From the NCBI GenBank assembly GCA_003278875.1, contig QCCQ01000002.1, positions 62,001 to 126,000 of the forward strand: DNA of 64,000 nt, in the 5' to 3' direction. Shown one piece after another: positions 1-64,000 of this stretch. How positions within the stretch are numbered: position 1 is the stretch's first letter; each line of letters begins with the position of its first letter. The translations under genes and the position numbers were made by a program. The notes beneath the pieces were generated by a model. That model made no database searches and was not told where the DNA came from. It was given only the letters and a program-made list of their open reading frames with translations. The DNA is from Prochlorococcus sp. AG-347-L21 (GTDB lineage: Bacteria; Cyanobacteriota; Cyanobacteriia; PCC-6307; Cyanobiaceae).

Positions 1-1
1 T

Positions 2-163
2 TTATTTAATTTTTTCTTTGGAGCTAACTTTACACAGCCGATATCAAAATTCTTAGGATTATTTTCATTATTGATCTATATTTTAGGCCTTATTCAATGG
101 TCAATAATCAAATTACCTAAAAATGGAAGAAACTCCTGCTTCTCAGAAAATGGCAAAAATTGA
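2..163 (+). CDS. C-terminal end of an unrecognised membrane protein (partial)
   Basis: Frame 2 is the only plus-strand frame open from the window edge to a TGA at 161-163. The visible 53 residues contain a hydrophobic stretch (FLGLFSLLIYILGLIQW) followed by a short polar tail, which looks like the last transmembrane helix and cytoplasmic end of a membrane protein. The start and most of the protein lie outside the window, so the family cannot be named. Its end overlaps the start region of the next gene, which suggests the two are co-transcribed. Confidence 0.5.
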   Translation, partial: LFNFFFGANFTQPISKFLGLFSLLIYILGLIQWSIIKLPKNGRNSCFSENGKN

Positions 164-458
164 TTTAATAAATAGTCTTGAAAAAATAAGTTCCGAGATA
201 CCAGATAGGATACTTAAACTAGAGGGATTTATTCTAAAAGAAAATCAAAAAGAACAATTAGAAATACTTATTTTCAGAGGTTACAGTAGCTCAACAACTC
301 ATCCAATTGAAATAGATTCAGAAAAAAAAGTAATAACACTTTCTTATACAATTACAAACTTTAAACTTTATAAAGCACCGTTAACAGAAACTGGAGCAAA
401 TTTTATAAGAGAAAATCAAAACTCAATTTTCTTTTTGAATCAAAAGAACTGGATTTAA
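150..458 (+). CDS. Small conserved cyanobacterial protein of unknown function
   Basis: About 102 residues, no signal peptide or membrane segment. The core ([15 protein letters not shown]) resembles a small family of cyanobacterial and plastid proteins of unknown function that carry a 'vFkGfSSSl' motif (possibly DUF7734); this is recalled similarity only. The ORF track begins at an ATG at 123, which would overlap the upstream gene by 41 nt. The ATG at 150 reduces the overlap to 14 nt and is preferred here, although neither start has a clear Shine-Dalgarno sequence. The stop overlaps the stop of ileS on the other strand by 4 nt. Function unknown. Confidence 0.6.
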
Positions 459-3361
459 ATTAATTCAAAATTAATAATATTTGAACATCTTTTGCATAAT
501 TTTGTATTTTGGATTCCATTAAAAGTTTCTTTTTGATAATGCCAACATCTATCACATTTTTGACCTTGAGCTTTGTTTATTTGAATTTTACCAAGTGCAT
601 TGTTATCAATACTCAGAGAATTTTCCACCAAATCCGATACCACTTGGAAGTTTGATACTATAAGCCAATCTCTAAATAAATCTACATCTTGATTGCCAAA
701 TTCATTTAGCCAGGCAAGTGACTCTTTTAAAGCTTTATCTTCAGGTAAATAATTAACTTCAGTTTCCAAAGCTGCTCCAATTATTTGTTTGTTCCTACAT
801 CCTTCTATAGCCTTGTTAATTTCAACTCTCAAATTTCTTAAATTTGCAATGTGCTCATTAAGTATTTGATTTTTCCATGACTGCGAAAATATTGGCCATC
901 CTCTTTGAAAGACTGATTTTTCTTCAGTTGAGTATGGAATATTTTGCCAAATATCTTCAGCCATATGACAAAGCACTGGAGAAATAAGTACGGCTAAATT
1001 TTCAACAACTTTTGACATGACAAACTGACAAGATCTTCTCCTAAATTGTGATTTAGAACTTACATATAACCTATCCTTCGCAATATCCAAATAAAAATTT
1101 GATAAATCTACAACGCAAAAACTTTGCAAAATTTGGAAAAATTTGGAAAATTCATAATTTTCATAAGCATTTGATATTTGATCCGTAACCTCAACTAATC
1201 TACCTAACATCCATTGATCTAAGAGAGGCAATTGATCAATTTCAAAACTATCAATTTTAGGATCATAATCATGAATATTACCTAGAAGATATCTTGCAGT
1301 ATTACGAACTTTTCTATAAACGTCTGAAAGTTGCTTGAGTATATTTGAACCAATTGGAACATCTACTGAATAATCTACAGAGCTTACCCACAGCCTTAAA
1401 ACATCAGCACCATAAGCAGGATCAGTTTTTTTATTATTACCTCCATTAATAATCATATTTGGATCAACAACATTTCCTAAAGATTTGCTCATTTTTCTCC
1501 CGTTTTCATCAAGTGCAAAACCATGAGTTAAAACTTTCTTATATGGAGGCTTATTATTGACTGCAACGGATGTTAACAAAGAAGACTGAAACCATCCTCG
1601 ATGTTGATCTGAGCCCTCTAAATAAAGATCTGCTGGATATTTTAATTCACTTCTTAGTTCACATACTGCGGCCCAGCTAGATCCTGAATCGAACCAAACA
1701 TCCATTGTATCTGTTCCTTTTTTCCAAAGATCAGATTCTTTTGCATAATTTCCTGGCAAAAGATTCTTAACATCCCAATCCCACCAAATATCTGCTCCAT
1801 ATTCACTAAAAAGTTCTTGAATATGATTAATTATCTCTTTGTTAAGGAGAATTTCATTACTATTTTTTTTATAAAAAACTGGAATAGGTACTCCCCATGA
1901 CCTTTGTCTAGAAATACACCAATCTCCTCTACCAACAACCATAGAATAAATTCTTTTCTTTCCAGTCTCTGGCATCCATTCAACATCTTCGATTGCCTTT
2001 AACGCAGATGATCTAAAGCCATTTACAGATGCAAACCATTGTTCTGTTGCCCTAAAAATAGTTGGTTTTTTAGTTCTCCAATCATACGGATATCTATGCC
2101 TATAATTTTCTTGTAATAGAAGCAAATTATTTCCTTTTAAATGTTCAATAATTAAATCATTTGCATCTTTCAAGACATTTGATCCTTTGAATTGACCAGA
2201 ATTTTCATTTAAGTTACCTTTTTCATCAACGACACATGTTATTGGTAAATCATATTTTTGACCCACATTAAAATCATCTATCCCATGACCAGGCGCAGTA
2301 TGAACAATTCCAGTTCCTGATTCTGTAGTAATGTAATCTCCTCCTATTACAATTCTGCAATTTTTGTTCTTAGAAGGATGTTGATATTCAATATTTTCCA
2401 ATTTGGAGCCTTTAACATCAAATAGGACCTTGAAATCTTTCTTAAGTTTCTTACTTATTTCAGAAGATAAACCCTCAGCAAAAAGGTAAATTTTCTTCTC
2501 TTCATCGATAGCAAAAACGTACTTTATTTTTGGATTTACTGCAACTGCTTCATTTGCGGGTATGGTCCAAGGAGTAGTGGTCCAGATAGTTATGAAAGAA
2601 TTATTTTGAAAAAAATCTTTTTTGATATTAGGGTTTTCTTGAATGAAATTTAATAGAATTTCCTCGGGTATTTTAGTGATTTTTAATAAAACATAAATAC
2701 TTTTTGAATAATGTTCATCAGGGTATTCTAATTCTGCTTCTGCAAGTGCAGTCCTTGAACTTGGGCTCCAATGAACAGGTTTAAGACCTCGATATATATA
2801 ACCATTTAAAAACATTTTCCCAAATACTCCAATCTGAGTAGATTCATAACTTTTCTTAAGAGTTAAGTAAGGGTTATTCCAATCTCCCCATATGCCCCAC
2901 CTTTTGAAACCCTCCTTCTGATTATTAATTTGGATATGGGCATAATCTGTTGCTTTTTTTCTTAAATCTAGAGTGTCAAGATTCTTTCTTTCATCAGATT
3001 TTAAATTCTGAAGAACTTTTAATTCAATAGGTAATCCGTGACAGTCCCAACCAGGTACGAAATGAACTCTAAATCCTCTTAAGGTTTTGTATTTATTAAT
3101 TATGTCTTTTAATACTTTATTAAGTGCATGACCCATATGAAGAGCTCCATTTGCATAAGGAGGGCCATCATGTAATGTAAATATTTCGCCTGAATTGTTT
3201 GTACCTAATTCGAAATCAATATCATTATTAGCCCAAAAATTCTGTATCTCAGGTTCTCTTACAACTGAGTTAGCTCGCATTGAGAAGTCAGTTTTTAATA
3301 AATTTAAAGTTTCTTTATAAGAAAAGTCAGATTTTTGTTCTTTGCTATTTTGAGATTTCAT
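455..3361 (-). CDS. ileS: Isoleucyl-tRNA synthetase
   Basis: Class I aminoacyl-tRNA synthetase that charges tRNA-Ile in the cytoplasm and edits mis-activated valine. The 968 residues match the usual bacterial length. The HIGH signature appears as HMGH near residue 75 inside [16 protein letters not shown], the editing (CP1) insertion follows at roughly 190-400 with the [11 protein letters not shown] segment, and KMSKS is intact near residue 623. The C-terminus carries a four-cysteine zinc-binding module (CDRC...CKRC), typical of bacterial IleRS. The ATG at 3361 gives a short non-conserved N-terminal tail before the catalytic fold. It is probably transcribed after the small membrane-protein gene upstream on the same strand, with a 132 bp gap. 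Confidence 0.98.
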
Positions 3362-3493
3362 ACGACGATATAAGAAATATTGGTGATCAAAAGAATTATT
3401 TAAATCTAATACATTATATTCTTTCTTAATTGACCTGTAGTTTTTTTGGGATTTTTCAAATAACCAATTTATTTATCTCAGAATTTTATATTA

Positions 3494-3928
3494 TCATTTT
3501 TTATCATTTCTTACCCACTTTTTTTGGGTTGTATTTTTATTATTGCTACCAAAATTAAAAAAATTTGAAGGTTTTGTGAAATCAGCAAAAACCAGATTTA
3601 TTGATTCTAATATTTTCAAAAAGTTATTTTTAAACTCCAAAAAGGTAATTAATTTTTTCTTTTCGTTATCTGTCAATTGGTACCATCTAGATAAAAAAAG
3701 CTCTATTAGGTAAAAAACAACTAGTACTGTTAAAAAAAGGAAAATTACAAAAAATGATTCATCTAATGTTTTATGTTTAATTATTAATATCAAACCTATT
3801 AATAAATTTAAAAAAGCTTTTATTAAGTCTTTTGGTTTACCGAGCTCAAGATAAATTATCGGTACAGTTAGAAAAATGGTCCCAACCAAAATATAAAAAG
3901 TTCCCAAATAAAATATTAAAGTATTCAT
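3494..3928 (-). CDS. Unrecognised small membrane protein
   Basis: 144 residues. The first 80 are strongly hydrophobic, with three or four likely transmembrane helices (about residues 4-27, 36-51 and 58-78). A polar C-terminal half follows, containing RWYQLTDNEKKKL and ending in a basic, Asn/Lys-rich tail. I do not recognise the family with certainty. The look is that of a conserved picocyanobacterial thylakoid or plasma membrane protein, and a distant relation to Ycf66-type proteins is possible but not supported by a motif. It lies upstream of ileS on the same strand and downstream of tRNA-Leu. Confidence 0.7.
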   Translation of the reverse strand: MNTLIFYLGTFYILVGTIFLTVPIIYLELGKPKDLIKAFLNLLIGLILIIKHKTLDESFFVIFLFLTVLVVFYLIELFLSRWYQLTDNEKKKLITFLEFKNNFLKILESINLVFADFTKPSNFFNFGSNNKNTTQKKWVRNDKK

Positions 3929-3999
3929 TTAATTAACTTCTTAATTGAATTATAAGAGTTGATATCAAGAAACAAACTATCTATCAGAATTTCCTTAAG

Positions 4000-4081
4000 T
4001 GCGGTCGGGGAGACTTGAACTCCCACACCCGAAGATACGAGTACCTAAAACTCGCGCGTCTACCAATTCCGCCACGACCGC
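4000..4081 (-). tRNA. tRNA-Leu (anticodon UAG)
   Basis: Read on the minus strand, GCGGTCG (5' acceptor) pairs with CGACCGC near the 3' end, followed by discriminator A; CCA is not encoded. The D-arm contains GGAATTGGTAGAC and the T-arm GGGAGTTCAAGTCTCCC. The anticodon stem CGAGT/ACTCG encloses the loop TTTAGGT, giving anticodon TAG (UAG in RNA). The long variable arm TATCTTCGGGTG (stem-loop) is the class II signature of leucine tRNAs. Length 82 nt. Confidence 0.95.
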
Positions 4082-4250
4082 TCAAATAAAATAATAATTG
4101 AAAGAGGTTTATTTTAAAAATTTTTTTTCTTAAGATGATTAATTTGACACATTAAAATCGAATTAAAAATCTTCCAAAAGAAATTTTTTATATTTAAGCA
4201 TGCAATCACCTTAAAATATTAGTTATATTATTTAAAGAATAAAAGAAACG

Positions 4251-5270
4251 ATTTCAAACTTAACAAGTAAAAATACAACGAAAAATACTAATTCTTCAAA
4301 AACTTTTAATTGGCAAAAAGAGATTAAAAATTACGTAGATCCGCCAAGTTTTTGGAATCCAACATTAGGTTTATTTTTTGGCGGTTATTTTCTCGCGTTT
4401 CTTAGCATATGGCAATGGTATAGAGGAGTTTGGCCTTTACCTTTACTTGTGGCCACTGCTTTTTTAGCTTTACATATTGAAGGTACTGTTATTCATGATG
4501 CCTGTCATAAAGCTGCTCATCCAGTTCCTTGGATAAATCAAGCAATGGGCCATGGCTCAGCCATCCTATTAGGGTTTAGCTTCCCAGTTTTTACGAGAGT
4601 TCATTTACAACATCATATTCACGTAAATCACCCCAAAAATGATCCAGATCATATTGTCAGTACTTTTGGTCCAATTTGGCTAATTGCTCCAAGATTTTTT
4701 TATCATGAAGTGTTTTTCTTTCAAAGAAAACTCTGGCGAAGATATGAATTATTACAATGGGGAATTGAAAGATCCATATTCCTGACAATTATCTTGGCAG
4801 GTTTGAAATTTGACTTTATGAATTTAATTTATAATTTATGGTTCGGACCAGCATTAATGGTAGGAGTAACTTTAGGAATATTTTTTGATTATTTACCCCA
4901 TAGACCATTTCGATCAAGAAATAAATGGATAAATTCTCGAGTTTATCCAAGCAGGTTTATGAATTTATTAATAATGGGACAAAATTACCATCTCATACAT
5001 CATCTATGGCCTTCGATCCCTTGGTTTGAATACAAAATAGCTTATGAAAAAACTAAGCCTCTTTTGGATAAAAAAGGCTCCCCTCAAAGGGTTGGGATAT
5101 TTGAAAGTAAAGAAGACGTTTTTAACTTTATTTATGATTTATTAGTAGGTGTAAGGAGTCATAGCAAAAAGAGGGGGAAAATAAGAAAAATCATAAATTT
5201 ATATCCAGGCTTAAAGATAAAAAAAATTTTATTAAAGATAGTCAACAAAACATTTATTGGAAGCAACTAA
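4251..5270 (+). CDS. crtR: Beta-carotene hydroxylase, non-standard start codon
   Basis: CrtR-type carotenoid hydroxylase of the membrane fatty-acid-desaturase superfamily, which hydroxylates beta-carotene toward zeaxanthin in thylakoid or envelope membrane. The di-iron histidine boxes are visible: HDACH, HLQHH with HIHVNH, and HLIHH near the C-terminal third. The ORF track starts at a GTG (4449), but this cuts off an in-frame, clearly coding N-terminus that includes DPPSFWNPT and a transmembrane helix (LFFGGYFLAFLSIWQWY). The frame is open back to a TAA at 4233-4235 and contains no ATG, GTG or TTG. The best start is ATT at 4251, giving 339 residues, close to the family length; ACG at 4248 and ATA at 4239 are alternatives. 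Product assignment is firm, the start is not. Confidence 0.9.
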   Translation: MSNLTSKNTTKNTNSSKTFNWQKEIKNYVDPPSFWNPTLGLFFGGYFLAFLSIWQWYRGVWPLPLLVATAFLALHIEGTVIHDACHKAAHPVPWINQAMGHGSAILLGFSFPVFTRVHLQHHIHVNHPKNDPDHIVSTFGPIWLIAPRFFYHEVFFFQRKLWRRYELLQWGIERSIFLTIILAGLKFDFMNLIYNLWFGPALMVGVTLGIFFDYLPHRPFRSRNKWINSRVYPSRFMNLLIMGQNYHLIHHLWPSIPWFEYKIAYEKTKPLLDKKGSPQRVGIFESKEDVFNFIYDLLVGVRSHSKKRGKIRKIINLYPGLKIKKILLKIVNKTFIGSN

Positions 5271-5275
5271 CAAAC

Positions 5276-5569
5276 TCATTCATTAATAATTTTCGGTACT
5301 TTAAAATATTTATCTTCTCTTGATGGACCCAACTCTAGAAGTTGTTCATTGCAATCAGAATTTTTCTTTTCGTCTTTTCTAAAAACATTTATAACCTCTA
5401 TAGCTCTGGTTGTACAGGGGACATCATCTGTATCAATTTTTTCAAGTTGTCTTATATAATCCAATATCTTTTCTAATTGTTGTGCATGATTATTAATTTC
5501 ATTCTCGTTAAGTTCTAATCTCGCTAAATGAGCAACTTTTTTTACTTCCTCTTTAGTTATTTTTACCAT
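5276..5569 (-). CDS. gatC: Asp-tRNA(Asn)/Glu-tRNA(Gln) amidotransferase subunit C
   Basis: 97 residues, the normal size for GatC, the small subunit that stabilises the GatCAB complex. Cyanobacteria use this complex to convert Glu-tRNA(Gln) (and where relevant Asp-tRNA(Asn)) to the amidated form. The N-terminal VKKVAHLARLELNE segment and the ...LEKILDYIRQLEKIDTDDV segment are diagnostic. The stop lies 5 bp from the end of crtR, a tight convergent arrangement with no room for a conventional terminator. Confidence 0.95.
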   Translation of the reverse strand: MVKITKEEVKKVAHLARLELNENEINNHAQQLEKILDYIRQLEKIDTDDVPCTTRAIEVINVFRKDEKKNSDCNEQLLELGPSREDKYFKVPKIINE

Positions 5570-5740
5570 ACATTTAATATCTTTCTTATTAAATAATAGT
5601 TTATTAAGAACAACTTATTTACATATCCTTTGAATTTCAAATAATTTAAATAAATAATGACATCTTTTTGAAAATCAATATCAATTAATAGCCTTAATTA
5701 TTTTTCTCAGCTAAATATGTTATTAGATAGTTATTGAAAA

Positions 5741-6325
5741 ATAGAAGAAGAATTCTTTCCAAAAAATTTTTTTTATCGGCACTCTAAACTTGTTGCTCCT
5801 GATTTAATAGGCTGTTACCTCATAAAAAAAAATAATGAGATGGATCAAGTTAAAGGGGTAATTGTTGAAACTGAAGCTTATTCACAGGAAGAAGAGGCCT
5901 GTCATGGCTACCGCAAAATGTCTGAATCAAACAAATCATTATTTGGCAAACCTGGTACATTTTATATTTATAAATCTTATGGCATTCATCATTGTTTAAA
6001 CATAGTTACTGATAAAGAAAATTTTGCGAGTGGTGTTTTGATAAGATCAGTTTTTATTTCTAATAAGAATGAAAGATTAGCTTCTGGACCTGGCCTAGTA
6101 ACAAAAACATTCAGTGTAGACATTTCATTTAACTCAATTGAAGTTATTAATAACAAATCTTTATGGATTTCTCCACGAGACTCCACTCTAGAAGAAAAAG
6201 ATCTTATTCAAACTACGAGAATTGGCATATCAAAGGCAAAAAATATAAAATGGCGTTGGTATCTCAAAAATAGTAGGAGTGTAAGTAAAAGATTAAAAGG
6301 TGACAGAACACCTAAATTTCAATAA
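5741..6325 (+). CDS. mpg: 3-methyladenine DNA glycosylase, start codon uncertain
   Basis: AAG/MPG-family base-excision-repair glycosylase that removes alkylated purines. The active-site block VETEAY carries the catalytic glutamate, and the following TFYIYKSYGIHHCLNIV and LASGPGLVTK blocks match the family. The ORF track starts at the ATG at 5840 (161 aa), which would delete the conserved N-terminus. The frame continues upstream through FFYRHSKLVAPDLIGCYLIKK to ATA at 5741, just after a TGA at 5735-5737, giving 194 residues, the usual family length. There is no ATG/GTG/TTG in that stretch. A TTG at 5734 would join the frame if the A5 run beside it had one more base, so a homopolymer indel is an alternative to ATA initiation. 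Confidence 0.88.
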   Translation: MEEEFFPKNFFYRHSKLVAPDLIGCYLIKKNNEMDQVKGVIVETEAYSQEEEACHGYRKMSESNKSLFGKPGTFYIYKSYGIHHCLNIVTDKENFASGVLIRSVFISNKNERLASGPGLVTKTFSVDISFNSIEVINNKSLWISPRDSTLEEKDLIQTTRIGISKAKNIKWRWYLKNSRSVSKRLKGDRTPKFQ

Positions 6326-6346
6326 TCATTTATTTTTTAAAGCGTA

Positions 6347-7363
6347 ATGCAAATTTGGCCTCATAAACATATCCACACACTAGCTAATTTTTCAATTAAA
6401 GATTATGAGTCAGTATTTGAATTAGCTAATAGATTTGATGCACTAAAGAATGCAGGGACAAAAAAGATACCAGCCTTACAAGGGACTTTGGTAACGTCTT
6501 TATTTTTTGAAGCTAGTACAAGAACAAAAAATAGTTTTGAGCTTGCAGCAAAAAGACTTTCCGCTGATGTCCAAACGTTTGCGCCATCCTCCAGCTCTTT
6601 AACAAAAGGTGAAACAATAATTGATACAGCCATAACTTATTCTGCTATGGGGGCAGATACATTAGTTATCAGACATTCATCAAGTTACATAACCTTTGAG
6701 ATCGCAAAAAAACTTGATGCAATAAATGCAAAGACTTCGGTTCTTAATGCGGGAGATGGATTACATAGTCACCCCAGCCAAGGATTACTTGACATCTATA
6801 CATTGATAAAATTCTTTTCCCAAAAAACACTGAATCCAGAGGTTTTAAATTCTAAAAAAATTTTAATAATTGGCGACGTTAATCATTCAAGGGTTGCCAG
6901 GTCAAATCTTTGGGCTTTGAGTGCATTCGGCGCCGATATAATCTTATGTGGTCCGAAGACATTAATACCTGATGAATTTATCAATTTTTTAAAAACCCCC
7001 GCGCCAAATCAAACAGAAGATCCTGTTAAATCTAGAGGTTCCATAACAATTTCTAGATCATTGGAAGAATCAATAAAAATTGCAGATGCGATTATTGTTT
7101 TAAGACTCCAGAAAGAGAGAATGATGGAAAATTTACTGAGTAGTATTGATTCATATAGTTTGGATTATGGCTTAACCCCAGAGAAATTATCTTTAAATAA
7201 TAAAGAAATTCCAATTCTACATCCTGGTCCCATTAACAGAGATATTGAAATTAGCAGCAAAGTAGTTGATCGATATCCTAATTGCTTGATTAATAATCAA
7301 GTTGCAAATGGCATCCCTATAAGAATGGCTTTGCTTTATCTATTACAGAAACACAACAAGTAA
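6347..7363 (+). CDS. pyrB: Aspartate carbamoyltransferase catalytic subunit
   Basis: Second step of de novo pyrimidine synthesis: carbamoyl phosphate plus L-aspartate to N-carbamoyl aspartate. 338 residues, full length. The carbamoyl-phosphate site appears as [13 protein letters not shown] (STRT motif) near residue 55, and the C-terminal domain has [11 protein letters not shown]. The Lys of the 80s loop is seen in SSSLTKGET. No pyrI regulatory subunit is adjacent, as in other cyanobacteria. It begins 21 bp after mpg and is probably co-transcribed with it. Confidence 0.97.
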
Positions 7364-7365
7364 AT

Positions 7366-7707
7366 TTATAGCAACTTAAGACTTTCTGTAAAGAAACCAT
7401 AAAATAATCCTAATCTTAAAGAATCTAATAAAAGTACTAAAAATTTCTTTTTCCTTTCAAATCTAAAATTTCTTCTCAAAATTATTAAAAACTCAATAAA
7501 AACTACTGATAAAAAAGCGGCTACAGGATCCATGAGTTCCACAACGGCACTTACCATACCAAGAGAACTTCCAAAAAAGTATCCGATTAAAAGTGTAATC
7601 AATGCTATTGAATATCTTCGCCATGGATTATTAGCCCAAATACTTAATGTCTGAATATTTTCCACAATTTTTAGCTGAAATTTTGTCTTTTGAGGTTTAA
7701 CAACCAT
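7366..7707 (-). CDS. Ycf20-like (DUF565) membrane protein
   Basis: 113 residues with an NNPWRRYSIALITLLIGYFFGSSLG segment, then VVELMDPVAAFLSVVFIEFLI, which is the recognisable core of the Ycf20/DUF565 family of cyanobacteria and plastids. Two or three transmembrane helices are predicted (about 35-55, 60-78 and 92-108). The family is poorly understood; in green algae and plants it has been linked to thermal dissipation of light energy, so a thylakoid role is an inference. Its stop lies 2 bp from that of pyrB (convergent). Confidence 0.8.
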   Translation of the reverse strand: MVVKPQKTKFQLKIVENIQTLSIWANNPWRRYSIALITLLIGYFFGSSLGMVSAVVELMDPVAAFLSVVFIEFLIILRRNFRFERKKKFLVLLLDSLRLGLFYGFFTESLKLL

Positions 7708-7718
7708 TTTGCATTAAA

Positions 7719-7919
7719 CTAAGCTGCTTCAGACTTTGATTGAATTTTAGTATTTCCTTCTATTAATTCAAGTAATGCTTCCAACTGAGCCATTAACCCT
7801 CTTAATTCGCCTGGCTCTGGGAAAAGGTCATCTTCTTTTATTCCTAAATGCATTTCTCTGAGCTCTTGCCTTAAATAGCGAATGTGACTAATGACTTGCT
7901 CTCTTTTAGTTTGCGACAT
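7719..7919 (-). CDS. Small conserved cyanobacterial protein of unknown function
   Basis: About 66 residues beginning MSQTKREQVISHIRYLRQELREMHLGIKEDDLFPEPGEL, followed by a second helix ending in ALLELIEGN. It is charged and helical throughout, without membrane segments, and I recognise it only as a conserved short picocyanobacterial protein. The ORF-track start at 7940 adds seven residues (MYAKIHI); the ATG at 7919 is preferred because the conserved-looking helix starts there. It lies 11 bp upstream of the Ycf20-like gene on the same strand, likely one transcript. Confidence 0.65.
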   Translation of the reverse strand: MSQTKREQVISHIRYLRQELREMHLGIKEDDLFPEPGELRGLMAQLEALLELIEGNTKIQSKSEAA

Positions 7920-8136
7920 GATATGAATTTTTGCATACATATTAAGAAAGAATATTTTTGAAAAGGAGAGTTTGCATATTTATGACTGAGAATGAAGATA
8001 AATGACCTAACAACAATTTGAAAAGATTATGAAAATTGGAAATTATATTATCCTCGAAAATGTGTACTTTATTCTTATATCAATTTTAAATAATTACTTG
8101 AGGCTTTATTATTAGAGTATATTGACTTTACTCAAT

Positions 8137-8358
8137 ATGAAATTCATTTATGAAAATAAAATAAGTGAGGAACTAGTAAATTCTTTTGATGAAGAAATGA
8201 CCTTTGAGCTCGCTAAAAGGCTAGAGGAAGATAATTATAATACTCCATTTGATGGTTTAAAAGACTGGCACTTACTAAGGGCTCTTGCAATCAATAGGCC
8301 TGAATTAACAACTAATTACACCCATCTCCTCGATCAGGAACCTTTCGATGAAAACTAA
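8137..8358 (+). CDS. DUF2555 family protein
   Basis: About 73 residues. The segment ELAKRLEEDNYNTPFDGLKDWHLLRALAINRPEL is the DUF2555 signature, a short soluble family limited to cyanobacteria and with no known function. The ORF track starts at a TTG (8122), but the ATG at 8137 is more plausible. The 3' end overlaps the start of coaBC by 11 nt, so the two are translationally linked and probably co-transcribed. Confidence 0.75.
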   Translation: MKFIYENKISEELVNSFDEEMTFELAKRLEEDNYNTPFDGLKDWHLLRALAINRPELTTNYTHLLDQEPFDEN

Positions 8359-9604
8359 AAGTAAGGACTCCAAAATAAAGGTTCTTTTATTAATAACTGG
8401 AAGTATTGCAGCTGTAAGAATTCCATTATTAGTTAGCCAATTAGCGAAAGAAAATTATGAAATAAGATGCGTTTTATCAAAAAATGCAGAAAAATTAATA
8501 AAGCCGCTTTCTCTTTCTATTTTAAGTAGAAAGCGGTGCATTTTAGAAAATGATCAATGGTCTGATGGTCAATCAACACCTCTTCACATAGAGCTAAGTA
8601 ATTGGGCTGATATTTTAATCATCGCCCCTTTAACAGCGACAACATTAGCAAAATGGGTAACTGGAAATGCAGAGGGATTGATCCCAAGCATCTTAATAGC
8701 AAATATAAAACCAATTATTGTTGCACCAGCAATGAATACACAAATGTGGCTAAATAAAGCTGTCCAAAAAAATTATGAGAATTTAAAGAATTACGAAAAT
8801 GTTTTGTCCTTGCAACCAAGTGAAGGCCTCTTAGCATGTGATGCAATTGGCATCGGTAAGATACCTCCTAATGATCTAATCCAATTAGCTCTTGAATTTA
8901 TAGCTTCACATAAACAAAATGAATATTGCAAAGATTTACTTAATAAAGAAATTTTAATAACTGGAGGGTGTACCTCTGAGAAAATTGACGCGGCAAGACA
9001 CATTACTAACAACAGTTCTGGAGCTATGGGCCTACTGCTTTCTCAAGTAGCGAGGTTCAGGGGAGCAAAAGTAAAATATGTTCATGGTCCTCTGAAAATC
9101 GATAAGAATCTTACTGACGGAATAAAAAGATATGAAATTGAAACTAGTGTTGATTTAATTAGGGCACTTAATAATGAAATATCAAATTGCGATTATTTTT
9201 TCATGAATGCAGCAGTATCTGATTTCAAAATAACCTCTGATACTTCAGCTAAAATTCCAAAAAATCAAATTAATGCTCATTTGAATCAAAACTTTGAGCT
9301 AGTCCCAGATATTTTAAAAACAATTAGTAAATCAAAAAAAGATAACCAGGTTTTTGTAGGTTTTTGTGCTTTTACGGGATCTATCGAAGAAGCACGAATG
9401 ACAATTAAAGAAAAGATTATTCAAAAGGGTTGTGATTATCTATTCGCAAATCCAATTGATCTTGAAGGCCAAGGATTTGGCTTTTTGGCACAAAATGAAG
9501 GTTGGTTATTCGATACTAATAATATGGAACACTACATTAACAAAACATCAAAAATTGATTTAGCAAATAAATTAATAACCCAAATTATTTCATTAAAAAA
9601 ATAA
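8348..9604 (+). CDS. coaBC: Bifunctional phosphopantothenoylcysteine decarboxylase / phosphopantothenate-cysteine ligase
   Basis: Dfp-type fusion for coenzyme A synthesis. The N-terminal flavoprotein (CoaC) half, about residues 1-190, has LLITGSIAA, an HIELSNWADILIIAPLTA segment containing the active-site His, and PAMNTQMW. The C-terminal ligase (CoaB) half has GGCTSEKIDAARHITNNSSGAMG and AAVSDFK followed by the conserved KIPK lysine region. 418 residues, full length. The start overlaps the DUF2555 gene by 11 nt. Confidence 0.95.
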   Translation: MKTKSKDSKIKVLLLITGSIAAVRIPLLVSQLAKENYEIRCVLSKNAEKLIKPLSLSILSRKRCILENDQWSDGQSTPLHIELSNWADILIIAPLTATTLAKWVTGNAEGLIPSILIANIKPIIVAPAMNTQMWLNKAVQKNYENLKNYENVLSLQPSEGLLACDAIGIGKIPPNDLIQLALEFIASHKQNEYCKDLLNKEILITGGCTSEKIDAARHITNNSSGAMGLLLSQVARFRGAKVKYVHGPLKIDKNLTDGIKRYEIETSVDLIRALNNEISNCDYFFMNAAVSDFKITSDTSAKIPKNQINAHLNQNFELVPDILKTISKSKKDNQVFVGFCAFTGSIEEARMTIKEKIIQKGCDYLFANPIDLEGQGFGFLAQNEGWLFDTNNMEHYINKTSKIDLANKLITQIISLKK

Positions 9605-9821
9605 AAAAAAATTTTTTAATTTGTATTTTTTTGTAATCTTAATCATTAAAAATAATGTGATAGCTTAAAATAATTCCAGTTTTTTAAAATCTAAAAAGCT
9701 ACGGGTTGTTTCGAGGATTTAATAGTCCTATCTTTTATGGTCCTTTCCCTTGTAATATCCGTACTGAACTTATTAGATGACCTTTAATCTATCGTCACAG
9801 AACTTTACTGCAACTTTAATT

Positions 9822-10616
9822 ATGAGAATTCGTTCTTTCTTAGCTTTTGTTATCTCAATCTGTATAACTTTTGCTTTCGTACCTGTTAAAACATTTGCTT
9901 TTTCTGAAAGAGGAAATGCACAATTCACAGATGTTGTTAACACAGGAAAAGCTAATGATTGCCCTACATTAGACTCATCTCTTGTCGGATCAATATCTCT
10001 AGGGAATGGAGATAGCCTTAAAGGAATATGCATGCATCCAACAGAAGTTTATGTAAAAGTGCCAGGGACAAAACGAAAAGCTGCAGAATTTGTTTCTACA
10101 AAAATTATTAGTCCTAGAAATAACACCACAGTGACAGAAGTTTATGGAGATATAGATTCAGGAACTTTCACTGAAAAGGGTGGTATTGATTTTCAACTTA
10201 TTACTGTATTAACTCCTGGTGGTTTAGAGGTGCCATTTGCATTCTCAGCAAAAGATCTTACAGCCGATTTACCTTCATCAATTGAGCCAGGCACTGAGGT
10301 TAGTGGTTCAACATTTACACCTAACTACAGAACTGGTGACTTTCTAGATCCTAAGGCAAGAGCTAAAAATACTGGTGTTGAATATGCTCAAGGTTTAGTT
10401 GCATTAGGAGGCGACGACGAAGAACTTGCAAAAGAAAATATTAAAGTTGATGTAAACGGTACTGGCGTTATTACTCTTTCAATCAACAATGTAGATTCTG
10501 ATACAGATGAATTTGCTGGTACTTTTGAAGCTATCCAACCTTCTGATACAGATATGGGTTCAAAGGATCCACTTGATGTAAAAATAATTGGAGAGCTTTA
10601 CGGAAGAAAGGCATAA
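9822..10616 (+). CDS. psbO: Photosystem II manganese-stabilising protein PsbO
   Basis: Lumenal 33-kDa extrinsic subunit that stabilises the Mn4CaO5 oxygen-evolving cluster. A signal peptide is visible if translation starts at the ATG at 9822 (MRIRSFLAFVISICITFAF...FAFS), matching transport to the thylakoid lumen; the ORF-track start at 9777 adds 15 residues ahead of a normal signal peptide and is disfavoured. The mature protein has two cysteines (NDCPT and KGICMHP) that form the conserved disulfide, and the KGGIDFQLITVLTPGGLEVPF stretch is family-typical. The gene is followed by a strong hairpin terminator and flanked by about 170 bp upstream, so it is probably monocistronic. Confidence 0.97.
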   Translation: MRIRSFLAFVISICITFAFVPVKTFAFSERGNAQFTDVVNTGKANDCPTLDSSLVGSISLGNGDSLKGICMHPTEVYVKVPGTKRKAAEFVSTKIISPRNNTTVTEVYGDIDSGTFTEKGGIDFQLITVLTPGGLEVPFAFSAKDLTADLPSSIEPGTEVSGSTFTPNYRTGDFLDPKARAKNTGVEYAQGLVALGGDDEELAKENIKVDVNGTGVITLSINNVDSDTDEFAGTFEAIQPSDTDMGSKDPLDVKIIGELYGRKA

Positions 10617-10628
10617 ATACTACTTAAG

Positions 10629-10659
10629 AAAAAAAGGGGGTTAAACCCCTTTTTTTTTT
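10629..10659 (+). terminator. Rho-independent terminator after psbO
   Basis: AAAAAAGGGG(G)TTAAACCCCTTTTTT: a G/C-rich stem extended by A/T pairs with a short loop, ending in an uninterrupted run of ten or so T residues. It lies 13 bp after the psbO stop and separates psbO from sat. Confidence 0.9.
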
Positions 10660-10686
10660 CAAAAATTTTCTTTATCAATTTAAAAA

Positions 10687-11862
10687 ATGGAAGTACAACA
10701 AAAAACTAAAACAGATATTAATGGATTAATACCGCCTTACGGAGGGGAACTAAAAAATTTAATTATTAAAGATAATAACCTTAAAAATGATCTTATCTCT
10801 AAAGCTACTTATGAGTTTGAATGTAGCGAGAGAAATGCATGCGATGTAGAACTTTTAATGGTTGGAGCTTTTTCTCCATTGGAAGGTTTTATGGATGAAA
10901 ATAACTATAATTCGGTAATTAAAAATAATAGAAATTCAAATGGGTTGCTTTTTGGCTTGCCTATAGTATTTGATTCAAATAATGAGAAAGTAAAAGGTGG
11001 AGAGACAATATTGCTTACTTATAAAAAACAAAAAATAGCAGTTTTAGAAGTTAGCTCTAAATGGGAGCCTGACAAATCCTTAGAAGCTGAACTTTGTTAT
11101 GGTACTAATTCTTTAGATCATCCTGCAGTTAAGATGATTTTTAACGAAAGAGGGAGATTTTATATAGGTGGAAGAGTTTATGGTTTCGAACTACCAATTA
11201 GAGAATTCCCCTGCAAAACCCCAGAAGAAGTTAGATCTACACTGCCATCAAATCATGACGTAGTTGCATTTCAATGCAGAAATCCAATTCATAGAGCACA
11301 TTATGAATTATTTACTAATGCCTTACTTTCAGATAATGTCTCCTCTAACTCAGTTGTTTTAGTTCATCCAACTTGTGGACCAACTCAACAAGATGATATC
11401 CCTGGGAAAGTTAGATATTTAACGTATAAAGAATTAGAAGAGGAAATATCTGATGAAAGAATAAAATGGGCTTTTTTACCTTATTCAATGCATATGGCAG
11501 GACCGAGAGAAGCTCTTCAACATATGATAATCAGAAGAAATTATGGCTGCACCCATTTTATTATTGGTAGAGATATGGCTGGTTGTAAGTCTTCATCAAC
11601 TGGTGAAGATTTTTATGGTCCATATGACGCCCAGAATTTTGCTAATAAGTGTGCAGATGAATTGATGATGCAAACTGTTCCTTCAAAAAATTTAGTTTAT
11701 ACAAAGGAAAAAGGTTATATAACAGCTGAAGAAGCTAAAGAATCTAATTATGAAATTATGAAACTTAGTGGTACTGAATTTAGAAAGAAATTGAGGAATG
11801 GCGAACCAATTCCTGAATGGTTTGCATTTAAAAGTGTAGTAGATGTTCTAAGACGCTCTTAA
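10687..11862 (+). CDS. sat: Sulfate adenylyltransferase (ATP sulfurylase)
   Basis: Activates sulfate with ATP to adenosine 5'-phosphosulfate, the first step of sulfate assimilation. 391 residues, the homomeric Met3/Sat type without a fused APS-kinase domain. Signature motifs: QCRNPIHRAHYELF (the QxRNPxHxxH nucleotide-binding loop, about residue 197), VHPTCGPTQQDDIP, FIIGRDMAG and SGTEFRKKLRNGEPIPEWF. It begins 28 bp after the psbO terminator and ends 46 bp before ftsH. Confidence 0.97.
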   Translation: MEVQQKTKTDINGLIPPYGGELKNLIIKDNNLKNDLISKATYEFECSERNACDVELLMVGAFSPLEGFMDENNYNSVIKNNRNSNGLLFGLPIVFDSNNEKVKGGETILLTYKKQKIAVLEVSSKWEPDKSLEAELCYGTNSLDHPAVKMIFNERGRFYIGGRVYGFELPIREFPCKTPEEVRSTLPSNHDVVAFQCRNPIHRAHYELFTNALLSDNVSSNSVVLVHPTCGPTQQDDIPGKVRYLTYKELEEEISDERIKWAFLPYSMHMAGPREALQHMIIRRNYGCTHFIIGRDMAGCKSSSTGEDFYGPYDAQNFANKCADELMMQTVPSKNLVYTKEKGYITAEEAKESNYEIMKLSGTEFRKKLRNGEPIPEWFAFKSVVDVLRRS

Positions 11863-11908
11863 TATTGTTTTATTATTAGTATTATAGATTTATTAAAGAT
11901 TTTTTATC

Positions 11909-13762
11909 GTGAACAAACGTTGGAGAAACGTAGGACTTTATGTCCTAGCTGTGATTACTGTAATTTTCATTGGTACTTCAGTTTTTGATAAACCTAGTAC
12001 TGAAAGTTCTACAAAGACCTTGAGATATAGTGATTTTATAGAGGCTGTCCAAGATAAAGAAATCAGTAGAGTTCTAATATCTCCAGATAATGCCACAGCT
12101 CAAGTTGTTGAAAATGATGGAAGCAGGTCTGAGGTCAATTTAGCCCCTGACAAAGATTTACTAAAAATACTGACTGAGAATAATGTAGATATAGCTGTAA
12201 CTCCCACAAAATTAGCTAATCCATGGCAACAGGCTGTAAGTAGCTTGATTTTCCCAGTACTTTTGATTGGAGGCCTATTTTTTCTTTTCAGAAGATCCCA
12301 AAGCGGGAATGCTGGAGGTGGTAACCCTGCTATGAGTTTTGGAAAGAGCAAAGCAAGATTACAAATGGAACCATCCACACAAGTAACTTTTTCAGATGTA
12401 GCTGGTGTTGAAGGTGCAAAATTAGAACTCACAGAAGTTGTAGATTTTCTTAAGAGTCCAGATAGATTTACCGCAGTAGGAGCAAAAATTCCAAAAGGAG
12501 TTCTTCTTGTTGGCCCTCCTGGTACAGGGAAAACATTACTAGCAAAAGCAGTAGCTGGAGAAGCAGGTGTACCTTTTTTCTCAATATCTGGTTCAGAATT
12601 TGTAGAGATGTTTGTAGGAGTTGGAGCTAGCAGAGTTAGAGATCTATTTGAACAAGCTAAAAAGAATGCTCCTTGTATTGTGTTTATTGACGAAATAGAT
12701 GCGGTTGGAAGACAAAGAGGTGCTGGTATGGGTGGAGGAAATGATGAAAGAGAACAAACATTAAATCAACTCTTAACCGAAATGGATGGTTTCGAAGGTA
12801 ACTCAGGAATAATAATAGTTGCTGCTACCAACAGACCAGATGTATTAGATTCAGCTTTAATGCGCCCTGGAAGATTCGATAGACAGGTAACAGTAGATAG
12901 ACCAGATTATGCTGGAAGATTGCAGATATTAAATGTTCATGCGAAAGATAAAACCCTTTCAAAAGATGTTGATTTAGATAAAGTTGCTAGAAGAACACCA
13001 GGATTTACTGGTGCAGATTTAGCTAATCTTTTAAATGAAGCAGCAATACTAGCAGCTAGAAAAGATTTAGATAAAGTAAGCAACGATGAAGTCGGTGATG
13101 CCATTGAAAGAGTTATGGCTGGCCCAGAAAAGAAAGATAGAGTCATCAGTGATAAGAAAAAAGAATTAGTTGCTTATCACGAAGCTGGTCATGCGCTCGT
13201 TGGTGCTTTAATGCCTGATTATGATCCAGTGGCAAAGGTTTCAATCATTCCAAGGGGACAAGCTGGAGGTCTAACCTTCTTTACTCCAAGTGAAGAAAGA
13301 ATGGAATCTGGTCTTTACTCTCGTTCTTACCTCCAAAATCAAATGGCTGTAGCTCTTGGTGGAAGAGTCGCTGAAGAAATAGTATATGGTGAAGAAGAGG
13401 TAACAACCGGAGCTTCAAATGATTTACAACAAGTTGCCAATGTTGCAAGACAAATGATCACTAAATTCGGTATGAGTGACAAAATAGGTCCAGTCGCTCT
13501 AGGTCAATCTCAAGGTGGAATGTTTCTCGGAAGAGATATGAGTTCTACAAGAGATTTTTCTGAAGACACAGCCGCAACGATTGATGTAGAGGTTTCAGAA
13601 CTTGTTGATGTTGCCTATAAGAGAGCTACAAAAGTTTTAACAGATAACCGAACTGTTCTTGACGAAATGGCTCAAATGCTAATTGAAAAAGAAACTATAG
13701 ACACTGAAGATATTCAAGACTTGCTCAACCGATCAGAAGTCAAAGTAGCGAATTATATCTAG
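11909..13762 (+). CDS. ftsH: ATP-dependent zinc metalloprotease FtsH
   Basis: Membrane-anchored AAA+ protease; in cyanobacteria thylakoid FtsH complexes remove photodamaged D1, whose gene is 2 kb away. GTG start. An N-terminal transmembrane helix ([15 protein letters not shown]), a short lumenal domain and a second helix ([15 protein letters not shown]) lead into the AAA module with GPPGTGKT, the Walker [12 protein letters not shown] and the second region of homology [19 protein letters not shown]. The zinc site HEAGH lies near residue 423. 617 residues, full length. Which FtsH paralogue it is cannot be told from this window alone. Confidence 0.97.
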
Positions 13763-13781
13763 TCTAAAATACAAATATTTA

Positions 13782-14408
13782 ATGAATATTAAGGAAGATT
13801 CTTTTTCTGAATTGCTGCTAAAAGAATCTTTTTTTTTACTCGTAAAACCGGAAGATAATATTTACTCAAATACTTCTATAAGAAATTCATTTTTTGAAGA
13901 ATTAGAAAGCTTAGTAAAATTAGGATTAAAAAATATTGAAATAAGTTGGTCAGACGAAGAAAAGTGGTTTGATTTTGTATCCGAAATTAAACTCAATTTT
14001 CCACAAATTAATCTAGGCTCTGCCTCCATAGTTAATAAGCAATCAATAGAAGATTCATTAAAGATTGGATTAAATTTTTCTATGATGAAATTTTGGGATA
14101 AAGATCTTTTTAATTATTCGAAGTCAAAAAATTATTTATTAATACCCGGAATTAAAAATTTAAAAGATCTTGAGGAAGCGATAAATTTAAATTGCAACAT
14201 TATCAAAATTTATCCAATAAAAAGTAAAGCTAGTTCTATAGATATACTCAACTTTGAAAGTATTGATTTCATTGCCGCTGGAGGCCTATCAATCAATGAT
14301 GTAAAAACATATCAATCTTTAGGTTATAAAGCAATCGTAATTGGAGATAAAGGTATTATTAAAAAAAAATTTGATCCAAAAATATATGAATGGCTCAAAA
14401 ATAATTAA
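13782..14408 (+). CDS. eda: KDPG aldolase-like protein, divergent
   Basis: 208-residue TIM-barrel protein that fits the Entner-Doudoroff 2-keto-3-deoxy-6-phosphogluconate aldolase family in length and layout. The Schiff-base lysine is recognisable in IIKIYP (family KFFP), the catalytic glutamate in NIEISW, and the phosphate loop in AAGGLS. However, the usual TLR motif after the glutamate, the GAGTV motif (here GSASIV) and the ISPG motif are changed. The role is probably cleavage of KDPG to pyruvate and glyceraldehyde 3-phosphate, but altered specificity is possible. It starts 19 bp after ftsH and is convergent with aroC. Confidence 0.7.
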   Translation: MNIKEDSFSELLLKESFFLLVKPEDNIYSNTSIRNSFFEELESLVKLGLKNIEISWSDEEKWFDFVSEIKLNFPQINLGSASIVNKQSIEDSLKIGLNFSMMKFWDKDLFNYSKSKNYLLIPGIKNLKDLEEAINLNCNIIKIYPIKSKASSIDILNFESIDFIAAGGLSINDVKTYQSLGYKAIVIGDKGIIKKKFDPKIYEWLKNN

Positions 14409-14439
14409 ATCAAAGATAAATATAATTTATTTAACAAAA

Positions 14440-15540
14440 CTACTTATTATCGATTAAGTGACATTGAGCTTGATTAAGTAGTAAATGATCAGCAAGTACT
14501 AAAGCCACCATAGCATCAACCATAGGAACGGCTCTTGGTAAAACGCATGGATCATGTCTTCCTTTTGCTTTCAGCAAAACTTCTTTTCCTTCAGCATTTA
14601 CTGTTTTCTGTTCTTTCCCGATAGTTGCTGTAGGTTTAAAAGCTATCCTCATCTCAATATTTTCGCCATTACTTATTCCTCCCTGTATACCGCCTGAATT
14701 ATTGGATATTGTTCTTAACTTCCTAATATCATCAGATTTAATGAAGGCATCATTATGTTCGCTTCCTTTTAAATAAGTTCCAGAAAAACCTGAACCTATT
14801 TCAAAACCTTTCGTGGCAGGCAAAGACATCAAAGCCTTCGCCAAATCAGCTTCTAATTTATCAAAAACAGGCATTCCAAGACCAGAAGGTACATTTCTTA
14901 CTAGACATTCAATAACACCTCCACAAGAGTCTCCTTGACGCTTTAATTGCCTAATTCTCTCTATCATTTCTGCTGATACCTGTTCATCAGGACATCTAAC
15001 AATATTAGAATCTATTTTGTTGAGAGAAATTTTTTCTTTATTTATATCAGAATCAATATCATGTATACGCTTTACCCAAGATAGTATTTCAGTCTTACAG
15101 AAGTTCTTTAATAATTGTTTTGCTACAGCACCAGCAGCTACTCTTCCAATTGTTTCTCTTGCAGAAGCTCTTCCACCCCCAGAACTTGCCTGAATTCCAT
15201 ATTTCAGATGATATGTACCATCAGCATGAGAGGGTCTAAATACTTGCTCTAAATTATCATAATCTCCTGGTCTTTGATCCTTATTTCTTACCAACATCGC
15301 TATTGGAGTTCCAAGTGTTAACCCTTCCTTTATTCCACTTAATATTTCAATTTTATCTTCTTCATTTCTGGGTGTTGTAATGTCACTTTGGCCAGGTCTA
15401 CGCCTATCTAATTCATTTTGTATCAGATCTATATCTACTTTTAACTTTGGGGGACATCCATCAAGGATAACTCCAACTGCACCACCATGTGATTCTCCAA
15501 AAGTACTAACACGAAAAATTTTCCCAAAACTACTACTCAT
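14440..15540 (-). CDS. aroC: Chorismate synthase
   Basis: Last shikimate-pathway step: EPSP to chorismate, using reduced FMN. Full length at 366 residues. The three family signatures are present: [16 protein letters not shown] at the N-terminus, [18 protein letters not shown] in the middle and [17 protein letters not shown] near the C-terminus. It supplies chorismate used by the menF and pabA/trpG products encoded later in the window. Confidence 0.98.
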
Positions 15541-15600
15541 AGAAATATCAAATGTTTTATCTATATATAAACATTATATGAAACCAATTGAAAATTAAAC

Positions 15601-15627
15601 AAAAAAAAGTCCCCTAAAAGGGGACTT
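15601..15627 (-). terminator. Rho-independent terminator of psbA
   Basis: On the minus strand AAGTCCCC-TTTT-AGGGGACTT is followed by a run of T residues (8 in the + strand A-run). It lies about 20 bp past the psbA stop, and the strong stem fits a highly expressed single-gene transcript. It also lies before aroC on the same strand, so it should separate the two. Confidence 0.9.
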
Positions 15628-15648
15628 GTAAATTTAAGAACTTTAAGC

Positions 15649-16731
15649 TTAACCGATAGCTGGAGCTGAAAGAGCTACTGTTGTAGACTCAGCTGCTGCT
15701 AGATCAAGTGGGAAGTTGTGAGCATTACGCTCGTGCATTACTTCCATACCTAGGTTTGCTCTGTTAAGAACGTCACCCCATGTAGGAACAATCTTACCGT
15801 TTGCATCAACAACTGACTGGTTGAAGTTGAAACCGTTAAGGTTGAATGCCATTGTGCAGATACCCATTGAAGTTAACCATACACAAACAACTGGGAATAC
15901 AGCTAGGAAGAAGTGAAGACTTCTGCTGTTGTTGAAACTTGCATATTGGAAGATCAAACGACCGAAGTAGCCATGAGCTGCAACGATGTTATATGTTTCT
16001 TCTTCTTGTCCGAACTTGTAACCATAGTTCTGAGATTCTGTCTCAGTAGTTTCTCTGATTAGAGATGAAGTAACAAGTGAACCGTGCATAGCTGAGAATA
16101 GAGATCCTCCGAACATACCTGCAACACCAGCCATGTGGAATGGGTGCATAAGAATGTTGTGCTCTGCCTGGAAAACAAACATGAAGTTGAATGTTCCAGA
16201 GATACCTAGAGGCATTCCGTCAGAGAATGAACCTTGACCGAATGGGTATACAAGAAATACTGCGAAAGCCGCTGAAACTGGTGCAGAGTATGCAACACAG
16301 ATCCATGGACGCATACCTAAACGGTATGAAAGCTCCCACTGTCTTCCCATGTATGCTGAGATACCGATTAGGAAGTGGAAAATTACAAGCTGGTAAGGAC
16401 CACCGTTGTATAACCACTCATCTACAGTAGCTGCTTCCCAAATTGGGTAGAAGTGTAGACCAATAGCATTAGATGAAGGAACAACTGCACCTGAGATGAT
16501 GTTGTTTCCGTATAGGAATGAACCAGCAACTGGCTCTCTAATTCCGTCGATGTCTACTGGTGGTGCTGCGATGAATGCAACGATGAAGCAAGCCGCTGCT
16601 GTAAGAAGGCATGGAATCATTAAGACGCCGAACCAACCAACATAAATTCTGTTGTTAGTTGATGTTACCCACTCACAAAACTGTGGCCAACCTTTTAACA
16701 GCGAAGAACGCTGCTGCTGAATAGTTGTCAT
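15649..16731 (-). CDS. psbA: Photosystem II reaction-centre protein D1
   Basis: 360-residue D1, five transmembrane helices, which binds the primary pigments, QB, the redox-active Tyr and most Mn-cluster ligands. Recognisable blocks are the N-terminal [52 protein letters not shown] and [13 protein letters not shown]. The C-terminus continues past DLA with a 16-residue extension ([15 protein letters not shown] region) that is removed by CtpA-type processing. Codon use is visibly more GC-rich than neighbours (CTC, AAC, GGT rich), as expected for very high expression. It has its own terminator and a long 5' region. High-light Prochlorococcus typically carry a single psbA copy. Confidence 0.99.
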
Positions 16732-16744
16732 GAGTTCGTAAAGT

Positions 16745-16831
16745 ATGTCTCTAAAGTGAGACGTGTAAATAAAAACGGAAAAATAAATCCCGCTCCGAAG
16801 ATTTTAGACCAAAATCGCTAAAAATGTGTAA
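16745..16831 (-). promoter_or_regulatory. psbA 5' leader hairpin and candidate promoter
   Basis: On the minus strand, a 5-bp stem GTCTC/GAGAC with loop ACTTTA (16747-16762) sits about 15-30 nt upstream of the psbA start codon. A candidate -10 TAAAAT (complement of 16801-16806) lies farther upstream with TTACAC (complement of 16826-16831) 19 bp before it. The hairpin is seen directly; the promoter reading is an inference. psbA leaders in cyanobacteria are known to affect transcript stability and translation. Confidence 0.4.
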
Positions 16832-16920
16832 TTTTTTTTCTTTAAGTAAACTTATTTTTTGCAAAATCAAAGAAAAGAACCTCCATGTCTTAATATTTTC
16901 TTTGTTATTGAGGATTTAAC

Positions 16921-17049
16921 TTGGTAATAATCGAATGGCTTCTTAACGGAAAAAGATCAAAAGAGGTGGTTTCCTTGAGAGAGGCTAAGCATAGAAGACT
17001 GCAATTAGAGGCTTTTGGAGCTGTTATATATTGGAGCGAAAGAATTTAA
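16921..17049 (+). CDS. Small 42-residue protein divergent from psbA (not in ORF track)
   Basis: A TTG at 16921, preceded by GAGG with a 7-nt spacer, opens a 42-codon frame ending TAA at 17047-17049. The translation has VIIEWLLNGKRSKEVV then SLREAKHRRLQLEAFGAVIYWSERI, a compact amphipathic, basic sequence with the regular look of a conserved protein rather than a chance frame; I have a vague memory of similar short cyanobacterial proteins. A TGA three codons upstream of the TTG limits the start. It is transcribed divergently from psbA with about 190 bp between start codons. Function unknown. Confidence 0.65.
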   Translation: MVIIEWLLNGKRSKEVVSLREAKHRRLQLEAFGAVIYWSERI

Positions 17050-17167
17050 GTTTTTAAGGATTAAGACTTAGCAAAAAAAAATAAAAGCATAAAATATTAA
17101 ATAAACTTATCTTTTAAATAAAAAATCCTTATTAGTTTTCACCAATTTATTGTCCTTGTTTCTTAAT

Positions 17168-18073
17168 TTAAAGGCTTTCAAACTCATAAACCCATTCATT
17201 GTTAGAACTAATAACTTCTTTCTTCGTGTAGCTCATGGCGATTTTTTTTTCCTTATAGGCAACTTCGCCAATAAAAACAGGCCAAATCAATTGTTCTCCT
17301 TCGTATTTATGAATTATTCCTTGGCTATCAAGAAATAATGGATCTCCTTTTTTAATCATTTTCCAATCTTGGTTTATTCTTTCAGGATGTATTAGGCCAT
17401 CAATATATCCTTTTTCATCTCTTGGATAATCTATACTCCCTTGATGAACATGAACAACCAATTCCTTTGGAAGTTCTATAAGTTTGTTTTTTAATTTATC
17501 TATCTCTTCTCTTAAAGATCCAATGATTATTAAGAATCTATCTATAATTTTTGAATCATAAAAATTTTGTGCGACAGCTCCTATTTCAATAACTAAACCA
17601 CATGGCCAAGCTTCTACAAGAAAGCCTGTTTGGGCTTTGTCTTTTTCGTGCAAATAAATAGGCAATCCAAATTTGTTCTGCAGTAACGCAGCTAAACAAA
17701 AATCTTTGAATCTCCTCCCGTACAAAACAATGCTAGTTCCCATATTTGCAGTAGTAGTATGCAAATCGATTGCAATTTGACAGGGTTTAGATCCGTCTAT
17801 TCCAAATTGATCTACTAAAAAATTGGCTCTTTTAGTTTCATAAAAGCTATTCTTATGTTGATCAAAATTCTCAGTTATTTTAAAAGATCTATTTAAATCT
17901 ACATCTATATATCTGCACCCTTTTTCATAGGCAGTAGGATTGCCTATGATGTACTCATACTCAATACCATGATTTAAACTATTTTCCTCTCTATTAAATT
18001 GTTTAACCGCCCAAACAGGATTAATTTCATTCCCATGAGTGCCTGAAACGATAAGTATTCTTTGAACAGTCAT
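17168..18073 (-). CDS. Probable aspartoacylase
   Basis: Zinc-dependent deacylase of the AspA/AstE (M14-like) family, expected to cleave N-acetyl-L-aspartate to acetate and aspartate. Zinc ligands appear in SGTHGNEINPVW (His and Glu) and AIDLHTTTANMG (His); VDLNRSF and the catalytic glutamate region VIEIGAVAQ are also present. The ATG at 18073 (MTVQRIL) gives 301 residues. The ORF-track start at 18127 adds 18 residues that overlap the divergent GST gene and do not fit the family. The natural substrate in cyanobacteria is not established. Confidence 0.85.
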   Translation of the reverse strand: MTVQRILIVSGTHGNEINPVWAVKQFNREENSLNHGIEYEYIIGNPTAYEKGCRYIDVDLNRSFKITENFDQHKNSFYETKRANFLVDQFGIDGSKPCQIAIDLHTTTANMGTSIVLYGRRFKDFCLAALLQNKFGLPIYLHEKDKAQTGFLVEAWPCGLVIEIGAVAQNFYDSKIIDRFLIIIGSLREEIDKLKNKLIELPKELVVHVHQGSIDYPRDEKGYIDGLIHPERINQDWKMIKKGDPLFLDSQGIIHKYEGEQLIWPVFIGEVAYKEKKIAMSYTKKEVISSNNEWVYEFESL

Positions 18074-18095
18074 TTTTTCTTTAAAAATAAAATTT

Positions 18096-19052
18096 ATGCA
18101 AAATAAATACCTTATTAAGGCCTCCAAAAAATTCTGGTTTTGGTTTTGGACCCAACTAATGAATGGCTTCGCACCATCAGATTTACATGGTAATTATAAA
18201 AGGCCCAAAGGTATAAAAATTGATAGTGAATACAATATAAATAATGAAAATGGACAAATTTACTTATTTGTAGGTAATTCTTGTCCATGGTGTCAAAGAA
18301 CTTTACTAGTCCACGAAATAAAACATTTATCTAAAAAAGTTAAAGTTATTTTTTTAAAAGCAGATGTTGAGCATGGCGAATGGATTTTTGATACAAATTT
18401 TAAGGGATGTATGAGACTTTCAGACCTTTACGAAAAAGCTAATGAAAAGTTCATTTTTAGAGCAACATTACCTCTTTTAATTAGTTTCATAAAAGATGAA
18501 GTAAATATTTTGTCTAATGAAAGTTCACAGATTATAAGACTGCTCAATTCAATAAAAAGTGAATCGAAATATCAGAAATTAAGCATTGAAGATTGTAATC
18601 AAAAATTTTTAGATTTAATTAATAACAGTATTAATGATGGCGTATATAAATGTGGTTTCGCCAGAAACCAGTCAGCTTACGAAAAAGCAAGTCAAAATCT
18701 TTTCGCAGCTATAAATGAAGTTGAAAATTTACTTGATAAAAACAAAGGGGGCTGGATATTTGGAGAAGATTTAACCTACGCAGATATTTACCTTTTTCCA
18801 ACACTTATAAGATGGGAATTGATATATAGCAAACTTTTCAAATGTACTGAACAAGAATTATCAAGTTTCGAAAGGATTATAGAATGGCGATTAAAATTCT
18901 TTAACTTATCTAACGTAAATAAGACATGCTTCGACAATGAATGGAAGAAAGATTACTACAAAGCTTTATTCCCTTTAAACCCAAATCAACTAATCCCAAT
19001 TTTACCATCGTTAGAGGAAATAATGAGATTAGGGTCCTCAAAAAAGACATAA
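18096..19052 (+). CDS. Xi-class glutathione S-transferase (glutathionyl-hydroquinone reductase-like)
   Basis: 318 residues, with an N-terminal thioredoxin fold carrying the redox site NSCPWCQR and a helical C-terminal GST domain. The blocks LSNESSQIIRLLNS, INDGVYKCGFARNQSAYE and LTYADIYLFPTLIRWE follow the YqjG/Ecm4 xi-class pattern. These enzymes reduce glutathionyl-hydroquinones through the first active-site cysteine. The usual CPWA is here CPWC, adding a second cysteine in glutaredoxin-like spacing. It is divergent from aspartoacylase (22 bp between start codons). Confidence 0.82.
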   Translation: MQNKYLIKASKKFWFWFWTQLMNGFAPSDLHGNYKRPKGIKIDSEYNINNENGQIYLFVGNSCPWCQRTLLVHEIKHLSKKVKVIFLKADVEHGEWIFDTNFKGCMRLSDLYEKANEKFIFRATLPLLISFIKDEVNILSNESSQIIRLLNSIKSESKYQKLSIEDCNQKFLDLINNSINDGVYKCGFARNQSAYEKASQNLFAAINEVENLLDKNKGGWIFGEDLTYADIYLFPTLIRWELIYSKLFKCTEQELSSFERIIEWRLKFFNLSNVNKTCFDNEWKKDYYKALFPLNPNQLIPILPSLEEIMRLGSSKKT

Positions 19053-19168
19053 ATCAATTTCGAAAAAAAAATGATGTTGTAATGCACACTTATTTAGTGC
19101 AAAGATAATGCAATTTCATGAGAAATTAACTATGTTATGTATGTCTACTAAAGTACGAAAAGCTTAAA

Positions 19169-19387
19169 ATGAAATCCATTGACGAACACATCCAAAAAGA
19201 TCAATCGGAAATCGAATCTGCAAAAGCAGAGGGCAATCTTCCGAAGGTCAGACATCTAACTGAAGAGCTAAAAGAACTCGAAGAATATAAGGATCATCAT
19301 CCAGATGATAAACATGACCCTAATGCTTTGGAACTTTTCTGCGATGCGAATCCGGATGAACCGGAATGTCTTGTTTATGATGATTAA
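19169..19387 (+). CDS. cp12: CP12 Calvin-cycle regulatory protein
   Basis: 72 residues, intrinsically disordered family that bridges GAPDH and phosphoribulokinase in the dark. It starts MKSIDEHIQKDQSEI, typical of CP12, and ends FCDANPDEPECLVYDD, keeping the C-terminal cysteine pair that docks to GAPDH. The N-terminal cysteine pair is absent, and the AWDxVEEL core is replaced by VRHLTEELKELEEYK. PRK-binding and redox behaviour may therefore differ from the two-disulfide plant form. Own promoter region upstream, terminator downstream. Confidence 0.88.
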   Translation: MKSIDEHIQKDQSEIESAKAEGNLPKVRHLTEELKELEEYKDHHPDDKHDPNALELFCDANPDEPECLVYDD

Positions 19388-19414
19388 GTTTCTTTTGATC
19401 GATAATTCACAATA

Positions 19415-19444
19415 AAAAAAGGGCTCTAAAAGCCCTTTTTTATT
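19415..19444. terminator. Bidirectional terminator between cp12 and a convergent gene
   Basis: AAAAAAGGGCT-CTAA-AAGCCCTTTTTT. The stem is flanked by A-tract on one side and T-tract on the other, so it can stop transcripts from both cp12 (+) and the convergent 60-residue gene (-). Confidence 0.85.
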
Positions 19445-19455
19445 TGTTAAATTCT

Positions 19456-19638
19456 TTAGTAATCTCTATTAAAGTCAGATGGACTACCCGTTAAAGAACA
19501 TACCACCGACTCCTCATTTTTCATTTCCTTGACCTCAACAATTGGTCTTCCCATTTTCTTCAGAACCTCAATATCTTGAATGGTTTGACATCTGGCTATT
19601 ATGTTTCCTTGTTTATCAAAACAGCTGTAAAAATTCAT
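19456..19638 (-). CDS. Small protein of unknown function
   Basis: 60 residues, MNFYSCFDKQGNIIARCQTIQDIEVLKKMGRPIVEVKEM..., soluble, with three cysteines. The beta-alpha-beta look (FYSCFDKQGNIIARC then QDIEVLKKMG) suggests a small folded domain. I do not recognise the family. It is located between two well-defined features (bidirectional terminator and obgE) and transcribed toward cp12. Confidence 0.6.
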   Translation of the reverse strand: MNFYSCFDKQGNIIARCQTIQDIEVLKKMGRPIVEVKEMKNEESVVCSLTGSPSDFNRDY

Positions 19639-19724
19639 ATTGTGTTTAAAGTAGTATCTTATTTATGGCTAATTTTCACTATTAAATCAAGTATATTTTT
19701 CTACAAAAAAATTTTAAATTCAAG

Positions 19725-20708
19725 TTAGATCCTTTTCCATACTTCAGAAAGCAGTGAAGATAAACCTTTTTTTAAAGATGAAGAAATAACTAAAACTTTC
19801 TTTTTAGATAGATCCTCTAACTTTTTTATGATTATTTTCAAATAATCATCATCTACAAGTTCCATTTTATTTAATACTATTAATCTTTCTTTATCTAAAA
19901 GACCTTTCCCATATTTTTTTAATTCCTTCTCAATTATCTCAAAATCATGAATAGGATTTTCTGCAATTGAATCAATTAAGTGTACAAGTATCTTCGTCCT
20001 TTGGATATGCCTCAAAAAATCATGCCCTAAACCTACCCCATCAGCGGCCCCAGATATTAATCCAGGAATATCCGCAAAAAGACAACCGTTCCCATCTATT
20101 TTTCTCACTACACCTAAGTTAGGTATTAAAGTTGTGAAAGGATAATTTGCGATTTTTGGACGGGCAGATGATAAAACGGAAATTAAAGTACTTTTCCCTG
20201 CATTTGGGAGGCCTATAATCCCAACTTCTGCAAGGAGTTTAAGTTCTAATTGAACCTCCCATATCTCACCATCTTTACCTTCAGTAAATGATTCTGGGGC
20301 TCTATTTTGATTACTTAAATAGTAAGCATTACCATGTCCACCTTTTCCTCCAATAGCAATAGTTAAACTTTCTTTATCTTTAGTTAAGTCTCCTAAAATA
20401 ATGCCGGTTTTAATATCCCTTATTTCTGTACCGCAGGGAACTTTAATGATTGTATCCTCGCCTGAAGCACCTGATCTCTTATTAGGACCTCCTTTGGATC
20501 CATCTTCAGCAATTATTTCGCGTTTGAATTTGAAATCTAATAATGTTTGAAGATTATTATCAGCCATCAAAATTATTGAACCCCCTCTGCCACCATTTCC
20601 CCCCGAAGGTCCTCCAGCAGGAACGAATTTTTCTCTTCTGAATGAAACTATTCCATTACCACCTTTTCCAGCTTTTAGAATAATGTTTGCTTGATCAATA
20701 AATTGCAC
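19725..20708 (-). CDS. obgE: GTPase ObgE/CgtA
   Basis: Ribosome-associated GTPase involved in 50S maturation and stress response. The N-terminal glycine-rich Obg domain ([26 protein letters not shown]) covers about residues 1-160, followed by the G domain with P-loop GLPNAGKST, switch [12 protein letters not shown]3 DIPGLI and NKMEL. 327 residues; the C-terminal OCT domain of some homologues is absent, as is common in cyanobacteria. Confidence 0.96.
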
Positions 20709-20749
20709 TTAATACACTTATTAAATTGTTTTCTAGGTATTTTTAAATT

Positions 20750-23161
20750 TTATTTTATCCACGCAATACTGCAACCAGGTCCACCCTCGTTGTTGGCAGC
20801 ATCTTCGATTTTATCAACATAATTTAAACCTGATAACCAATTTCTTAATCCTTTTTTTAATTTCCCTGTTCCAATTCCATGAACAATCCATAGCGGTCCA
20901 TGAAATTTTCTAATTTTCTCTTCAATAATTATTTCAGCTTCATGAACTCTTAGCCCTCTTACATCAATTGTATTTTTACTCGTTCTAATTTTAGAAAAAG
21001 AAAAATCTTCTCTTGAAGACTTGATCTCAATTTTTGAACTTTTGAAATTAGGTTTTTCTCCATTAATACCTTCAAATTCATTTAAAGATAATGTGCTTCT
21101 GAATGAACCACATTTAACTTCGTAAAAACCACCTTTTTTATCTAAATCTACAATTTGTCCCGTACTATTTAGACTTTTAATTTTTACAAAATCGCCTACC
21201 TGAGGATTCCATGATATTGACTTTTTCAATTCTTTTTGGGATAGATGTTCCGTCTCAATTTCCTTTAATCTTTTTCCAATAATTCTTGTATCCTCTCCAT
21301 TAACATTTTTATCTCTTAATTTTTTAATCAAATATATTACCTCTTTTTTAGCGGATACAATATGTTTTGATAATTTAGACCTTTCAATTTCCTGTATTTT
21401 TTCAGCATTTTTTCTTTGATATTCATAATTTCTCTGCAGTTCATCATGTAATATTTCAGTCCTTGCAATCAGTTCTGCAGCCTTTTCAGCAGAATTTTGT
21501 TGTTTAATCCTCTCTTCTTCAAGTCCTTTAATAATATTGTTAATATTATCAACTTCTTTTGGCTTTAGATAATTTGCAGCTTCATTGAGTATGCTTTCAT
21601 CGAGGCCGATTCTCTTTGAAATTGACAAAGCATTACTTCTCCCAGGAATTCCCCAGTTGAGTATATATTTTGGCCTCAAAGAATCCTCATCAAAAGCAAC
21701 TGATACGTTTTCAAATCTGGAGTCATTATATTTTAAAGCCTTAATATCTCCATAATGTGTAGTTGCTAAAGTGATATCAGATTTATTTGCAAATTCTTTT
21801 AATAAAGCCATCGCAAGAGCACTTCCTTCATGAGGATCTGTACCAGACCCAATTTCATCTAACAAAACAACTGATAATCCTTTCCTCTTATCAAGTGAAT
21901 CTAAAATCTCTTTTATTCGGGATATATGCCCACTAAAAGTAGATAAATTTTCCTCTAATGATTGATTATCTCCTATATCCACATATATATTTGGACAAAA
22001 AGGGATAATAGGATTATTAGTCGAGGGTATCAATAATCCTGCTCTAGCCATAAGCAAAGACAAGCCCAAACCTTTTAAAGCTGCCGTTTTACCTCCAGTA
22101 TTTGGACCTGTAATAGCTACAACCTTAATATTTCTATTTATATGAAAATCGACAGCCACTGGAGGAGGAGCTCCTTTTTTCTTATGTTCCCAAATCAATA
22201 ACGGATGAGAAAAACCAATTAAAGAAATAATGGGACTTTTATCAAACGTAGGAATTTTGCCTCCGATCCATTTCGAATATCTTGAACGAGTTAGCGCATT
22301 TTCTAATCTCAATAAAATGGATGCCATTTCAATAAGATTTTCTGAATTATCACTAATAACTTGAGACCATTTCTTAAGTAATTTAAATTCTTCTGCTGTT
22401 ATTCTAGCCTCTAAAGAAGCAATCTTATTACCTTTAATTACTACACTATCAGGTTCAAAATATACTGTATTTCCTGAAGATGAAGAGTCATGAATTATGC
22501 CTTTAAATTTATCTACATAGTTAACTTTCACTGCTAAAACTGGCCTACCATATCGATCTCCAATAGTAGTATCTTGCAAAAAAGCTAAATTCTTTTGAAT
22601 AAATTTCTCAACTAATATTTTTCTTTCAAGTTTCTTAGATAATAATTCTTTTCTAAGAATAGATAGTTCATTACTAGCATTGTCTGAAATCCTTCCATTA
22701 GATTCAATACTTTTTTTAAAAATCGTTTCGATATTCTGATGATCAATTAAATTTTTTGTAAATGATGAGATATAGGGTCTTTGTTCAAAATCTAATAAGA
22801 TTTTTTTTAAATTTCTAGCTGCAGCAATTGTTTTCGCTATTTCTAACAATTCAGAAGATGAAATAACACCTCCCTTAGAACAAATTTCAATATTTCTACT
22901 GATATCAAAAACTCCAGAAAAACTAATTGATTTATCTAAATTACTTTCTAGCTCAGTTATCTCAACAGTTTCATTCAAAAGCATTTTAGATGCTTCGTAT
23001 TCTGAAGGAATGCCAAAACTTAAAATTGCTCTTTTACCCATTTCCGTTGAGGCGAATAAAGATAAATGCATTTTTAATGAATCCCACTCTAAAAGGTTTA
23101 TAGATTCTTCTTCTAAGGTTTTTTCTGAATATGATTTTTTAGAATAACTTTTCTCTTGCAT
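20750..23161 (-). CDS. mutS2: Endonuclease MutS2
   Basis: 803 residues. Contains the MutS-type ATPase domain (TGPNTGGKTAALKGLG Walker A near residue 350, LLDEIGSGTDPHEGSAL Walker B), a long coiled coil about 520-620, and a C-terminal Smr nuclease domain (DVRGLRVHEAE...WIVHGIGTGKLKKGLRNWL). MutS2 lacks the mismatch-recognition domain; roles known for the family are suppression of homologous recombination and rescue of collided ribosomes. It sits upstream of obgE on the same strand, 41 bp away. Confidence 0.96.
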   Translation of the reverse strand: MQEKSYSKKSYSEKTLEEESINLLEWDSLKMHLSLFASTEMGKRAILSFGIPSEYEASKMLLNETVEITELESNLDKSISFSGVFDISRNIEICSKGGVISSSELLEIAKTIAAARNLKKILLDFEQRPYISSFTKNLIDHQNIETIFKKSIESNGRISDNASNELSILRKELLSKKLERKILVEKFIQKNLAFLQDTTIGDRYGRPVLAVKVNYVDKFKGIIHDSSSSGNTVYFEPDSVVIKGNKIASLEARITAEEFKLLKKWSQVISDNSENLIEMASILLRLENALTRSRYSKWIGGKIPTFDKSPIISLIGFSHPLLIWEHKKKGAPPPVAVDFHINRNIKVVAITGPNTGGKTAALKGLGLSLLMARAGLLIPSTNNPIIPFCPNIYVDIGDNQSLEENLSTFSGHISRIKEILDSLDKRKGLSVVLLDEIGSGTDPHEGSALAMALLKEFANKSDITLATTHYGDIKALKYNDSRFENVSVAFDEDSLRPKYILNWGIPGRSNALSISKRIGLDESILNEAANYLKPKEVDNINNIIKGLEEERIKQQNSAEKAAELIARTEILHDELQRNYEYQRKNAEKIQEIERSKLSKHIVSAKKEVIYLIKKLRDKNVNGEDTRIIGKRLKEIETEHLSQKELKKSISWNPQVGDFVKIKSLNSTGQIVDLDKKGGFYEVKCGSFRSTLSLNEFEGINGEKPNFKSSKIEIKSSREDFSFSKIRTSKNTIDVRGLRVHEAEIIIEEKIRKFHGPLWIVHGIGTGKLKKGLRNWLSGLNYVDKIEDAANNEGGPGCSIAWIK

Positions 23162-23170
23162 AAAAAAGAA

Positions 23171-23557
23171 TCAAACATTCGATTGAATCCCTTCAGGAGG
23201 AACATAAAGCATCTCTAGCCAATTCCCTTCAGTATCCTTCATGTAAAAAGATGCTGTTCCATCTCTATGTTCATGTAAAGGCCCAACTTTTACACCAGAA
23301 TTTTTTAAATCATTTTGAATATCTTCCACTTCTTTTTTATTTTCAAAATGAAAAGCAAAGTGAGGTCCCGCAGCTTTGTAGCTAGGGCCTAACAACGCAA
23401 GTCCATCTTTCCCTTTACCAGCTTCTAAATAAGACCAATCTTTATCGTCCCAAACTAAATTCATACCAAGCTTAATATAAAAAGATTTCGCCCTTTCGAG
23501 ATTCTCTACTCTAAGTGCAATGTGACCAATCCTATTTACTCTTTGTGAAAACTTCAA
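23171..23557 (-). CDS. Glyoxalase/VOC superfamily protein
   Basis: 128 residues, vicinal-oxygen-chelate fold: RIGHIALRVENLERAKSFYIKLGM at the start and DPEGN-like KDTEGNWLEMLYVP at the end. Possible metal ligands are His in the first block, His/Glu in the middle (HFAFHFEN) and Glu in WLEMLY. The length is that of a single-module lactoylglutathione lyase or dioxygenase, but the substrate cannot be read from the sequence. Directly upstream of mutS2 on the same strand (9 bp). Confidence 0.78.
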   Translation of the reverse strand: MKFSQRVNRIGHIALRVENLERAKSFYIKLGMNLVWDDKDWSYLEAGKGKDGLALLGPSYKAAGPHFAFHFENKKEVEDIQNDLKNSGVKVGPLHEHRDGTASFYMKDTEGNWLEMLYVPPEGIQSNV

Positions 23558-23619
23558 AACAAAGCAGTTAATTTAATACTCACTTTAGAATAAACCAAAT
23601 TTTTGTTAATAATGAGTTT

Positions 23620-24621
23620 TTAAGTATCCTTCAACCATTGAGATGCATCACAAGCATGATAAGTGAGTATCAATTTTGCTCCTGCTCTTTTAAAACTAAG
23701 CAATGTTTCTAATACTATATCTTTTTCATTAATCCAGTTCTTCATAGCGGCAGACTTTACCATCGCATACTCCCCACTAACGTTGTATGCAGCTATTGGT
23801 TTATTTGAAAAAGTGCTTAATCTATAAACAATATCCAAGTATGAAATCCCTGGTTTTACCATCAAAATATCAGCTCCTTCATACTGATCCAATGCAGATT
23901 CAATTAAAGCCTCTTTTGAATTGGCAGGGTCCATTTGATATGTAGACTTATTGTCTGGAATTATTTTTTTACTATTCTCTCTAGGAGCCGAATCTAAAGC
24001 AGTTCTAAATGGCCCATAATAAGCAGATGAATATTTTGCTGTGTAACTAATAATACCTACATCACTAAATCCTTGACTATCAAGAGCAGCTCTGATCGCA
24101 CCAACTCTCCCATCCATCATGTCACTAGGGCCAATAAAATCTGCTCCAGCTCTTGCTTGTGTTAAAGCTTGTTTTTTTAAAATTTCGATTGTTTCGTCGT
24201 TTAATATTTTTCCAGTTTCATCAACTAATCCATCATGACCATCACAAGAGTATGGGTCCAAGGCAACATCTGTCATTATTGCCATTTCTGGAATCTCTTT
24301 TTTTAATATCTGAATAGCTTTAGGAATTAAACCGTCTTCATTAAAACATTCTGCTCCATCTTCAGTCTTTAAATTATCGTTAATTTTTGGGAAAAGAACC
24401 ACACACCTTATTCCCAATTCCCATGCCCTAGTAACCTCCTTTATTAAGCCATTAATATCCCATCTATAAGTTCCAGGCATTGCTGAAATTTCCTCTTTAA
24501 AATCTTTTTCATGAATAAATAATGGATATATAAAGTCAGATGCCGTTAGATGGTTTTCTCTAACCATTTCTCTAATTGCTTCATTTCTTCTTAATCTTCT
24601 AGGACGAATAATCGAATTCAT
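23620..24621 (-). CDS. hemB: Delta-aminolevulinic acid dehydratase (porphobilinogen synthase)
   Basis: Condenses two 5-aminolevulinate molecules to porphobilinogen for chlorophyll, heme and cobalamin. 333 residues, full length. Schiff-base region MVKPGISYLDIV, and ADFIGPSDMMDGRVGAIR as the family signature. The metal-site block reads DVALDPYSCDGHDG, closer to the plant Mg-type Asp-rich site than to the three-cysteine zinc site. It is transcribed divergently from the sulP-sbtA-sbtB operon with a 222 bp gap that holds a perfect palindrome. Confidence 0.97.
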   Translation of the reverse strand: MNSIIRPRRLRRNEAIREMVRENHLTASDFIYPLFIHEKDFKEEISAMPGTYRWDINGLIKEVTRAWELGIRCVVLFPKINDNLKTEDGAECFNEDGLIPKAIQILKKEIPEMAIMTDVALDPYSCDGHDGLVDETGKILNDETIEILKKQALTQARAGADFIGPSDMMDGRVGAIRAALDSQGFSDVGIISYTAKYSSAYYGPFRTALDSAPRENSKKIIPDNKSTYQMDPANSKEALIESALDQYEGADILMVKPGISYLDIVYRLSTFSNKPIAAYNVSGEYAMVKSAAMKNWINEKDIVLETLLSFKRAGAKLILTYHACDASQWLKDT

Positions 24622-24681
24622 TTGAATATAATTTAAATTGAAAAATAGTTATCTAATAGATTAATAGCTTGCCTCGCACAT

Positions 24682-24702
24682 AAATCAATCAGAGATTGAT
24701 TT
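24682..24702. promoter_or_regulatory. Perfect 9-bp inverted repeat in the hemB / sulP intergenic region
   Basis: AAATCAATC-AGA-GATTGATTT is a 21-bp palindrome with 9 perfectly matched pairs and a 3-nt centre. It lies 61 bp upstream of the hemB start and 142 bp upstream of the sulP start, between divergent transcripts. No T-tract follows it, and it is not at the end of a gene, so it reads as a candidate operator for a dimeric regulator rather than a terminator. The rest of the 222 bp gap shows a possible sulP -10 (TAATAT, 24802-24807) and nothing else I can support. Confidence 0.5.
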
Positions 24703-24830
24703 TGTTCAGGAAAATTAACTTAAATTCTTTTAAAGAAAAAAAAAAGTTACAAAAATATTTTGCACAATCTTCATTTTTCACAAATTTACGTCATTAAGAG
24801 ATAATATCTTCTAGTTAAGTATTTATTTTA

Positions 24831-24846
24831 AAGGAGATCATCTTTG
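24831..24846 (+). promoter_or_regulatory. Shine-Dalgarno sequence fixing the TTG start of sulP
   Basis: AAGGAGAT is placed seven nt upstream of a TTG at 24844-24846 and no nearby ATG is in frame until residue-level conservation begins. Strong Shine-Dalgarno sequences are rare in this window, so this one supports the TTG initiation. Confidence 0.75.
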
Positions 24847-26499
24847 CAAATAATTAATGGATTTCATTTAAAAAATGTAAGAGGCGATATTCTTGGAGGC
24901 ATCACAGCTGCAGTAGTGGCTTTACCTCTCGCTCTTGCTTTTGGTAATGCTGCGTTAGGGCCTGGCGGAGCAATTTATGGATTATACGGAGCAGTAGTAG
25001 TTGGTTTTTTAGCAGCATTATTTGGCGGAACACCTGCTCAAGTTAGTGGACCTACTGGTCCAATGAGCGTAACTGTTGCAGGTGTAGTAGCAGGCTTAGC
25101 AGCAGTTGGGGTTCCACGAGATCTTTCTGCAGGACAAATTTTACCTTTAGTTATGGCAGCAGTAGTAATTGGCGGCTTACTGCAAATATTATTTGGGATT
25201 CTAAAACTAGGTAAATATATCACTTTAGTTCCATATTCTGTTGTTTCAGGATTTATGTCTGGTATTGGAGTAATAATCATTGCGCTTCAGATTGGACCAT
25301 TACTTGGAATTAGCACTCGAGGTGGAGTAGTCGAATCTTTAACTACTGTTTTTTCAAACTTCCAGCCCAATGGTGCTGCTATTGGAGTAGCAATAATGAC
25401 ATTAGGTATAGTATTTCTTACTCCTAGAAAAATAAGCCAGTGGGTTCCTTCTCCTCTCTTAGCCCTATTAATAGTTACCCCAATATCAATATTAATTTTT
25501 GGAGATGGAGCTATTGATAGAATTGGAGAAATCCCAAGGGGAGTTCCATCTTTAAATTTCCCAAGTTTTAATCAATATTTCCCAATTATTTTCAAAGCAG
25601 GATTAGTACTAGCAGTACTTGGCGCAATTGACTCCTTACTGACATCTCTAGTAGCAGACAATATCTCTCAAACAAAACATAATTCTGATAGAGAACTTAT
25701 TGGTCAAGGGATAGGAAATGCTGTTGCAGGTCTGTTTTCAGGTTTACCTGGAGCAGGAGCAACCATGAGAACTGTTATAAATGTTAAATCTGGAGGTTCA
25801 ACTCCAATTTCTGGTATGGTTCACTCGGTTGTGTTGTTGATAGTTTTAGTTGGTGCAGGACCTTTGGCTGAGCAAATACCAACTGCATTGCTAGCAGGAA
25901 TTCTTATAAAAGTAGGACTAGATATTATTGATTGGGGATTCTTGAGGAGGGCTCACAAATTATCTTTAAAAACATCAGTAGTGATGTACGGAGTACTTTT
26001 AATGACTGTTTTTTGGGATTTAATTTGGGCAGTTTTAGTCGGTGTATTTATAGCAAATATGCTCACTATTGATTCAATAACCGAAACTCAACTAGAAGGT
26101 ATGGATGAAGATAATCCTTTATCAAAAGATGAACAAGCTAAAAATGCATTACCCGCTGATGAAAAAGCACTTCTAGATAGATGTTCAGGCGAGGTAATGC
26201 TATTTAGACTTAAAGGACCACTTAGCTTTGGAGCAGCTAAAGGCATATCTGAGAGAATGATGCTTGTAAGAAACTACAAAGTTTTGATATTAGATATCAC
26301 TGATGTACCACGACTTGGAGTTACTGCGACTCTAGCAATAGAGGATATGATGCAAGAAGCAAAAAATAATTCCAGAAAAGCATTTGTTGCGGGTGCTAAT
26401 GAAAAAGTAAAAGATAGATTAGCTAAGTTTGGAGTGGAAGGCATTATTGAAACAAGAAAAGAAGCTTTAGAAACTGCTCTAAATGAAATATCCAAGTAA
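24844..26499 (+). CDS. SulP-family transporter, probable BicA-like bicarbonate transporter
   Basis: 551 residues; N-terminal membrane part with about 10-14 helices, beginning LGGITAAVVALPLALAFG, with SGPTGPMSVTVAGVV. A C-terminal cytoplasmic STAS domain lies at about residues 440-550 (VMLFRLKGPLSFGAAKGIS...VLILDITDVPRLGVTA). SulP proteins move anions such as sulfate or bicarbonate. Position in an operon with sbtA and sbtB makes Na+-dependent HCO3- uptake the best guess; sulfate cannot be excluded. Translation starts at TTG with a strong Shine-Dalgarno. Confidence 0.88.
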   Translation: MQIINGFHLKNVRGDILGGITAAVVALPLALAFGNAALGPGGAIYGLYGAVVVGFLAALFGGTPAQVSGPTGPMSVTVAGVVAGLAAVGVPRDLSAGQILPLVMAAVVIGGLLQILFGILKLGKYITLVPYSVVSGFMSGIGVIIIALQIGPLLGISTRGGVVESLTTVFSNFQPNGAAIGVAIMTLGIVFLTPRKISQWVPSPLLALLIVTPISILIFGDGAIDRIGEIPRGVPSLNFPSFNQYFPIIFKAGLVLAVLGAIDSLLTSLVADNISQTKHNSDRELIGQGIGNAVAGLFSGLPGAGATMRTVINVKSGGSTPISGMVHSVVLLIVLVGAGPLAEQIPTALLAGILIKVGLDIIDWGFLRRAHKLSLKTSVVMYGVLLMTVFWDLIWAVLVGVFIANMLTIDSITETQLEGMDEDNPLSKDEQAKNALPADEKALLDRCSGEVMLFRLKGPLSFGAAKGISERMMLVRNYKVLILDITDVPRLGVTATLAIEDMMQEAKNNSRKAFVAGANEKVKDRLAKFGVEGIIETRKEALETALNEISK

Positions 26500-26502
26500 T
26501 TT

Positions 26503-27501
26503 ATGGAAATAAATCCAATTCTGCAAAATGTATTAGCCCCGCCAGTTCTTTTCTTTTTAATTGGAGCAATATCGGTACTCTTTAAATCTGATTTAGAGAT
26601 ACCAGCTCCATTACCTAAACTCTTCTCCTTATATCTTCTCCTAGCTATTGGATTTAAAGGAGGTATAGAGATACAGAAAAGTGGGTTTACTGATCAAGTA
26701 TTGCCAACTTTAAGTGCTGCAATACTGATGTCACTTGTAATCCCGCTGATTGGATTTTTTATTTTAAGATTTAAGTTTGATGTCTTTAATTCAGCAGCAA
26801 TAGCAGCAGCATACGGTTCAATTAGTGCTGTTACATTTATTTCAGCAGAAAGTTTTTTGGAAAGTCAAAAAATAGCCTTTGATGGGTTTATGGTTGGCGC
26901 CTTAGCTTTAATGGAATCGCCTGCAATAATTGTTGGATTATTACTTGTGAAATTTGCAGCTCCCAAAAATAGACCAAAATCAAGAAAAATGCATCTAAGC
27001 GCAATATTACACGAATCACTTTTGAATGGATCAGTTTATTTATTGCTCTCAAGCTTAATTGTAGGATTTCTCACTGCTTCCAGTAATCCCTCAGGAATTG
27101 TAAAAATGGAGCCTTTTACTGGACAATTATTCTATGGAGCAGAATGCTTCTTCTTGTTAGATATGGGAATAGTCGCTGCTCAAAGATTGCCGAGACTGAA
27201 GAATGCGGGTTCTTTCTTGATTGGCTTTGCCATTTTTATGCCTTTGTTTAACGCATTTATTGGTGTTTTCGTTGCAAGATTTTTATCTTTAGGACCTGGC
27301 AACGCACTTTTATTTGTGGTTTTATGTGCAAGCGCCTCTTATTTAGCAGTTCCTGCAGCGATGAGGATGACAGTTCCAGAAGCTAAATCTAGTTATTATA
27401 TTTCAACTACACTAGGTCTAACTTTCCCATTCAATATAGTTCTTGGCATTCCCATATATATGAGTTTAGTAGATACCATTATCCCATTATCCCCTCTATA
27501 A
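26503..27501 (+). CDS. sbtA: Sodium-dependent bicarbonate permease SbtA-like
   Basis: 332-residue integral membrane protein of the Sbt_1 family, about 10 helices in two inverted halves. Characteristic early segments are LLLAIGFKGGIEIQKSG and later AIAAAYGSISAVTFISAESFL. It is expected to import HCO3- with Na+ for the carbon-concentrating mechanism. It starts 3 bp after sulP and ends 2 bp before its PII-like partner, so the three are surely one operon. Confidence 0.88.
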   Translation: MEINPILQNVLAPPVLFFLIGAISVLFKSDLEIPAPLPKLFSLYLLLAIGFKGGIEIQKSGFTDQVLPTLSAAILMSLVIPLIGFFILRFKFDVFNSAAIAAAYGSISAVTFISAESFLESQKIAFDGFMVGALALMESPAIIVGLLLVKFAAPKNRPKSRKMHLSAILHESLLNGSVYLLLSSLIVGFLTASSNPSGIVKMEPFTGQLFYGAECFFLLDMGIVAAQRLPRLKNAGSFLIGFAIFMPLFNAFIGVFVARFLSLGPGNALLFVVLCASASYLAVPAAMRMTVPEAKSSYYISTTLGLTFPFNIVLGIPIYMSLVDTIIPLSPL

Positions 27502-27503
27502 AA

Positions 27504-27785
27504 ATGAAAAGATTAGACTTAATATTTAGTGAAAGAGAACTAGATGCAATTATTAAAACATTAGAAAAAGCTAATGTTCCTGGTTATACAGTTATGAAAC
27601 ATGCTACAGGCAGAGGGCCTGAAAGAGTTGTTACTGAAGATATGGAATTTACAGGATTAGGAGCAAATGCTCATGTAATTGTTTTTTGTGAGCAAGAATT
27701 AATAGATAAAATGAGAGACAACATCAGGGACGATTTAAGCTACTACGGAGGAGTTGCTTATATTTCTGAAGCAACACCCCTTTAA
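27504..27785 (+). CDS. sbtB: PII-like regulatory protein SbtB
   Basis: 93-residue ferredoxin-like PII-fold protein beginning MKRLDLIFSERELDAIIKTLEKANVPGYTVMK, with the T-loop region GRGPERVVTEDMEFTGLGANAH. SbtB trimers bind adenine nucleotides (including cAMP) and regulate SbtA. The C-terminal redox cysteine pair seen in some SbtB proteins is absent here (ends ATPL), so a nucleotide-only switch is expected. The position directly after sbtA supports the call. Confidence 0.88.
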   Translation: MKRLDLIFSERELDAIIKTLEKANVPGYTVMKHATGRGPERVVTEDMEFTGLGANAHVIVFCEQELIDKMRDNIRDDLSYYGGVAYISEATPL

Positions 27786-27807
27786 ATTAAAGATGCAATA
27801 TTTACTT

Positions 27808-28764
27808 TTAAGAATGAATCCAATCTACTCTTATATTTTTTCGACTATTTAAGTATCTATCAATTGACATTGCAGCAATACATCCATCAGAAGCCGCAAC
27901 TACGGCTTGCTTAAAAGGTGTATTTCTTATATCTCCAATAGCCCATACTCCATCAGAGTTTGTAGACATAAAGTCATCAACAATAACACCTCCGTCTTCT
28001 TTTAAAGCAATTTGATCCCCTAAAAAATCAGTAATCGGCTTTGAACCACTCATGTAGACAAATACTCCATCTAAATTTAAATTAATGGGATTTTCTTCTT
28101 GTTTATTTTTTACAACAACCCCATTCACACCCATATCATCACCCAATATTTCCAATAATCTTGTTCTACTCCAATGTTTTATATTTGAATTATCCATCAA
28201 TTCCATTGCTTCCTCATTATCCGATTTAGGATCACTTGATGTAATCCAATGAACAGTAGAAGCAAATTTAGTAAGAACAGTTGCCTCTTCGATAGCCTCC
28301 TTGTTCACTCCAACAACGGCTACTTCTCTATTTTTATAAAAAGCCCCATCACATGTAGCACAATAACTTACTCCTTTACCAAGAAAATCCGCTTCTCCCT
28401 TAAATGATGCAGGCCTACCCATGGCTCCACTTGCGAGTACGAGTGCTTTAGCTTTGAAAGTGCCTTCGGGTGTATAAACCATTTTCCATTCTCCACTAGC
28501 GTCTATTCCGAACACTTGTGCTCTTCTGTAGTCTGTGCCGTATTCCACAGCCTGTTCCCTCATTAGAGTAAGTAATTTCTCCCCACTTATATCAACCGGA
28601 ACACCTGGATAATTAGCTATTTGATGAGTTATTGCTAATGCACCAACAGATGGATTTTTATCTAAAATTACTGTCTTTAAGTTTGATCGAGATGTATAGA
28701 GTGCGCAAGTACATCCTGCTGGGCCTCCTCCGATAATAACTACATCTGACTCAATGATTTCCAA
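27808..28764 (-). CDS. Thioredoxin-reductase-like flavoprotein with degenerate NADPH site
   Basis: 318 residues with the low-Mr thioredoxin reductase layout: FAD motif GGGPAGCTCALYTSRSNL, redox-active CATC in YCATCDGAFYKN (about residues 133-136), and C-terminal FAD motif GVWAIGDIRNTPFKQAVVAASDG. The NADPH-binding signatures are not intact: GxGxxA is VGVNKEAIEEA and the HRRxxxR arginines are replaced by ITSSDP. It may therefore take electrons from something other than NADPH, as known pyridine-nucleotide-independent relatives do (ferredoxin-dependent FFTR, the DTR group). Convergent with sbtB. Confidence 0.8.
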   Translation of the reverse strand: MEIIESDVVIIGGGPAGCTCALYTSRSNLKTVILDKNPSVGALAITHQIANYPGVPVDISGEKLLTLMREQAVEYGTDYRRAQVFGIDASGEWKMVYTPEGTFKAKALVLASGAMGRPASFKGEADFLGKGVSYCATCDGAFYKNREVAVVGVNKEAIEEATVLTKFASTVHWITSSDPKSDNEEAMELMDNSNIKHWSRTRLLEILGDDMGVNGVVVKNKQEENPINLNLDGVFVYMSGSKPITDFLGDQIALKEDGGVIVDDFMSTNSDGVWAIGDIRNTPFKQAVVAASDGCIAAMSIDRYLNSRKNIRVDWIHS

Positions 28765-29017
28765 TTTTTAAAAACTCCTTTTTAGTAGTTAATTAGATGA
28801 GTTCTTGGTTCGATGATATTTTAATGTAAATAACTGAACCTTTCTATAGATATAAGTTAAAAGAAAAAAGAAAAAAAAGCATAATATAGAAACAAACTTA
28901 CATAGGAAAAACATAAACAATTAATTATCAAAGTGATCATTTACGTGAAATGTTCTGTATTGATCTATTATTAGGTCATATCGAAAAATCAATTGCAGTA
29001 GAAACATTATATTTTTC

Positions 29018-29335
29018 ATGACCAACTCTGATTACCTTTTAAAAGCTGCCATTAAGAAAGTAACCGAAAAATTAAACGACATATTGAATGAAAAAATTGA
29101 AGAAGCAACAAATATTGCTCAGGATGCTCCAGAAATTCTCAAAAAAGAATTTGATAGTTTGAAAGAATCTATAATCGAAGAAGCCTCAAGAATGGAAAAA
29201 GTCGAAAATATTCAAGAAAATGAGTCTAAAAATAACTATCAAGATTCCAAAATAAAAAAAGCTTTAAATGAAATTGAAGGTATCAATAAGCAAATTGATA
29301 TCTTTCATGAAACCATAAATAATCAAATTAAATGA
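29018..29335 (+). CDS. Coiled-coil protein of unknown function
   Basis: 105 residues, almost entirely charged and helical (KKVTEKLNDILNEKIEEATNIAQ..., ...NEIEGINKQIDIFHETINNQIK), no signal peptide or membrane segment; consistent with a coiled coil. The family is not recognised. The stop overlaps the start of the ABC1-kinase gene by 4 nt (ATGA), so they are co-translated and may act together. Confidence 0.6.
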   Translation: MTNSDYLLKAAIKKVTEKLNDILNEKIEEATNIAQDAPEILKKEFDSLKESIIEEASRMEKVENIQENESKNNYQDSKIKKALNEIEGINKQIDIFHETINNQIK

Positions 29336-30999
29336 GTTATCACATTCTTGTTTATCGTTTAAAAAAATTTAAGAGGGCCTTTCTTATTTGGATAACTCTG
29401 ATTTCGCTTTTAATAAATTTGTGGATAGATAATATTATATTTACAATTTTCCAAACTAAAAATAATGATAAAAGTAGGGTTCAAATCAAAAGAGCTAGGT
29501 GGTTTACGAATCGATTAATAAAACTTGGTTCAGCATTTATTAAAATTGGACAATTATTATCAGCGAGACCTGATTTAATTCCAAATACCTGGATACAGGA
29601 ATTGTCTAAATTGCAGGATCAAGTTCCTAATTTTTCATTTGCACAAGTTGAAGAGACTATAAGAGATGAACTAGGATCTAAGTCTAATGAAATAGATCAA
29701 ATAATATGTGAGCCGGTTGGATCAGCATCACTAGCTCAGGTTCATAGGGCAACTTTAAAAGATGGTAAGAAAGTAGTATTTAAAGTTCAAAGACCCAATT
29801 TAAAAGAATTGTTTATTATCGATTTGGGCATAATGCAACAAATAGCAGGTTTGTTGCAGAGAAATAAGAATTGGAGTCGAGGCAGAAACTGGGTTGAAAT
29901 TGCTAAAGAGTGTAGAAAAGTTCTCATGAAAGAGCTTGATTTTAATTGTGAAGCACAATATGCAGCAAGATTTAGACAGCAATTTCTTGATGACGAAAAT
30001 ATTGAAATTCCTGAAGTAATTTGGGATATGAGCAGTGAAAAAGTACTTTGTTTAAGTTATCTAGATGGGACAAAAATAAGCGATTTAGAAAAATTACAAT
30101 CACAAGATATTGATTTACCCAAAATTGCAGAAATAGGTGCAATCAGCTACTTAAAACAATTAGTAAATTACGGTTTTTTTCATGCAGACCCTCATCCAGG
30201 GAATCTAGCAGTTTCAAATGAAGGTAAATTGATATTTTATGATTTTGGAATGATGGGCAATATTTCAAATAATCTTCAAACAAGATTAGGGGGGATGGTC
30301 AAGGCCGCTGCTCTTAGAGATGCCTCATTACTTGTTAGTCAATTACAACAAGCTGGATTAATTTCAAAAGATATTGATGTAGGACCAGTCAGAAGATTAG
30401 TCAGATTGATGCTTAAAGAAGCCTTAACTCCGCCATTTAGTCCAAATATTATTGAAAAATTATCTGGAGATTTATACGAACTTGTTTATGAAACACCATT
30501 TCAACTGCCAGTCGATTTAATCTTTGTGATGAGAGCTTTATCAACTTTTGAAGGAGTTGGTAGAATGCTTGATCCAGGGTTTAACCTTGTATCAGTTACC
30601 AAGCCTTATTTAATCGAACTTATGACTTCAAATAATCAAACTCCCAACGATTTAATTAACCAATTTGGAAGGCAAGTAGGTGAACTAGGATCGAAAGCTG
30701 TTGGAATTCCCAAAAGAATAGATGAAAGTTTAGAAAGATTAGAGCAGGGCGATTTACAATTGCAAATAAGAATGGGAGAGTCTGATAGGCAATTTAAAAA
30801 AATGTTTACTGCTCAAAAAACTTTGGGCCATTCAATTCTCATAGGAAGCTTATCAATTGCATCTGCTTTACTAGTAACCAATAAACAAAATAATTTTGCA
30901 TTATTGCCACTTTTTTTTGCACTACCAATAAGTATTGATTGGATAAAATGCCAATTAAGTATGAGAAAAGGCTCACGTTTAGAAAAACTTAAGCGCTAA
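29332..30999 (+). CDS. ABC1/UbiB-family atypical kinase
   Basis: 555 residues. The ABC1 signature appears as KLGSAFIKIGQLLSARPDLIP, then EPVGSASLAQVHRA (the ADCK Ala-rich loop), the catalytic-lysine VFKVQRP, and HADPHPGN with the metal-binding FYDFGMMG. A C-terminal hydrophobic hairpin (ILIGSLSIASALLV...FALLPLFFALPIS) suggests membrane attachment. Family members support prenylquinone metabolism (ubiquinone in others, plastoquinone and tocopherol in plastids). Convergent with eno, 4 bp apart. Confidence 0.88.
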   Translation: MSYHILVYRLKKFKRAFLIWITLISLLINLWIDNIIFTIFQTKNNDKSRVQIKRARWFTNRLIKLGSAFIKIGQLLSARPDLIPNTWIQELSKLQDQVPNFSFAQVEETIRDELGSKSNEIDQIICEPVGSASLAQVHRATLKDGKKVVFKVQRPNLKELFIIDLGIMQQIAGLLQRNKNWSRGRNWVEIAKECRKVLMKELDFNCEAQYAARFRQQFLDDENIEIPEVIWDMSSEKVLCLSYLDGTKISDLEKLQSQDIDLPKIAEIGAISYLKQLVNYGFFHADPHPGNLAVSNEGKLIFYDFGMMGNISNNLQTRLGGMVKAAALRDASLLVSQLQQAGLISKDIDVGPVRRLVRLMLKEALTPPFSPNIIEKLSGDLYELVYETPFQLPVDLIFVMRALSTFEGVGRMLDPGFNLVSVTKPYLIELMTSNNQTPNDLINQFGRQVGELGSKAVGIPKRIDESLERLEQGDLQLQIRMGESDRQFKKMFTAQKTLGHSILIGSLSIASALLVTNKQNNFALLPLFFALPISIDWIKCQLSMRKGSRLEKLKR

Positions 31000-31003
31000 A
31001 AAA

Positions 31004-32299
<1,296 letters not shown>

Positions 32300-32540
32300 T
32301 TAATTATTACTATTTAAATCCTATTAATAGCTGAACTATTTGGCTAATATCTGAAATATATATGTTAACCAAATATAATTTTTAAATTTCAGAACAACTT
32401 AGATAATATTTAACGCTTTTTATTAATTCCAGAGTAACCACGACCAATCCTCTACACATAATTTTCAAATTCATCTTACAATTTGATTGTTATTGGATGA
32501 TTATTCATGCAAATACTATTTAGAATATTAATTAATTAAC

Positions 32541-32559
32541 AACTATAGTTTTTATAGTT
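32541..32559 (+). promoter_or_regulatory. Hairpin directly against the clpB2 start codon
   Basis: AACTATA-GTTTT-TATAGTT (7 bp, one C-G pair) ends one base before the ATG at 32561. There is no separate Shine-Dalgarno sequence. The weak AU-rich stem could mask the start site at low temperature and open with heat; this role is an inference. Confidence 0.35.
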
Positions 32560-32560
32560 T

Positions 32561-35317
32561 ATGAGAGAAACCCTAACATCCAATCCTGAACTTTTTAGCG
32601 ATATCAGTTGGAATCTTCTTCTATTAGGAGAAGAAACCGCAAAAAAATGGGATCATAGCGAATTTAATATCGAACACATTATTCATACATTGTTCACATC
32701 AAGTGAATTCTTTGCCTTCATTGAAAAATTATCAATCGACCAAGATATAGTTTTAGATATAACAGAAGATTTTTTAGAAGAGACACCTACAAATGAATCA
32801 GATATTTTTACTATCGGAGAAGATTTAGAAATTTTATTAGATAATGCGAATCAGATTAAAATTCAATGGGGATCTAGATTAATAGAAATACCTCATTTAC
32901 TAATTGCCCTTGGAAGAGATTTAAGAATTGGAAATTACGTTTTTGAAGAAGGCAACCTTTCAATGGAGAAATTAGAGGAAGAGTTAAAGTTTTTCCCAAA
33001 TATTAATCAATCAAAAGATTCTCTTAATTATAAGAACCTAATTGAGATTAATAATCAATCTAATTTTGAACCAAACAAAAAGACTCTAGTTAAAGAAGAA
33101 AAAGATGAAAAAGCTATTGTTCCATTACCCAAAAGTGAACTTCAAATTGAAATAAAAAAACAAATTGAAAAAGATGAAAATGCCCTTTCAATTTATGGAA
33201 AAGATTTAACAGAATCAGCTAAAAAAGGCTTACTGGATCCCGTTTTAGGAAGAGAAAATGAGATCAATAATTTAATGAGAGTACTCTGCAGAAGAAACAA
33301 AAATAATCCTATACTTATCGGCAATTCTGGAGTTGGTAAAACCTCAATTGCAAAATTACTTGCACAACTAATTGTAGAAAAAAAAGTTCCTGATTCTTTA
33401 AAAGACTTAAAAATTATTTCACTTGACTTAGGTGCTTTAGTTTCTGGGACAAAATTTAGAGGCCAACTAGAGGAACGACTGAGCTTAATAATGCAGGAAC
33501 TAAAAAATCCAAGCCAAGGAATGATTCTATTTATTGATGAAATTCATTCGATATTAAGTTCTGACAGATCTTCTACCGACATTAGCAATATCTTAAAACC
33601 TTTACTGGCTGAAGGAGAACTTAGATGTATCGGTACAACAACACCTGAGAAATTCCGGGAAACTATTGAAAAAGATCAGGCATTGAATAATTGCTTTCAA
33701 AAGATAGCTGTTAATGAACCAACAGTAGAATTAAGCGCAAAAATACTGCTAGGTATCAAAAAGAAATATGAATCTCATCATGGCATAAAAATTTCCGAAG
33801 AGGCTGTAAACTATTCTGCAAAATTGGCGGATAGATACATTAGCGATAAATGTCTCCCAGATAGTGCAATAGATTTAATTGATGAAGCAGCTGCACAGTT
33901 GAAAATCGAGTCTAATAATATGCCTCAAATCATTCTCCAACAAAAAAACAAACTGAATACTATTGATGAAAAACTGAATAATTTGCAAGGAGAAAATTTC
34001 GAAGCTCAAGAAAAGCTATTGATTAATAGACAGCAATCAGAGGCAAAATTGAACGTTCTTTTGGAAAATTGGAACAATTTACGTGAAGAAATGGAGGAAT
34101 TATCTATTTTAATGAAAGAGGAAGATAAGCTAACCAAACAAATTAAAGATAAATCAAATCGCGAAATTGAAAATGATCTAGATTATTTAGAAAAGCTTGA
34201 AGAAGAGTTAAGTGAAGTAGAGAATGACATACAAAAAATTGAAGAGAACTTTAATAAAATAAAGAAAAATAGAAATTTCCATTTTAAATATCAAGTTGAA
34301 CCTGATGATATTGCAGATGTTATTTCAAAAATCACAGGTATTCCAATTTCTAAAGTTGTTTCAAATGAACGTAAGAAATTAGTCAATCTAGAAACAGAAC
34401 TAAGTGAAAAAGTTATTGGACAAGAAAAAGCCATAGAAGCTGTTTCTGCTGCAATTAGAAGAGCTCGAGTTGGCATGAAAAGTCCTAAAAGACCTATTGG
34501 ATCTTTTTTATTTATGGGTCCTACTGGTGTTGGTAAAACAGAATTAGCAAAATCTCTTGCAACAGCTTTATTTGATGAAGAAGACGCACTTTTAAGATTA
34601 GACATGAGTGAATATATGGAGAAAAATGCCGTAGCAAGACTTTTGGGAGCTCCTCCAGGTTATGTTGGTTATGAAGAGGGAGGTCAATTAACTGAAGCTG
34701 TAAGACGTAAACCCTATTCAGTAATACTTCTTGATGAGATAGAAAAAGCACATGCAGAAGTATTTAATATCCTTTTGCAAGTCTTAGATGAAGGAAGATT
34801 AACGGATTCTCAAGGAAGAACCGTAGACTTCAAAAATACCGTAATCATTATGACGAGTAACCTAGCTGGTAAATCTATACTGGAATATTCACAAAAGATT
34901 TCTAAAAATGAGGGAAATTTAGAAAAAGATCAACAAACTCTAGATGATTTAATTAGTAATGCATTGTCTTCAATTTTTAGACCTGAATTTTTAAATAGAA
35001 TTGACGAAGTGGTAAAGTTTGATCCATTATCTATTGATGAACTTCAAAAAATAATCATTCTACAAACTGAAGATTTAAAGAACCTGCTACTTGAGCAGAA
35101 AATAAATATCTCCATAGACAAAAAAGTTATCAACAAAATTGCAAACGATTCTTTCGAACCTGAATATGGTGCTAGGCCACTGAGCAGGGAACTTAGAAGA
35201 CAAATAGAAAATCCCTTGGCTGCAAAACTTTTAGAGGATAACTTCAAAAATAAAAAAAATATAACAATTAAACTTAACCCTACTAAAAAAGATGAGATCG
35301 TTTTCAAACCTAGCTGA
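32561..35317 (+). CDS. clpB2: ClpB-type AAA+ disaggregase (ClpB2-like)
   Basis: 918 residues with the HSP100 layout. N-terminal Clp_N repeats occupy about 1-150; D1 AAA domain has Walker A GNSGVGKTS (near 253) and Walker B LFIDEIHS; a long coiled-coil middle domain spans about 450-560; D2 has GPTGVGKTELAK and VILLDEIEKAH; a C-terminal D2-small domain follows. The length of the middle domain and lack of a visible ClpP-binding IGF/IGL loop favour ClpB over ClpC. The N-terminal region is more divergent than in housekeeping ClpB, fitting the second cyanobacterial paralogue ClpB2. Which paralogue it is remains an inference. Confidence 0.88.
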   Translation: MRETLTSNPELFSDISWNLLLLGEETAKKWDHSEFNIEHIIHTLFTSSEFFAFIEKLSIDQDIVLDITEDFLEETPTNESDIFTIGEDLEILLDNANQIKIQWGSRLIEIPHLLIALGRDLRIGNYVFEEGNLSMEKLEEELKFFPNINQSKDSLNYKNLIEINNQSNFEPNKKTLVKEEKDEKAIVPLPKSELQIEIKKQIEKDENALSIYGKDLTESAKKGLLDPVLGRENEINNLMRVLCRRNKNNPILIGNSGVGKTSIAKLLAQLIVEKKVPDSLKDLKIISLDLGALVSGTKFRGQLEERLSLIMQELKNPSQGMILFIDEIHSILSSDRSSTDISNILKPLLAEGELRCIGTTTPEKFRETIEKDQALNNCFQKIAVNEPTVELSAKILLGIKKKYESHHGIKISEEAVNYSAKLADRYISDKCLPDSAIDLIDEAAAQLKIESNNMPQIILQQKNKLNTIDEKLNNLQGENFEAQEKLLINRQQSEAKLNVLLENWNNLREEMEELSILMKEEDKLTKQIKDKSNREIENDLDYLEKLEEELSEVENDIQKIEENFNKIKKNRNFHFKYQVEPDDIADVISKITGIPISKVVSNERKKLVNLETELSEKVIGQEKAIEAVSAAIRRARVGMKSPKRPIGSFLFMGPTGVGKTELAKSLATALFDEEDALLRLDMSEYMEKNAVARLLGAPPGYVGYEEGGQLTEAVRRKPYSVILLDEIEKAHAEVFNILLQVLDEGRLTDSQGRTVDFKNTVIIMTSNLAGKSILEYSQKISKNEGNLEKDQQTLDDLISNALSSIFRPEFLNRIDEVVKFDPLSIDELQKIIILQTEDLKNLLLEQKINISIDKKVINKIANDSFEPEYGARPLSRELRRQIENPLAAKLLEDNFKNKKNITIKLNPTKKDEIVFKPS

Positions 35318-35379
35318 GGAGTAAATCAATAAGCTAAGATAAAAACTAAAGCCTAAAGTTTAATTTAAAAAAAAATTTT

Positions 35380-35622
35380 GTGACAAGTCCTACTACTAAT
35401 AAAGAACCTCTTAAAAAAGACTCTCCTGAATTTGAAGAGCCTAAAAAAAAGAATAATTTTTTTAGATCTACCTACGATGAGCTTAAACTTGTCGTTTGGC
35501 CTAACAAACAACAACTTTTTAGCGAATCAGTAGCAGTTATAATTATGGTATCCTTTTCTGCTGCAGCCATAGCTTCTGTTAGCAGATTCTATGGATGGGC
35601 AGCCTCGCAAATTTTTGGTTGA
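35380..35622 (+). CDS. secE: Preprotein translocase subunit SecE
   Basis: 80 residues, GTG start. Single transmembrane helix near the C-terminus (AVIIMVSFSAAAIASVSRF) preceded by the SecE cytoplasmic amphipathic motif FRSTYDELKLVVWPNKQQL. It is the first gene of the conserved secE-nusG-rplK-rplA-rplJ-rplL cluster, supporting the call despite low family conservation. Confidence 0.93.
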   Translation: MTSPTTNKEPLKKDSPEFEEPKKKNNFFRSTYDELKLVVWPNKQQLFSESVAVIIMVSFSAAAIASVSRFYGWAASQIFG

Positions 35623-35673
35623 ATTATCTCCCGAATATCCATTAATAATGATCTTAATTTAGCTTCCAGAAAA

Positions 35674-36285
35674 ATGAGTAATGAATTAACTACAAACCTT
35701 GCTTCTTCAAAAGCAAATACAAGCATCGCAAGATGGTATGCAGTTCAAGTAGCATCAAGCTGTGAAAAAAAAGTAAAAGCGACTCTTGAGCAAAGATCAG
35801 TAACTTTGGGTGTTAATAATAGAATCATTGAAATTGAAATTCCCCAAACTCCAGGAATTAAATTAAAAAAAGATGGAAGCAGACAAACTACTGAAGAAAA
35901 AGTTTTCCCAGGCTATGTCCTCGTAAGAATGATTTTGGATGAAGATACAATGATGGCTGTTAAAAGTACTCCAAATGTAATTAACTTTGTCGGCGCTGAA
36001 GACGGTAGAGGCAGTGGAAGATCGCGAGGTCATATCAAACCTCGACCATTATCAAGACAAGAAGTTAATAGAATCTTTAAGCGCGCATCAGAGAAAAAAG
36101 CTGTAATCAAGTTAGATATTGAAGAAAAAGATAGAATCATTGTAACTAGCGGTCCATTCAAGGATTTCCAGGGAGAAGTTATAGAAGTTTCCGGAGAAAG
36201 AAATAAATTAAAAGCACTACTTTCAATATTTGGGCGCGAGACTCCTGTAGAATTAGAATTCTCCCAAATCAATAAACAAAATTAA
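35674..36285 (+). CDS. nusG: Transcription termination/antitermination factor NusG
   Basis: 203 residues: NGN domain (ARWYAVQVASSCEKKVKATLEQR...VFPGYVLVRM) followed by a KOW domain (ITSGPFKDFQGEVIEVSGERNKLKALLSIFGRETPVELEF). NusG binds RNA polymerase and couples it to the ribosome through NusE. It lies between secE and rplK in the usual order. Confidence 0.97.
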   Translation: MSNELTTNLASSKANTSIARWYAVQVASSCEKKVKATLEQRSVTLGVNNRIIEIEIPQTPGIKLKKDGSRQTTEEKVFPGYVLVRMILDEDTMMAVKSTPNVINFVGAEDGRGSGRSRGHIKPRPLSRQEVNRIFKRASEKKAVIKLDIEEKDRIIVTSGPFKDFQGEVIEVSGERNKLKALLSIFGRETPVELEFSQINKQN

Positions 36286-36352
36286 TTTCTAATTCTTCTT
36301 GTTTATCGAGTAAAATTATGATTTTCTACTCCAGCTTAAATTCCCTAATCTA

Positions 36353-36778
36353 ATGGCAAAAAAAATTGTTGCAGTTATCAAGCTTGCTCTACAAGCAGGC
36401 AAAGCAAATCCTGCTCCTCCTGTAGGACCAGCTTTAGGACAACATGGTGTTAATATCATGGCATTTTGCAAAGAATACAACGCGAGGACACAAGATAAAG
36501 CAGGTTTTGTAATTCCAGTCGAGATTTCTGTTTTTGAAGATAGAAGCTTTACTTTTATCACAAAAACACCTCCTGCTTCCGTCTTAATCACAAAAGCAGC
36601 TGGTATAGAGAAAGGTTCAGGTGAATCCGCAAAAGGCTCTGTTGGGAATATAAGTAAAGCTCAATTAGAAGAAATAGCCAAAACTAAGCTTCCTGATCTA
36701 AACTGTTCTAGTGTTGAATCAGCAATGAAAGTAATTGAGGGTACTGCTCGTAATATGGGAGTCTCTATCACTGATTGA
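36353..36778 (+). CDS. rplK: 50S ribosomal protein L11
   Basis: 141 residues. [27 protein letters not shown] (N-terminal domain) and the C-terminal rRNA-binding domain with [11 protein letters not shown]. It forms the L7/L12 stalk base that binds thiostrepton and RelA. Followed by rplA as in other bacteria. Confidence 0.98.
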
Positions 36779-36844
36779 GTTCAATACAAAATTTCTCACT
36801 ATTTAGGGGAGGTTAATTAATAACCGTTCGCACCCAACATTATT

Positions 36845-37552
36845 ATGAAAAAACTATCTAAAAGAATGGCGGCTCTATCAACAAAGATAGAAGATCGCAT
36901 TTACGCACCACTTGAAGCTCTTAGTATTATCAAGGAAAATGCTAATGCAAAATTTGATGAAACTATTGAAGCACATATACGTTTAGGTATTGATCCAAAA
37001 TATACTGATCAACAATTAAGGACCACTGTCGCATTACCACATGGTACTGGCCAAAGCATCAAAATTGCTGTAATTACAAGCGGTGAAAATGTATCGAAAG
37101 CTAAGGCTGCTGGTGCAGATTTATTTGGCGAAGAAGATCTTGTGGAAAGCATCAACAAAGGAAATATGGAGTTTGATCTACTTATTGCAACTCCAGATAT
37201 GATGCCAAAGGTTGCAAAATTAGGAAGAGTTTTAGGACCTAGAGGTTTAATGCCTAATCCTAAAGCTGGGACAGTAACTAATGACATTGCTAATGCAATA
37301 AAAGAATTCAAAGCTGGTAAGCTCGAATTCAGAGCAGATAAGGCTGGAATCGTTCATGTCCGCTTTGGAAAAGCAAGTTTCACAAAAGAGGCTCTATTTG
37401 ATAACTTAAAAACCTTACAAGAATCAATTGATAAAAATAAACCAAGTGGAGCTAAAGGAAAGTATTGGAAAACTTTTTATGTAACTTCAACAATGGGGCC
37501 TTCAGTTCAATTAGACATAAATGCTGTACAAGATTACCAACCTGAAGGTTAA
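36845..37552 (+). CDS. rplA: 50S ribosomal protein L1
   Basis: 235 residues with [15 protein letters not shown] and the family signature [19 protein letters not shown], plus [22 protein letters not shown]1 forms the mobile stalk on 23S rRNA and often represses its own operon by binding the leader. The 66-bp rplK-rplA spacer has a small GGTTA-ATTAA-TAACC hairpin (36811-36825); whether it is an L1 site cannot be told. Confidence 0.98.
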
Positions 37553-37562
37553 CTCTTTGTAG

Positions 37563-37736
37563 TATAATTTTAAGTGCAATAATACGGCCAAAGAAAGTAG
37601 GTAGATTTAGTTATTCTAAATTTTTAATTCCTACCGAGGACTTGTTTTAAATTATTTCTTTTTGGATCTAATAAAAGCGGCCTCTTTAAAAGAACTTTGC
37701 CGCATTTCCTGCTCTCCCTAAATTACGATCCAAAAA
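37563..37736 (+). promoter_or_regulatory. rplJ leader: probable L10 autoregulatory leader and promoter
   Basis: The 190 bp gap between rplA and rplJ contains a TATAAT box (37563-37568). It also has a hairpin ATTTAG-TTATT-CTAAAT enclosed by GTAGG...CCTAC, and a closing structure TTTTTGGATC...GATCCAAAAA (37659-37668 with 37727-37736, 10 bp perfect) around an inner GCGGC/GCCGC hairpin (37677-37681 with 37699-37703). This matches the expected place and general build of the ribosomal L10 leader that binds L10-(L12)n to repress rplJL; identity with that family is inferred. Confidence 0.65.
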
Positions 37737-37742
37737 ACATCC

Positions 37743-38270
37743 ATGGGCCGAACACTAGAGAATAAGCAACAAATCGTTTCTGAGATTAAATCTCTATTAA
37801 ACGATTCGGAAATGGCTATAGTTCTTGACTATAAAGGTTTAACTATCAAAGAGATGTCAGATTTGCGATCTAGATTGCAAACAACTAACGGCATCTGCAA
37901 AGTTACTAAAAATTCATTAATGCGTAAAGCTATTGATGGAGATAGTAATTGGAATGATCTCGAATCTTTACTGTCCGGAACAAATGCTTTTGTCTTAATT
38001 AAAGAAGATGTTGGTGGTGCAGTAAAAGCTATCCAATCCTTTCAAAAAGACACCAAAAAATCCGAAACCAAAGGAGCTTTATTTGAAGGCAGACTTCTTA
38101 GCGATTCTGAAATAAAAGAAATTGCAAGTCTTCCATCTAAAGAAGTATTGATGGCCAAAATTGCTGGCGCTCTTAATGGCGTAGCAACAAAAATTGCCAT
38201 CTCTATTAATGAAGTGCCTTCTGGACTTGCTAGATCACTTAAACAACATTCTGAAAAATCAGAATCTTAA
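37743..38270 (+). CDS. rplJ: 50S ribosomal protein L10
   Basis: 175 residues, beginning [19 protein letters not shown] with [19 protein letters not shown], the L10 N-terminal rRNA-binding domain, and a C-terminal helix that anchors L7/L12 dimers. It has a structured leader of its own and is followed by rplL after 28 bp. Confidence 0.97.
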
Positions 38271-38298
38271 ACTCAAACCCTAATCAACTTTTAAGAAA

Positions 38299-38694
38299 AT
38301 GTCCGCAAAAACTGAAGAAATTCTTGAATCATTAAAATCTCTATCACTTTTAGAAGCATCAGAGCTAGTAAAGCAAATTGAAGATGCTTTTGGTGTATCT
38401 GCTGCAGCTTCTGCAGGTGTAGTGATGGCAGCTCCAGGAGCAGCTGGCGGTGACGCAGATGGTGGCGCTGCTGAAGAAAAAACTGAATTTGATGTAGTTC
38501 TCGAAAGCTTTGATGCAGCAGCAAAAATCAAAGTGCTTAAGGTTGTAAGAAATGCAACTGGTCTAGGTCTTGGCGATGCAAAAGCACTTGTTGAATCTGC
38601 ACCAAAAACAGTAAAAGAAGGAATTGCTAAAGCAGATGCTGAATCTCTAAAGAAAGAGATTGAAGAAGCTGGCGGTAAAGTTACACTTAAGTAA
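38299..38694 (+). CDS. rplL: 50S ribosomal protein L7/L12
   Basis: 131 residues. N-terminal dimerisation helix ([20 protein letters not shown]), Ala/Gly-rich hinge, and the factor-binding C-terminal domain [44 protein letters not shown]. Last gene of the cluster; rpoBC do not follow in this window. Confidence 0.98.
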
Positions 38695-38708
38695 GAGAAT
38701 ATTTTTTC

Positions 38709-38733
38709 AAGCCGATATACAGTCTATCGGCTT
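38709..38733. other. Strong stem-loop in the rplL-rnhA spacer
   Basis: AAGCCGATA-TACAGTC-TATCGGCTT, nine perfect pairs, sits 14 bp after the rplL stop and ends 9 bp before the rnhA ATG. No T-tract follows on the plus strand, so it is not a standard terminator; it could be a partial terminator, an RNA-stability element for rplL mRNA, or an element sequestering the rnhA start. Confidence 0.5.
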
Positions 38734-38741
38734 CAAAAATT

Positions 38742-39470
38742 ATGAATATTGATAGTATTGCAATTGAAGCTGCAACCGATGGAGCCTGCAGTGGTAATCC
38801 AGGACCAGGTGGTTGGGGTGGTCTAATAATTTTTGATGACAAAAGTGAATTAGAAATAGGTGGTTCCGAGCAAAATACTACTAACAATAGAATGGAACTC
38901 ACTGCGGCCATAAAAACACTTGAGAAATTGAAAACCTATAAATTAAAAGAAAACTTTAAATTAAGAACTGATAGTAAATATGTCATAGAAGGATATACAA
39001 AATGGATTATTAATTGGAAGAGAAATGGATGGAAAACAAGCTCAGGAAAATCAGTTCAAAATCTTGATTTATGGCAAAAAATCGATCAATTAAGAATTAA
39101 TGGTCTTGAAATGGAGTATGTTAAAGGCCATAGCGGTGATAAACAAAATGATAGGGTAGATAAAATCGCCACAAATTATAGTAAAGGTATATCTCTTAAA
39201 AGTAACTCAAAAGAATCTGAATCTTCAGTAGAATTTCATGAAAAAAGTGCACCTACAGAAATTCAGGAATTATTTTCAAGAAATGAATTAATTCAAAAAT
39301 TTGCAGAAAAAAAATACTTGTTAAGTTCACCAGAACTAACTAACTTATTAGGGAGGGAAAACCACTTAAGGATAAAACAATATTCACCTTTTGAATGGCG
39401 TAATTGGATATTGATTCCTAAAGGTGAAAAATATTGGATAATAGAAAAAAAGAATCCTGATTTTTTATGA
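38742..39470 (+). CDS. rnhA: Ribonuclease HI with C-terminal extension
   Basis: RNase HI degrades RNA in RNA-DNA hybrids. The fold is present in the first 150 residues: ATDGACSGNPGPGGWGG (first Asp), NNRMELTAAIKTLE (Glu), LRTDSKYVIEGYTKWI (Asp), VKGHSGDKQNDRVDKIA (His and last Asp). About 90 further residues follow. They end in a compact module (YLLSSPELTNLLGRENHLRIKQYSPFEWRNWILIPKGEKYWIIEKK) that looks like a small domain seen at the ends of other cyanobacterial proteins. The gene overlaps pyrD by 4 nt. Confidence 0.92.
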   Translation: MNIDSIAIEAATDGACSGNPGPGGWGGLIIFDDKSELEIGGSEQNTTNNRMELTAAIKTLEKLKTYKLKENFKLRTDSKYVIEGYTKWIINWKRNGWKTSSGKSVQNLDLWQKIDQLRINGLEMEYVKGHSGDKQNDRVDKIATNYSKGISLKSNSKESESSVEFHEKSAPTEIQELFSRNELIQKFAEKKYLLSSPELTNLLGRENHLRIKQYSPFEWRNWILIPKGEKYWIIEKKNPDFL

Positions 39471-40636
39471 ATGAACAAAAGGGGGTATTTAAAAATCTTT
39501 ATAAAAACTTGGTTACTCCTATACTAAAAAAAGACTCCGGAATCGATGCAGAATATTTAACTAATTTATCTCTTAACCTTCTATCATTCAGTTCAAGAAA
39601 ATATAATTGGCCATTAGTTTCACATATCCTAAAAAATCTAAATGAAGAATTTTCTATAACTGACCAAAGGTTAACTCAGAAAATATGTGGAATAAATTTT
39701 TGTAATCCAATTGGTTTAGCTGCGGGTTTTGACAAAAATGGAAATGCTGCAAACATATGGAAAAATTTTGGTTTTGGATTTGCTGAACTTGGAACAGTAA
39801 CTAAGTTTGCTCAAGAAGGTAATCCCAAACCAAGGTTGTTTAGATTAGCAGAAGAAGAGGCGGCATTAAATAGAATGGGTTTTAATAATAATGGTGCTGA
39901 AAATCTAGTTAAAAACTTTCTTGAACAAGGTATTGAGATTAAAAAAAACAGGGAAAATATTTGTTTAGGGATAAATTTCGGGAAGTCAAAAATTACAGAT
40001 TTATCTCAAGCAAAAGATGATTATTTAACTTCTCTAAAATTATTAATTCCATATTGTGACTACGCAGCAATAAACGTTAGTTCTCCAAATACTGAAGGAC
40101 TAAGAAAATTACAAGATCCAATTCTACTAAAAGAACTTCTTAGAGAAATTAAAAACTTACCTAATTGTCCACCATTATTTGTAAAAATTGCGCCAGATTT
40201 AGGACTTAAAGATATTGAAGATATTTGCCAATTAATAATCGAGGAAAACATAAATGGAATAATTGCTACAAACACCAGCATTGATAGATTAGGTCTTGAA
40301 AATAGAAAGATCAGGCAATCTGGATTATTACTCTCACAAGAAAATGGAGGATTAAGTGGAAGGCCTCTCCAAAAAAAAGCAAATCAAATAATAAAACATA
40401 TACATAATATTGATAAAAAGATTATTTTAATTGGCGTTGGTGGAATAGATAGTCCTGAGTCAGCTTGGGAAAGAATTTGTTCTGGAGCATCATTAATTCA
40501 ACTTTATACAGGATGGATATATAAGGGTCCACAATTAGTACCAGATATACTTGAGGGACTCATAAAGCAACTCAATAACCATCAATTATCTAGTATAAAA
40601 GATGCAATTGGATCAGATTTAAAATGGGTTGAATAA
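39467..40636 (+). CDS. pyrD: Dihydroorotate dehydrogenase (quinone), class 2
   Basis: Oxidises dihydroorotate to orotate in pyrimidine synthesis with FMN and a membrane quinone. 389 residues, class 2 length with an extra N-terminal helical part. Signatures: GINFCNPIGLAAGFDKNG, FGFAELGTVT, INVSSPNTEGLR, ATNTSIDRLGL and IGVGGIDSPESAWERICSGASLIQLYTG. It overlaps rnhA by ATGA. Confidence 0.96.
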   Translation: MNEQKGVFKNLYKNLVTPILKKDSGIDAEYLTNLSLNLLSFSSRKYNWPLVSHILKNLNEEFSITDQRLTQKICGINFCNPIGLAAGFDKNGNAANIWKNFGFGFAELGTVTKFAQEGNPKPRLFRLAEEEAALNRMGFNNNGAENLVKNFLEQGIEIKKNRENICLGINFGKSKITDLSQAKDDYLTSLKLLIPYCDYAAINVSSPNTEGLRKLQDPILLKELLREIKNLPNCPPLFVKIAPDLGLKDIEDICQLIIEENINGIIATNTSIDRLGLENRKIRQSGLLLSQENGGLSGRPLQKKANQIIKHIHNIDKKIILIGVGGIDSPESAWERICSGASLIQLYTGWIYKGPQLVPDILEGLIKQLNNHQLSSIKDAIGSDLKWVE

Positions 40637-40652
40637 AATTAGAGAATGAATA

Positions 40653-41777
40653 ATGAACAACTCTGAACCTCATGATTACTCTACGTTAGCCATGCAAGGA
40701 TCAAACTTTAAGCACGGTGGAAATGTATATGCAACTGCGAAAAAATTAAATTTATTACCCTCCGAAATCATTGATGCAAGTGCATCATTAGTACCCTTTG
40801 ATCCCCCTCAAATAATAATAGATTCAATAAATAAGGAAATTAAGAATCTTGGCTTTAGATATTACCCAGAAAGAAACTTGAGTGATCTGAAAGAAATAAT
40901 CGGCAAATTTCATGGGATAAATCCAGAAAATATATTGCCTGGAAATGGAGCTTCTGAACTAATAACCTGGGCAGGTTATGAAGCATCCAAATTCGGAATA
41001 AGTTGTATTCCTTCTCCATCATTTGTTGATTATGAAAGATCTTTAAAGTGTTGGAATAGCAATTTTATAAATTGCGAATTACCAAAAAACTGGAATGATA
41101 TTTTCCCTCAATCATTTCCGCTTCATCCAAAAGGTGATGTTATTTGGATAACAAATCCACATAACCCTACCGGCCAATTATGGGAAAAGAATTCATTGGA
41201 GGAAGTTGTAAAAAAATATAAATTAGTAATCTGCGATGAAGCTTTCTTATCGATAACACCTAATGGAGACAAAGAATCTTTAATACCATTAACCAAAAGA
41301 TTTGATAATTTATTAGTCTTAAGAAGCTTGACCAAAATCTTCAATATTCCTGGTCTTAGATTAGGTTACGTTATTGGCTCATCTAAAAAACTTAAACAAT
41401 GGGAAATAAATAGAGATCCTTGGCCTTTAAATTCATTTGCTATTAAAGCCGGAATTGATCTACTAAGTAATAAGAAATTCTATGAACAGTGGACAAATCA
41501 GATTCACAGCTGGATAAATATTGAAAAAAAGAGCGTATTTGAAAAATTATTAAAAATAGAGAACCTTAAAATTCATAATTCTTCAACCAACTTTTTTTTA
41601 ATAGAAAGTGAAAAATCCTTGTCGCCAAATATAAAATACTTAGAAAATAAGGGAATATTGCTTAGAGAATGCACTTCATTTAGATTTCTTGACGAAAAGT
41701 GGGCAAGAATAAGTCTGCAGAATAGAAAAAATAACACTCTTTTATGTAAAGAAATTCAGAATTCTTTTAAAAAATAA
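40653..41777 (+). CDS. PLP-dependent aminotransferase, probable L-threonine-O-3-phosphate decarboxylase (CobC/CobD type)
   Basis: 374 residues of fold-type I aminotransferase. The N-terminal FKHGGNVYATAKKLNLLPSEIIDASAS...P motif is typical of the cobalamin-pathway decarboxylases (CobD of Salmonella, CobC of Pseudomonas), which make the aminopropanol of the B12 side chain. The PLP lysine sits in RSLTKIFNIPGLRLGYVIG; NPHNPTGQLW and CDEAF are the usual supporting motifs. Related to HisC, which is separately encoded at 55516. Prochlorococcus make pseudocobalamin, so a cobalamin role is plausible. The 3' end overlaps murG by 22 nt. Confidence 0.8.
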   Translation: MNNSEPHDYSTLAMQGSNFKHGGNVYATAKKLNLLPSEIIDASASLVPFDPPQIIIDSINKEIKNLGFRYYPERNLSDLKEIIGKFHGINPENILPGNGASELITWAGYEASKFGISCIPSPSFVDYERSLKCWNSNFINCELPKNWNDIFPQSFPLHPKGDVIWITNPHNPTGQLWEKNSLEEVVKKYKLVICDEAFLSITPNGDKESLIPLTKRFDNLLVLRSLTKIFNIPGLRLGYVIGSSKKLKQWEINRDPWPLNSFAIKAGIDLLSNKKFYEQWTNQIHSWINIEKKSVFEKLLKIENLKIHNSSTNFFLIESEKSLSPNIKYLENKGILLRECTSFRFLDEKWARISLQNRKNNTLLCKEIQNSFKK

Positions 41778-42847
41778 TTAATATACTTTTTAATCTCATT
41801 TTTAGATGTAATTTTATTATTGTTTTCCATGTTCTTCTTCATGAGATCTAATATTTCGTAACGATTTTTTCCCTTTTTTGATTTTATTTTGAAAATTCTT
41901 TCTAGAGTTTCTTCAAAAACTTCTTTAGACAATTTATTCTGATTGATTAAAACTGAGCCTCCACTTTCAGAAAGAATCATGGCATTTTTCTCCTGATGAT
42001 TATTTTTAGAATCTGGATATGGAATTAAAATTGAAGGTTTTTCAGTCTCCATTAGTTCATTGATTGTTCCTGCACCAGATCTCGATATTACAAGATCACA
42101 GTTTTGAATTAAAGCTGCTATTTCATTAGTAAATTTCTTTTGAATATAATTTTTGGAGTTTTTTACATGAAAAGGTTGTTGATTATATTCGCCAACAATA
42201 TGAACTATCCGAAACTGTTTTTTTATTAAAAATTCTAGAGATTCATAAAGAATTTGATTTATAGCTTTTGCTCCTTGACTACCTCCCATAACAATCAAAA
42301 GAGGTCCATTTCCTTTAGGAACCCACTCTGGCAAAAAATTAAATTTATAGAATTGCTCTCTTAAAGGTGTTCCAGTGAAAATAGTTTTACAATTTTTTAA
42401 ATAAGAATTTGTTTCTTTAAATCCCAAAAGAACATAGTTACATAAAAAACCAAAATATTTCGTGACCATTCCTGGAATTACATTTGATTCATGAATAATG
42501 ATAGGTATCCCAAGAAGTTTTGAAGCAACAATAGTAGGTGCTGATATATAACCGCCAGTCGCAAAAACTAAGTTAATTTTTTTTTCTTTTAAGATCCTAA
42601 TTATTTGAAAAGTTGACATTAAAATTTCTATATATTGATAAAACAAAAATATATTTTTTTTTGGTGTCTTCATATTTAAAGTCTTCAAATTATATTTTTT
42701 GGGAATTAAATTTGCATCAAGTCTTTGACTAACACCCAACCAATGAATATTCCATTCATCTTCCACCTCTTTAGAAACTACTAAGGCTGGAAAAATATGC
42801 CCCCCTGTCCCACTGGCTGCAACTAATAAATTATTTTTTTTAGACAT
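41756..42847 (-). CDS. murG: UDP-GlcNAc: undecaprenyl-PP-MurNAc-pentapeptide GlcNAc transferase
   Basis: Peripheral membrane GT-B glycosyltransferase that makes lipid II. 363 residues. N-terminal acceptor domain with ASGTGGHIFPALVVSKEV and [37 protein letters not shown]-terminal donor domain with IVMGGSQGAKAIN and ISRSGAGTINELMETEKPSILIPYPDSKNNHQEKNA. The convergent overlap with the preceding aminotransferase is 22 nt. Confidence 0.97.
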   Translation of the reverse strand: MSKKNNLLVAASGTGGHIFPALVVSKEVEDEWNIHWLGVSQRLDANLIPKKYNLKTLNMKTPKKNIFLFYQYIEILMSTFQIIRILKEKKINLVFATGGYISAPTIVASKLLGIPIIIHESNVIPGMVTKYFGFLCNYVLLGFKETNSYLKNCKTIFTGTPLREQFYKFNFLPEWVPKGNGPLLIVMGGSQGAKAINQILYESLEFLIKKQFRIVHIVGEYNQQPFHVKNSKNYIQKKFTNEIAALIQNCDLVISRSGAGTINELMETEKPSILIPYPDSKNNHQEKNAMILSESGGSVLINQNKLSKEVFEETLERIFKIKSKKGKNRYEILDLMKKNMENNNKITSKNEIKKYINYFLKEF

Positions 42848-42878
42848 AAAAACCTAAAATAGTAAAATAGAATAACTA

Positions 42879-43613
42879 ATGAACAATATGTTTAATTTAA
42901 ACTTATTCAAAAATATAGGATTTCTTCTCTACTTATTTGTTTATCTTATTATTCCCTATTCAGCAATAACGCAAACTTTGAAAGTTGATTTTATTAGAAA
43001 TCTAGAAAACTCCTTAAATGCAAGAGATTTAGAATTAATTAAAAAAAATTTTAGAAATGAAGGAAGTCAAAATATACCAAAACAATTTTCAAAAATTATT
43101 AATGATTTCCCTAACAGCAAATGGAAGATCAAAAGATTAAAATCTGATATTCCAGCTGGAGATATTTTGCGAATAATAGTTTCTGGGGAAAAAAAAGTTA
43201 ATGGAGAAATATATATACTCGAATCCAAATTTGATTATTTATTTTCAATCGTAAATGGGAAAATAGATGAAGGGATTATCAAAAATTTATTCACCACAAT
43301 AAGAAACGATAATAAAAAAATAGATATTAGTTTTAAAATTCCTGATAGAGTTCTTACTGGTTCAAAATACGATATTGATATAATTCTAAATAATCCTCTT
43401 GAAGAAGTGATTATTGCTGGAGCTATAAAGCCTCATCAAGTTAATTCATTATTTGAACAAGAAATATTATTGGAGCCATTGGCGTCTGGAGGGATTTTTA
43501 AAATAACAAGAGCTCCTTCAATACCAGGGATACAAATTTGGTCAGGAATCATAGCTCATCCTGAAGGAATGATTACTTTCACAAAGAGCATTGATGTTGT
43601 TGATAAGATATAG
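42879..43613 (+). CDS. Secreted or membrane-anchored protein of unknown function
   Basis: 244 residues. An N-terminal hydrophobic segment (NIGFLLYLFVYLIIPYSAI) reads as a signal peptide or anchor, followed by a soluble beta-rich domain. It contains DFIRNLENSLNARDLELIKKNFRNE and, in the second half, IDISFKIPDRVLTGSKYDIDIILNNPLEEVIIAG, which looks like an immunoglobulin-like beta sandwich. I do not recognise the family. It ends 1 bp before the convergent pgk. Confidence 0.65.
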   Translation: MNNMFNLNLFKNIGFLLYLFVYLIIPYSAITQTLKVDFIRNLENSLNARDLELIKKNFRNEGSQNIPKQFSKIINDFPNSKWKIKRLKSDIPAGDILRIIVSGEKKVNGEIYILESKFDYLFSIVNGKIDEGIIKNLFTTIRNDNKKIDISFKIPDRVLTGSKYDIDIILNNPLEEVIIAGAIKPHQVNSLFEQEILLEPLASGGIFKITRAPSIPGIQIWSGIIAHPEGMITFTKSIDVVDKI

Positions 43614-43614
43614 C

Positions 43615-44823
43615 CTAAGCGTCGTTTAAAGCAGCCACGCCTGGTAAAGTTTTACCTTCTAAAAGTTCCAAACTAGCCCCACCTCCAGTAGATATATGAG
43701 ACATTTTCTCAGCTAATCCTGCTTTTTCAACTGCTGCAACTGAATCTCCACCCCCAATTATTGTACAAACTTCAGAAAAAGCACTTAAGTCAGCAAGAGT
43801 CGTAGCTATTGCATTTGTACCGTCTGCAAATTTATCAAATTCAAAAACTCCCATTGGACCATTCCAGATAATTGTCTTACATTCTGCAAGAGCATTCTGA
43901 AAAACTTTAATGGAATCTGGACCAATATCTAGGCCCATCCAATTCCCACTAATTGCATCAATTTGAGATATTTTACTATTGGCGTCAGGAGAAAATTCAT
44001 CAGCCAAAACAACATCTGTTGGTAATAATAATTCTACTCCTTTTGCTTTTGCTTTTGCTTCTAAATCTTTAGCAAGCTCGAGTTTATCTTCTTCTACAAG
44101 GCTTTTTCCGACGTCTAGGCCTCTAGCTTTATAAAAAGTGAAAATCATACCTCCACCAATCATGATTTTGTCACACTTATCTAGTAACGAATCAAGTACT
44201 CCTATTTTGCTACTAACCTTTGATCCTCCAACTATTGCTGCCAATGGACGCTTTGGGGAATCTACAGCTCCTTGTAGGTATTTCAATTCTTTTTCTAAAA
44301 GGAATCCAGCTACTGAGGGACTTAAATAATTTGTAACACCCTGAGTTGAAGCATGCGCTCTATGAGCAGCACCGAAAGCATCATTTACATACATATCTGC
44401 ATGTGATGCTAATTTTTTAGCAAACTCTAGGTCGTTCTTTTCCTCTTCACCAAAAAAACGAACATTTTCAAGTAAAAGAACATCTCCATTAGATAAGTTA
44501 TTTGATTGTGCAACTGCTTCATCACCAATACAACTGTTAGTAAGAGCAACATTTTGCCCCAACAATTCACTCAATCTTGCTACTACTGAAGTTAATCTCA
44601 TTTTTTCATTTACCTGACCCTTTGGTCTACCAAAATGAGCAGCTAAAATAACTTTTGCAGCATGATTAATAAGATATTCAACAGTTGGGATCGCTGCACG
44701 AATACGTGTATCGTCTGTTATTTGACCATCTTCATTTAATGGAACATTAAAATCTACTCTTACAAGAACTTTTTTTCCTTCTAAATGTGTCTTATCAAGA
44801 CTGGAAAGAGATAATTTTGACAT
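43615..44823 (-). CDS. pgk: Phosphoglycerate kinase
   Basis: Calvin cycle and glycolysis: 3-phosphoglycerate plus ATP to 1,3-bisphosphoglycerate. 402 residues. [37 protein letters not shown]-like [29 protein letters not shown], and the C-terminal [17 protein letters not shown] with [14 protein letters not shown]. Divergent from rbgA with 211 bp between, which contains GTAAC-T-GTTAC (44889-44899). Confidence 0.98.
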
Positions 44824-45034
44824 TAAACAAGCTATATTTATAATTTCAAGACCCTAACGTTAATTTGGGCTTATTGGGTTAAAAAGTAGTAACTGTTACC
44901 TATGCCTTAATAAATTTTAAGAATTAACGACTATAAAAATTTTTAATCATTAAATTTATACTAAACTTTAGAAGTAAATACTTTTGAAACTTATAAAAAC
45001 TAAAAGGAATACAAAATTTTTTTGATTTATTGAA

Positions 45035-45907
45035 GTGGACATACCCAAAATCCAATGGTACCCAGGCCATATCGCAAAAGCAGAAAAGAAATTATCTGAA
45101 GTTATCAATAAAGTAGATTTAGTTATAGAAGTTAGAGATGCACGAATTCCTTTGTCAACAGGACATCCACACTTAAATAAATGGATAAATAACAAAAAAC
45201 ATATTCTTGTTATTAACAGATCAGACATGATCTCCCCTAATACAATCAATAGTTGGAATAAATGGTTTAATGCTAAAGATCAATATCCCCTTTGGTGTGA
45301 TGCTAAAAGAGGAATAGGGATTAAAGAAATTTGTAAGTCAGCCAAAGATTCTAGGTCGTCAATCGACCATAGAAGACTCTCTAGAGGAATGCGCATTAGG
45401 CCAATTAGAGCCCTTACACTTGGTTTTCCAAACGTAGGAAAGTCAGCATTAATTAATAGAATTGCAAAAAAAAGAGTTGTAGATAGCGCTAGGAAAGCAG
45501 GCGTGACTCGTAATTTAAGATGGATAAAATTAGAAAGTGGTATAGATCTGCTAGATGCTCCTGGTGTTATACCTCCAAATTTAGAAGATCAAAAATCAGC
45601 ACTTAATCTTGCACTATGTGACGATATTGGTGAAGCTGCTTATGAAATAGAGAGTGTCGCAATTGAATTTATCAAAATTATATCCAATCTCAACAAAGAT
45701 AAGAATGCCAATATCTCAGTTAAACAAATATCAGATAGATATGGAGTTGATATTACCAAAGGCTTTAATAGTCCTTCTGGTTGGATCGACGAAGCAGCGT
45801 CAAAACATACCTCTGGCGATAAAAGGAGAATGTCTCATAAGTTATTGGAAGATTATAGAAATCAAATGCTTGGTAAAATCGCTTTAGAAGTCCCACTATG
45901 GAATTAA
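45035..45907 (+). CDS. rbgA: Ribosome biogenesis GTPase YlqF/RbgA
   Basis: 290 residues, GTG start. Circularly permuted GTPase: G4 (NRSD) and the IEVRDARIPLSTGHP motif precede the P-loop GFPNVGKSALINRIAKKR and G3 DAPGV. It acts in late 50S assembly (binding of L16 and L36 region). The end overlaps rluD by 10 nt. Confidence 0.94.
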   Translation: MDIPKIQWYPGHIAKAEKKLSEVINKVDLVIEVRDARIPLSTGHPHLNKWINNKKHILVINRSDMISPNTINSWNKWFNAKDQYPLWCDAKRGIGIKEICKSAKDSRSSIDHRRLSRGMRIRPIRALTLGFPNVGKSALINRIAKKRVVDSARKAGVTRNLRWIKLESGIDLLDAPGVIPPNLEDQKSALNLALCDDIGEAAYEIESVAIEFIKIISNLNKDKNANISVKQISDRYGVDITKGFNSPSGWIDEAASKHTSGDKRRMSHKLLEDYRNQMLGKIALEVPLWN

Positions 45908-46857
45908 ATAATCAAAATTCTTTCGGCATTGGGGAAGGTGAGCTTATAGAAATTATTTATGAGCTACCTCTTCCTATGAGGCTAGATAGATGGTTGGTAA
46001 GTAAAAGGCCTGAACAAAGTAGAGCAAGAATTCAACATTTTATAAATTCAGGTTTAGTACTTGTAAACTATAAGGCCGCGAAAGCAAAGACCCCATTAAA
46101 AAATGGCGACAATATTCAAATATGGATGCCTCCTCCAGAACCTCTTATTTATTTGAAACCTGAAAAAATGGATTTAAATATCCTTTTTGAAGACGAGCAC
46201 ATCATAGTAATTAATAAACAATCAGGACTAATTGTTCATCCAGCCCCTGGACATAAATCTGGAACTTTAGTGAATGGATTACTTTTTCACTGTAAAGATC
46301 TGCCTGGAATTAATGGGAAACTAAGACCTGGGATTGTTCACAGATTAGATAAAGATACCTCCGGATGTATGGTGGTTGCAAAAAGCCAAGAGGCATTAGT
46401 AAATCTCCAGAAACAAATTAAAGAAAAAATAGCATCACGCGAATATATTGCAGTAATTCATGGAGCACCGAATTCTGAAGAAGGCCAAATAGTGGGAAAC
46501 ATTGGCAGAGATAAATTAAATAGATTGAAATATAAAGTAGTTGAAGAAACTTCAGGAAGGTATGCCTGTACCTATTGGAAATTAGAAGAAAGATTTGGCA
46601 ATTACTCATTAATGAGTTTCAAACTAGATACGGGGCGAACGCATCAAATAAGAGTACATTGCGCTCACATTAATCATCCAATTGTGGGTGATCCGTTATA
46701 TGGGAGATGTAAAAAACTACCATGTAAATTAGATGGCCAAGCTTTACATGCCATTAAGCTTGGACTTAGACATCCAATAAATGGTAATGAAATGATATTT
46801 GAATCAGAATTGCCATTTGATTTTCAAAAATTACTAAGTGTTCTTAAAGTTAAATAA
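45898..46857 (+). CDS. rluD: RluA-family rRNA pseudouridine synthase (RluD-like)
   Basis: 319 residues. N-terminal S4 RNA-binding domain (MRLDRWLVSKRPEQSRARIQHFINSGLVLVN) and the pseudouridine synthase domain with VIDKQ-type INKQSGLIVHPAPGH and the catalytic Asp in RPGIVHRLDKDTSGCMVVAK, then LDTGRTHQIRVHCAHINHPIVGDPLYG. S4 plus this architecture is RluD-like (23S helix 69), but RluC-like specificity is not excluded. Overlaps rbgA and, at its 3' end, the convergent ABC gene by 8 nt. Confidence 0.9.
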   Translation: MELNNQNSFGIGEGELIEIIYELPLPMRLDRWLVSKRPEQSRARIQHFINSGLVLVNYKAAKAKTPLKNGDNIQIWMPPPEPLIYLKPEKMDLNILFEDEHIIVINKQSGLIVHPAPGHKSGTLVNGLLFHCKDLPGINGKLRPGIVHRLDKDTSGCMVVAKSQEALVNLQKQIKEKIASREYIAVIHGAPNSEEGQIVGNIGRDKLNRLKYKVVEETSGRYACTYWKLEERFGNYSLMSFKLDTGRTHQIRVHCAHINHPIVGDPLYGRCKKLPCKLDGQALHAIKLGLRHPINGNEMIFESELPFDFQKLLSVLKVK

Positions 46858-48448
46858 GATTTAAAGAAGAATTTAGTAGCGATTTTGTATAAGTGTTTTG
46901 AGTTTTAGTGAATATTGTAGAACTTTCTCCTTCATCAACTATCTTACCGTGATTCATAACTAACAACCTATCACAAAATCTTTTAGCGATGCCTAGATCA
47001 TGAGTAATAAAGATAATCGTTAAATTCATTTTTTCTTGCAAAACTCTAAGTAATTCAAGAATCTCTATTTTTACTGAAGCATCCAACATATTAACGCTTT
47101 CATCACAAATCAAAATTTTTGGTTTCAACAATAGCGCTCTGGCTAATGAAATTCTTTGCAATTGACCACCAGATAATTGGCTAGGATAAGAATTAAAAAA
47201 ATCATTATTTAAGGGAAGATTTAAATTTCTTAACATTAATTTTATTTCTTTTTCGATTTTTCTTTTATCTGAAATTTTTTGAATAAAAAATATATCTTCC
47301 AAAATATTTTTAATTGTCATTTTCGGATTCAAACTTGAAAAAGGATCTTGAAATATTATTTGCAAATTATTGTTCTTTTTAAAAGATTTATTTTTTTTCA
47401 ATGCATGATTTTTATCATAAATTTTTATTTCACCACCTCTTACTTTAAGGAGTCCAATTAAAGCCCTACATAATGTACTTTTACCGCTCCCTGAAGAACC
47501 AACAATTCCAAGAGTCTCATTATCATATAACTTGAAACTAACTTCATTTAAAGCCTTATTCCATTTATTAATGAAAATTGAAGAATTTAATTTATACCAA
47601 TGTCTTAGATTATTTACCTCTAGAACCACCTCATCTCGAGCATTATTTTTAGTACTTGGTTCTAATACTATTTTTGAAGCATTAACTAACTTTCTCCCGA
47701 TATCTGATTTTGGTGATTGAAAAATATCTAATATATTCCCTTTTTCAACAATCGACCCCTCTTCAATTATTACAACTTTTTTACACCACTTTGCTGCAAG
47801 ATTAATATCATGACTAATTAAAATTAACGTTGTATCAAATTCATTACATAGATGAATTATTTCTTGCATGATTTCAAAACTTGTTTTGGTATCTAAGCTT
47901 GTTGTAGGTTCATCAGCTATTAATAATTTAGGTTTCAAAGCAAGTGCCATTGCTATCGAAACTCTCTGTCTCATTCCACCGCTAAATTGATGTGGGAAAG
48001 AATCGAGTCTACTTTCTTCAATTCCTACTTTTTGAAAAACTTCTCTTACTAACTTTTTAATATCTAAAGATGATTTAGTGTGATAATGTGTTTTAAATAA
48101 TTCATATAAATGATCCCCAACTCTCATTAGCGGATTGAGTTTTTTTATAGAGTCTTGATAAATAAATCCAAAATTCTTCCTTCTAAATAATTGTGCATCT
48201 TTGTTATTTATTGTCCTAGGATCTACATTAGAAATCGATAGATACCCTTTAGTAGTGGCCTTTTCAGGCAATATATTTACTAATGTTTTTGCAAAAGTGG
48301 TCTTTCCACATCCAGAAGGTCCTATTATGGCCAAATGATCTCCACTATCTATTTCCAAATTAAAACTTTTGATAATAGGTTGCTGTTTTAGACCATATTT
48401 AACTGTAAGATTTTTAACTACAATAATTTTTTCTTTATTTTTTTCCAT
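46850..48448 (-). CDS. Orphan double ATP-binding ABC protein (peptide/nickel/opine family)
   Basis: 532 residues consisting of two ABC domains in tandem. First: GPSGCGKTTFAK, signature FSGGMRQRVSIAMA, Walker B LLIADEPTT. Second: GSSGSGKSTLCRA, signature LSGGQLQRISLARA, Walker B ILICDESVN. The pattern matches fused DppD-DppF/YejF-type importers for oligopeptides, nickel or related ligands. No permease or binding protein gene is nearby, so it must pair with components encoded elsewhere. Confidence 0.88.
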   Translation of the reverse strand: MEKNKEKIIVVKNLTVKYGLKQQPIIKSFNLEIDSGDHLAIIGPSGCGKTTFAKTLVNILPEKATTKGYLSISNVDPRTINNKDAQLFRRKNFGFIYQDSIKKLNPLMRVGDHLYELFKTHYHTKSSLDIKKLVREVFQKVGIEESRLDSFPHQFSGGMRQRVSIAMALALKPKLLIADEPTTSLDTKTSFEIMQEIIHLCNEFDTTLILISHDINLAAKWCKKVVIIEEGSIVEKGNILDIFQSPKSDIGRKLVNASKIVLEPSTKNNARDEVVLEVNNLRHWYKLNSSIFINKWNKALNEVSFKLYDNETLGIVGSSGSGKSTLCRALIGLLKVRGGEIKIYDKNHALKKNKSFKKNNNLQIIFQDPFSSLNPKMTIKNILEDIFFIQKISDKRKIEKEIKLMLRNLNLPLNNDFFNSYPSQLSGGQLQRISLARALLLKPKILICDESVNMLDASVKIEILELLRVLQEKMNLTIIFITHDLGIAKRFCDRLLVMNHGKIVDEGESSTIFTKTQNTYTKSLLNSSLNLI

Positions 48449-48502
48449 GATTTATAGCAAATTTTTCTAGACCTAAATAAAATACATCTAAAGCGATATA
48501 AA

Positions 48503-50812
48503 ATGTCCGAGGCAGCTGCAAATTCAAAAGAAAAAAACGAAATTGAAGTTTCCAAAACTATTTTGCCTGAAAATAAAAAATATGAAAGTGAATCTTTGAA
48601 TTACAAAATAAACATTCCCGATTGGCTTCTTAAAGATATTCATAATTTTGAAAAATTAAATAAAGAAAATGATGAGAATCAAAACCTAATAGTAAAGGCT
48701 TTTAAACTTGCTTATAAAGCTCATGATGGACAATTCCGCGCAAGCGGCGAGCCATATATTATCCACCCGGTTGCTGTTGCAAATCTCCTCAAAGAAATAG
48801 GTGCAAGTTCATCTGTTATCGCTGCAGGCCTTTTACATGATGTAGTTGAAGATACTGGCATTGATTTATCCGAAATAGAAACAAATTTTGGATTAGAAGT
48901 AAAAATACTTGTAGAGGGTGTAACAAAATTAGGCGGCATTCACTTTAACAACAGAACTGAAGCACAAGCTGAAAATCTTAGGAAAATGTTTTTAGCTATG
49001 GCCAGCGATATTAGAGTTGTCTTAGTAAAACTTGCAGATCGACTTCATAACATGAGAACAATTGAATGGCTAAATGATGAGAAAAAACTAAGAATAGCCA
49101 GAGAAACTAGAGAGATTTATGCACCATTAGCTAATCGTCTAGGAATAAACAGATTTAAATGGGAATTAGAAGATTTAGCTTTTAAATTCCTAGAGCCTAA
49201 AGAATATCTTGATCTTAAAGATCAAATCGCTGTTAAAAGAAGTGATAGAGAAAAAAGATTAAAAGTAACTTTGAATCTTATGAAGGAAAACTTGGTTTCA
49301 GCAGGTTTGAAAAATTTTGAAATAACAGGAAGGCCAAAACATCTTTATGGAATATGGAGCAAAATGGAAAGGCAACAAAAGCATTTTCACGAGATTTATG
49401 ATGTTGCTGCCCTAAGAATTATCGTGGACAATTCAGATAGTTGTTATAGAGCTTTAGCAGTTGTTCATGATACTTTCAAACCAATTCCAGGTAGATTTAA
49501 GGACTATATAGGATTACCAAAACCCAATGGATACCAGTCTTTACACACTTCTGTGATTGGAAGACATCGACCTATTGAAGTTCAAATTAGAACTACTTCG
49601 ATGCATCAAATTGCTGAATATGGTATTGCCGCTCATTGGCAATACAAAGAGGGTGGTTCTCCCGCTAAAAGTAATGCCGAGAGATTTAATTGGCTAAGAC
49701 AATTAGTAGAATGGCAACAAGAAGGTAATGAAAGGGATCATAATGATTATCTAGCTTCAATTAAAGAAGATTTATTTGATGAAGAAGTATTTGTGATCAC
49801 TCCAAAAGGAGATGTTGTTGGTTTAAGGAAAGGATCTACCGCGATAGATTTCGCCTACAGAATTCATTCTGAAGTTGGAAATCACTGTAATGGAATAAGG
49901 ATTAATGAAAAGCTTTCTCCATTATCTACAGCACTTCAAAATGGTGACTTCATAGAAATTTTGACTAATAATAATGCCACTCCAAGCTTAGATTGGTTAA
50001 ACTTTGTAGTTACGCCAACTGCTAAAAATAGAATTCGCCAATGGTATAAGAAAAGTCATCGGGATGAAACGATTAAAAGAGGTAGAGATTTACTGGAAAA
50101 AGAAGTAGGTCGAAATGGTTTTGAAACATTACTTTCTAGTGATGCAATGAAAAAAGTTGCAAATCGATGCAATTTAAAAACTACTGAAGACCTCCTTGCA
50201 TCACTTGGTTTTGGTGGTTTAACTTTACATCAAGTATTAAACAGACTAAGAGAAGAAATAAAATTACAGACAGAAGATGTAAAAAATGATTCTGACTCTG
50301 AAATAGCAAAATCTCTTAAAAGCAATAGTAATTTATCCACTAATAAATCTCATACAGCCGCTAAATCTCCAATTTCTGGGATAGAAGGTCTTGATTACAG
50401 AATAGGTAAATGCTGTTCCCCACTCCCAGGTGAAGATATTATCGGAACTGTATCGCTCGGAAACCACGGGATAACCATACATAGGACAGATTGTGAAAAT
50501 ATAATTCCAATTCCAATAGAAAGAAGATTACCTGTTGGATGGAATCAAGATAATAAAACTGGCGACAATAAGTTTCCAATTCAGCTCCGAATAGAAGTAA
50601 TTGATAGAGTTGGAGTTCTTAAAGATATTCTTATGCGTTTATCCGATAAAGGTATAAATGTTAGCGATGCCAATGTTAAAACTGCTTATGGCAAACCAGC
50701 TATTATCAATCTCTGCGTAGGGCTAGAAAGTTATAATCAACTTCACAAAACAATTGACCAAATTAAATCTATGGCAGATGTTTTAGATATTGCCAGAGTT
50801 GGACAAAATTAA
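48503..50812 (+). CDS. spoT: Bifunctional (p)ppGpp synthetase/hydrolase, Rel/SpoT
   Basis: 769 residues. HD hydrolase domain has HPVAVANLL and GLLHDVVEDTG intact; the synthetase domain has RFKDYIGLPKPNGYQSLHTSVIG and VEQIRT-type EVQIRTTSMH. TGS domain about 400-460 (VFVITPKGDVVGLRKGSTAIDFAYRIHSEVG) and a C-terminal ACT domain (LRIEVIDRVGVLKDILMRLSDKGINV) follow. Both activities look intact, so this is a single long RSH enzyme as in most cyanobacteria. Confidence 0.95.
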   Translation: MSEAAANSKEKNEIEVSKTILPENKKYESESLNYKINIPDWLLKDIHNFEKLNKENDENQNLIVKAFKLAYKAHDGQFRASGEPYIIHPVAVANLLKEIGASSSVIAAGLLHDVVEDTGIDLSEIETNFGLEVKILVEGVTKLGGIHFNNRTEAQAENLRKMFLAMASDIRVVLVKLADRLHNMRTIEWLNDEKKLRIARETREIYAPLANRLGINRFKWELEDLAFKFLEPKEYLDLKDQIAVKRSDREKRLKVTLNLMKENLVSAGLKNFEITGRPKHLYGIWSKMERQQKHFHEIYDVAALRIIVDNSDSCYRALAVVHDTFKPIPGRFKDYIGLPKPNGYQSLHTSVIGRHRPIEVQIRTTSMHQIAEYGIAAHWQYKEGGSPAKSNAERFNWLRQLVEWQQEGNERDHNDYLASIKEDLFDEEVFVITPKGDVVGLRKGSTAIDFAYRIHSEVGNHCNGIRINEKLSPLSTALQNGDFIEILTNNNATPSLDWLNFVVTPTAKNRIRQWYKKSHRDETIKRGRDLLEKEVGRNGFETLLSSDAMKKVANRCNLKTTEDLLASLGFGGLTLHQVLNRLREEIKLQTEDVKNDSDSEIAKSLKSNSNLSTNKSHTAAKSPISGIEGLDYRIGKCCSPLPGEDIIGTVSLGNHGITIHRTDCENIIPIPIERRLPVGWNQDNKTGDNKFPIQLRIEVIDRVGVLKDILMRLSDKGINVSDANVKTAYGKPAIINLCVGLESYNQLHKTIDQIKSMADVLDIARVGQN

Positions 50813-50831
50813 TTTTAAGAATAAGATCAAT

Positions 50832-51275
50832 CTATTTTTTAATGTTTTTTTTGTAGATAAGTAAAGCAATACTGCCGCAAAATAAAGCTAATAGTAAACC
50901 AACGCAAGATGAACCCAAGAGTAATTTTAGTGAAAAAATCCTACCTTGTTTCCACAAGTCGTCAATCAACAAACTTTTTTCAATAATTTTATTGGAAGAA
51001 GAATTTAAAAAAAGCGAACCAACTTTATAGTTAAAAAAATAAAGTGGAACATAAGTAAAGGGGTTGCTTATCCAAGTACCAATTGCAGCTAGAACAATAT
51101 TTCCCCTAGCTATTTTCGCAAGAAATACCCCTATTAACGTCTGAAAACCAAAGAAAGGAAAGCAGCCACTAAATACCCCAATAGCTAAACCTTTAGCATT
51201 AAAGAAAGGACTTCCATTCTGATTCATAAATAATGATAGAATTTTCTTATAGGTAATATCTCTTTTAAATCTCAT
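50832..51275 (-). CDS. DUF2062 membrane protein
   Basis: 147 residues, with FSGCFPFFGFQTLIGVFLAKIARGNIVLAAIGTWISNPFTYVPLYFFNYKVG typical of DUF2062, and a C-terminal helix (LLLGSSCVGLLLALFCGSIALLIY). Probably three transmembrane helices. The biochemical role is unknown. Convergent with spoT (20 bp). Confidence 0.8.
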   Translation of the reverse strand: MRFKRDITYKKILSLFMNQNGSPFFNAKGLAIGVFSGCFPFFGFQTLIGVFLAKIARGNIVLAAIGTWISNPFTYVPLYFFNYKVGSLFLNSSSNKIIEKSLLIDDLWKQGRIFSLKLLLGSSCVGLLLALFCGSIALLIYKKNIKK

Positions 51276-51341
51276 TCAGAAAGAAAATTTCAAAACTAAA
51301 TTCTTGATAATCTTACTTAATTATCCATAACAAAGCGAGAG

Positions 51342-52724
51342 ATGGATTCGATAGTTACTACAGAAGATACGATAGCCGCAATTGCTTCAGCTATAAGTAT
51401 AGGGAAAGGAGGAGTTGCGATAATAAGAGTATCGGGAAAAGAATCAATAAATTCTTGCAAAAAGATTGTTCAAACTAAATCTAAATATGCATGGGAATCT
51501 CATAGAGTTTTTCATGGTTTTATTCAGGAAAATAAACAAAATAAATTTATAGATGAGGTTTTAATTTTAGTGATGAAATCACCAAATAGCTTCACAGGAG
51601 AAGATGTTGTTGAACTTCATTGCCATGGAGGAATTATCTTAGTAAATAAAGTTCTAAAGATATTATTATCTAATAATTCTAGAGTTAGACTTGCAAACCC
51701 AGGAGAATTTAGTCAAAGAGCTTTTCTCAATGGAAAAATAGACCTTACACAAGCCGAGTCGATTAATCAATTAATTAATGCAAGAAATACCAGATCAGCA
51801 GAGTTAGCTTTTAGCGGGGTTCAAGGAGAAATAAAGAAAAAAATTGATGATATTAAAAATGACCTTTTAAATCAACTTTGCGAAATAGAAGCTAGGGTTG
51901 ATTTTGAAGAAGACTTTACAGATTTTGATTACACCAAATATCTTAAAAATATTAAAAAAGTAAAAGAAAAAATAGAATTACTTATAGAAAATGCAAAAAG
52001 AAATTCCTATATTCACAATGGAATATCCATTGCGCTTATAGGCAAAACAAATGTTGGTAAAAGCTCTTTACTAAATTTGCTTGCAAAAGATGAGAAAGCA
52101 ATCGTAACTAATATTCCTGGAACAACTAGAGATGTTATTGAAGTTAATTTAACTATTAATGATATTCCAATGAAAATAATTGATACTGCTGGCATAAGAG
52201 AAACTCATGAACAAATTGAAAGTATTGGAATTAAAAAAAGTTTTGGGAAAATTAAAGAGTCAGATTTTATAATTTATATTTATAGTCTTGAAGAAGGATT
52301 TAATGAAGAAGACAGAAAAATAATACGAGAAATCCCCAAAGAAAAATTAATTACTATTTTGGGCAATAAAAAAGATTTAATTGATTGCAAAAATATTAAT
52401 TCCAAGAAGTTTAAAAACACAATTCTTATGAGCATTAAGAATAAAGATGGTGAAAGATTATTAATCGACACAATCATAAAAAAATGCGGATTAAAACAAG
52501 TAGAAAATATCAATATATTTTTAAACGAAAGACATCTAACAAATTTATCTGCTTGCTTATCTAATTTAAATGATACTGATGAAATAATTAAAAATAAATT
52601 GCCATTTGATTTGTTATCAATAGAACTAAGAGATGGAATTCAAAACTTATCTAAAATAACTGGTCAAGAATTAACAGAGGAACTTTTAGATAATATTTTT
52701 TCTAAGTTTTGTATTGGTAAATAA
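51342..52724 (+). CDS. mnmE: tRNA modification GTPase MnmE
   Basis: 460 residues. N-terminal tetrahydrofolate-binding domain ([25 protein letters not shown]...[12 protein letters not shown]), helical domain with an inserted G domain ([36 protein letters not shown]), and the C-terminal CIGK, which provides the conserved catalytic Cys in the CxGK motif. With MnmG it installs cmnm5 at U34 of tRNAs. Confidence 0.97.
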
Positions 52725-52807
52725 ATTTGAGTTAAATTACATAGTGGTATATAGTTGATTCTCTAACTTCAGTTGAATTTTTATTAATTAATTATTTTTT
52801 TAGTTTA

Positions 52808-53674
52808 GTGGATTTAAATACTCCAATAATAAGTAAGATCATTGATAATTGGATCGATGAAGATATAGGAAGGGGAGATCTTACAAGTCCTTCTATTACA
52901 GAAGAGAATAGTAATGCATATTGGATTGCAAAAGAAGATGGTATTTTTTGTGGTGTTGAAATTATAAAAGAAATTTTTAAAAAAATTGATTTAAAGATCA
53001 TTCCAAAATTTAATATCTCTGATGGAGATCAATTTGTTAAGGACCAAAAACTCCTGGAAATATTTGGACCTTCAAAAAGCTTGCTAGCTAGTGAAAGAAT
53101 AGGCCTAAATATAGCAATGCATTTATCTGGAATATCAACATATACTAAGAATCTTGTAAATAAGTTAGAAGGTACAAATATAAAATTAGCAGATACTAGG
53201 AAAACAACTCCTGGCTTAAGAATATTTGAAAAATATGCATTTAAATGCGGAGGCGGAGTGAATCACAGAATGGGATTATACGATGCAGCCATGATAAAAG
53301 AAAATCACATTGCATGGACAGATAATCTTAATAATGCAGTAAAAAAAATTCGACTAAATTCGCCTTTTACAACTCATATCATAATTGAGGCTGAGAATAT
53401 TGAACAGGCAAAAGAAGCAGTATTAGCAGGAGCAGATAGTGTCTTATTGGATGAACTTAGCCCTGAAATAATCAAAAAAAACGTTCAAGAATTAAGAGAT
53501 ATATCAATGAATAGCTTAAAAAAAGAAGTCAATAAAAATTTGATAATAGAAGTTTCTGGAATTAACCCTAAAGAAATTAATAAATATCTAATAAAAGGTA
53601 TTGATTTAATTTCAACAAGTTCTTCAATTACCAAAAGTAATTGGATTGATTTAAGTATGCGTTATATTAATTAA
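52808..53674 (+). CDS. nadC: Nicotinate-nucleotide pyrophosphorylase (quinolinate phosphoribosyltransferase)
   Basis: Converts quinolinate and PRPP to nicotinate mononucleotide for NAD. 288 residues, GTG start. Signatures: DEDIGRGDLTSPSI, ADTRKTTPGLRIFEKYAFKCGGGVNHRMGLYDAAMIKENH, IIEAENIEQAKEAVLAGADSVLLDELSP. 83 bp after mnmE and 27 bp before argS. Confidence 0.96.
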   Translation: MDLNTPIISKIIDNWIDEDIGRGDLTSPSITEENSNAYWIAKEDGIFCGVEIIKEIFKKIDLKIIPKFNISDGDQFVKDQKLLEIFGPSKSLLASERIGLNIAMHLSGISTYTKNLVNKLEGTNIKLADTRKTTPGLRIFEKYAFKCGGGVNHRMGLYDAAMIKENHIAWTDNLNNAVKKIRLNSPFTTHIIIEAENIEQAKEAVLAGADSVLLDELSPEIIKKNVQELRDISMNSLKKEVNKNLIIEVSGINPKEINKYLIKGIDLISTSSSITKSNWIDLSMRYIN

Positions 53675-53701
53675 CTATAAAGATTAATAATTGAATAATT
53701 A

Positions 53702-55516
53702 ATGCTGATCATTTTTAAAGAATTAACAAAACAATTTGAACAATCTCTTTTAAATAGTCTTGAAAAAAATGATAAAAAAGGAGAATTCGACAATCTTAGA
53801 AAAAATTTAGTTACACAATCATCAAAAGAAGAGTTTGGTGATTATCAATGTAATGTTTGTCTAAGTTTATCTAAAATATATAAAAAGAACCCTAGAGATA
53901 TTTCTAATGATTTTATTAAAATTTTAAATAAAAATAAATGGATAGCAAAATTATGTAAAAGTCTAGAAATAGCTGGACCTGGATTTATAAATATAAAATT
54001 AAAAGATGAAGTTCTAATAAATGAAATTAAATCAAATATTCAATGCCAAAGAGGTGGTGTGCCTCAAATTAAAAAAGATTTAGATAGTGGCTTATCAAAT
54101 AAAGTAATTGTAGATTTTTCAAGTCCTAATATTGCTAAAGAAATGCATGTAGGGCATTTAAGATCAACAATAATAGGAGATTCAATATCCAGAATTTTCG
54201 AGTTAAGAGGTTATGAAGTATTAAGACTAAATCATGTTGGCGATTGGGGAACGCAATTTGGAATGCTTATTACTCAGCTAAAAGATTTATATTCAAATGA
54301 TCTAGAAGAAATAGGAAAGATCAAGATAAGTGATTTAGTTGAATTTTATAAAGCATCAAAAAAAAGATTTGATAATGAATCTGAATTCCAAAAAAGATCT
54401 AGGGAGGAAGTAGTAAAGTTACAAAGCGGAGATAGTCAATCTATCCAAGCATGGAAATTGTTATGTGATCAATCGAGAAAGGAATTTGATGAAATCTATA
54501 AAAATTTAAAAATAAAAATAAAAGAAAGAGGCGAATCTTTTTATAATCCATTTTTAAAGTCAGTTATTGAGGATTTGAAGTTTAAAAAAATACTCATAGA
54601 AGATCAAGGAGCAAAATGTGTATTTTTAGAAGGGATGACTAATAAAGAAGGAAAACCTTTACCGCTAATTGTTCAAAAAAAAGATGGCGGTTTTAATTAT
54701 GCCACCACGGATCTTGCCGCTATAAGATACAGATTCGATAAAGCTCCTAATGGGGATAATGCTTCAAGAATTATTTATGTAACTGATCATGGACAAGCAA
54801 ATCATTTTGCTGGAGTTTTTCAAGTTGCAAAAAAAGCAAAATGGATCCCAGATAAGGGTCAAGTTGATCATGTCCCTTTTGGATTAGTTCAAGGAATTGA
54901 TGGCAAAAAACTCAAGACGAGGGAAGGTGAAACAATACGTTTAAAAGATTTATTAAATGAAGCGGTTAGAAGAGCAAAAGAAGATTTATTGAAAAGATTA
55001 GAAGATGAAGATCGTTATGAAACAGAAGAGTTTATTGCAAATACTTCAAGAATTATTGGATTAGGAGCTGTTAAGTATGCAGATTTAAGTCAAAATAGGA
55101 TGACTAATTATCAATTTAGTTTTGATAAAATGCTTTCCCTTAATGGAAATACTGCTCCTTATTTGTTATATACACTTGTAAGAATTGCAGGTATTAAAAG
55201 AAAAAATGATTTTGTTTATGAATCTAAAGATTTTCAACACGTAAATTATGAACATAAATCTGAGTGGAAACTTATCAGAAAATTACTTAAGTTCGATGAA
55301 GTCATAATTTCTATTGAAAAAGATTTAATGCCAAATAGATTATGCAATTATCTATTCGAGCTATGTCAGACTTTTAATAGATTCTATGATCAAGTTCCAA
55401 TACTAAAAGAAGAAAAAAATATAAAAATTTCTAGGCTTAATTTGTGTGAATTAACCTCAAAAATACTAAAATTAAGCTTAGAGCTTTTAGGAATTGAAAC
55501 TTTAGAAAGAATGTAA
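53702..55516 (+). CDS. argS: Arginyl-tRNA synthetase
   Basis: 604 residues, class I. HIGH motif as [12 protein letters not shown] in [13 protein letters not shown] (about residue 150); the KMSKS loop is the ArgRS variant in [18 protein letters not shown]. The N-terminal Add-1 domain ([15 protein letters not shown]) and C-terminal anticodon-binding DALR domain are both present. TAATG overlap of 1 nt with hisC suggests coupled translation. Confidence 0.97.
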
Positions 55517-56625
55517 TGAATGATTTTGATCAATTAAATAATCTTTTTCCAAAACCAAGAGAAGAAATAATAAATATGAAGTCTTACTCTGCACCTTTAG
55601 AAAATAGAAGAAATTTACTCCGCTTAGACTTTAATGAAAATACTTTAGGTCCTAGTCCTAAGGTTTTAGAGGCATTACAAGCGATAAAACTAGATGAGAT
55701 TTCAATTTATCCAGAATATAATTTTTTAAAAAAATTTTTATGTGATAAATATCTTGATTCGAGAAAATTTGGTAATGATGAAATCGGAATTTTCAATGGA
55801 GCAGATGCAGCAATAAATGCAATTTTCAATTGCTTTGGAGAAAAAGATCAAATATTTCTAACCACAAATCCAACTTTTGGTTACTATTCTCCTTGTGCAG
55901 AAATCCGAGGAATGAAAAAAATAAGTTGTTCTTACATTGGAGAAAATTTTCTATTTCCCATCGAAGAATTTAGAGAAACAATAATAAATCATAATCCAAA
56001 GTTAATATTTATTTGTAATCCAAATAATCCAACAGGAACTATTTTAAGCTCTCATGAAATAATTAATTTAGCCAATATCAATAACGATTCATTAATAGTT
56101 GTTGACGAACTATATGAAAAATTTAATGGAGATAGTCTTCTTAAATCGATAGATTTTGAAAAGAATAAAAATATACTAATAATCCAATCTCTCTCCAAAA
56201 CTGCAGGTCTAGCTGGTTTAAGAATAGGTTTTACTTTTGGCAATAAAAGTTTAATTCAGTACATTAATAAAGTTACAGGACCATATGATGTAAATAGCTT
56301 TGCCATAACAGCTGCATTAGCAGCACTTAAAGATAAAACATATATTGATAATTATGTTTTAGAAGTAAAAAAGGCGAGGGAATGGATTTTAAATAAATTT
56401 AAACCTACAAAAATCAGAACTCACTTTAGTGGAGGTAATTATTTCTTAATTTGGCCAAAAAAAGATCCTAAAGTCTTAATTCAACAGATGAGAGAAAAAG
56501 GTATTCTTATTAGAAGCATGGAAAACAAAAAAGATATCAGTAATTCAATAAGGGTTAGTATTGGAACTAAAGAACAAATGATTTTTTTCTGGGACAATTA
56601 CAAGATCTTAGATTTAAAAAATTAA
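55516..56625 (+). CDS. hisC: Histidinol-phosphate aminotransferase HisC-like
   Basis: 369 residues, PLP fold-type I. RLDFNENTLGPSPKVLEAL, CNPNNPTGTILSSHEI, VVDELYEKF and the PLP lysine in QSLSKTAGLAGLRIGF. Assignment to histidine synthesis is from overall family; the paralogous cobalamin-type enzyme is at 40653. Its 3' end overlaps the MBL-like gene by 4 nt on the opposite strand. Confidence 0.87.
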   Translation: MNDFDQLNNLFPKPREEIINMKSYSAPLENRRNLLRLDFNENTLGPSPKVLEALQAIKLDEISIYPEYNFLKKFLCDKYLDSRKFGNDEIGIFNGADAAINAIFNCFGEKDQIFLTTNPTFGYYSPCAEIRGMKKISCSYIGENFLFPIEEFRETIINHNPKLIFICNPNNPTGTILSSHEIINLANINNDSLIVVDELYEKFNGDSLLKSIDFEKNKNILIIQSLSKTAGLAGLRIGFTFGNKSLIQYINKVTGPYDVNSFAITAALAALKDKTYIDNYVLEVKKAREWILNKFKPTKIRTHFSGGNYFLIWPKKDPKVLIQQMREKGILIRSMENKKDISNSIRVSIGTKEQMIFFWDNYKILDLKN

Positions 56626-57347
56626 TTACTGAAAATATAAATTGTATTTTGATCGATTCTTGTGGGTTTTATTTGAAAATCTTTTCCAACATATTTTACT
56701 TTAAAATCCTTCATATTTTCGATAAATAAATCAGCATTTGAGAAATCGCATTCTTTATTAATTTGTTTGCCACGTTCAAAGTGAACAGGAATAACTACTT
56801 TAGGTTTTAATATCTTAACTATTTTTGAGGCTTCTTTACCATTGTAAGATTTTATTCCTCCTCCAATTGAAATAAATAATATATCTGGACTAGACAAAAT
56901 AATTTGACTGTTTATATCAATGTCACCAGCGGCTCCTCCCATATGCACAATTTTAAGATCATTCTGCTCCCAACTCCAAACAGTTGCCATCCCAAATCTT
57001 CTTCCATCTACTCTATCATGTGGTACAGAAATTCCATTTAATAAAATATCCTCAAATTGATAGATTCCTGGCTCAACGAACATTAATTGATCATTAGGGT
57101 TATATCCTTCATCTGGAAGCCTAGAACTAGCCAAAATAAAATCTACGTTAACTTCTTTTGGCTCCTTTAAATTACTTGCACAACCTATTGCTTTAAAGGG
57201 ATTTATAAGAATAGATTGATCTGCACTAGTAATTAAAAAACTACTATGTCCCAAACTTTTTATTCCTAAATTTCTTGCCAATAATGAGGTAGGTAAAAAA
57301 GAGCTAAGTAATATCAAAAATAAAAAATTTTTAATTTGAGAAATCAT
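56622..57347 (-). CDS. Metallo-beta-lactamase-fold protein with missing zinc motif, secreted
   Basis: 241 residues with an N-terminal hydrophobic signal (LFLILLSSFLPTSLLA). The fold is UlaG-like (LGIKSLGHSSFLITSADQSILINPF, then LKIVHMGGAAGD, then VVIPVHFERGKQ). The canonical HxHxDH motif after the second strand is replaced by LASSRLPDEGYNP, and HxGD is HMGGA. It is therefore unlikely to be a standard hydrolase and could be a non-catalytic or altered-metal member. Last gene of a six-gene run starting with prfB. Confidence 0.8.
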   Translation of the reverse strand: MISQIKNFLFLILLSSFLPTSLLARNLGIKSLGHSSFLITSADQSILINPFKAIGCASNLKEPKEVNVDFILASSRLPDEGYNPNDQLMFVEPGIYQFEDILLNGISVPHDRVDGRRFGMATVWSWEQNDLKIVHMGGAAGDIDINSQIILSSPDILFISIGGGIKSYNGKEASKIVKILKPKVVIPVHFERGKQINKECDFSNADLFIENMKDFKVKYVGKDFQIKPTRIDQNTIYIFSN

Positions 57348-57367
57348 AATTTTAATTTTTTTTTATT

Positions 57368-57964
57368 TTACTTTTGTTCAGCCATTTTTAGAAAATTACT
57401 AATTAATTTATGACCAAATTGCGTTAACACACTTTCAGGATGGAACTGTACCCCATGTAAATGTTTATATTCTTTGTGAGAGATAGCCATAATAGTTGAG
57501 TCTTCTAAAGTCGCAGTTATGTCGAAACAAGATGGTAAAGAAATTGAATCAACGATAAGACTATGATATCTAGTAGCAACAAATGGAGTCTCTATATCTT
57601 TAAACAATCCTTTTTGATTATGAAAAATTTTGGATGTCTTACCATGCATAAGTTCTTTCCCAACTATAACTTTACCTCCAAAAGCTTGGGCCAAAGCTTG
57701 ATGGCCTAAACAAACTCCCAATGTCGGAATAGTTTTAGATAATTTTTTTAGTATTGGCAGACAAATTCCAGATTGATCTGGATTGCCTGGACCTGGAGAT
57801 AATAAAATACCACTTGGATTTAGTTTGATAATTTCTTCTATAGTAATTTCATCATTTCTTTTAACTATTAATTCTTTAGTTATTTCATGCTCAACTGAAA
57901 GTTCTCCTAAATATTGAACGAGGTTATAAGTAAAACTATCGTAATTATCAATAACAAGAAACAT
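57368..57964 (-). CDS. pabA: Glutamine amidotransferase component II of anthranilate/aminodeoxychorismate synthase
   Basis: 198 residues, class I GATase with nucleophile Cys in LGVCLGHQALAQAFGG, IDNYDSFTYNLVQYLGE at the N-terminus, LLSPGPGNP, and the His-Glu in HGVQFHPESVLT. Cyanobacteria often share one such subunit between TrpE and PabB, so it can equally be called trpG. No synthase subunit is adjacent. Confidence 0.93.
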   Translation of the reverse strand: MFLVIDNYDSFTYNLVQYLGELSVEHEITKELIVKRNDEITIEEIIKLNPSGILLSPGPGNPDQSGICLPILKKLSKTIPTLGVCLGHQALAQAFGGKVIVGKELMHGKTSKIFHNQKGLFKDIETPFVATRYHSLIVDSISLPSCFDITATLEDSTIMAISHKEYKHLHGVQFHPESVLTQFGHKLISNFLKMAEQK

Positions 57965-57976
57965 ATTTATATGGAT

Positions 57977-58387
57977 TTAAAATAACAACTTAATTTTAGG
58001 AACAAAGATATATACAGCAATAATAACAGAATTAATGGAAGCTAATAATACTGCACCTGCAGAAGTATCTTTTGAAATTTTAGCCAAAAAACTAAATTCT
58101 TTTTTAACTACTAAATCAACGATTGATTCAATAGATGTGTTCAATATTTCTAATATTAAAACAGACATTATTGTTGCAATCAAAATAACATAATTACTTA
58201 GACTAATTTTGAGTAAAAAACCAATTATTAAACTTGTCACTGCAAAAATTAATTGAATTTTAAAATTTCTTGAAGTTTTTAATACATAACTAATACCACT
58301 GAAAGCATACTTAAAACTTATAAATACATTACTAGAAGTTTTGTATGATTCCTTTCTATTTTCTAAATAGTTTATTTTTTTTTTCAT
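57977..58387 (-). CDS. dgkA: Diacylglycerol kinase DgkA
   Basis: 136 residues, prokaryotic integral-membrane DGK with about three helices. ILEILNTSIESIVDLVVKKEFSFLAKISKDTSAGAVLLASI carries the active-site Glu, Asn and Asp. It phosphorylates diacylglycerol or undecaprenol. Six bp between it and ybeY. Confidence 0.9.
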   Translation of the reverse strand: MKKKINYLENRKESYKTSSNVFISFKYAFSGISYVLKTSRNFKIQLIFAVTSLIIGFLLKISLSNYVILIATIMSVLILEILNTSIESIVDLVVKKEFSFLAKISKDTSAGAVLLASINSVIIAVYIFVPKIKLLF

Positions 58388-58393
58388 TGATTT

Positions 58394-58933
58394 TTAATCT
58401 AATCGAGTAATTAAATATTCTTGGAAATTTAACATATTTTCTAAATCATGCTCATTATTATGTTCCCATCCCAAAAGGTGTAAAAATCCATGACTAGCCA
58501 ACCAGATCATCTCTTTATAGATTGAATGTTTATATTCATAAGATTGCTCAAGTGCCATCTCTAATGATATAAATATATCTCCTAACTCTATATGATCTAA
58601 ATTATTTAGAGATTCATCAGAAATAATTGGAAAAGATAGAACATCAGTTGGACCATTTTTTTGCATCCATTTCTTATTCAAAGTAGCAATTTCTTCATTA
58701 GATATTATCTGTAAGCCTAATGAAAAAGATTTTTTTTCAAAAATATAATTTGGTAATTCATAATCCTCTTTTTCTAATATTATATTTATCCAAGATAAAA
58801 AAACTTTCTCCCAAAAAATAGATTCAAAAATAAGCTTAGTTTTAGTATCTTTTAACTTATTTGAAAATTGAGAAAAATCATTACATTGAAAAACCAAATC
58901 TAAATTTATTTCAGAAATAATTTTTTCTTTCAT
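58394..58933 (-). CDS. ybeY: rRNA maturation endonuclease YbeY
   Basis: 179 residues, zinc-binding signature [16 protein letters not shown], and [19 protein letters not shown] before it. YbeY trims and checks rRNA ends with late ribosome assembly. The N-terminal ~55 residues are longer than in many bacteria. Upstream DUF3285 gene is 6 bp away. Confidence 0.92.
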
Positions 58934-58939
58934 ACATTC

Positions 58940-59122
58940 TTAAACTGGAATATTGGGTTTACCTATTGTGGCCACAAGTATTAATATCCCAATTAAAACT
59001 AGAAAGGTTATTGAAAAATGAGAAATACTTTTTGAGCCTTTCCTTACCATATTTCTCATAGCTAGCTTTATAAAGCTTGGAGGAGAAACTTTTTTTTCTA
59101 AACTTTTGTTTTTATTTTCCAT
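58940..59122 (-). CDS. DUF3285 single-pass membrane protein
   Basis: 60 residues. Basic N-terminal part PSFIKLAMRNMVRKGSKSISHF then a transmembrane helix (SITFLVLIGILILVATIG). This matches DUF3285, a short cyanobacterial family of unknown function. Spacing of 3 bp to prfB and 6 bp to ybeY supports expression. Confidence 0.75.
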   Translation of the reverse strand: MENKNKSLEKKVSPPSFIKLAMRNMVRKGSKSISHFSITFLVLIGILILVATIGKPNIPV

Positions 59123-59125
59123 TAG

Positions 59126-60248
59126 TTATTCAATAGATTCGTTGGAAGAAATATTCATACGTAATAATTCATGAATAAATGGTTCGAGTCCACCATTTAA
59201 AACATTATCTAACTCGTTAGTCTCCTGCATAGTCCTAAGATCTTTTACCATTTGATAGGGATGGAAAACATAATTTCTTATTTGATTGCCCCATGCAGCT
59301 TCCACAATATCACCTCTAATATCAGCTACTTCTGCAGCTCGTTGTTCTTTAGCAATCACTAATAGTTTAGACTTTAGAAGCAACATAGCTTTTTCTTTAT
59401 TTTGTAATTGAGATCTTTCTTGGGTACATCTTACTGAAATCCCTGAAGGCAAATGAACAATCCTTACCGCTGTTTCTACTTTATTAACATTTTGTCCTCC
59501 CGCTCCACCGGATCTACTAGTTGTAATTTCTAAATCTTTTTCAGGTATATCAAGTGAAATATTATCATCTAATTTTGGCATAACCTCTACCCCTGCAAAG
59601 CTGGTTTGTCTTTTGCCATTGGCATTAAAAGGAGAAATTCTTACTAATCTATGAGTTCCTTTTTCATGTTGCAGATAGCCGTATGCATATTTTCCATCAA
59701 TTTCAAACGTTACACTTTTAATACCTGCTTCTTCTCCTTGAGATAATTCATTAATGACAAGGCTCATTTGATTATTATCGGCCCATCTTGAGTACATTCT
59801 TAATAATATCTCTACCCAATCCTGCGCATCTGTTCCACCCGCACCTGCGTTAATAGAAACTACTGCACCTTCCTTATCGTATTCACCACATAACAATCTT
59901 TCAAATTCCCATTTATCTAAATTCTCTCTTAATTTCTTTAATCCCCGCTGGGATTCTAAAATCATTTCCTCTTCAGGTTCTAAAGAATAAAGCTCAAGAG
60001 AGGCATTAGCATCAGAAATAAAAGTTTTCCATTTATCTAACAATTCAAGTTGTGCTTTGACATCATCAAGGATTAACATTTGCTTTTTAGCTTCTTCTTG
60101 ATTTTCCCAAAATTCAGGCTGAGCAGAAATTTGCTCTAACTCTTTCCTTTTTGCTTTTAATCTTGGAACGTCAAAGACAATCCTGAGCATTACCCAGGCG
60201 CTCTGTTAGTTCCGAAAGATCTTTTTTGAAAAATGTTATATCTATCAA
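59126..60248 (-). CDS. prfB: Peptide chain release factor 2, made by +1 programmed frameshift
   Basis: RF2 recognises UAA and UGA. The main ORF (354 aa in the track, from 60190) has the GGQ motif [16 protein letters not shown], the domain II and III layout and a length typical of RF2. Its first residues MLRIVF are not family sequence. A zero-frame ORF starts at TTG 60248 and runs 25 codons (ending [12 protein letters not shown]) to an in-frame TGA at 60173-60171. That TGA lies in CTT-TGA-C, preceded by CAGGAT. Slipping +1 at CTT continues as [14 protein letters not shown]. This reproduces the classical RF2 autoregulatory frameshift, at codon 26 as in E. coli. Confidence 0.93.
60168..60189 (-). 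promoter_or_regulatory. RF2 +1 recoding site (CTTTGAC slippery sequence)
   Basis: On the minus strand the sequence is CTCAGGATTGTCTTTGAC: an AGGA Shine-Dalgarno-like element 4 nt before CTT, the slip codon CTT, then stop TGA followed by C. RF2 low -> slow stop decoding -> +1 slip to GAC. The element layout follows the known prfB recoding signal. Confidence 0.88.
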
Positions 60249-60324
60249 AATAGAATTTAATCGTTATTTATAATCTAACAAGCACTTTTGTTTAATAGTA
60301 TAAAGTAAGTATTATTTTAAAAAA

Positions 60325-60579
60325 ATGTCCAAAGTTGAAATCTATACTTGGCAATATTGCCCATTCTGTATTCGAGCAAAATCACTACTCAAGAAAAAAA
60401 ATGTAAATTTTACAGAATATAAAATAGACGGCGACGAAGATGCCAGAGCATTGATGATTGAAAGAGCTGATGGCAGAAGAACATTACCACAAATATTTAT
60501 AGATAATGAGGGTATCGGAGGCTGCGATGATCTCTATGCATTAGAAAATGAAAATAAATTAGAAGCATTATTAAACTAG
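60325..60579 (+). CDS. grxC: Glutaredoxin 3 (dithiol)
   Basis: 84 residues. [29 protein letters not shown] with active-site [26 protein letters not shown] with the GSH-binding region. It uses glutathione, made by gshB 5 bp downstream, so the two form a glutathione unit. Confidence 0.95.
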
Positions 60580-60584
60580 ACCTT

Positions 60585-61508
60585 ATGAAATTTCTATTCG
60601 TAATAGATCCAATTAAAAATATAAATCCCCTAAAAGATTCAACCGCTGCTTTAATGCAAGCATCATCAAAAAAAAATATTGAAATCTGGAGTTGTACTCC
60701 TCAAGACCTTGAAGCTAGAGGTGATGAAGTATGGGCATCTTCGGTAAAAGTTGAAGTAAATCCGTGGATTTCTTTCAAAGAGAATGATTGCATACCCCTC
60801 GCCGAATTTAATTGCATTTGGATGAGAAAAGATCCTCCTGTAAATGAGGCTTATTTATATGCAACTCATCTTTTAGAAGTTGCCGAAAGAAAAGGAGTAA
60901 AGGTAATCAACAAACCCTCATCTTTAAGAGCATGGAATGAAAAGCTAGGTGCTTTGAGATATAGCCATTTAATGGCACCTACAATAGTTGCGAGTAAGGT
61001 AAAAGATCTAATTAATTTTGCAAATATAAATAATGAAGTAGTCATAAAACCTCTTGGAGGAAAAGGTGGTCAAGGTGTTATAAGGATAAATAAAAATTCT
61101 CCAGGAATTAAATCAATCATTGAATTAATTACTTCTCAAGAAGAATTACCCGTTATGATGCAAAAATTTATTCCTGAAGTCATAGAGGGTGATAAAAGAA
61201 TAATTATCGTAAACGGAGAAGCAATTGGATCTATAAATAGGATTCCTCAAGGAGGCGACTTTAGGAGTAATTTAGCGATGGGAGGGAAGGCTGAACCCAC
61301 ATTATTAACAGAAAAAGAAAAAAGTATCTGCTCAGAATTATCTCAACACTTCAAAGATGAAGGTTTATTTTTTGTGGGTATTGATGTAATAAATGGAATG
61401 CTTAGCGAGATTAATGTAACAAGTCCAACAGGTTTAAGAGAAATAGAAAATTTATCCAATAAGAATGTTTCAGCGGAAGTTATTGAAAAATTAGTAGAAA
61501 TTATCTAG
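60585..61508 (+). CDS. gshB: Glutathione synthetase
   Basis: 307 residues, ATP-grasp ligase joining gamma-glutamylcysteine and glycine. [75 protein letters not shown]-type [14 protein letters not shown]. The first enzyme (gshA) is elsewhere. Overlaps convergent menF by 8 nt. Confidence 0.96.
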
Positions 61509-62913
61509 GATTTTTAGCGTAAAATATCTGTTTTACTATAGATTCAAATTTTAATTTAATCTCATCTATTTCTTTCTCTAAAACGGAGCCTGAAACTATA
61601 CCTGAACCTGCAGTAAATTCAATATTTTCTTCAATACATCTTGCGCCTCTTATTGCTAAAAGAAATGAAGCATTGCCTGATGAATCAACCCAACCCATTG
61701 GAGAGGCATAATTTCCTCTTGGAAAAGACTCAAGAGTATTTATCCAATCCAATGCTGCATTTTTTGGGTATCCACAAACAGCCGGAGATGGATGTAGGTT
61801 TTTAAGCAATTCAAAAGGACAAATATTTTCGACTTTAGAGAAAATAAGTGTTTGCAAATGAGAAATATCTCCAAATGAATTTACCTTGATATCACTTTTT
61901 TTAAAGTTTGTTATTTTTGAAACTTCTAAAGATTTAATCAAATGCTGTATTACATAATTATGTTCCTTTAAGTCTTTAGTACTTTTCAGGAGTTTCTTAA
62001 AATTTGAATTAGTAGAGATAGTTCCAGCAAGAGCCTCTAAAGTTAAATTAGGTTTAGAAAAAGAAAACAATTTTTCTGGAGATGCTCCAAACAAAATATC
62101 CTTACTATTCCTTTTCCAAACGTATCTAAATGTATTTGGTTGCTTCTTTTTAAATCTTTTTAAAATTTCTACTAAATCTAATTTATTTTTAAGTTTTATT
62201 TTAATCCTATTCGCTAAAACTATCTTTTCGAGGATACCTTTATCTACTAATTGAATTCCTCTATTTACTACTTTTTTCATATCTGTTTTAGAAGTTTCTA
62301 AGGAGTGTGAGAAATCATCAATATAAGGGGAAACAAAACTAGTTTTTAAGCCAGATGATTTTATTAATTCTGAGCCAGAATTAATAACTTGATTTCTAAT
62401 TGTCCATATTTCTTCAATTAATGTTCTTAATGATGATTTACCTTCAACATGACCATTGATTCTTAACCAGCAATTATTATCACTTTTAGTAATTAATATT
62501 TTTGGCAAGATAGCTTCCAAACTAGGAATATCTGAAGGTAAATTATTATTATTCAAATTTTCAGCGAAAGAAAATAAATAAATTATTTTTGAATGTGCAG
62601 AATTATGCGATTCATTAGTTAAATTGATTAAATTTTTAAAATTCTCAGAATTAAACTCTTTTGCTACCTCAAATCTTTTTGGACCATCCAAAGTAACATA
62701 TTTACACTTCTCTAAGGCTATATATGAAATGCCATCAGATTCCTCCCAAAATGAAGAAAACGGATATTTATTTATTAACAATTCATAAACTTGAAATAAA
62801 TCAATACAAGGAATCTCAACACAAATACTTACTAATCCAGAATTTTCAACTTTCTTATCGAAAGAGGAAAATACATCTTTTAAAAAATCTGTTAAGTTTA
62901 AATCATTTTTCAT
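61501..62913 (-). CDS. menF: Isochorismate synthase
   Basis: 470 residues of the chorismate-binding (TrpE/EntC/MenF) family. [38 protein letters not shown] and ERGNYASP-like [13 protein letters not shown], then [17 protein letters not shown]. The N-terminal 130 residues are the divergent domain of isochorismate synthases. With menA (divergent) and menC it serves phylloquinone synthesis for photosystem I. Confidence 0.92.
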
Positions 62914-62999
62914 TACTTATTGAAAATAACTAAAAATCATGCAATAAAGTAAAAAATGTAACTCAATTTATAAACTACATTTAATAATTATCTAATTTT

Positions 63000-63932
63000 G
63001 TGAGTTTATTAAAAATGAACGAAGATAAAAAAAAATTATGGAAACAAGCAATAAAATGGCCTCTTTATTCTGTTGCCATACTTCCAGTTTTAATAACAGG
63101 TGCTTATTTACTCAATCAATATGAAAAGGTAAAAATTTATAATTTGATTGCATTTACTTTAGCTGCAATTTTGATATTACTTTGGGAAAATCTAACTAAT
63201 GATTTATTCGACTCAGAAACAGGAATAGATGAATTTAAATTCCATTCAATTGTAAATCTTGTAAAAAATAAAAAAATAATTTCATTTATTGCATATACAT
63301 CTTTAGTTATTGGTTTATTAATAATTTCAATTATTTCAGTATCAACAAGTATAAACATTTTGATTTTGGTGGCAGCTTGCTGCTTCTTAGGATATTTATA
63401 TCAGGGTCCTCCTTTTAGATTTGGCTATCAAGGTTTAGGAGAACCATTATGCTGGCTTGCATTTGGACCTTTTGCTTACTCTGCAGTCTTAATTGCATTA
63501 AATCCATCTAATATTTTCTTTGAAGATATTCCCTGGAAAGTTTCTTTATTACTTGGTTCAGGACCTTCTTTGGCAACAACTCTTGTATTATTTTGTTCTC
63601 ATTTTCATCAAATTTCTGAAGATAAAAAGCATGGAAAAAATTCACCTTTAGTTCGCTTAGGAGCAAAAAAAGGTTCTCAATTTGTACCTTGGATAATTTT
63701 TACAATATATATTTTTCAACTTTTCACTATAGTTAATGGATTTATTCCAGTGTTTTGTATCCTTTATTTGATTAGTTTTCCTCAAGCACTAAGACTTATA
63801 AATTTATTAAGATCTTCATATAAAATTCCTAATGCAATAAAAAATTGTAAATTTATCGCAATAAAATTTCAAACTCTTAATGGAGTTGGCTTAATCACAG
63901 GATTAATATTTAATTACTTGCTTAATAAATGA
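63000..63932 (+). CDS. menA: 1,4-dihydroxy-2-naphthoate phytyltransferase
   Basis: 310 residues, UbiA-family membrane prenyltransferase with about 8-9 helices, GTG start. The Asp-rich active-site motif is NDLFDSETGIDEFKFHS (NDxxDxxxG), with a second Asp/His region (FCSHFHQISEDKKHGKNSPLVRLG). Adds a phytyl chain to dihydroxynaphthoate. TGA/ATG overlap with the next gene. Confidence 0.92.
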   Translation: MSLLKMNEDKKKLWKQAIKWPLYSVAILPVLITGAYLLNQYEKVKIYNLIAFTLAAILILLWENLTNDLFDSETGIDEFKFHSIVNLVKNKKIISFIAYTSLVIGLLIISIISVSTSINILILVAACCFLGYLYQGPPFRFGYQGLGEPLCWLAFGPFAYSAVLIALNPSNIFFEDIPWKVSLLLGSGPSLATTLVLFCSHFHQISEDKKHGKNSPLVRLGAKKGSQFVPWIIFTIYIFQLFTIVNGFIPVFCILYLISFPQALRLINLLRSSYKIPNAIKNCKFIAIKFQTLNGVGLITGLIFNYLLNK

Positions 63933-64000
63933 ACTTAATATTTCAAAAAAAATCTTATAGCTTTAAGTTATCCGCCAAAGTAAAAAATTCTAAAACCACC
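63929..64000 (+). CDS. menC: o-Succinylbenzoate synthase start (partial)
   Basis: ATG at 63929 overlaps the menA stop by ATGA, opening a frame to the window edge (24 codons): LIFQKKSYSFKLSAKVKNSKTT. The N-terminal pattern fits the beginning of MenC enolase-superfamily proteins, and menA-menC adjacency is known in marine cyanobacteria. Only the first 72 nt are visible, so the assignment rests mainly on context. Confidence 0.5.
   Translation, partial: MNLIFQKKSYSFKLSAKVKNSKTT

Follow-up and report, generated by a model that had tools for sequence, protein, structure and literature searches.

The question raised by this locus of Prochlorococcus sp. AG-347-L21 is where translation of crtR begins. 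The window, i.e., the whole 64,000-nucleotide stretch that was analyzed (contig QCCQ01000002.1, positions 62,001 to 126,000), carries this gene for a beta-carotene hydroxylase of the FA_desaturase fold on its plus strand, with a divergent tRNA-Leu gene (3999–4081, minus strand) as upstream neighbor. The open frame extends from stop to stop over 4236–5270 (344 aa), directly after an in-frame TAA at 4233–4235, and a scan of the frame found no ATG, GTG or TTG from this TAA up to a GTG at 4449–4451. This earliest standard start codon lies 66 codons past an ATT at 4251–4253, from which the coding sequence would occupy 4251–5270, or 339 codons and a stop. The translation matched Pfam PF00487 (FA_desaturase) well above cut-off (E = 3e-34) and NF045688 with 469 bits against a curated cut-off of 475 (E = 5e-141), over positions 10–295 of the 297 in the model. 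It carries the histidine boxes HDACH, HLQHH and HLIHH, where HDACH, HxxHH and HxxHH are expected.

A preliminary description of this DNA had proposed that the coding frame reaches about 66 codons upstream of the first GTG without a standard start, and that the segment DPPSFWNPT and a transmembrane helix are encoded in this extension. Both points held. The segment and the first hydrophobic stretch of CrtR map 5′ of GTG 4449 and their residues are strongly conserved, the NF045688 match begins well 5′ of this GTG, and the same layout was found in 145 sequences. CrtR was detected in 220 of 266 genomes of the genus, the missing cases being consistent with incomplete genomes, and the 145 sequences, taken from contig matches and genome loci, are those that are distinct over the crtR 5′ region. 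Because the arrangement recurs in 145 distinct sequences, many of them from independent single-cell genomes or cultured strains, chance was excluded, as was the proposal that a sequencing error hides an ATG. Automatic annotation might still give a short CrtR starting at GTG 4449, the first codon acceptable to a standard gene finder. The probability that this is the true protein is negligible: codon 67 is GTG in only 8 of the 145 sequences and otherwise GTA, GTT, GTC or ATT, nearly always one of the first three, and the short form would lose DPPSFWNPT together with CrtR model positions 10 to about 55, though these are strongly conserved. The idea that homologues begin at 4449 was thereby itself refuted.

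The start had been ascribed to ATT 4251 or to an ACG or ATA nearby, a choice regarded as unexpected in a carotenoid hydroxylase, with the suggestion that an alignment across Prochlorococcus might reveal ATG at this position elsewhere. In the alignment, the codon corresponding to ATT 4251 was ATT in 133 sequences, ATC in nine and ATA in three, and never ATG (n = 145). In 135 of the 145, the interval from the upstream stop to the DPP motif contained no standard start at all. Among the ten others, seven had standard codons solely in the promoter region, 5′ of an invariant AGA; the last three were L142, with an ATG in the leader four codons 5′ of the ATT, L085, with an ATG at codon −1, and L115, with a GTG at the codon immediately preceding DPP. 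The attribution to ATT thus stood, AUH (AUU, AUC or AUA) being found in 145/145, and that to ACG or ATA did not, in view of variable codons, stops and leader indels.

Initiation at such a leader codon (ACG 4248 or ATA 4239), with the ATT as an internal Ile, is quite improbable. Both codons can initiate weakly and codon −1 encodes Thr in 135/145, but in-frame stops lie two to four codons 5′ of the ATT in 27/145 (codon −2 in 8, −3 in 17, −4 in 2). Codon −1, ACG here, varies among ACG, ACA, ACT, CCG, AAA, TCG, ATG, ATT, GCA and CCA, and the AAA, ATT, GCA, CCG and TCG found in some strains speak against a start there. The codon at ATA 4239 varies as well, and its position is 5′ of the in-frame stops in many strains. 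The leader also carries indels of 1–2 nt in some clades, so that the frame is not kept 5′ of the ATT. Since stops occur within four codons in 27/145 and codon −1 is freely variable, a start further upstream appears impossible. The ATT/ATC/ATA pattern of codon 1 is also that expected of an internal Ile, a reading excluded by the upstream stops and the leader indels.

Initiation downstream, e.g., at ATT 4323 within KEIKNY, with 4251–4320 untranslated, is improbable. Linker codons 5–18 are weakly conserved, as this reading would have it, but none of the 145 AT-rich sequences has an in-frame stop from codon 1 to the DPP motif, and 27/145 have one in the four codons preceding the ATT. Codons 1–4 and Trp 21 are moreover highly conserved, and an N-terminus counted from ATT 4251 matches in length the ATG-started forms of other genera. 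Substitutions, counted by parsimony on a FastTree tree of the crtR sequences of the genus, average 2.5, 1.2 and 12.4 changes at the three codon positions across the gene. Codons 2, 3 and 4 changed in a coding-like manner (7, 1, 12; 1, 0, 15; 9, 2, 3), with TTA/CTA Leu swaps and AAC/AAT swaps, and codons −2 to −4 did not. Codon 1 had 0, 0 and 5 changes, its third-position count being joint lowest of the 33 Ile-consensus codons in crtR. That ATG is missing at codon 1 is only moderately unlikely by chance, as among comparable T-ending fourfold sites of crtR 2 of 32 lack G too, and this absence is suggestive, not strong. Comparison of sequences across the genus shows where coding starts and that AUH is the start codon, fixed throughout the genus, and the start site is on this ground well supported.

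The sequence upstream of the ATT suggests a promoter with a very short leader. An invariant GTTATATT at 4222–4229 (plus strand; TATATT at 4224–4229), identical in 145/145, is most naturally read as a −10 box. Transcription would begin at or close to an AGA at 4236–4238 that is likewise identical in 145/145. The leader would then cover 4236–4250, and its putative length is 15 nt in most strains and 16 or 17 nt in some; in-frame stops fall inside it in other strains. With GTTATATT followed six bases on by AGA, both invariant in the 145 sequences, the putative promoter and start region at 4222–4238 is unusually rigid. A sigma-70 consensus scan did not call the putative −10 of crtR because a good −35 is absent. 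An upstream out-of-frame ATG with ribosomal frameshifting, or an ATG hidden by a sequencing error, is a very improbable source of the N-terminus. Many strains do have an ATG upstream, in ATGCAATC (4200), but it lies 5′ of the putative −10, opens an ORF of four codons, and is ATA or missing in several strains; the interval from AGA to ATT is free of ATG in nearly all strains, and independent genomes agree. The Shine-Dalgarno energy of the crtR leader was not above the genome median (−1.1 vs. −1.0 kcal/mol), and no special RNA structure was found over the first 90 nt (z = 0.54). Prochlorococcus marinus is listed among organisms in which Shine-Dalgarno sequences are scarce (PMC10783764).

In other genera of the family, crtR has an ATG 25–37 codons before DPP in 24 of 26 loci. 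The two loci without it (L185 and L187) have an apparent single-genome frameshift near the 5′ end. In Prochlorococcus-like genera the distance is mostly 30–31 codons, and ATT 4251 lies 29 codons before the motif. Since sister genera have ATG at the matching place, the simplest history would be that AUH took the place of ATG in this genus's ancestor.

The decoding machinery gave no indication of anything special. IF3 is normal and full length (190 aa), with both domains present and residues 19–182 aligning to solved IF3 structures, and its loss was rejected as an explanation. The 1.6 Mb of genome G012 hold three ordinary CAU tRNAs and one GAU tRNA; altered decoding by an extra initiator tRNA was rejected on this count, and the AUU is most likely read by the normal initiator tRNA. 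The infC gene of the crtR-bearing genome (L200, contig C35) starts with ATG directly after a TGA, and not with AUU, so the classical infC loop does not operate via the start codon here, and an infC-like autoregulatory start was rejected as a shared trait.

A screen of the window, in which 66 genes were compared, singled out only crtR and MPG, the gene for DNA-3-methyladenine glycosylase (5741–6325, plus strand). MPG lies 470 bases downstream of crtR, with gatC alone between them (5276–5569, minus strand). Its frame reads TGA at 5735, AAA, and then ATA at 5741, the codon at which genus alignment and family models place the start. This codon is ATA in 123 of 125 genus sequences, ATC in one and ATT in one, with no ATG, and a stop occupies codon −2 in 92/125. 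The first standard codon, ATG 5840, is within the conserved domain, and the family models match the protein from their opening residues when it is read from the ATA (PF02245 from residue 10; TIGR00567 position 2 at residue 7; NF002003 position 7 at residue 6). ATA without a standard start was also found in several sister genera (L176, L177, L179). As for chance, 4 of 20 comparable A-ending sites of MPG are also without G.

A wider screen compared two genomes, G012 (1.6 Mb) and G023 (0.8 Mb), through 834 non-overlapping reciprocal stop-to-stop pairs, about half a genome, for coding conserved 5′ of any standard start in both. The raw matches were mostly shadow ORFs, frames in rRNA regions and ordinary ATG genes with conserved leaders, which were removed by eye. 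Six genes were left: crtR, MPG, comB, cobS, a TIGR04168 metallophosphoesterase and, less surely, nadA. The comB gene, encoding 2-phosphosulfolactate phosphatase (569469–570230 of G012; L321–L348), reads ATT AAT CTx at its start in the majority of strains of the genus, against ATG xxx CTT at the corresponding site in sister genera. The two most divergent strains keep a standard codon, ATG or GTG, two codons ahead of this site, and a TTG lies nearby in L339 and L340; position 1 of model NF002053 lands on the ATT. For cobS, nadA and the divergent TIGR04168 phosphoesterase (269561–270325 and 651203–653048 of G012, within L201–L280), a conserved frame precedes the standard start, and the candidate starts are ATC, ATA, ATT or CTG. 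We do not count nadA firmly because the sequence ahead of it shows no synonymous differences, and a shared divergent promoter may account for this conservation.

We hold it highly probable that crtR of high-light Prochlorococcus genuinely initiates at AUU after ancestral loss of the ATG and that, by analogy with other bacteria, this initiation is probably weak and IF3-sensitive. The ordinary initiator tRNA would read the AUU (AUC or AUA in some relatives) and give an N-terminal fMet, on an mRNA beginning about 15 nt 5′ of the AUU, from the conserved promoter, with no meaningful Shine-Dalgarno sequence. Judging from the precedents, the AUU would lower crtR initiation, CrtR synthesis would become sensitive to IF3 or to growth state, and hydroxylase output may be held low or tuned at translation. 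This analogy, on which a regulatory role of the AUU is suggested, is drawn because AUU and AUA elsewhere have about 10% of AUG activity and because IF3 represses non-canonical starts.

Starts other than AUG, GUG and UUG are thought to be extremely rare. In E. coli, infC starts with AUU and is subject to autoregulation by IF3, and the start is AUC in Streptomyces and AUA in S. aureus. The crtR gene resembles infC in its AUH initiation, which in infC has been fixed by selection over long times; unlike crtR, which has no link to translation, infC gives through its start a feedback on IF3 itself. A second AUU-started gene of E. coli, pcnB, is translationally limited (PMC13009471). It is likewise a gene other than infC, and its expression is held low by the AUU, although its function differs from that of crtR. 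In S. aureus, AUH starts are conserved in the ordinary genes cvfC1 (AUU) and ccpN (AUA), and in poor medium reporters with AUU or AUA starts reached about 10% of the activity seen with AUG (PMC13009471). Extended Shine-Dalgarno motifs are conserved in cvfC1 and ccpN, whereas the Shine-Dalgarno pairing of crtR does not exceed the genome median and its putative leader is only 15 nt long. The sigR gene of Streptomyces has a GTC start repressed by IF3, in 32 of 34 species, with GTT in the other two (PMC5472188). As in crtR, its non-canonical start is shared throughout a genus and leaves the third base free to vary, and the gene has been misannotated in genomes (PMC5472188); unlike crtR, sigR encodes a stress sigma factor and has an extensive ribosome-binding site, and its control by IF3 is proven by experiment. 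The weak-start genes controlled by IF3 (infC, pcnB, sigR and ccpN) differ from crtR, which lacks a strong or extended Shine-Dalgarno sequence as compensation. An annotation-dependent survey found one switch to AUU among 61,358 ancestral AUG starts (PMC5622118), and the literature searched contained no report of an AUU start for crtR. AUH starts are a known kind; what is new is crtR as the gene, the genus-wide fixation, the lack of Shine-Dalgarno support and the presence of several companions in one genome.

A serious rival concerns the function of the AUU, though not the start site: the AUU may be genuine and yet a neutral relic, AUG having decayed to AUH in a few genes of an AT-rich, drift-prone genome with relaxed initiation. 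We rate this reading at somewhat less than an even chance. AUH starts common to several unrelated genes would fit it, as would the drifting third base, the ATG of infC with the absence of the classic autoregulatory loop, and the lack of a Shine-Dalgarno sequence or RNA structure at the crtR start. Against it stand the genus-wide fixation and the lack of any reversion to ATG in 145 crtR and 125 MPG sequences, the statistical weight of which is moderate. More tentatively, and in our view rather unlikely, crtR, MPG, comB, cobS, the TIGR04168 phosphoesterase and perhaps nadA could form a small stable class started by AUU, AUA or AUC, with infC keeping AUG, in which AUG is selected against and output is low or follows the state of IF3 and the ribosomes. 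Several members would lie just 3′ of a likely promoter, behind a short leader and with no Shine-Dalgarno help. If true, the class would be a genome-wide layer of translational control in an organism with few regulators.

The genus that keeps AUH at crtR is one of Earth's most abundant photosynthetic groups, and the enzyme concerned makes zeaxanthin. Two testable questions follow, namely whether Shine-Dalgarno-free initiation in Prochlorococcus relaxes the choice of start codon and whether translation is the step that limits zeaxanthin synthesis. About six AUH genes came from a limited screen of half a genome, and gene finders therefore probably mis-start these proteins systematically. The TIGR04168 phosphoesterase needs a start before GDCHGQW because its first standard codon lies after that metal-binding motif. 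Pfam Metallophos begins at residue 8, but the TIGR04168 model does not set in until residue 29, past the first metal-binding motif, and truncated annotations may have gone into its construction.

Follow-up and report, generated by a model that had tools for sequence, protein, structure and literature searches.

The prfB locus and its product

The window analysed here, a 64,000-nucleotide stretch of a Prochlorococcus genome, carries the gene prfB on its minus strand, where the coding sequence is divided between two reading frames. Read along the minus strand from 60248 to 60170, the start of the locus is TTG ATA GAT ATA ACA TTT TTC AAA AAA GAT CTT TCG GAA CTA ACA GAG CGC CTG GGT AAT GCT CAG GAT TGT CTT TGA C, in which the last CTT occupies 60176-60174, the TGA 60173-60171 and the final C 60170. 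The features of the locus are the following.

60171 to 60248, minus strand: zero-frame leader open reading frame (ORF) with a TTG start, 25 codons and an in-frame TGA as codon 26; start and frame-0 constraint seen in relatives
60181 to 60184, minus strand: AGGA, a Shine-Dalgarno-like stimulator at -8 to -5 from the slippery CTT, containing part of a fixed CAG codon and matching the 16S anti-Shine-Dalgarno CCTCCT
60173 to 60176, minus strand: slippery sequence CTTT, on which the P-site CTT would slip +1 to TTT, assigned from sequence and conservation
60170 to 60173, minus strand: in-frame stop TGA followed by C, a weak termination context; TGAC in 191 of 191 Cyanobacteriia loci
59126 to 60172, minus strand: main coding part of prfB in the +1 frame, from GAC (Asp) to the stop TAA at 59128-59126; release factor 2 (RF2) with SPF and GGQ motifs, matched by TIGR00020 and RF2 structures
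60188 to 60190, minus strand: internal ATG taken as the start in the ORF list, unconserved in relatives and very probably not where RF2 begins

The sequence-only reading had proposed a zero-frame ORF of 25 codons from TTG 60248 ending in CTT-TGA-C, with an AGGA upstream of the slippery codon. The coordinates agree with the sequence and with the ORF list, and the AGGA lies at 60184-60181. The open zero frame is limited by an in-frame TAA six codons upstream of TTG 60248 and contains no other ATG, GTG or TTG codon, so that translation from a standard start places the TGA at codon 26. No Shine-Dalgarno sequence was found upstream of this TTG. CTTTGAC occurs six times on the two strands of the 64 kb and AGGA-N4-CTTTGAC only once, which argues that the arrangement at prfB is not due to chance.

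Joining the 25 residues of the leader to the 348 residues of the +1 frame, which ends at 59126, gives a product of 373 amino acids. It scores 457 bits against the NCBIfam prfB model (TIGR00020, cut-off 370) and 234-237 bits against RF1 models, under their cut-offs. Comparison of the joined product with RF2 proteins had been suggested as a check, and its alignment to solved RF2 chains from E. coli and other bacteria starts from residue 5 or 7 and runs gapless across the junction. The SPF (RISPFNANG) and GGQ (GAGGQNVN) motifs are present, and the genome contains one RF2 gene and one RF1-like gene. These matches identify the joined protein as RF2. One Prochlorococcus genome has, beside the normal gene, a further RF2-like gene of 40% identity (G107:C47:1293-2378), possibly through contamination, listed at 3%.

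Conservation of the slip site and the leader

The CTTTGAC core was present in all 191 Cyanobacteriia prfB loci examined, some species being counted twice within the 92-locus Prochlorococcus group. It is kept in 92/92 Prochlorococcus-type loci, as the proposed check on other members of the genus anticipated, and in 29/29 loci from other Cyanobiaceae and 70/70 from other Cyanobacteriia. At the position corresponding to 60248, all 121 Cyanobiaceae loci have a TTG or GTG. Loss of the zero-frame peptide and the TGA among relatives had been named as grounds against a frameshift; both are kept. Variation within the zero frame is biased to the third codon position (heterozygosity 0.036, 0.017 and 0.079 at positions 1, 2 and 3), and 18 of 36 variants are synonymous against 22% expected, an excess with a p value of 2e-4 when relatedness is ignored. 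Both prfB frames are under constraint at the protein level. The layout, the conservation of the core and the RF2 product without a gap at the junction all bear out the +1 programmed frameshift that had been proposed.

Two readings would dispense with a frameshift altogether. The window comes from a draft assembly (49 contigs, 84% complete), in which the two frames might be put down to a sequencing error or a pseudogene. However, 191 Cyanobacteriia loci change frame at exactly this base, and their RF2 is otherwise intact and highly conserved, which refutes this reading and leaves its probability negligible. The other would have RF2 made from the internal ATG at 60190 in the +1 frame, the zero-frame ORF being incidental. 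The ORF caller does report an open frame from this codon (59126 to 60190, 354 amino acids from ATG 60190-60188), and the ATG is found in 89 of the 92 close relatives. It is missing, however, from three Prochlorococcus loci, from 13 of the 29 other Cyanobiaceae (present in 16) and from 68 of the 70 other Cyanobacteriia (present in 2), all of which have CTTTGAC, and the conserved zero-frame peptide aligns with the N-terminus of known RF2. We therefore rejected the unconserved ATG 60190 as the RF2 start and regard initiation there as highly improbable. The ORF list had truncated RF2 through this internal ATG, as the sequence-only reading had supposed. Recognising the frameshift corrects the start-site call and adds no new mechanism.

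Among genomes of the non-photosynthetic sister classes, CTTTGAC is mostly retained and accompanied by the fuller AGGAG or AGGAGG; it has been lost from a few. In three loci from a sister class of this kind (L236, L237 and L241) prfB is without CTTTGAC and reads straight through, close relatives of these loci retaining AAGGAGTGT-CTTTGAC; the frameshift was apparently lost more than once within this one family. Retention in a small streamlined genome is unsurprising, since the motif is also kept in the obligate intracellular Rickettsia and Wolbachia (PMC12421855).

The stimulator and the probable slipping tRNA

With E. coli prfB (AGGGGG UAU CUU UGA C) the locus shares CUU-UGA-C, the stop at codon 26, a short leader in the zero frame, RF2 encoded in the +1 frame and a Shine-Dalgarno-like element just upstream. 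The likeness to E. coli that had been pointed out is valid for the layout and for the codon-26 stop; it does not extend to the strength of the stimulator, as AGGA, with four pairs, is far weaker and pairs in a register one base closer. Here UGU precedes CUU, where E. coli has UAU, the start is TTG, and the slipping tRNA-Leu would have the anticodon AAG here in contrast to GAG in E. coli. The stimulator in E. coli and most bacteria is AGGGGG (PMC12421855); our locus has a purine-rich element, weakened to AGGA, and lacks this full consensus. The predicted duplex of AGGA with CACCUCCU amounts to about -3.8 kcal/mol over 4 bp, compared with -10.4 kcal/mol for the E. coli AGGGGG, and other prfB sites give -7.1 (Vampirovibrionia-type) and -10.0 kcal/mol (AGGAGG sites). 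The 16S rRNA of the genome itself ends in GGATCACCTCCTAAC, with an intact anti-Shine-Dalgarno (CCTCCT) that matches AGGA.

The same core, four-base-pair AGGA and spacing are found in other Cyanobacteriia (CAGGACTAT CTTTGAC; 69 of 70 loci). Their start codon is often ATG, placed one codon further downstream, and TAT is the usual codon ahead of CUU, in contrast to TGT in Cyanobiaceae. The glutamine codon that contributes to AGGA is CAG in 67/67 distinct Prochlorococcus sequences and in 70/70 from other Cyanobacteriia. Nearby glutamine codons are CAA in 199/261 and 323/454 cases, respectively, with relatedness not corrected for, and CAG makes up 18% of glutamine codons in the window. The following codon switches between Asp and Glu among relatives, with AGGA unbroken either way. 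CAG is thus invariant against both the local and the genomic preference for CAA, which points to selection acting on the nucleotides of AGGA and makes a function for this weak element very likely. With four pairs, the efficiency of frameshifting could be low.

Two loci deviate from this pattern. In Prochlorococcus sp. W8 (L093) a synonymous CAG-to-CAA change gives CAAGAC and AGGA is gone (ACAAGACTGT-CTTTGAC), which is either a natural prfB site without a Shine-Dalgarno-like element or an assembly error. Among the 70 loci from Cyanobacteriia outside Cyanobiaceae, the sole one without AGGA is L219, from a genome (G305) of family f12, which has CAGCAGTAT-CTTTGAC.

The leucine tRNAs of the genome have the anticodons TAA, CAA, TAG and AAG, with no GAG, and a complete relative (G308, 37 tRNAs) has the same four and likewise no GAG. 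The tRNA-Leu(AAG) gene (L172 1501-1582; G000:C4:32561-32642 on the minus strand) replaces the ancestral GAG tRNA, the anticodon loop having changed from TTGAGGG to CTAAGGA. The other leucine tRNA that reads CUN codons, tRNA-Leu(TAG), lies within the window at 4000-4081 on the minus strand. All 58 loci retrieved with the genome's own tRNA-Leu(AAG) as query were read for their anticodon. The anticodon is AAG in every Prochlorococcus locus and in three genera related to it, and GAG in 24 loci, comprising one member of Cyanobiaceae and all 23 loci from other Cyanobacteriia. When exact anticodon-arm patterns were sought in 200 genomes of the order, 72 had the AAG arm, 112 the GAG arm and none both; one genus (g4) is mixed, with both kinds present. 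As the arms are mutually exclusive and this genus is mixed, more than one switch or reversion may have taken place.

Codon and stop usage were counted in the 55 longest non-overlapping ORFs of the window, where CTC accounts for 87 of 2012 leucine codons. The genome encodes TadA, with HAE and PCTMC motifs, and reading of CTC by A34 alone is not expected (PMC13249217). Given that CTC is used without a GAG tRNA, the AAG anticodon is probably edited by TadA to IAG. We infer that in Prochlorococcus and some marine Synechococcus it is tRNA-Leu(AAG) that reads CUU and would slip, in place of the ancestral GAG tRNA. The presence of tRNA-Leu(AAG) in Prochlorococcus has been noted before, in a paper that does not mention frameshifting (PMC13249217), and within the limited collection of literature searched we found no paper that links this tRNA to prfB.

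Co-evolution of the prfB cis site with the anticodon was also considered and was not seen, AAG and GAG genomes sharing the site. The same CAGGACTGT-CTTTGAC occurs in AAG genomes of genus g4 (L117, L120) and in GAG Cyanobiaceae (L119, L122, L123), and the change from TAT to TGT ahead of CUU extends to the whole of Cyanobiaceae, GAG members included. An unchanged slip site would follow if inosine at position 34 paired with U in both frames (I.U), much as G.U pairing would serve the GAG tRNA. That an IAG tRNA is compatible with prfB frameshifting is indicated by Streptococcus, a lineage with tRNA-Leu(IAG) in which the AAG anticodon arose separately. Its prfB (rio48) has a +1 frameshift alongside the IAG tRNA (PMC9426450; PMC13249217), and the frameshift has been observed with a reporter (PMC9426450). 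In Streptococcus the key features of the E. coli type are reported to be conserved, in contrast to the cyanobacterial stimulator, which is reduced to AGGA.

Probable autoregulation of RF2 and exchange of the slipping tRNA

We conclude, with a probability of about 95%, that prfB in this genome has the standard bacterial +1 programmed frameshift, of the kind known from RF2 autoregulation. The elements of the site and their conservation were observed here, as were the constraint on coding in both frames and the RF2 identity of the product. From E. coli we infer the slippage, its efficiency and the feedback by RF2. Ribosomes would initiate at TTG 60248 and arrive at CTT-TGA-C (codons 25-26), where RF2-dependent termination would compete with a +1 slip of peptidyl-tRNA-Leu. 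When RF2 is plentiful, termination at TGA would release the 25-residue peptide. When it is scarce, the ribosome would pause with tRNA-Leu on CTT, and AGGA, pairing weakly with the anti-Shine-Dalgarno of the 16S rRNA, would aid a slip of one base, from CUU to UUU, after which translation would resume at GAC to give the 373-residue RF2.

The weakness of the stimulator allows a variant in which the frameshift is obligatory and no longer regulatory. Here AGGA would give a constant, low level of slippage, tolerable with few TGA genes, and transcription would mainly set the amount of RF2. The predicted duplex (-3.8 against -10.4 kcal/mol in E. coli) fits such a variant, as does the low use of TGA, which accounts for 8 of the 55 stops counted in the window. 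A parallel exists in Flavobacterium johnsoniae, where the retained motif works at low efficiency, demand for RF2 is low and removal of the frameshift costs nothing obvious (PMC12421855; PMC8710568). However, AGGA and TGAC are kept by selection across the class, which suggests that it still matters how slip and stop are balanced, and we consider the loss of regulation unlikely. The low TGA usage also fits the published tendency of low-UGA genomes to keep the prfB motif (PMC12421855), a tendency that is disputed after phylogenetic correction (PMC13245932).

Within the standard autoregulatory frameshift a more specific model can be put forward tentatively, and we would give it somewhat less than even odds. 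In Prochlorococcus and part of marine Synechococcus, tRNA-Leu(AAG/IAG) may have replaced the GAG tRNA as the slipping tRNA, on a four-pair Shine-Dalgarno site that is common to the cyanobacteria, and frameshifting would then depend less on pairing with rRNA and more on re-pairing of the tRNA than in the E. coli model.

The prfB locus described here is essentially textbook biology, an ordinary and well-supported new instance of a known cassette. A modest added interest lies in the stimulator, which across the whole class is much weaker than the bacterial consensus, and in the natural exchange of the slipping tRNA. The change of anticodon from GAG to AAG across one family, and even within one genus, with the slip site held constant, amounts to a natural experiment. 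Together with the weak Shine-Dalgarno element, it makes the respective shares of P-site tRNA re-pairing and of mRNA-rRNA pairing in prfB frameshifting testable.
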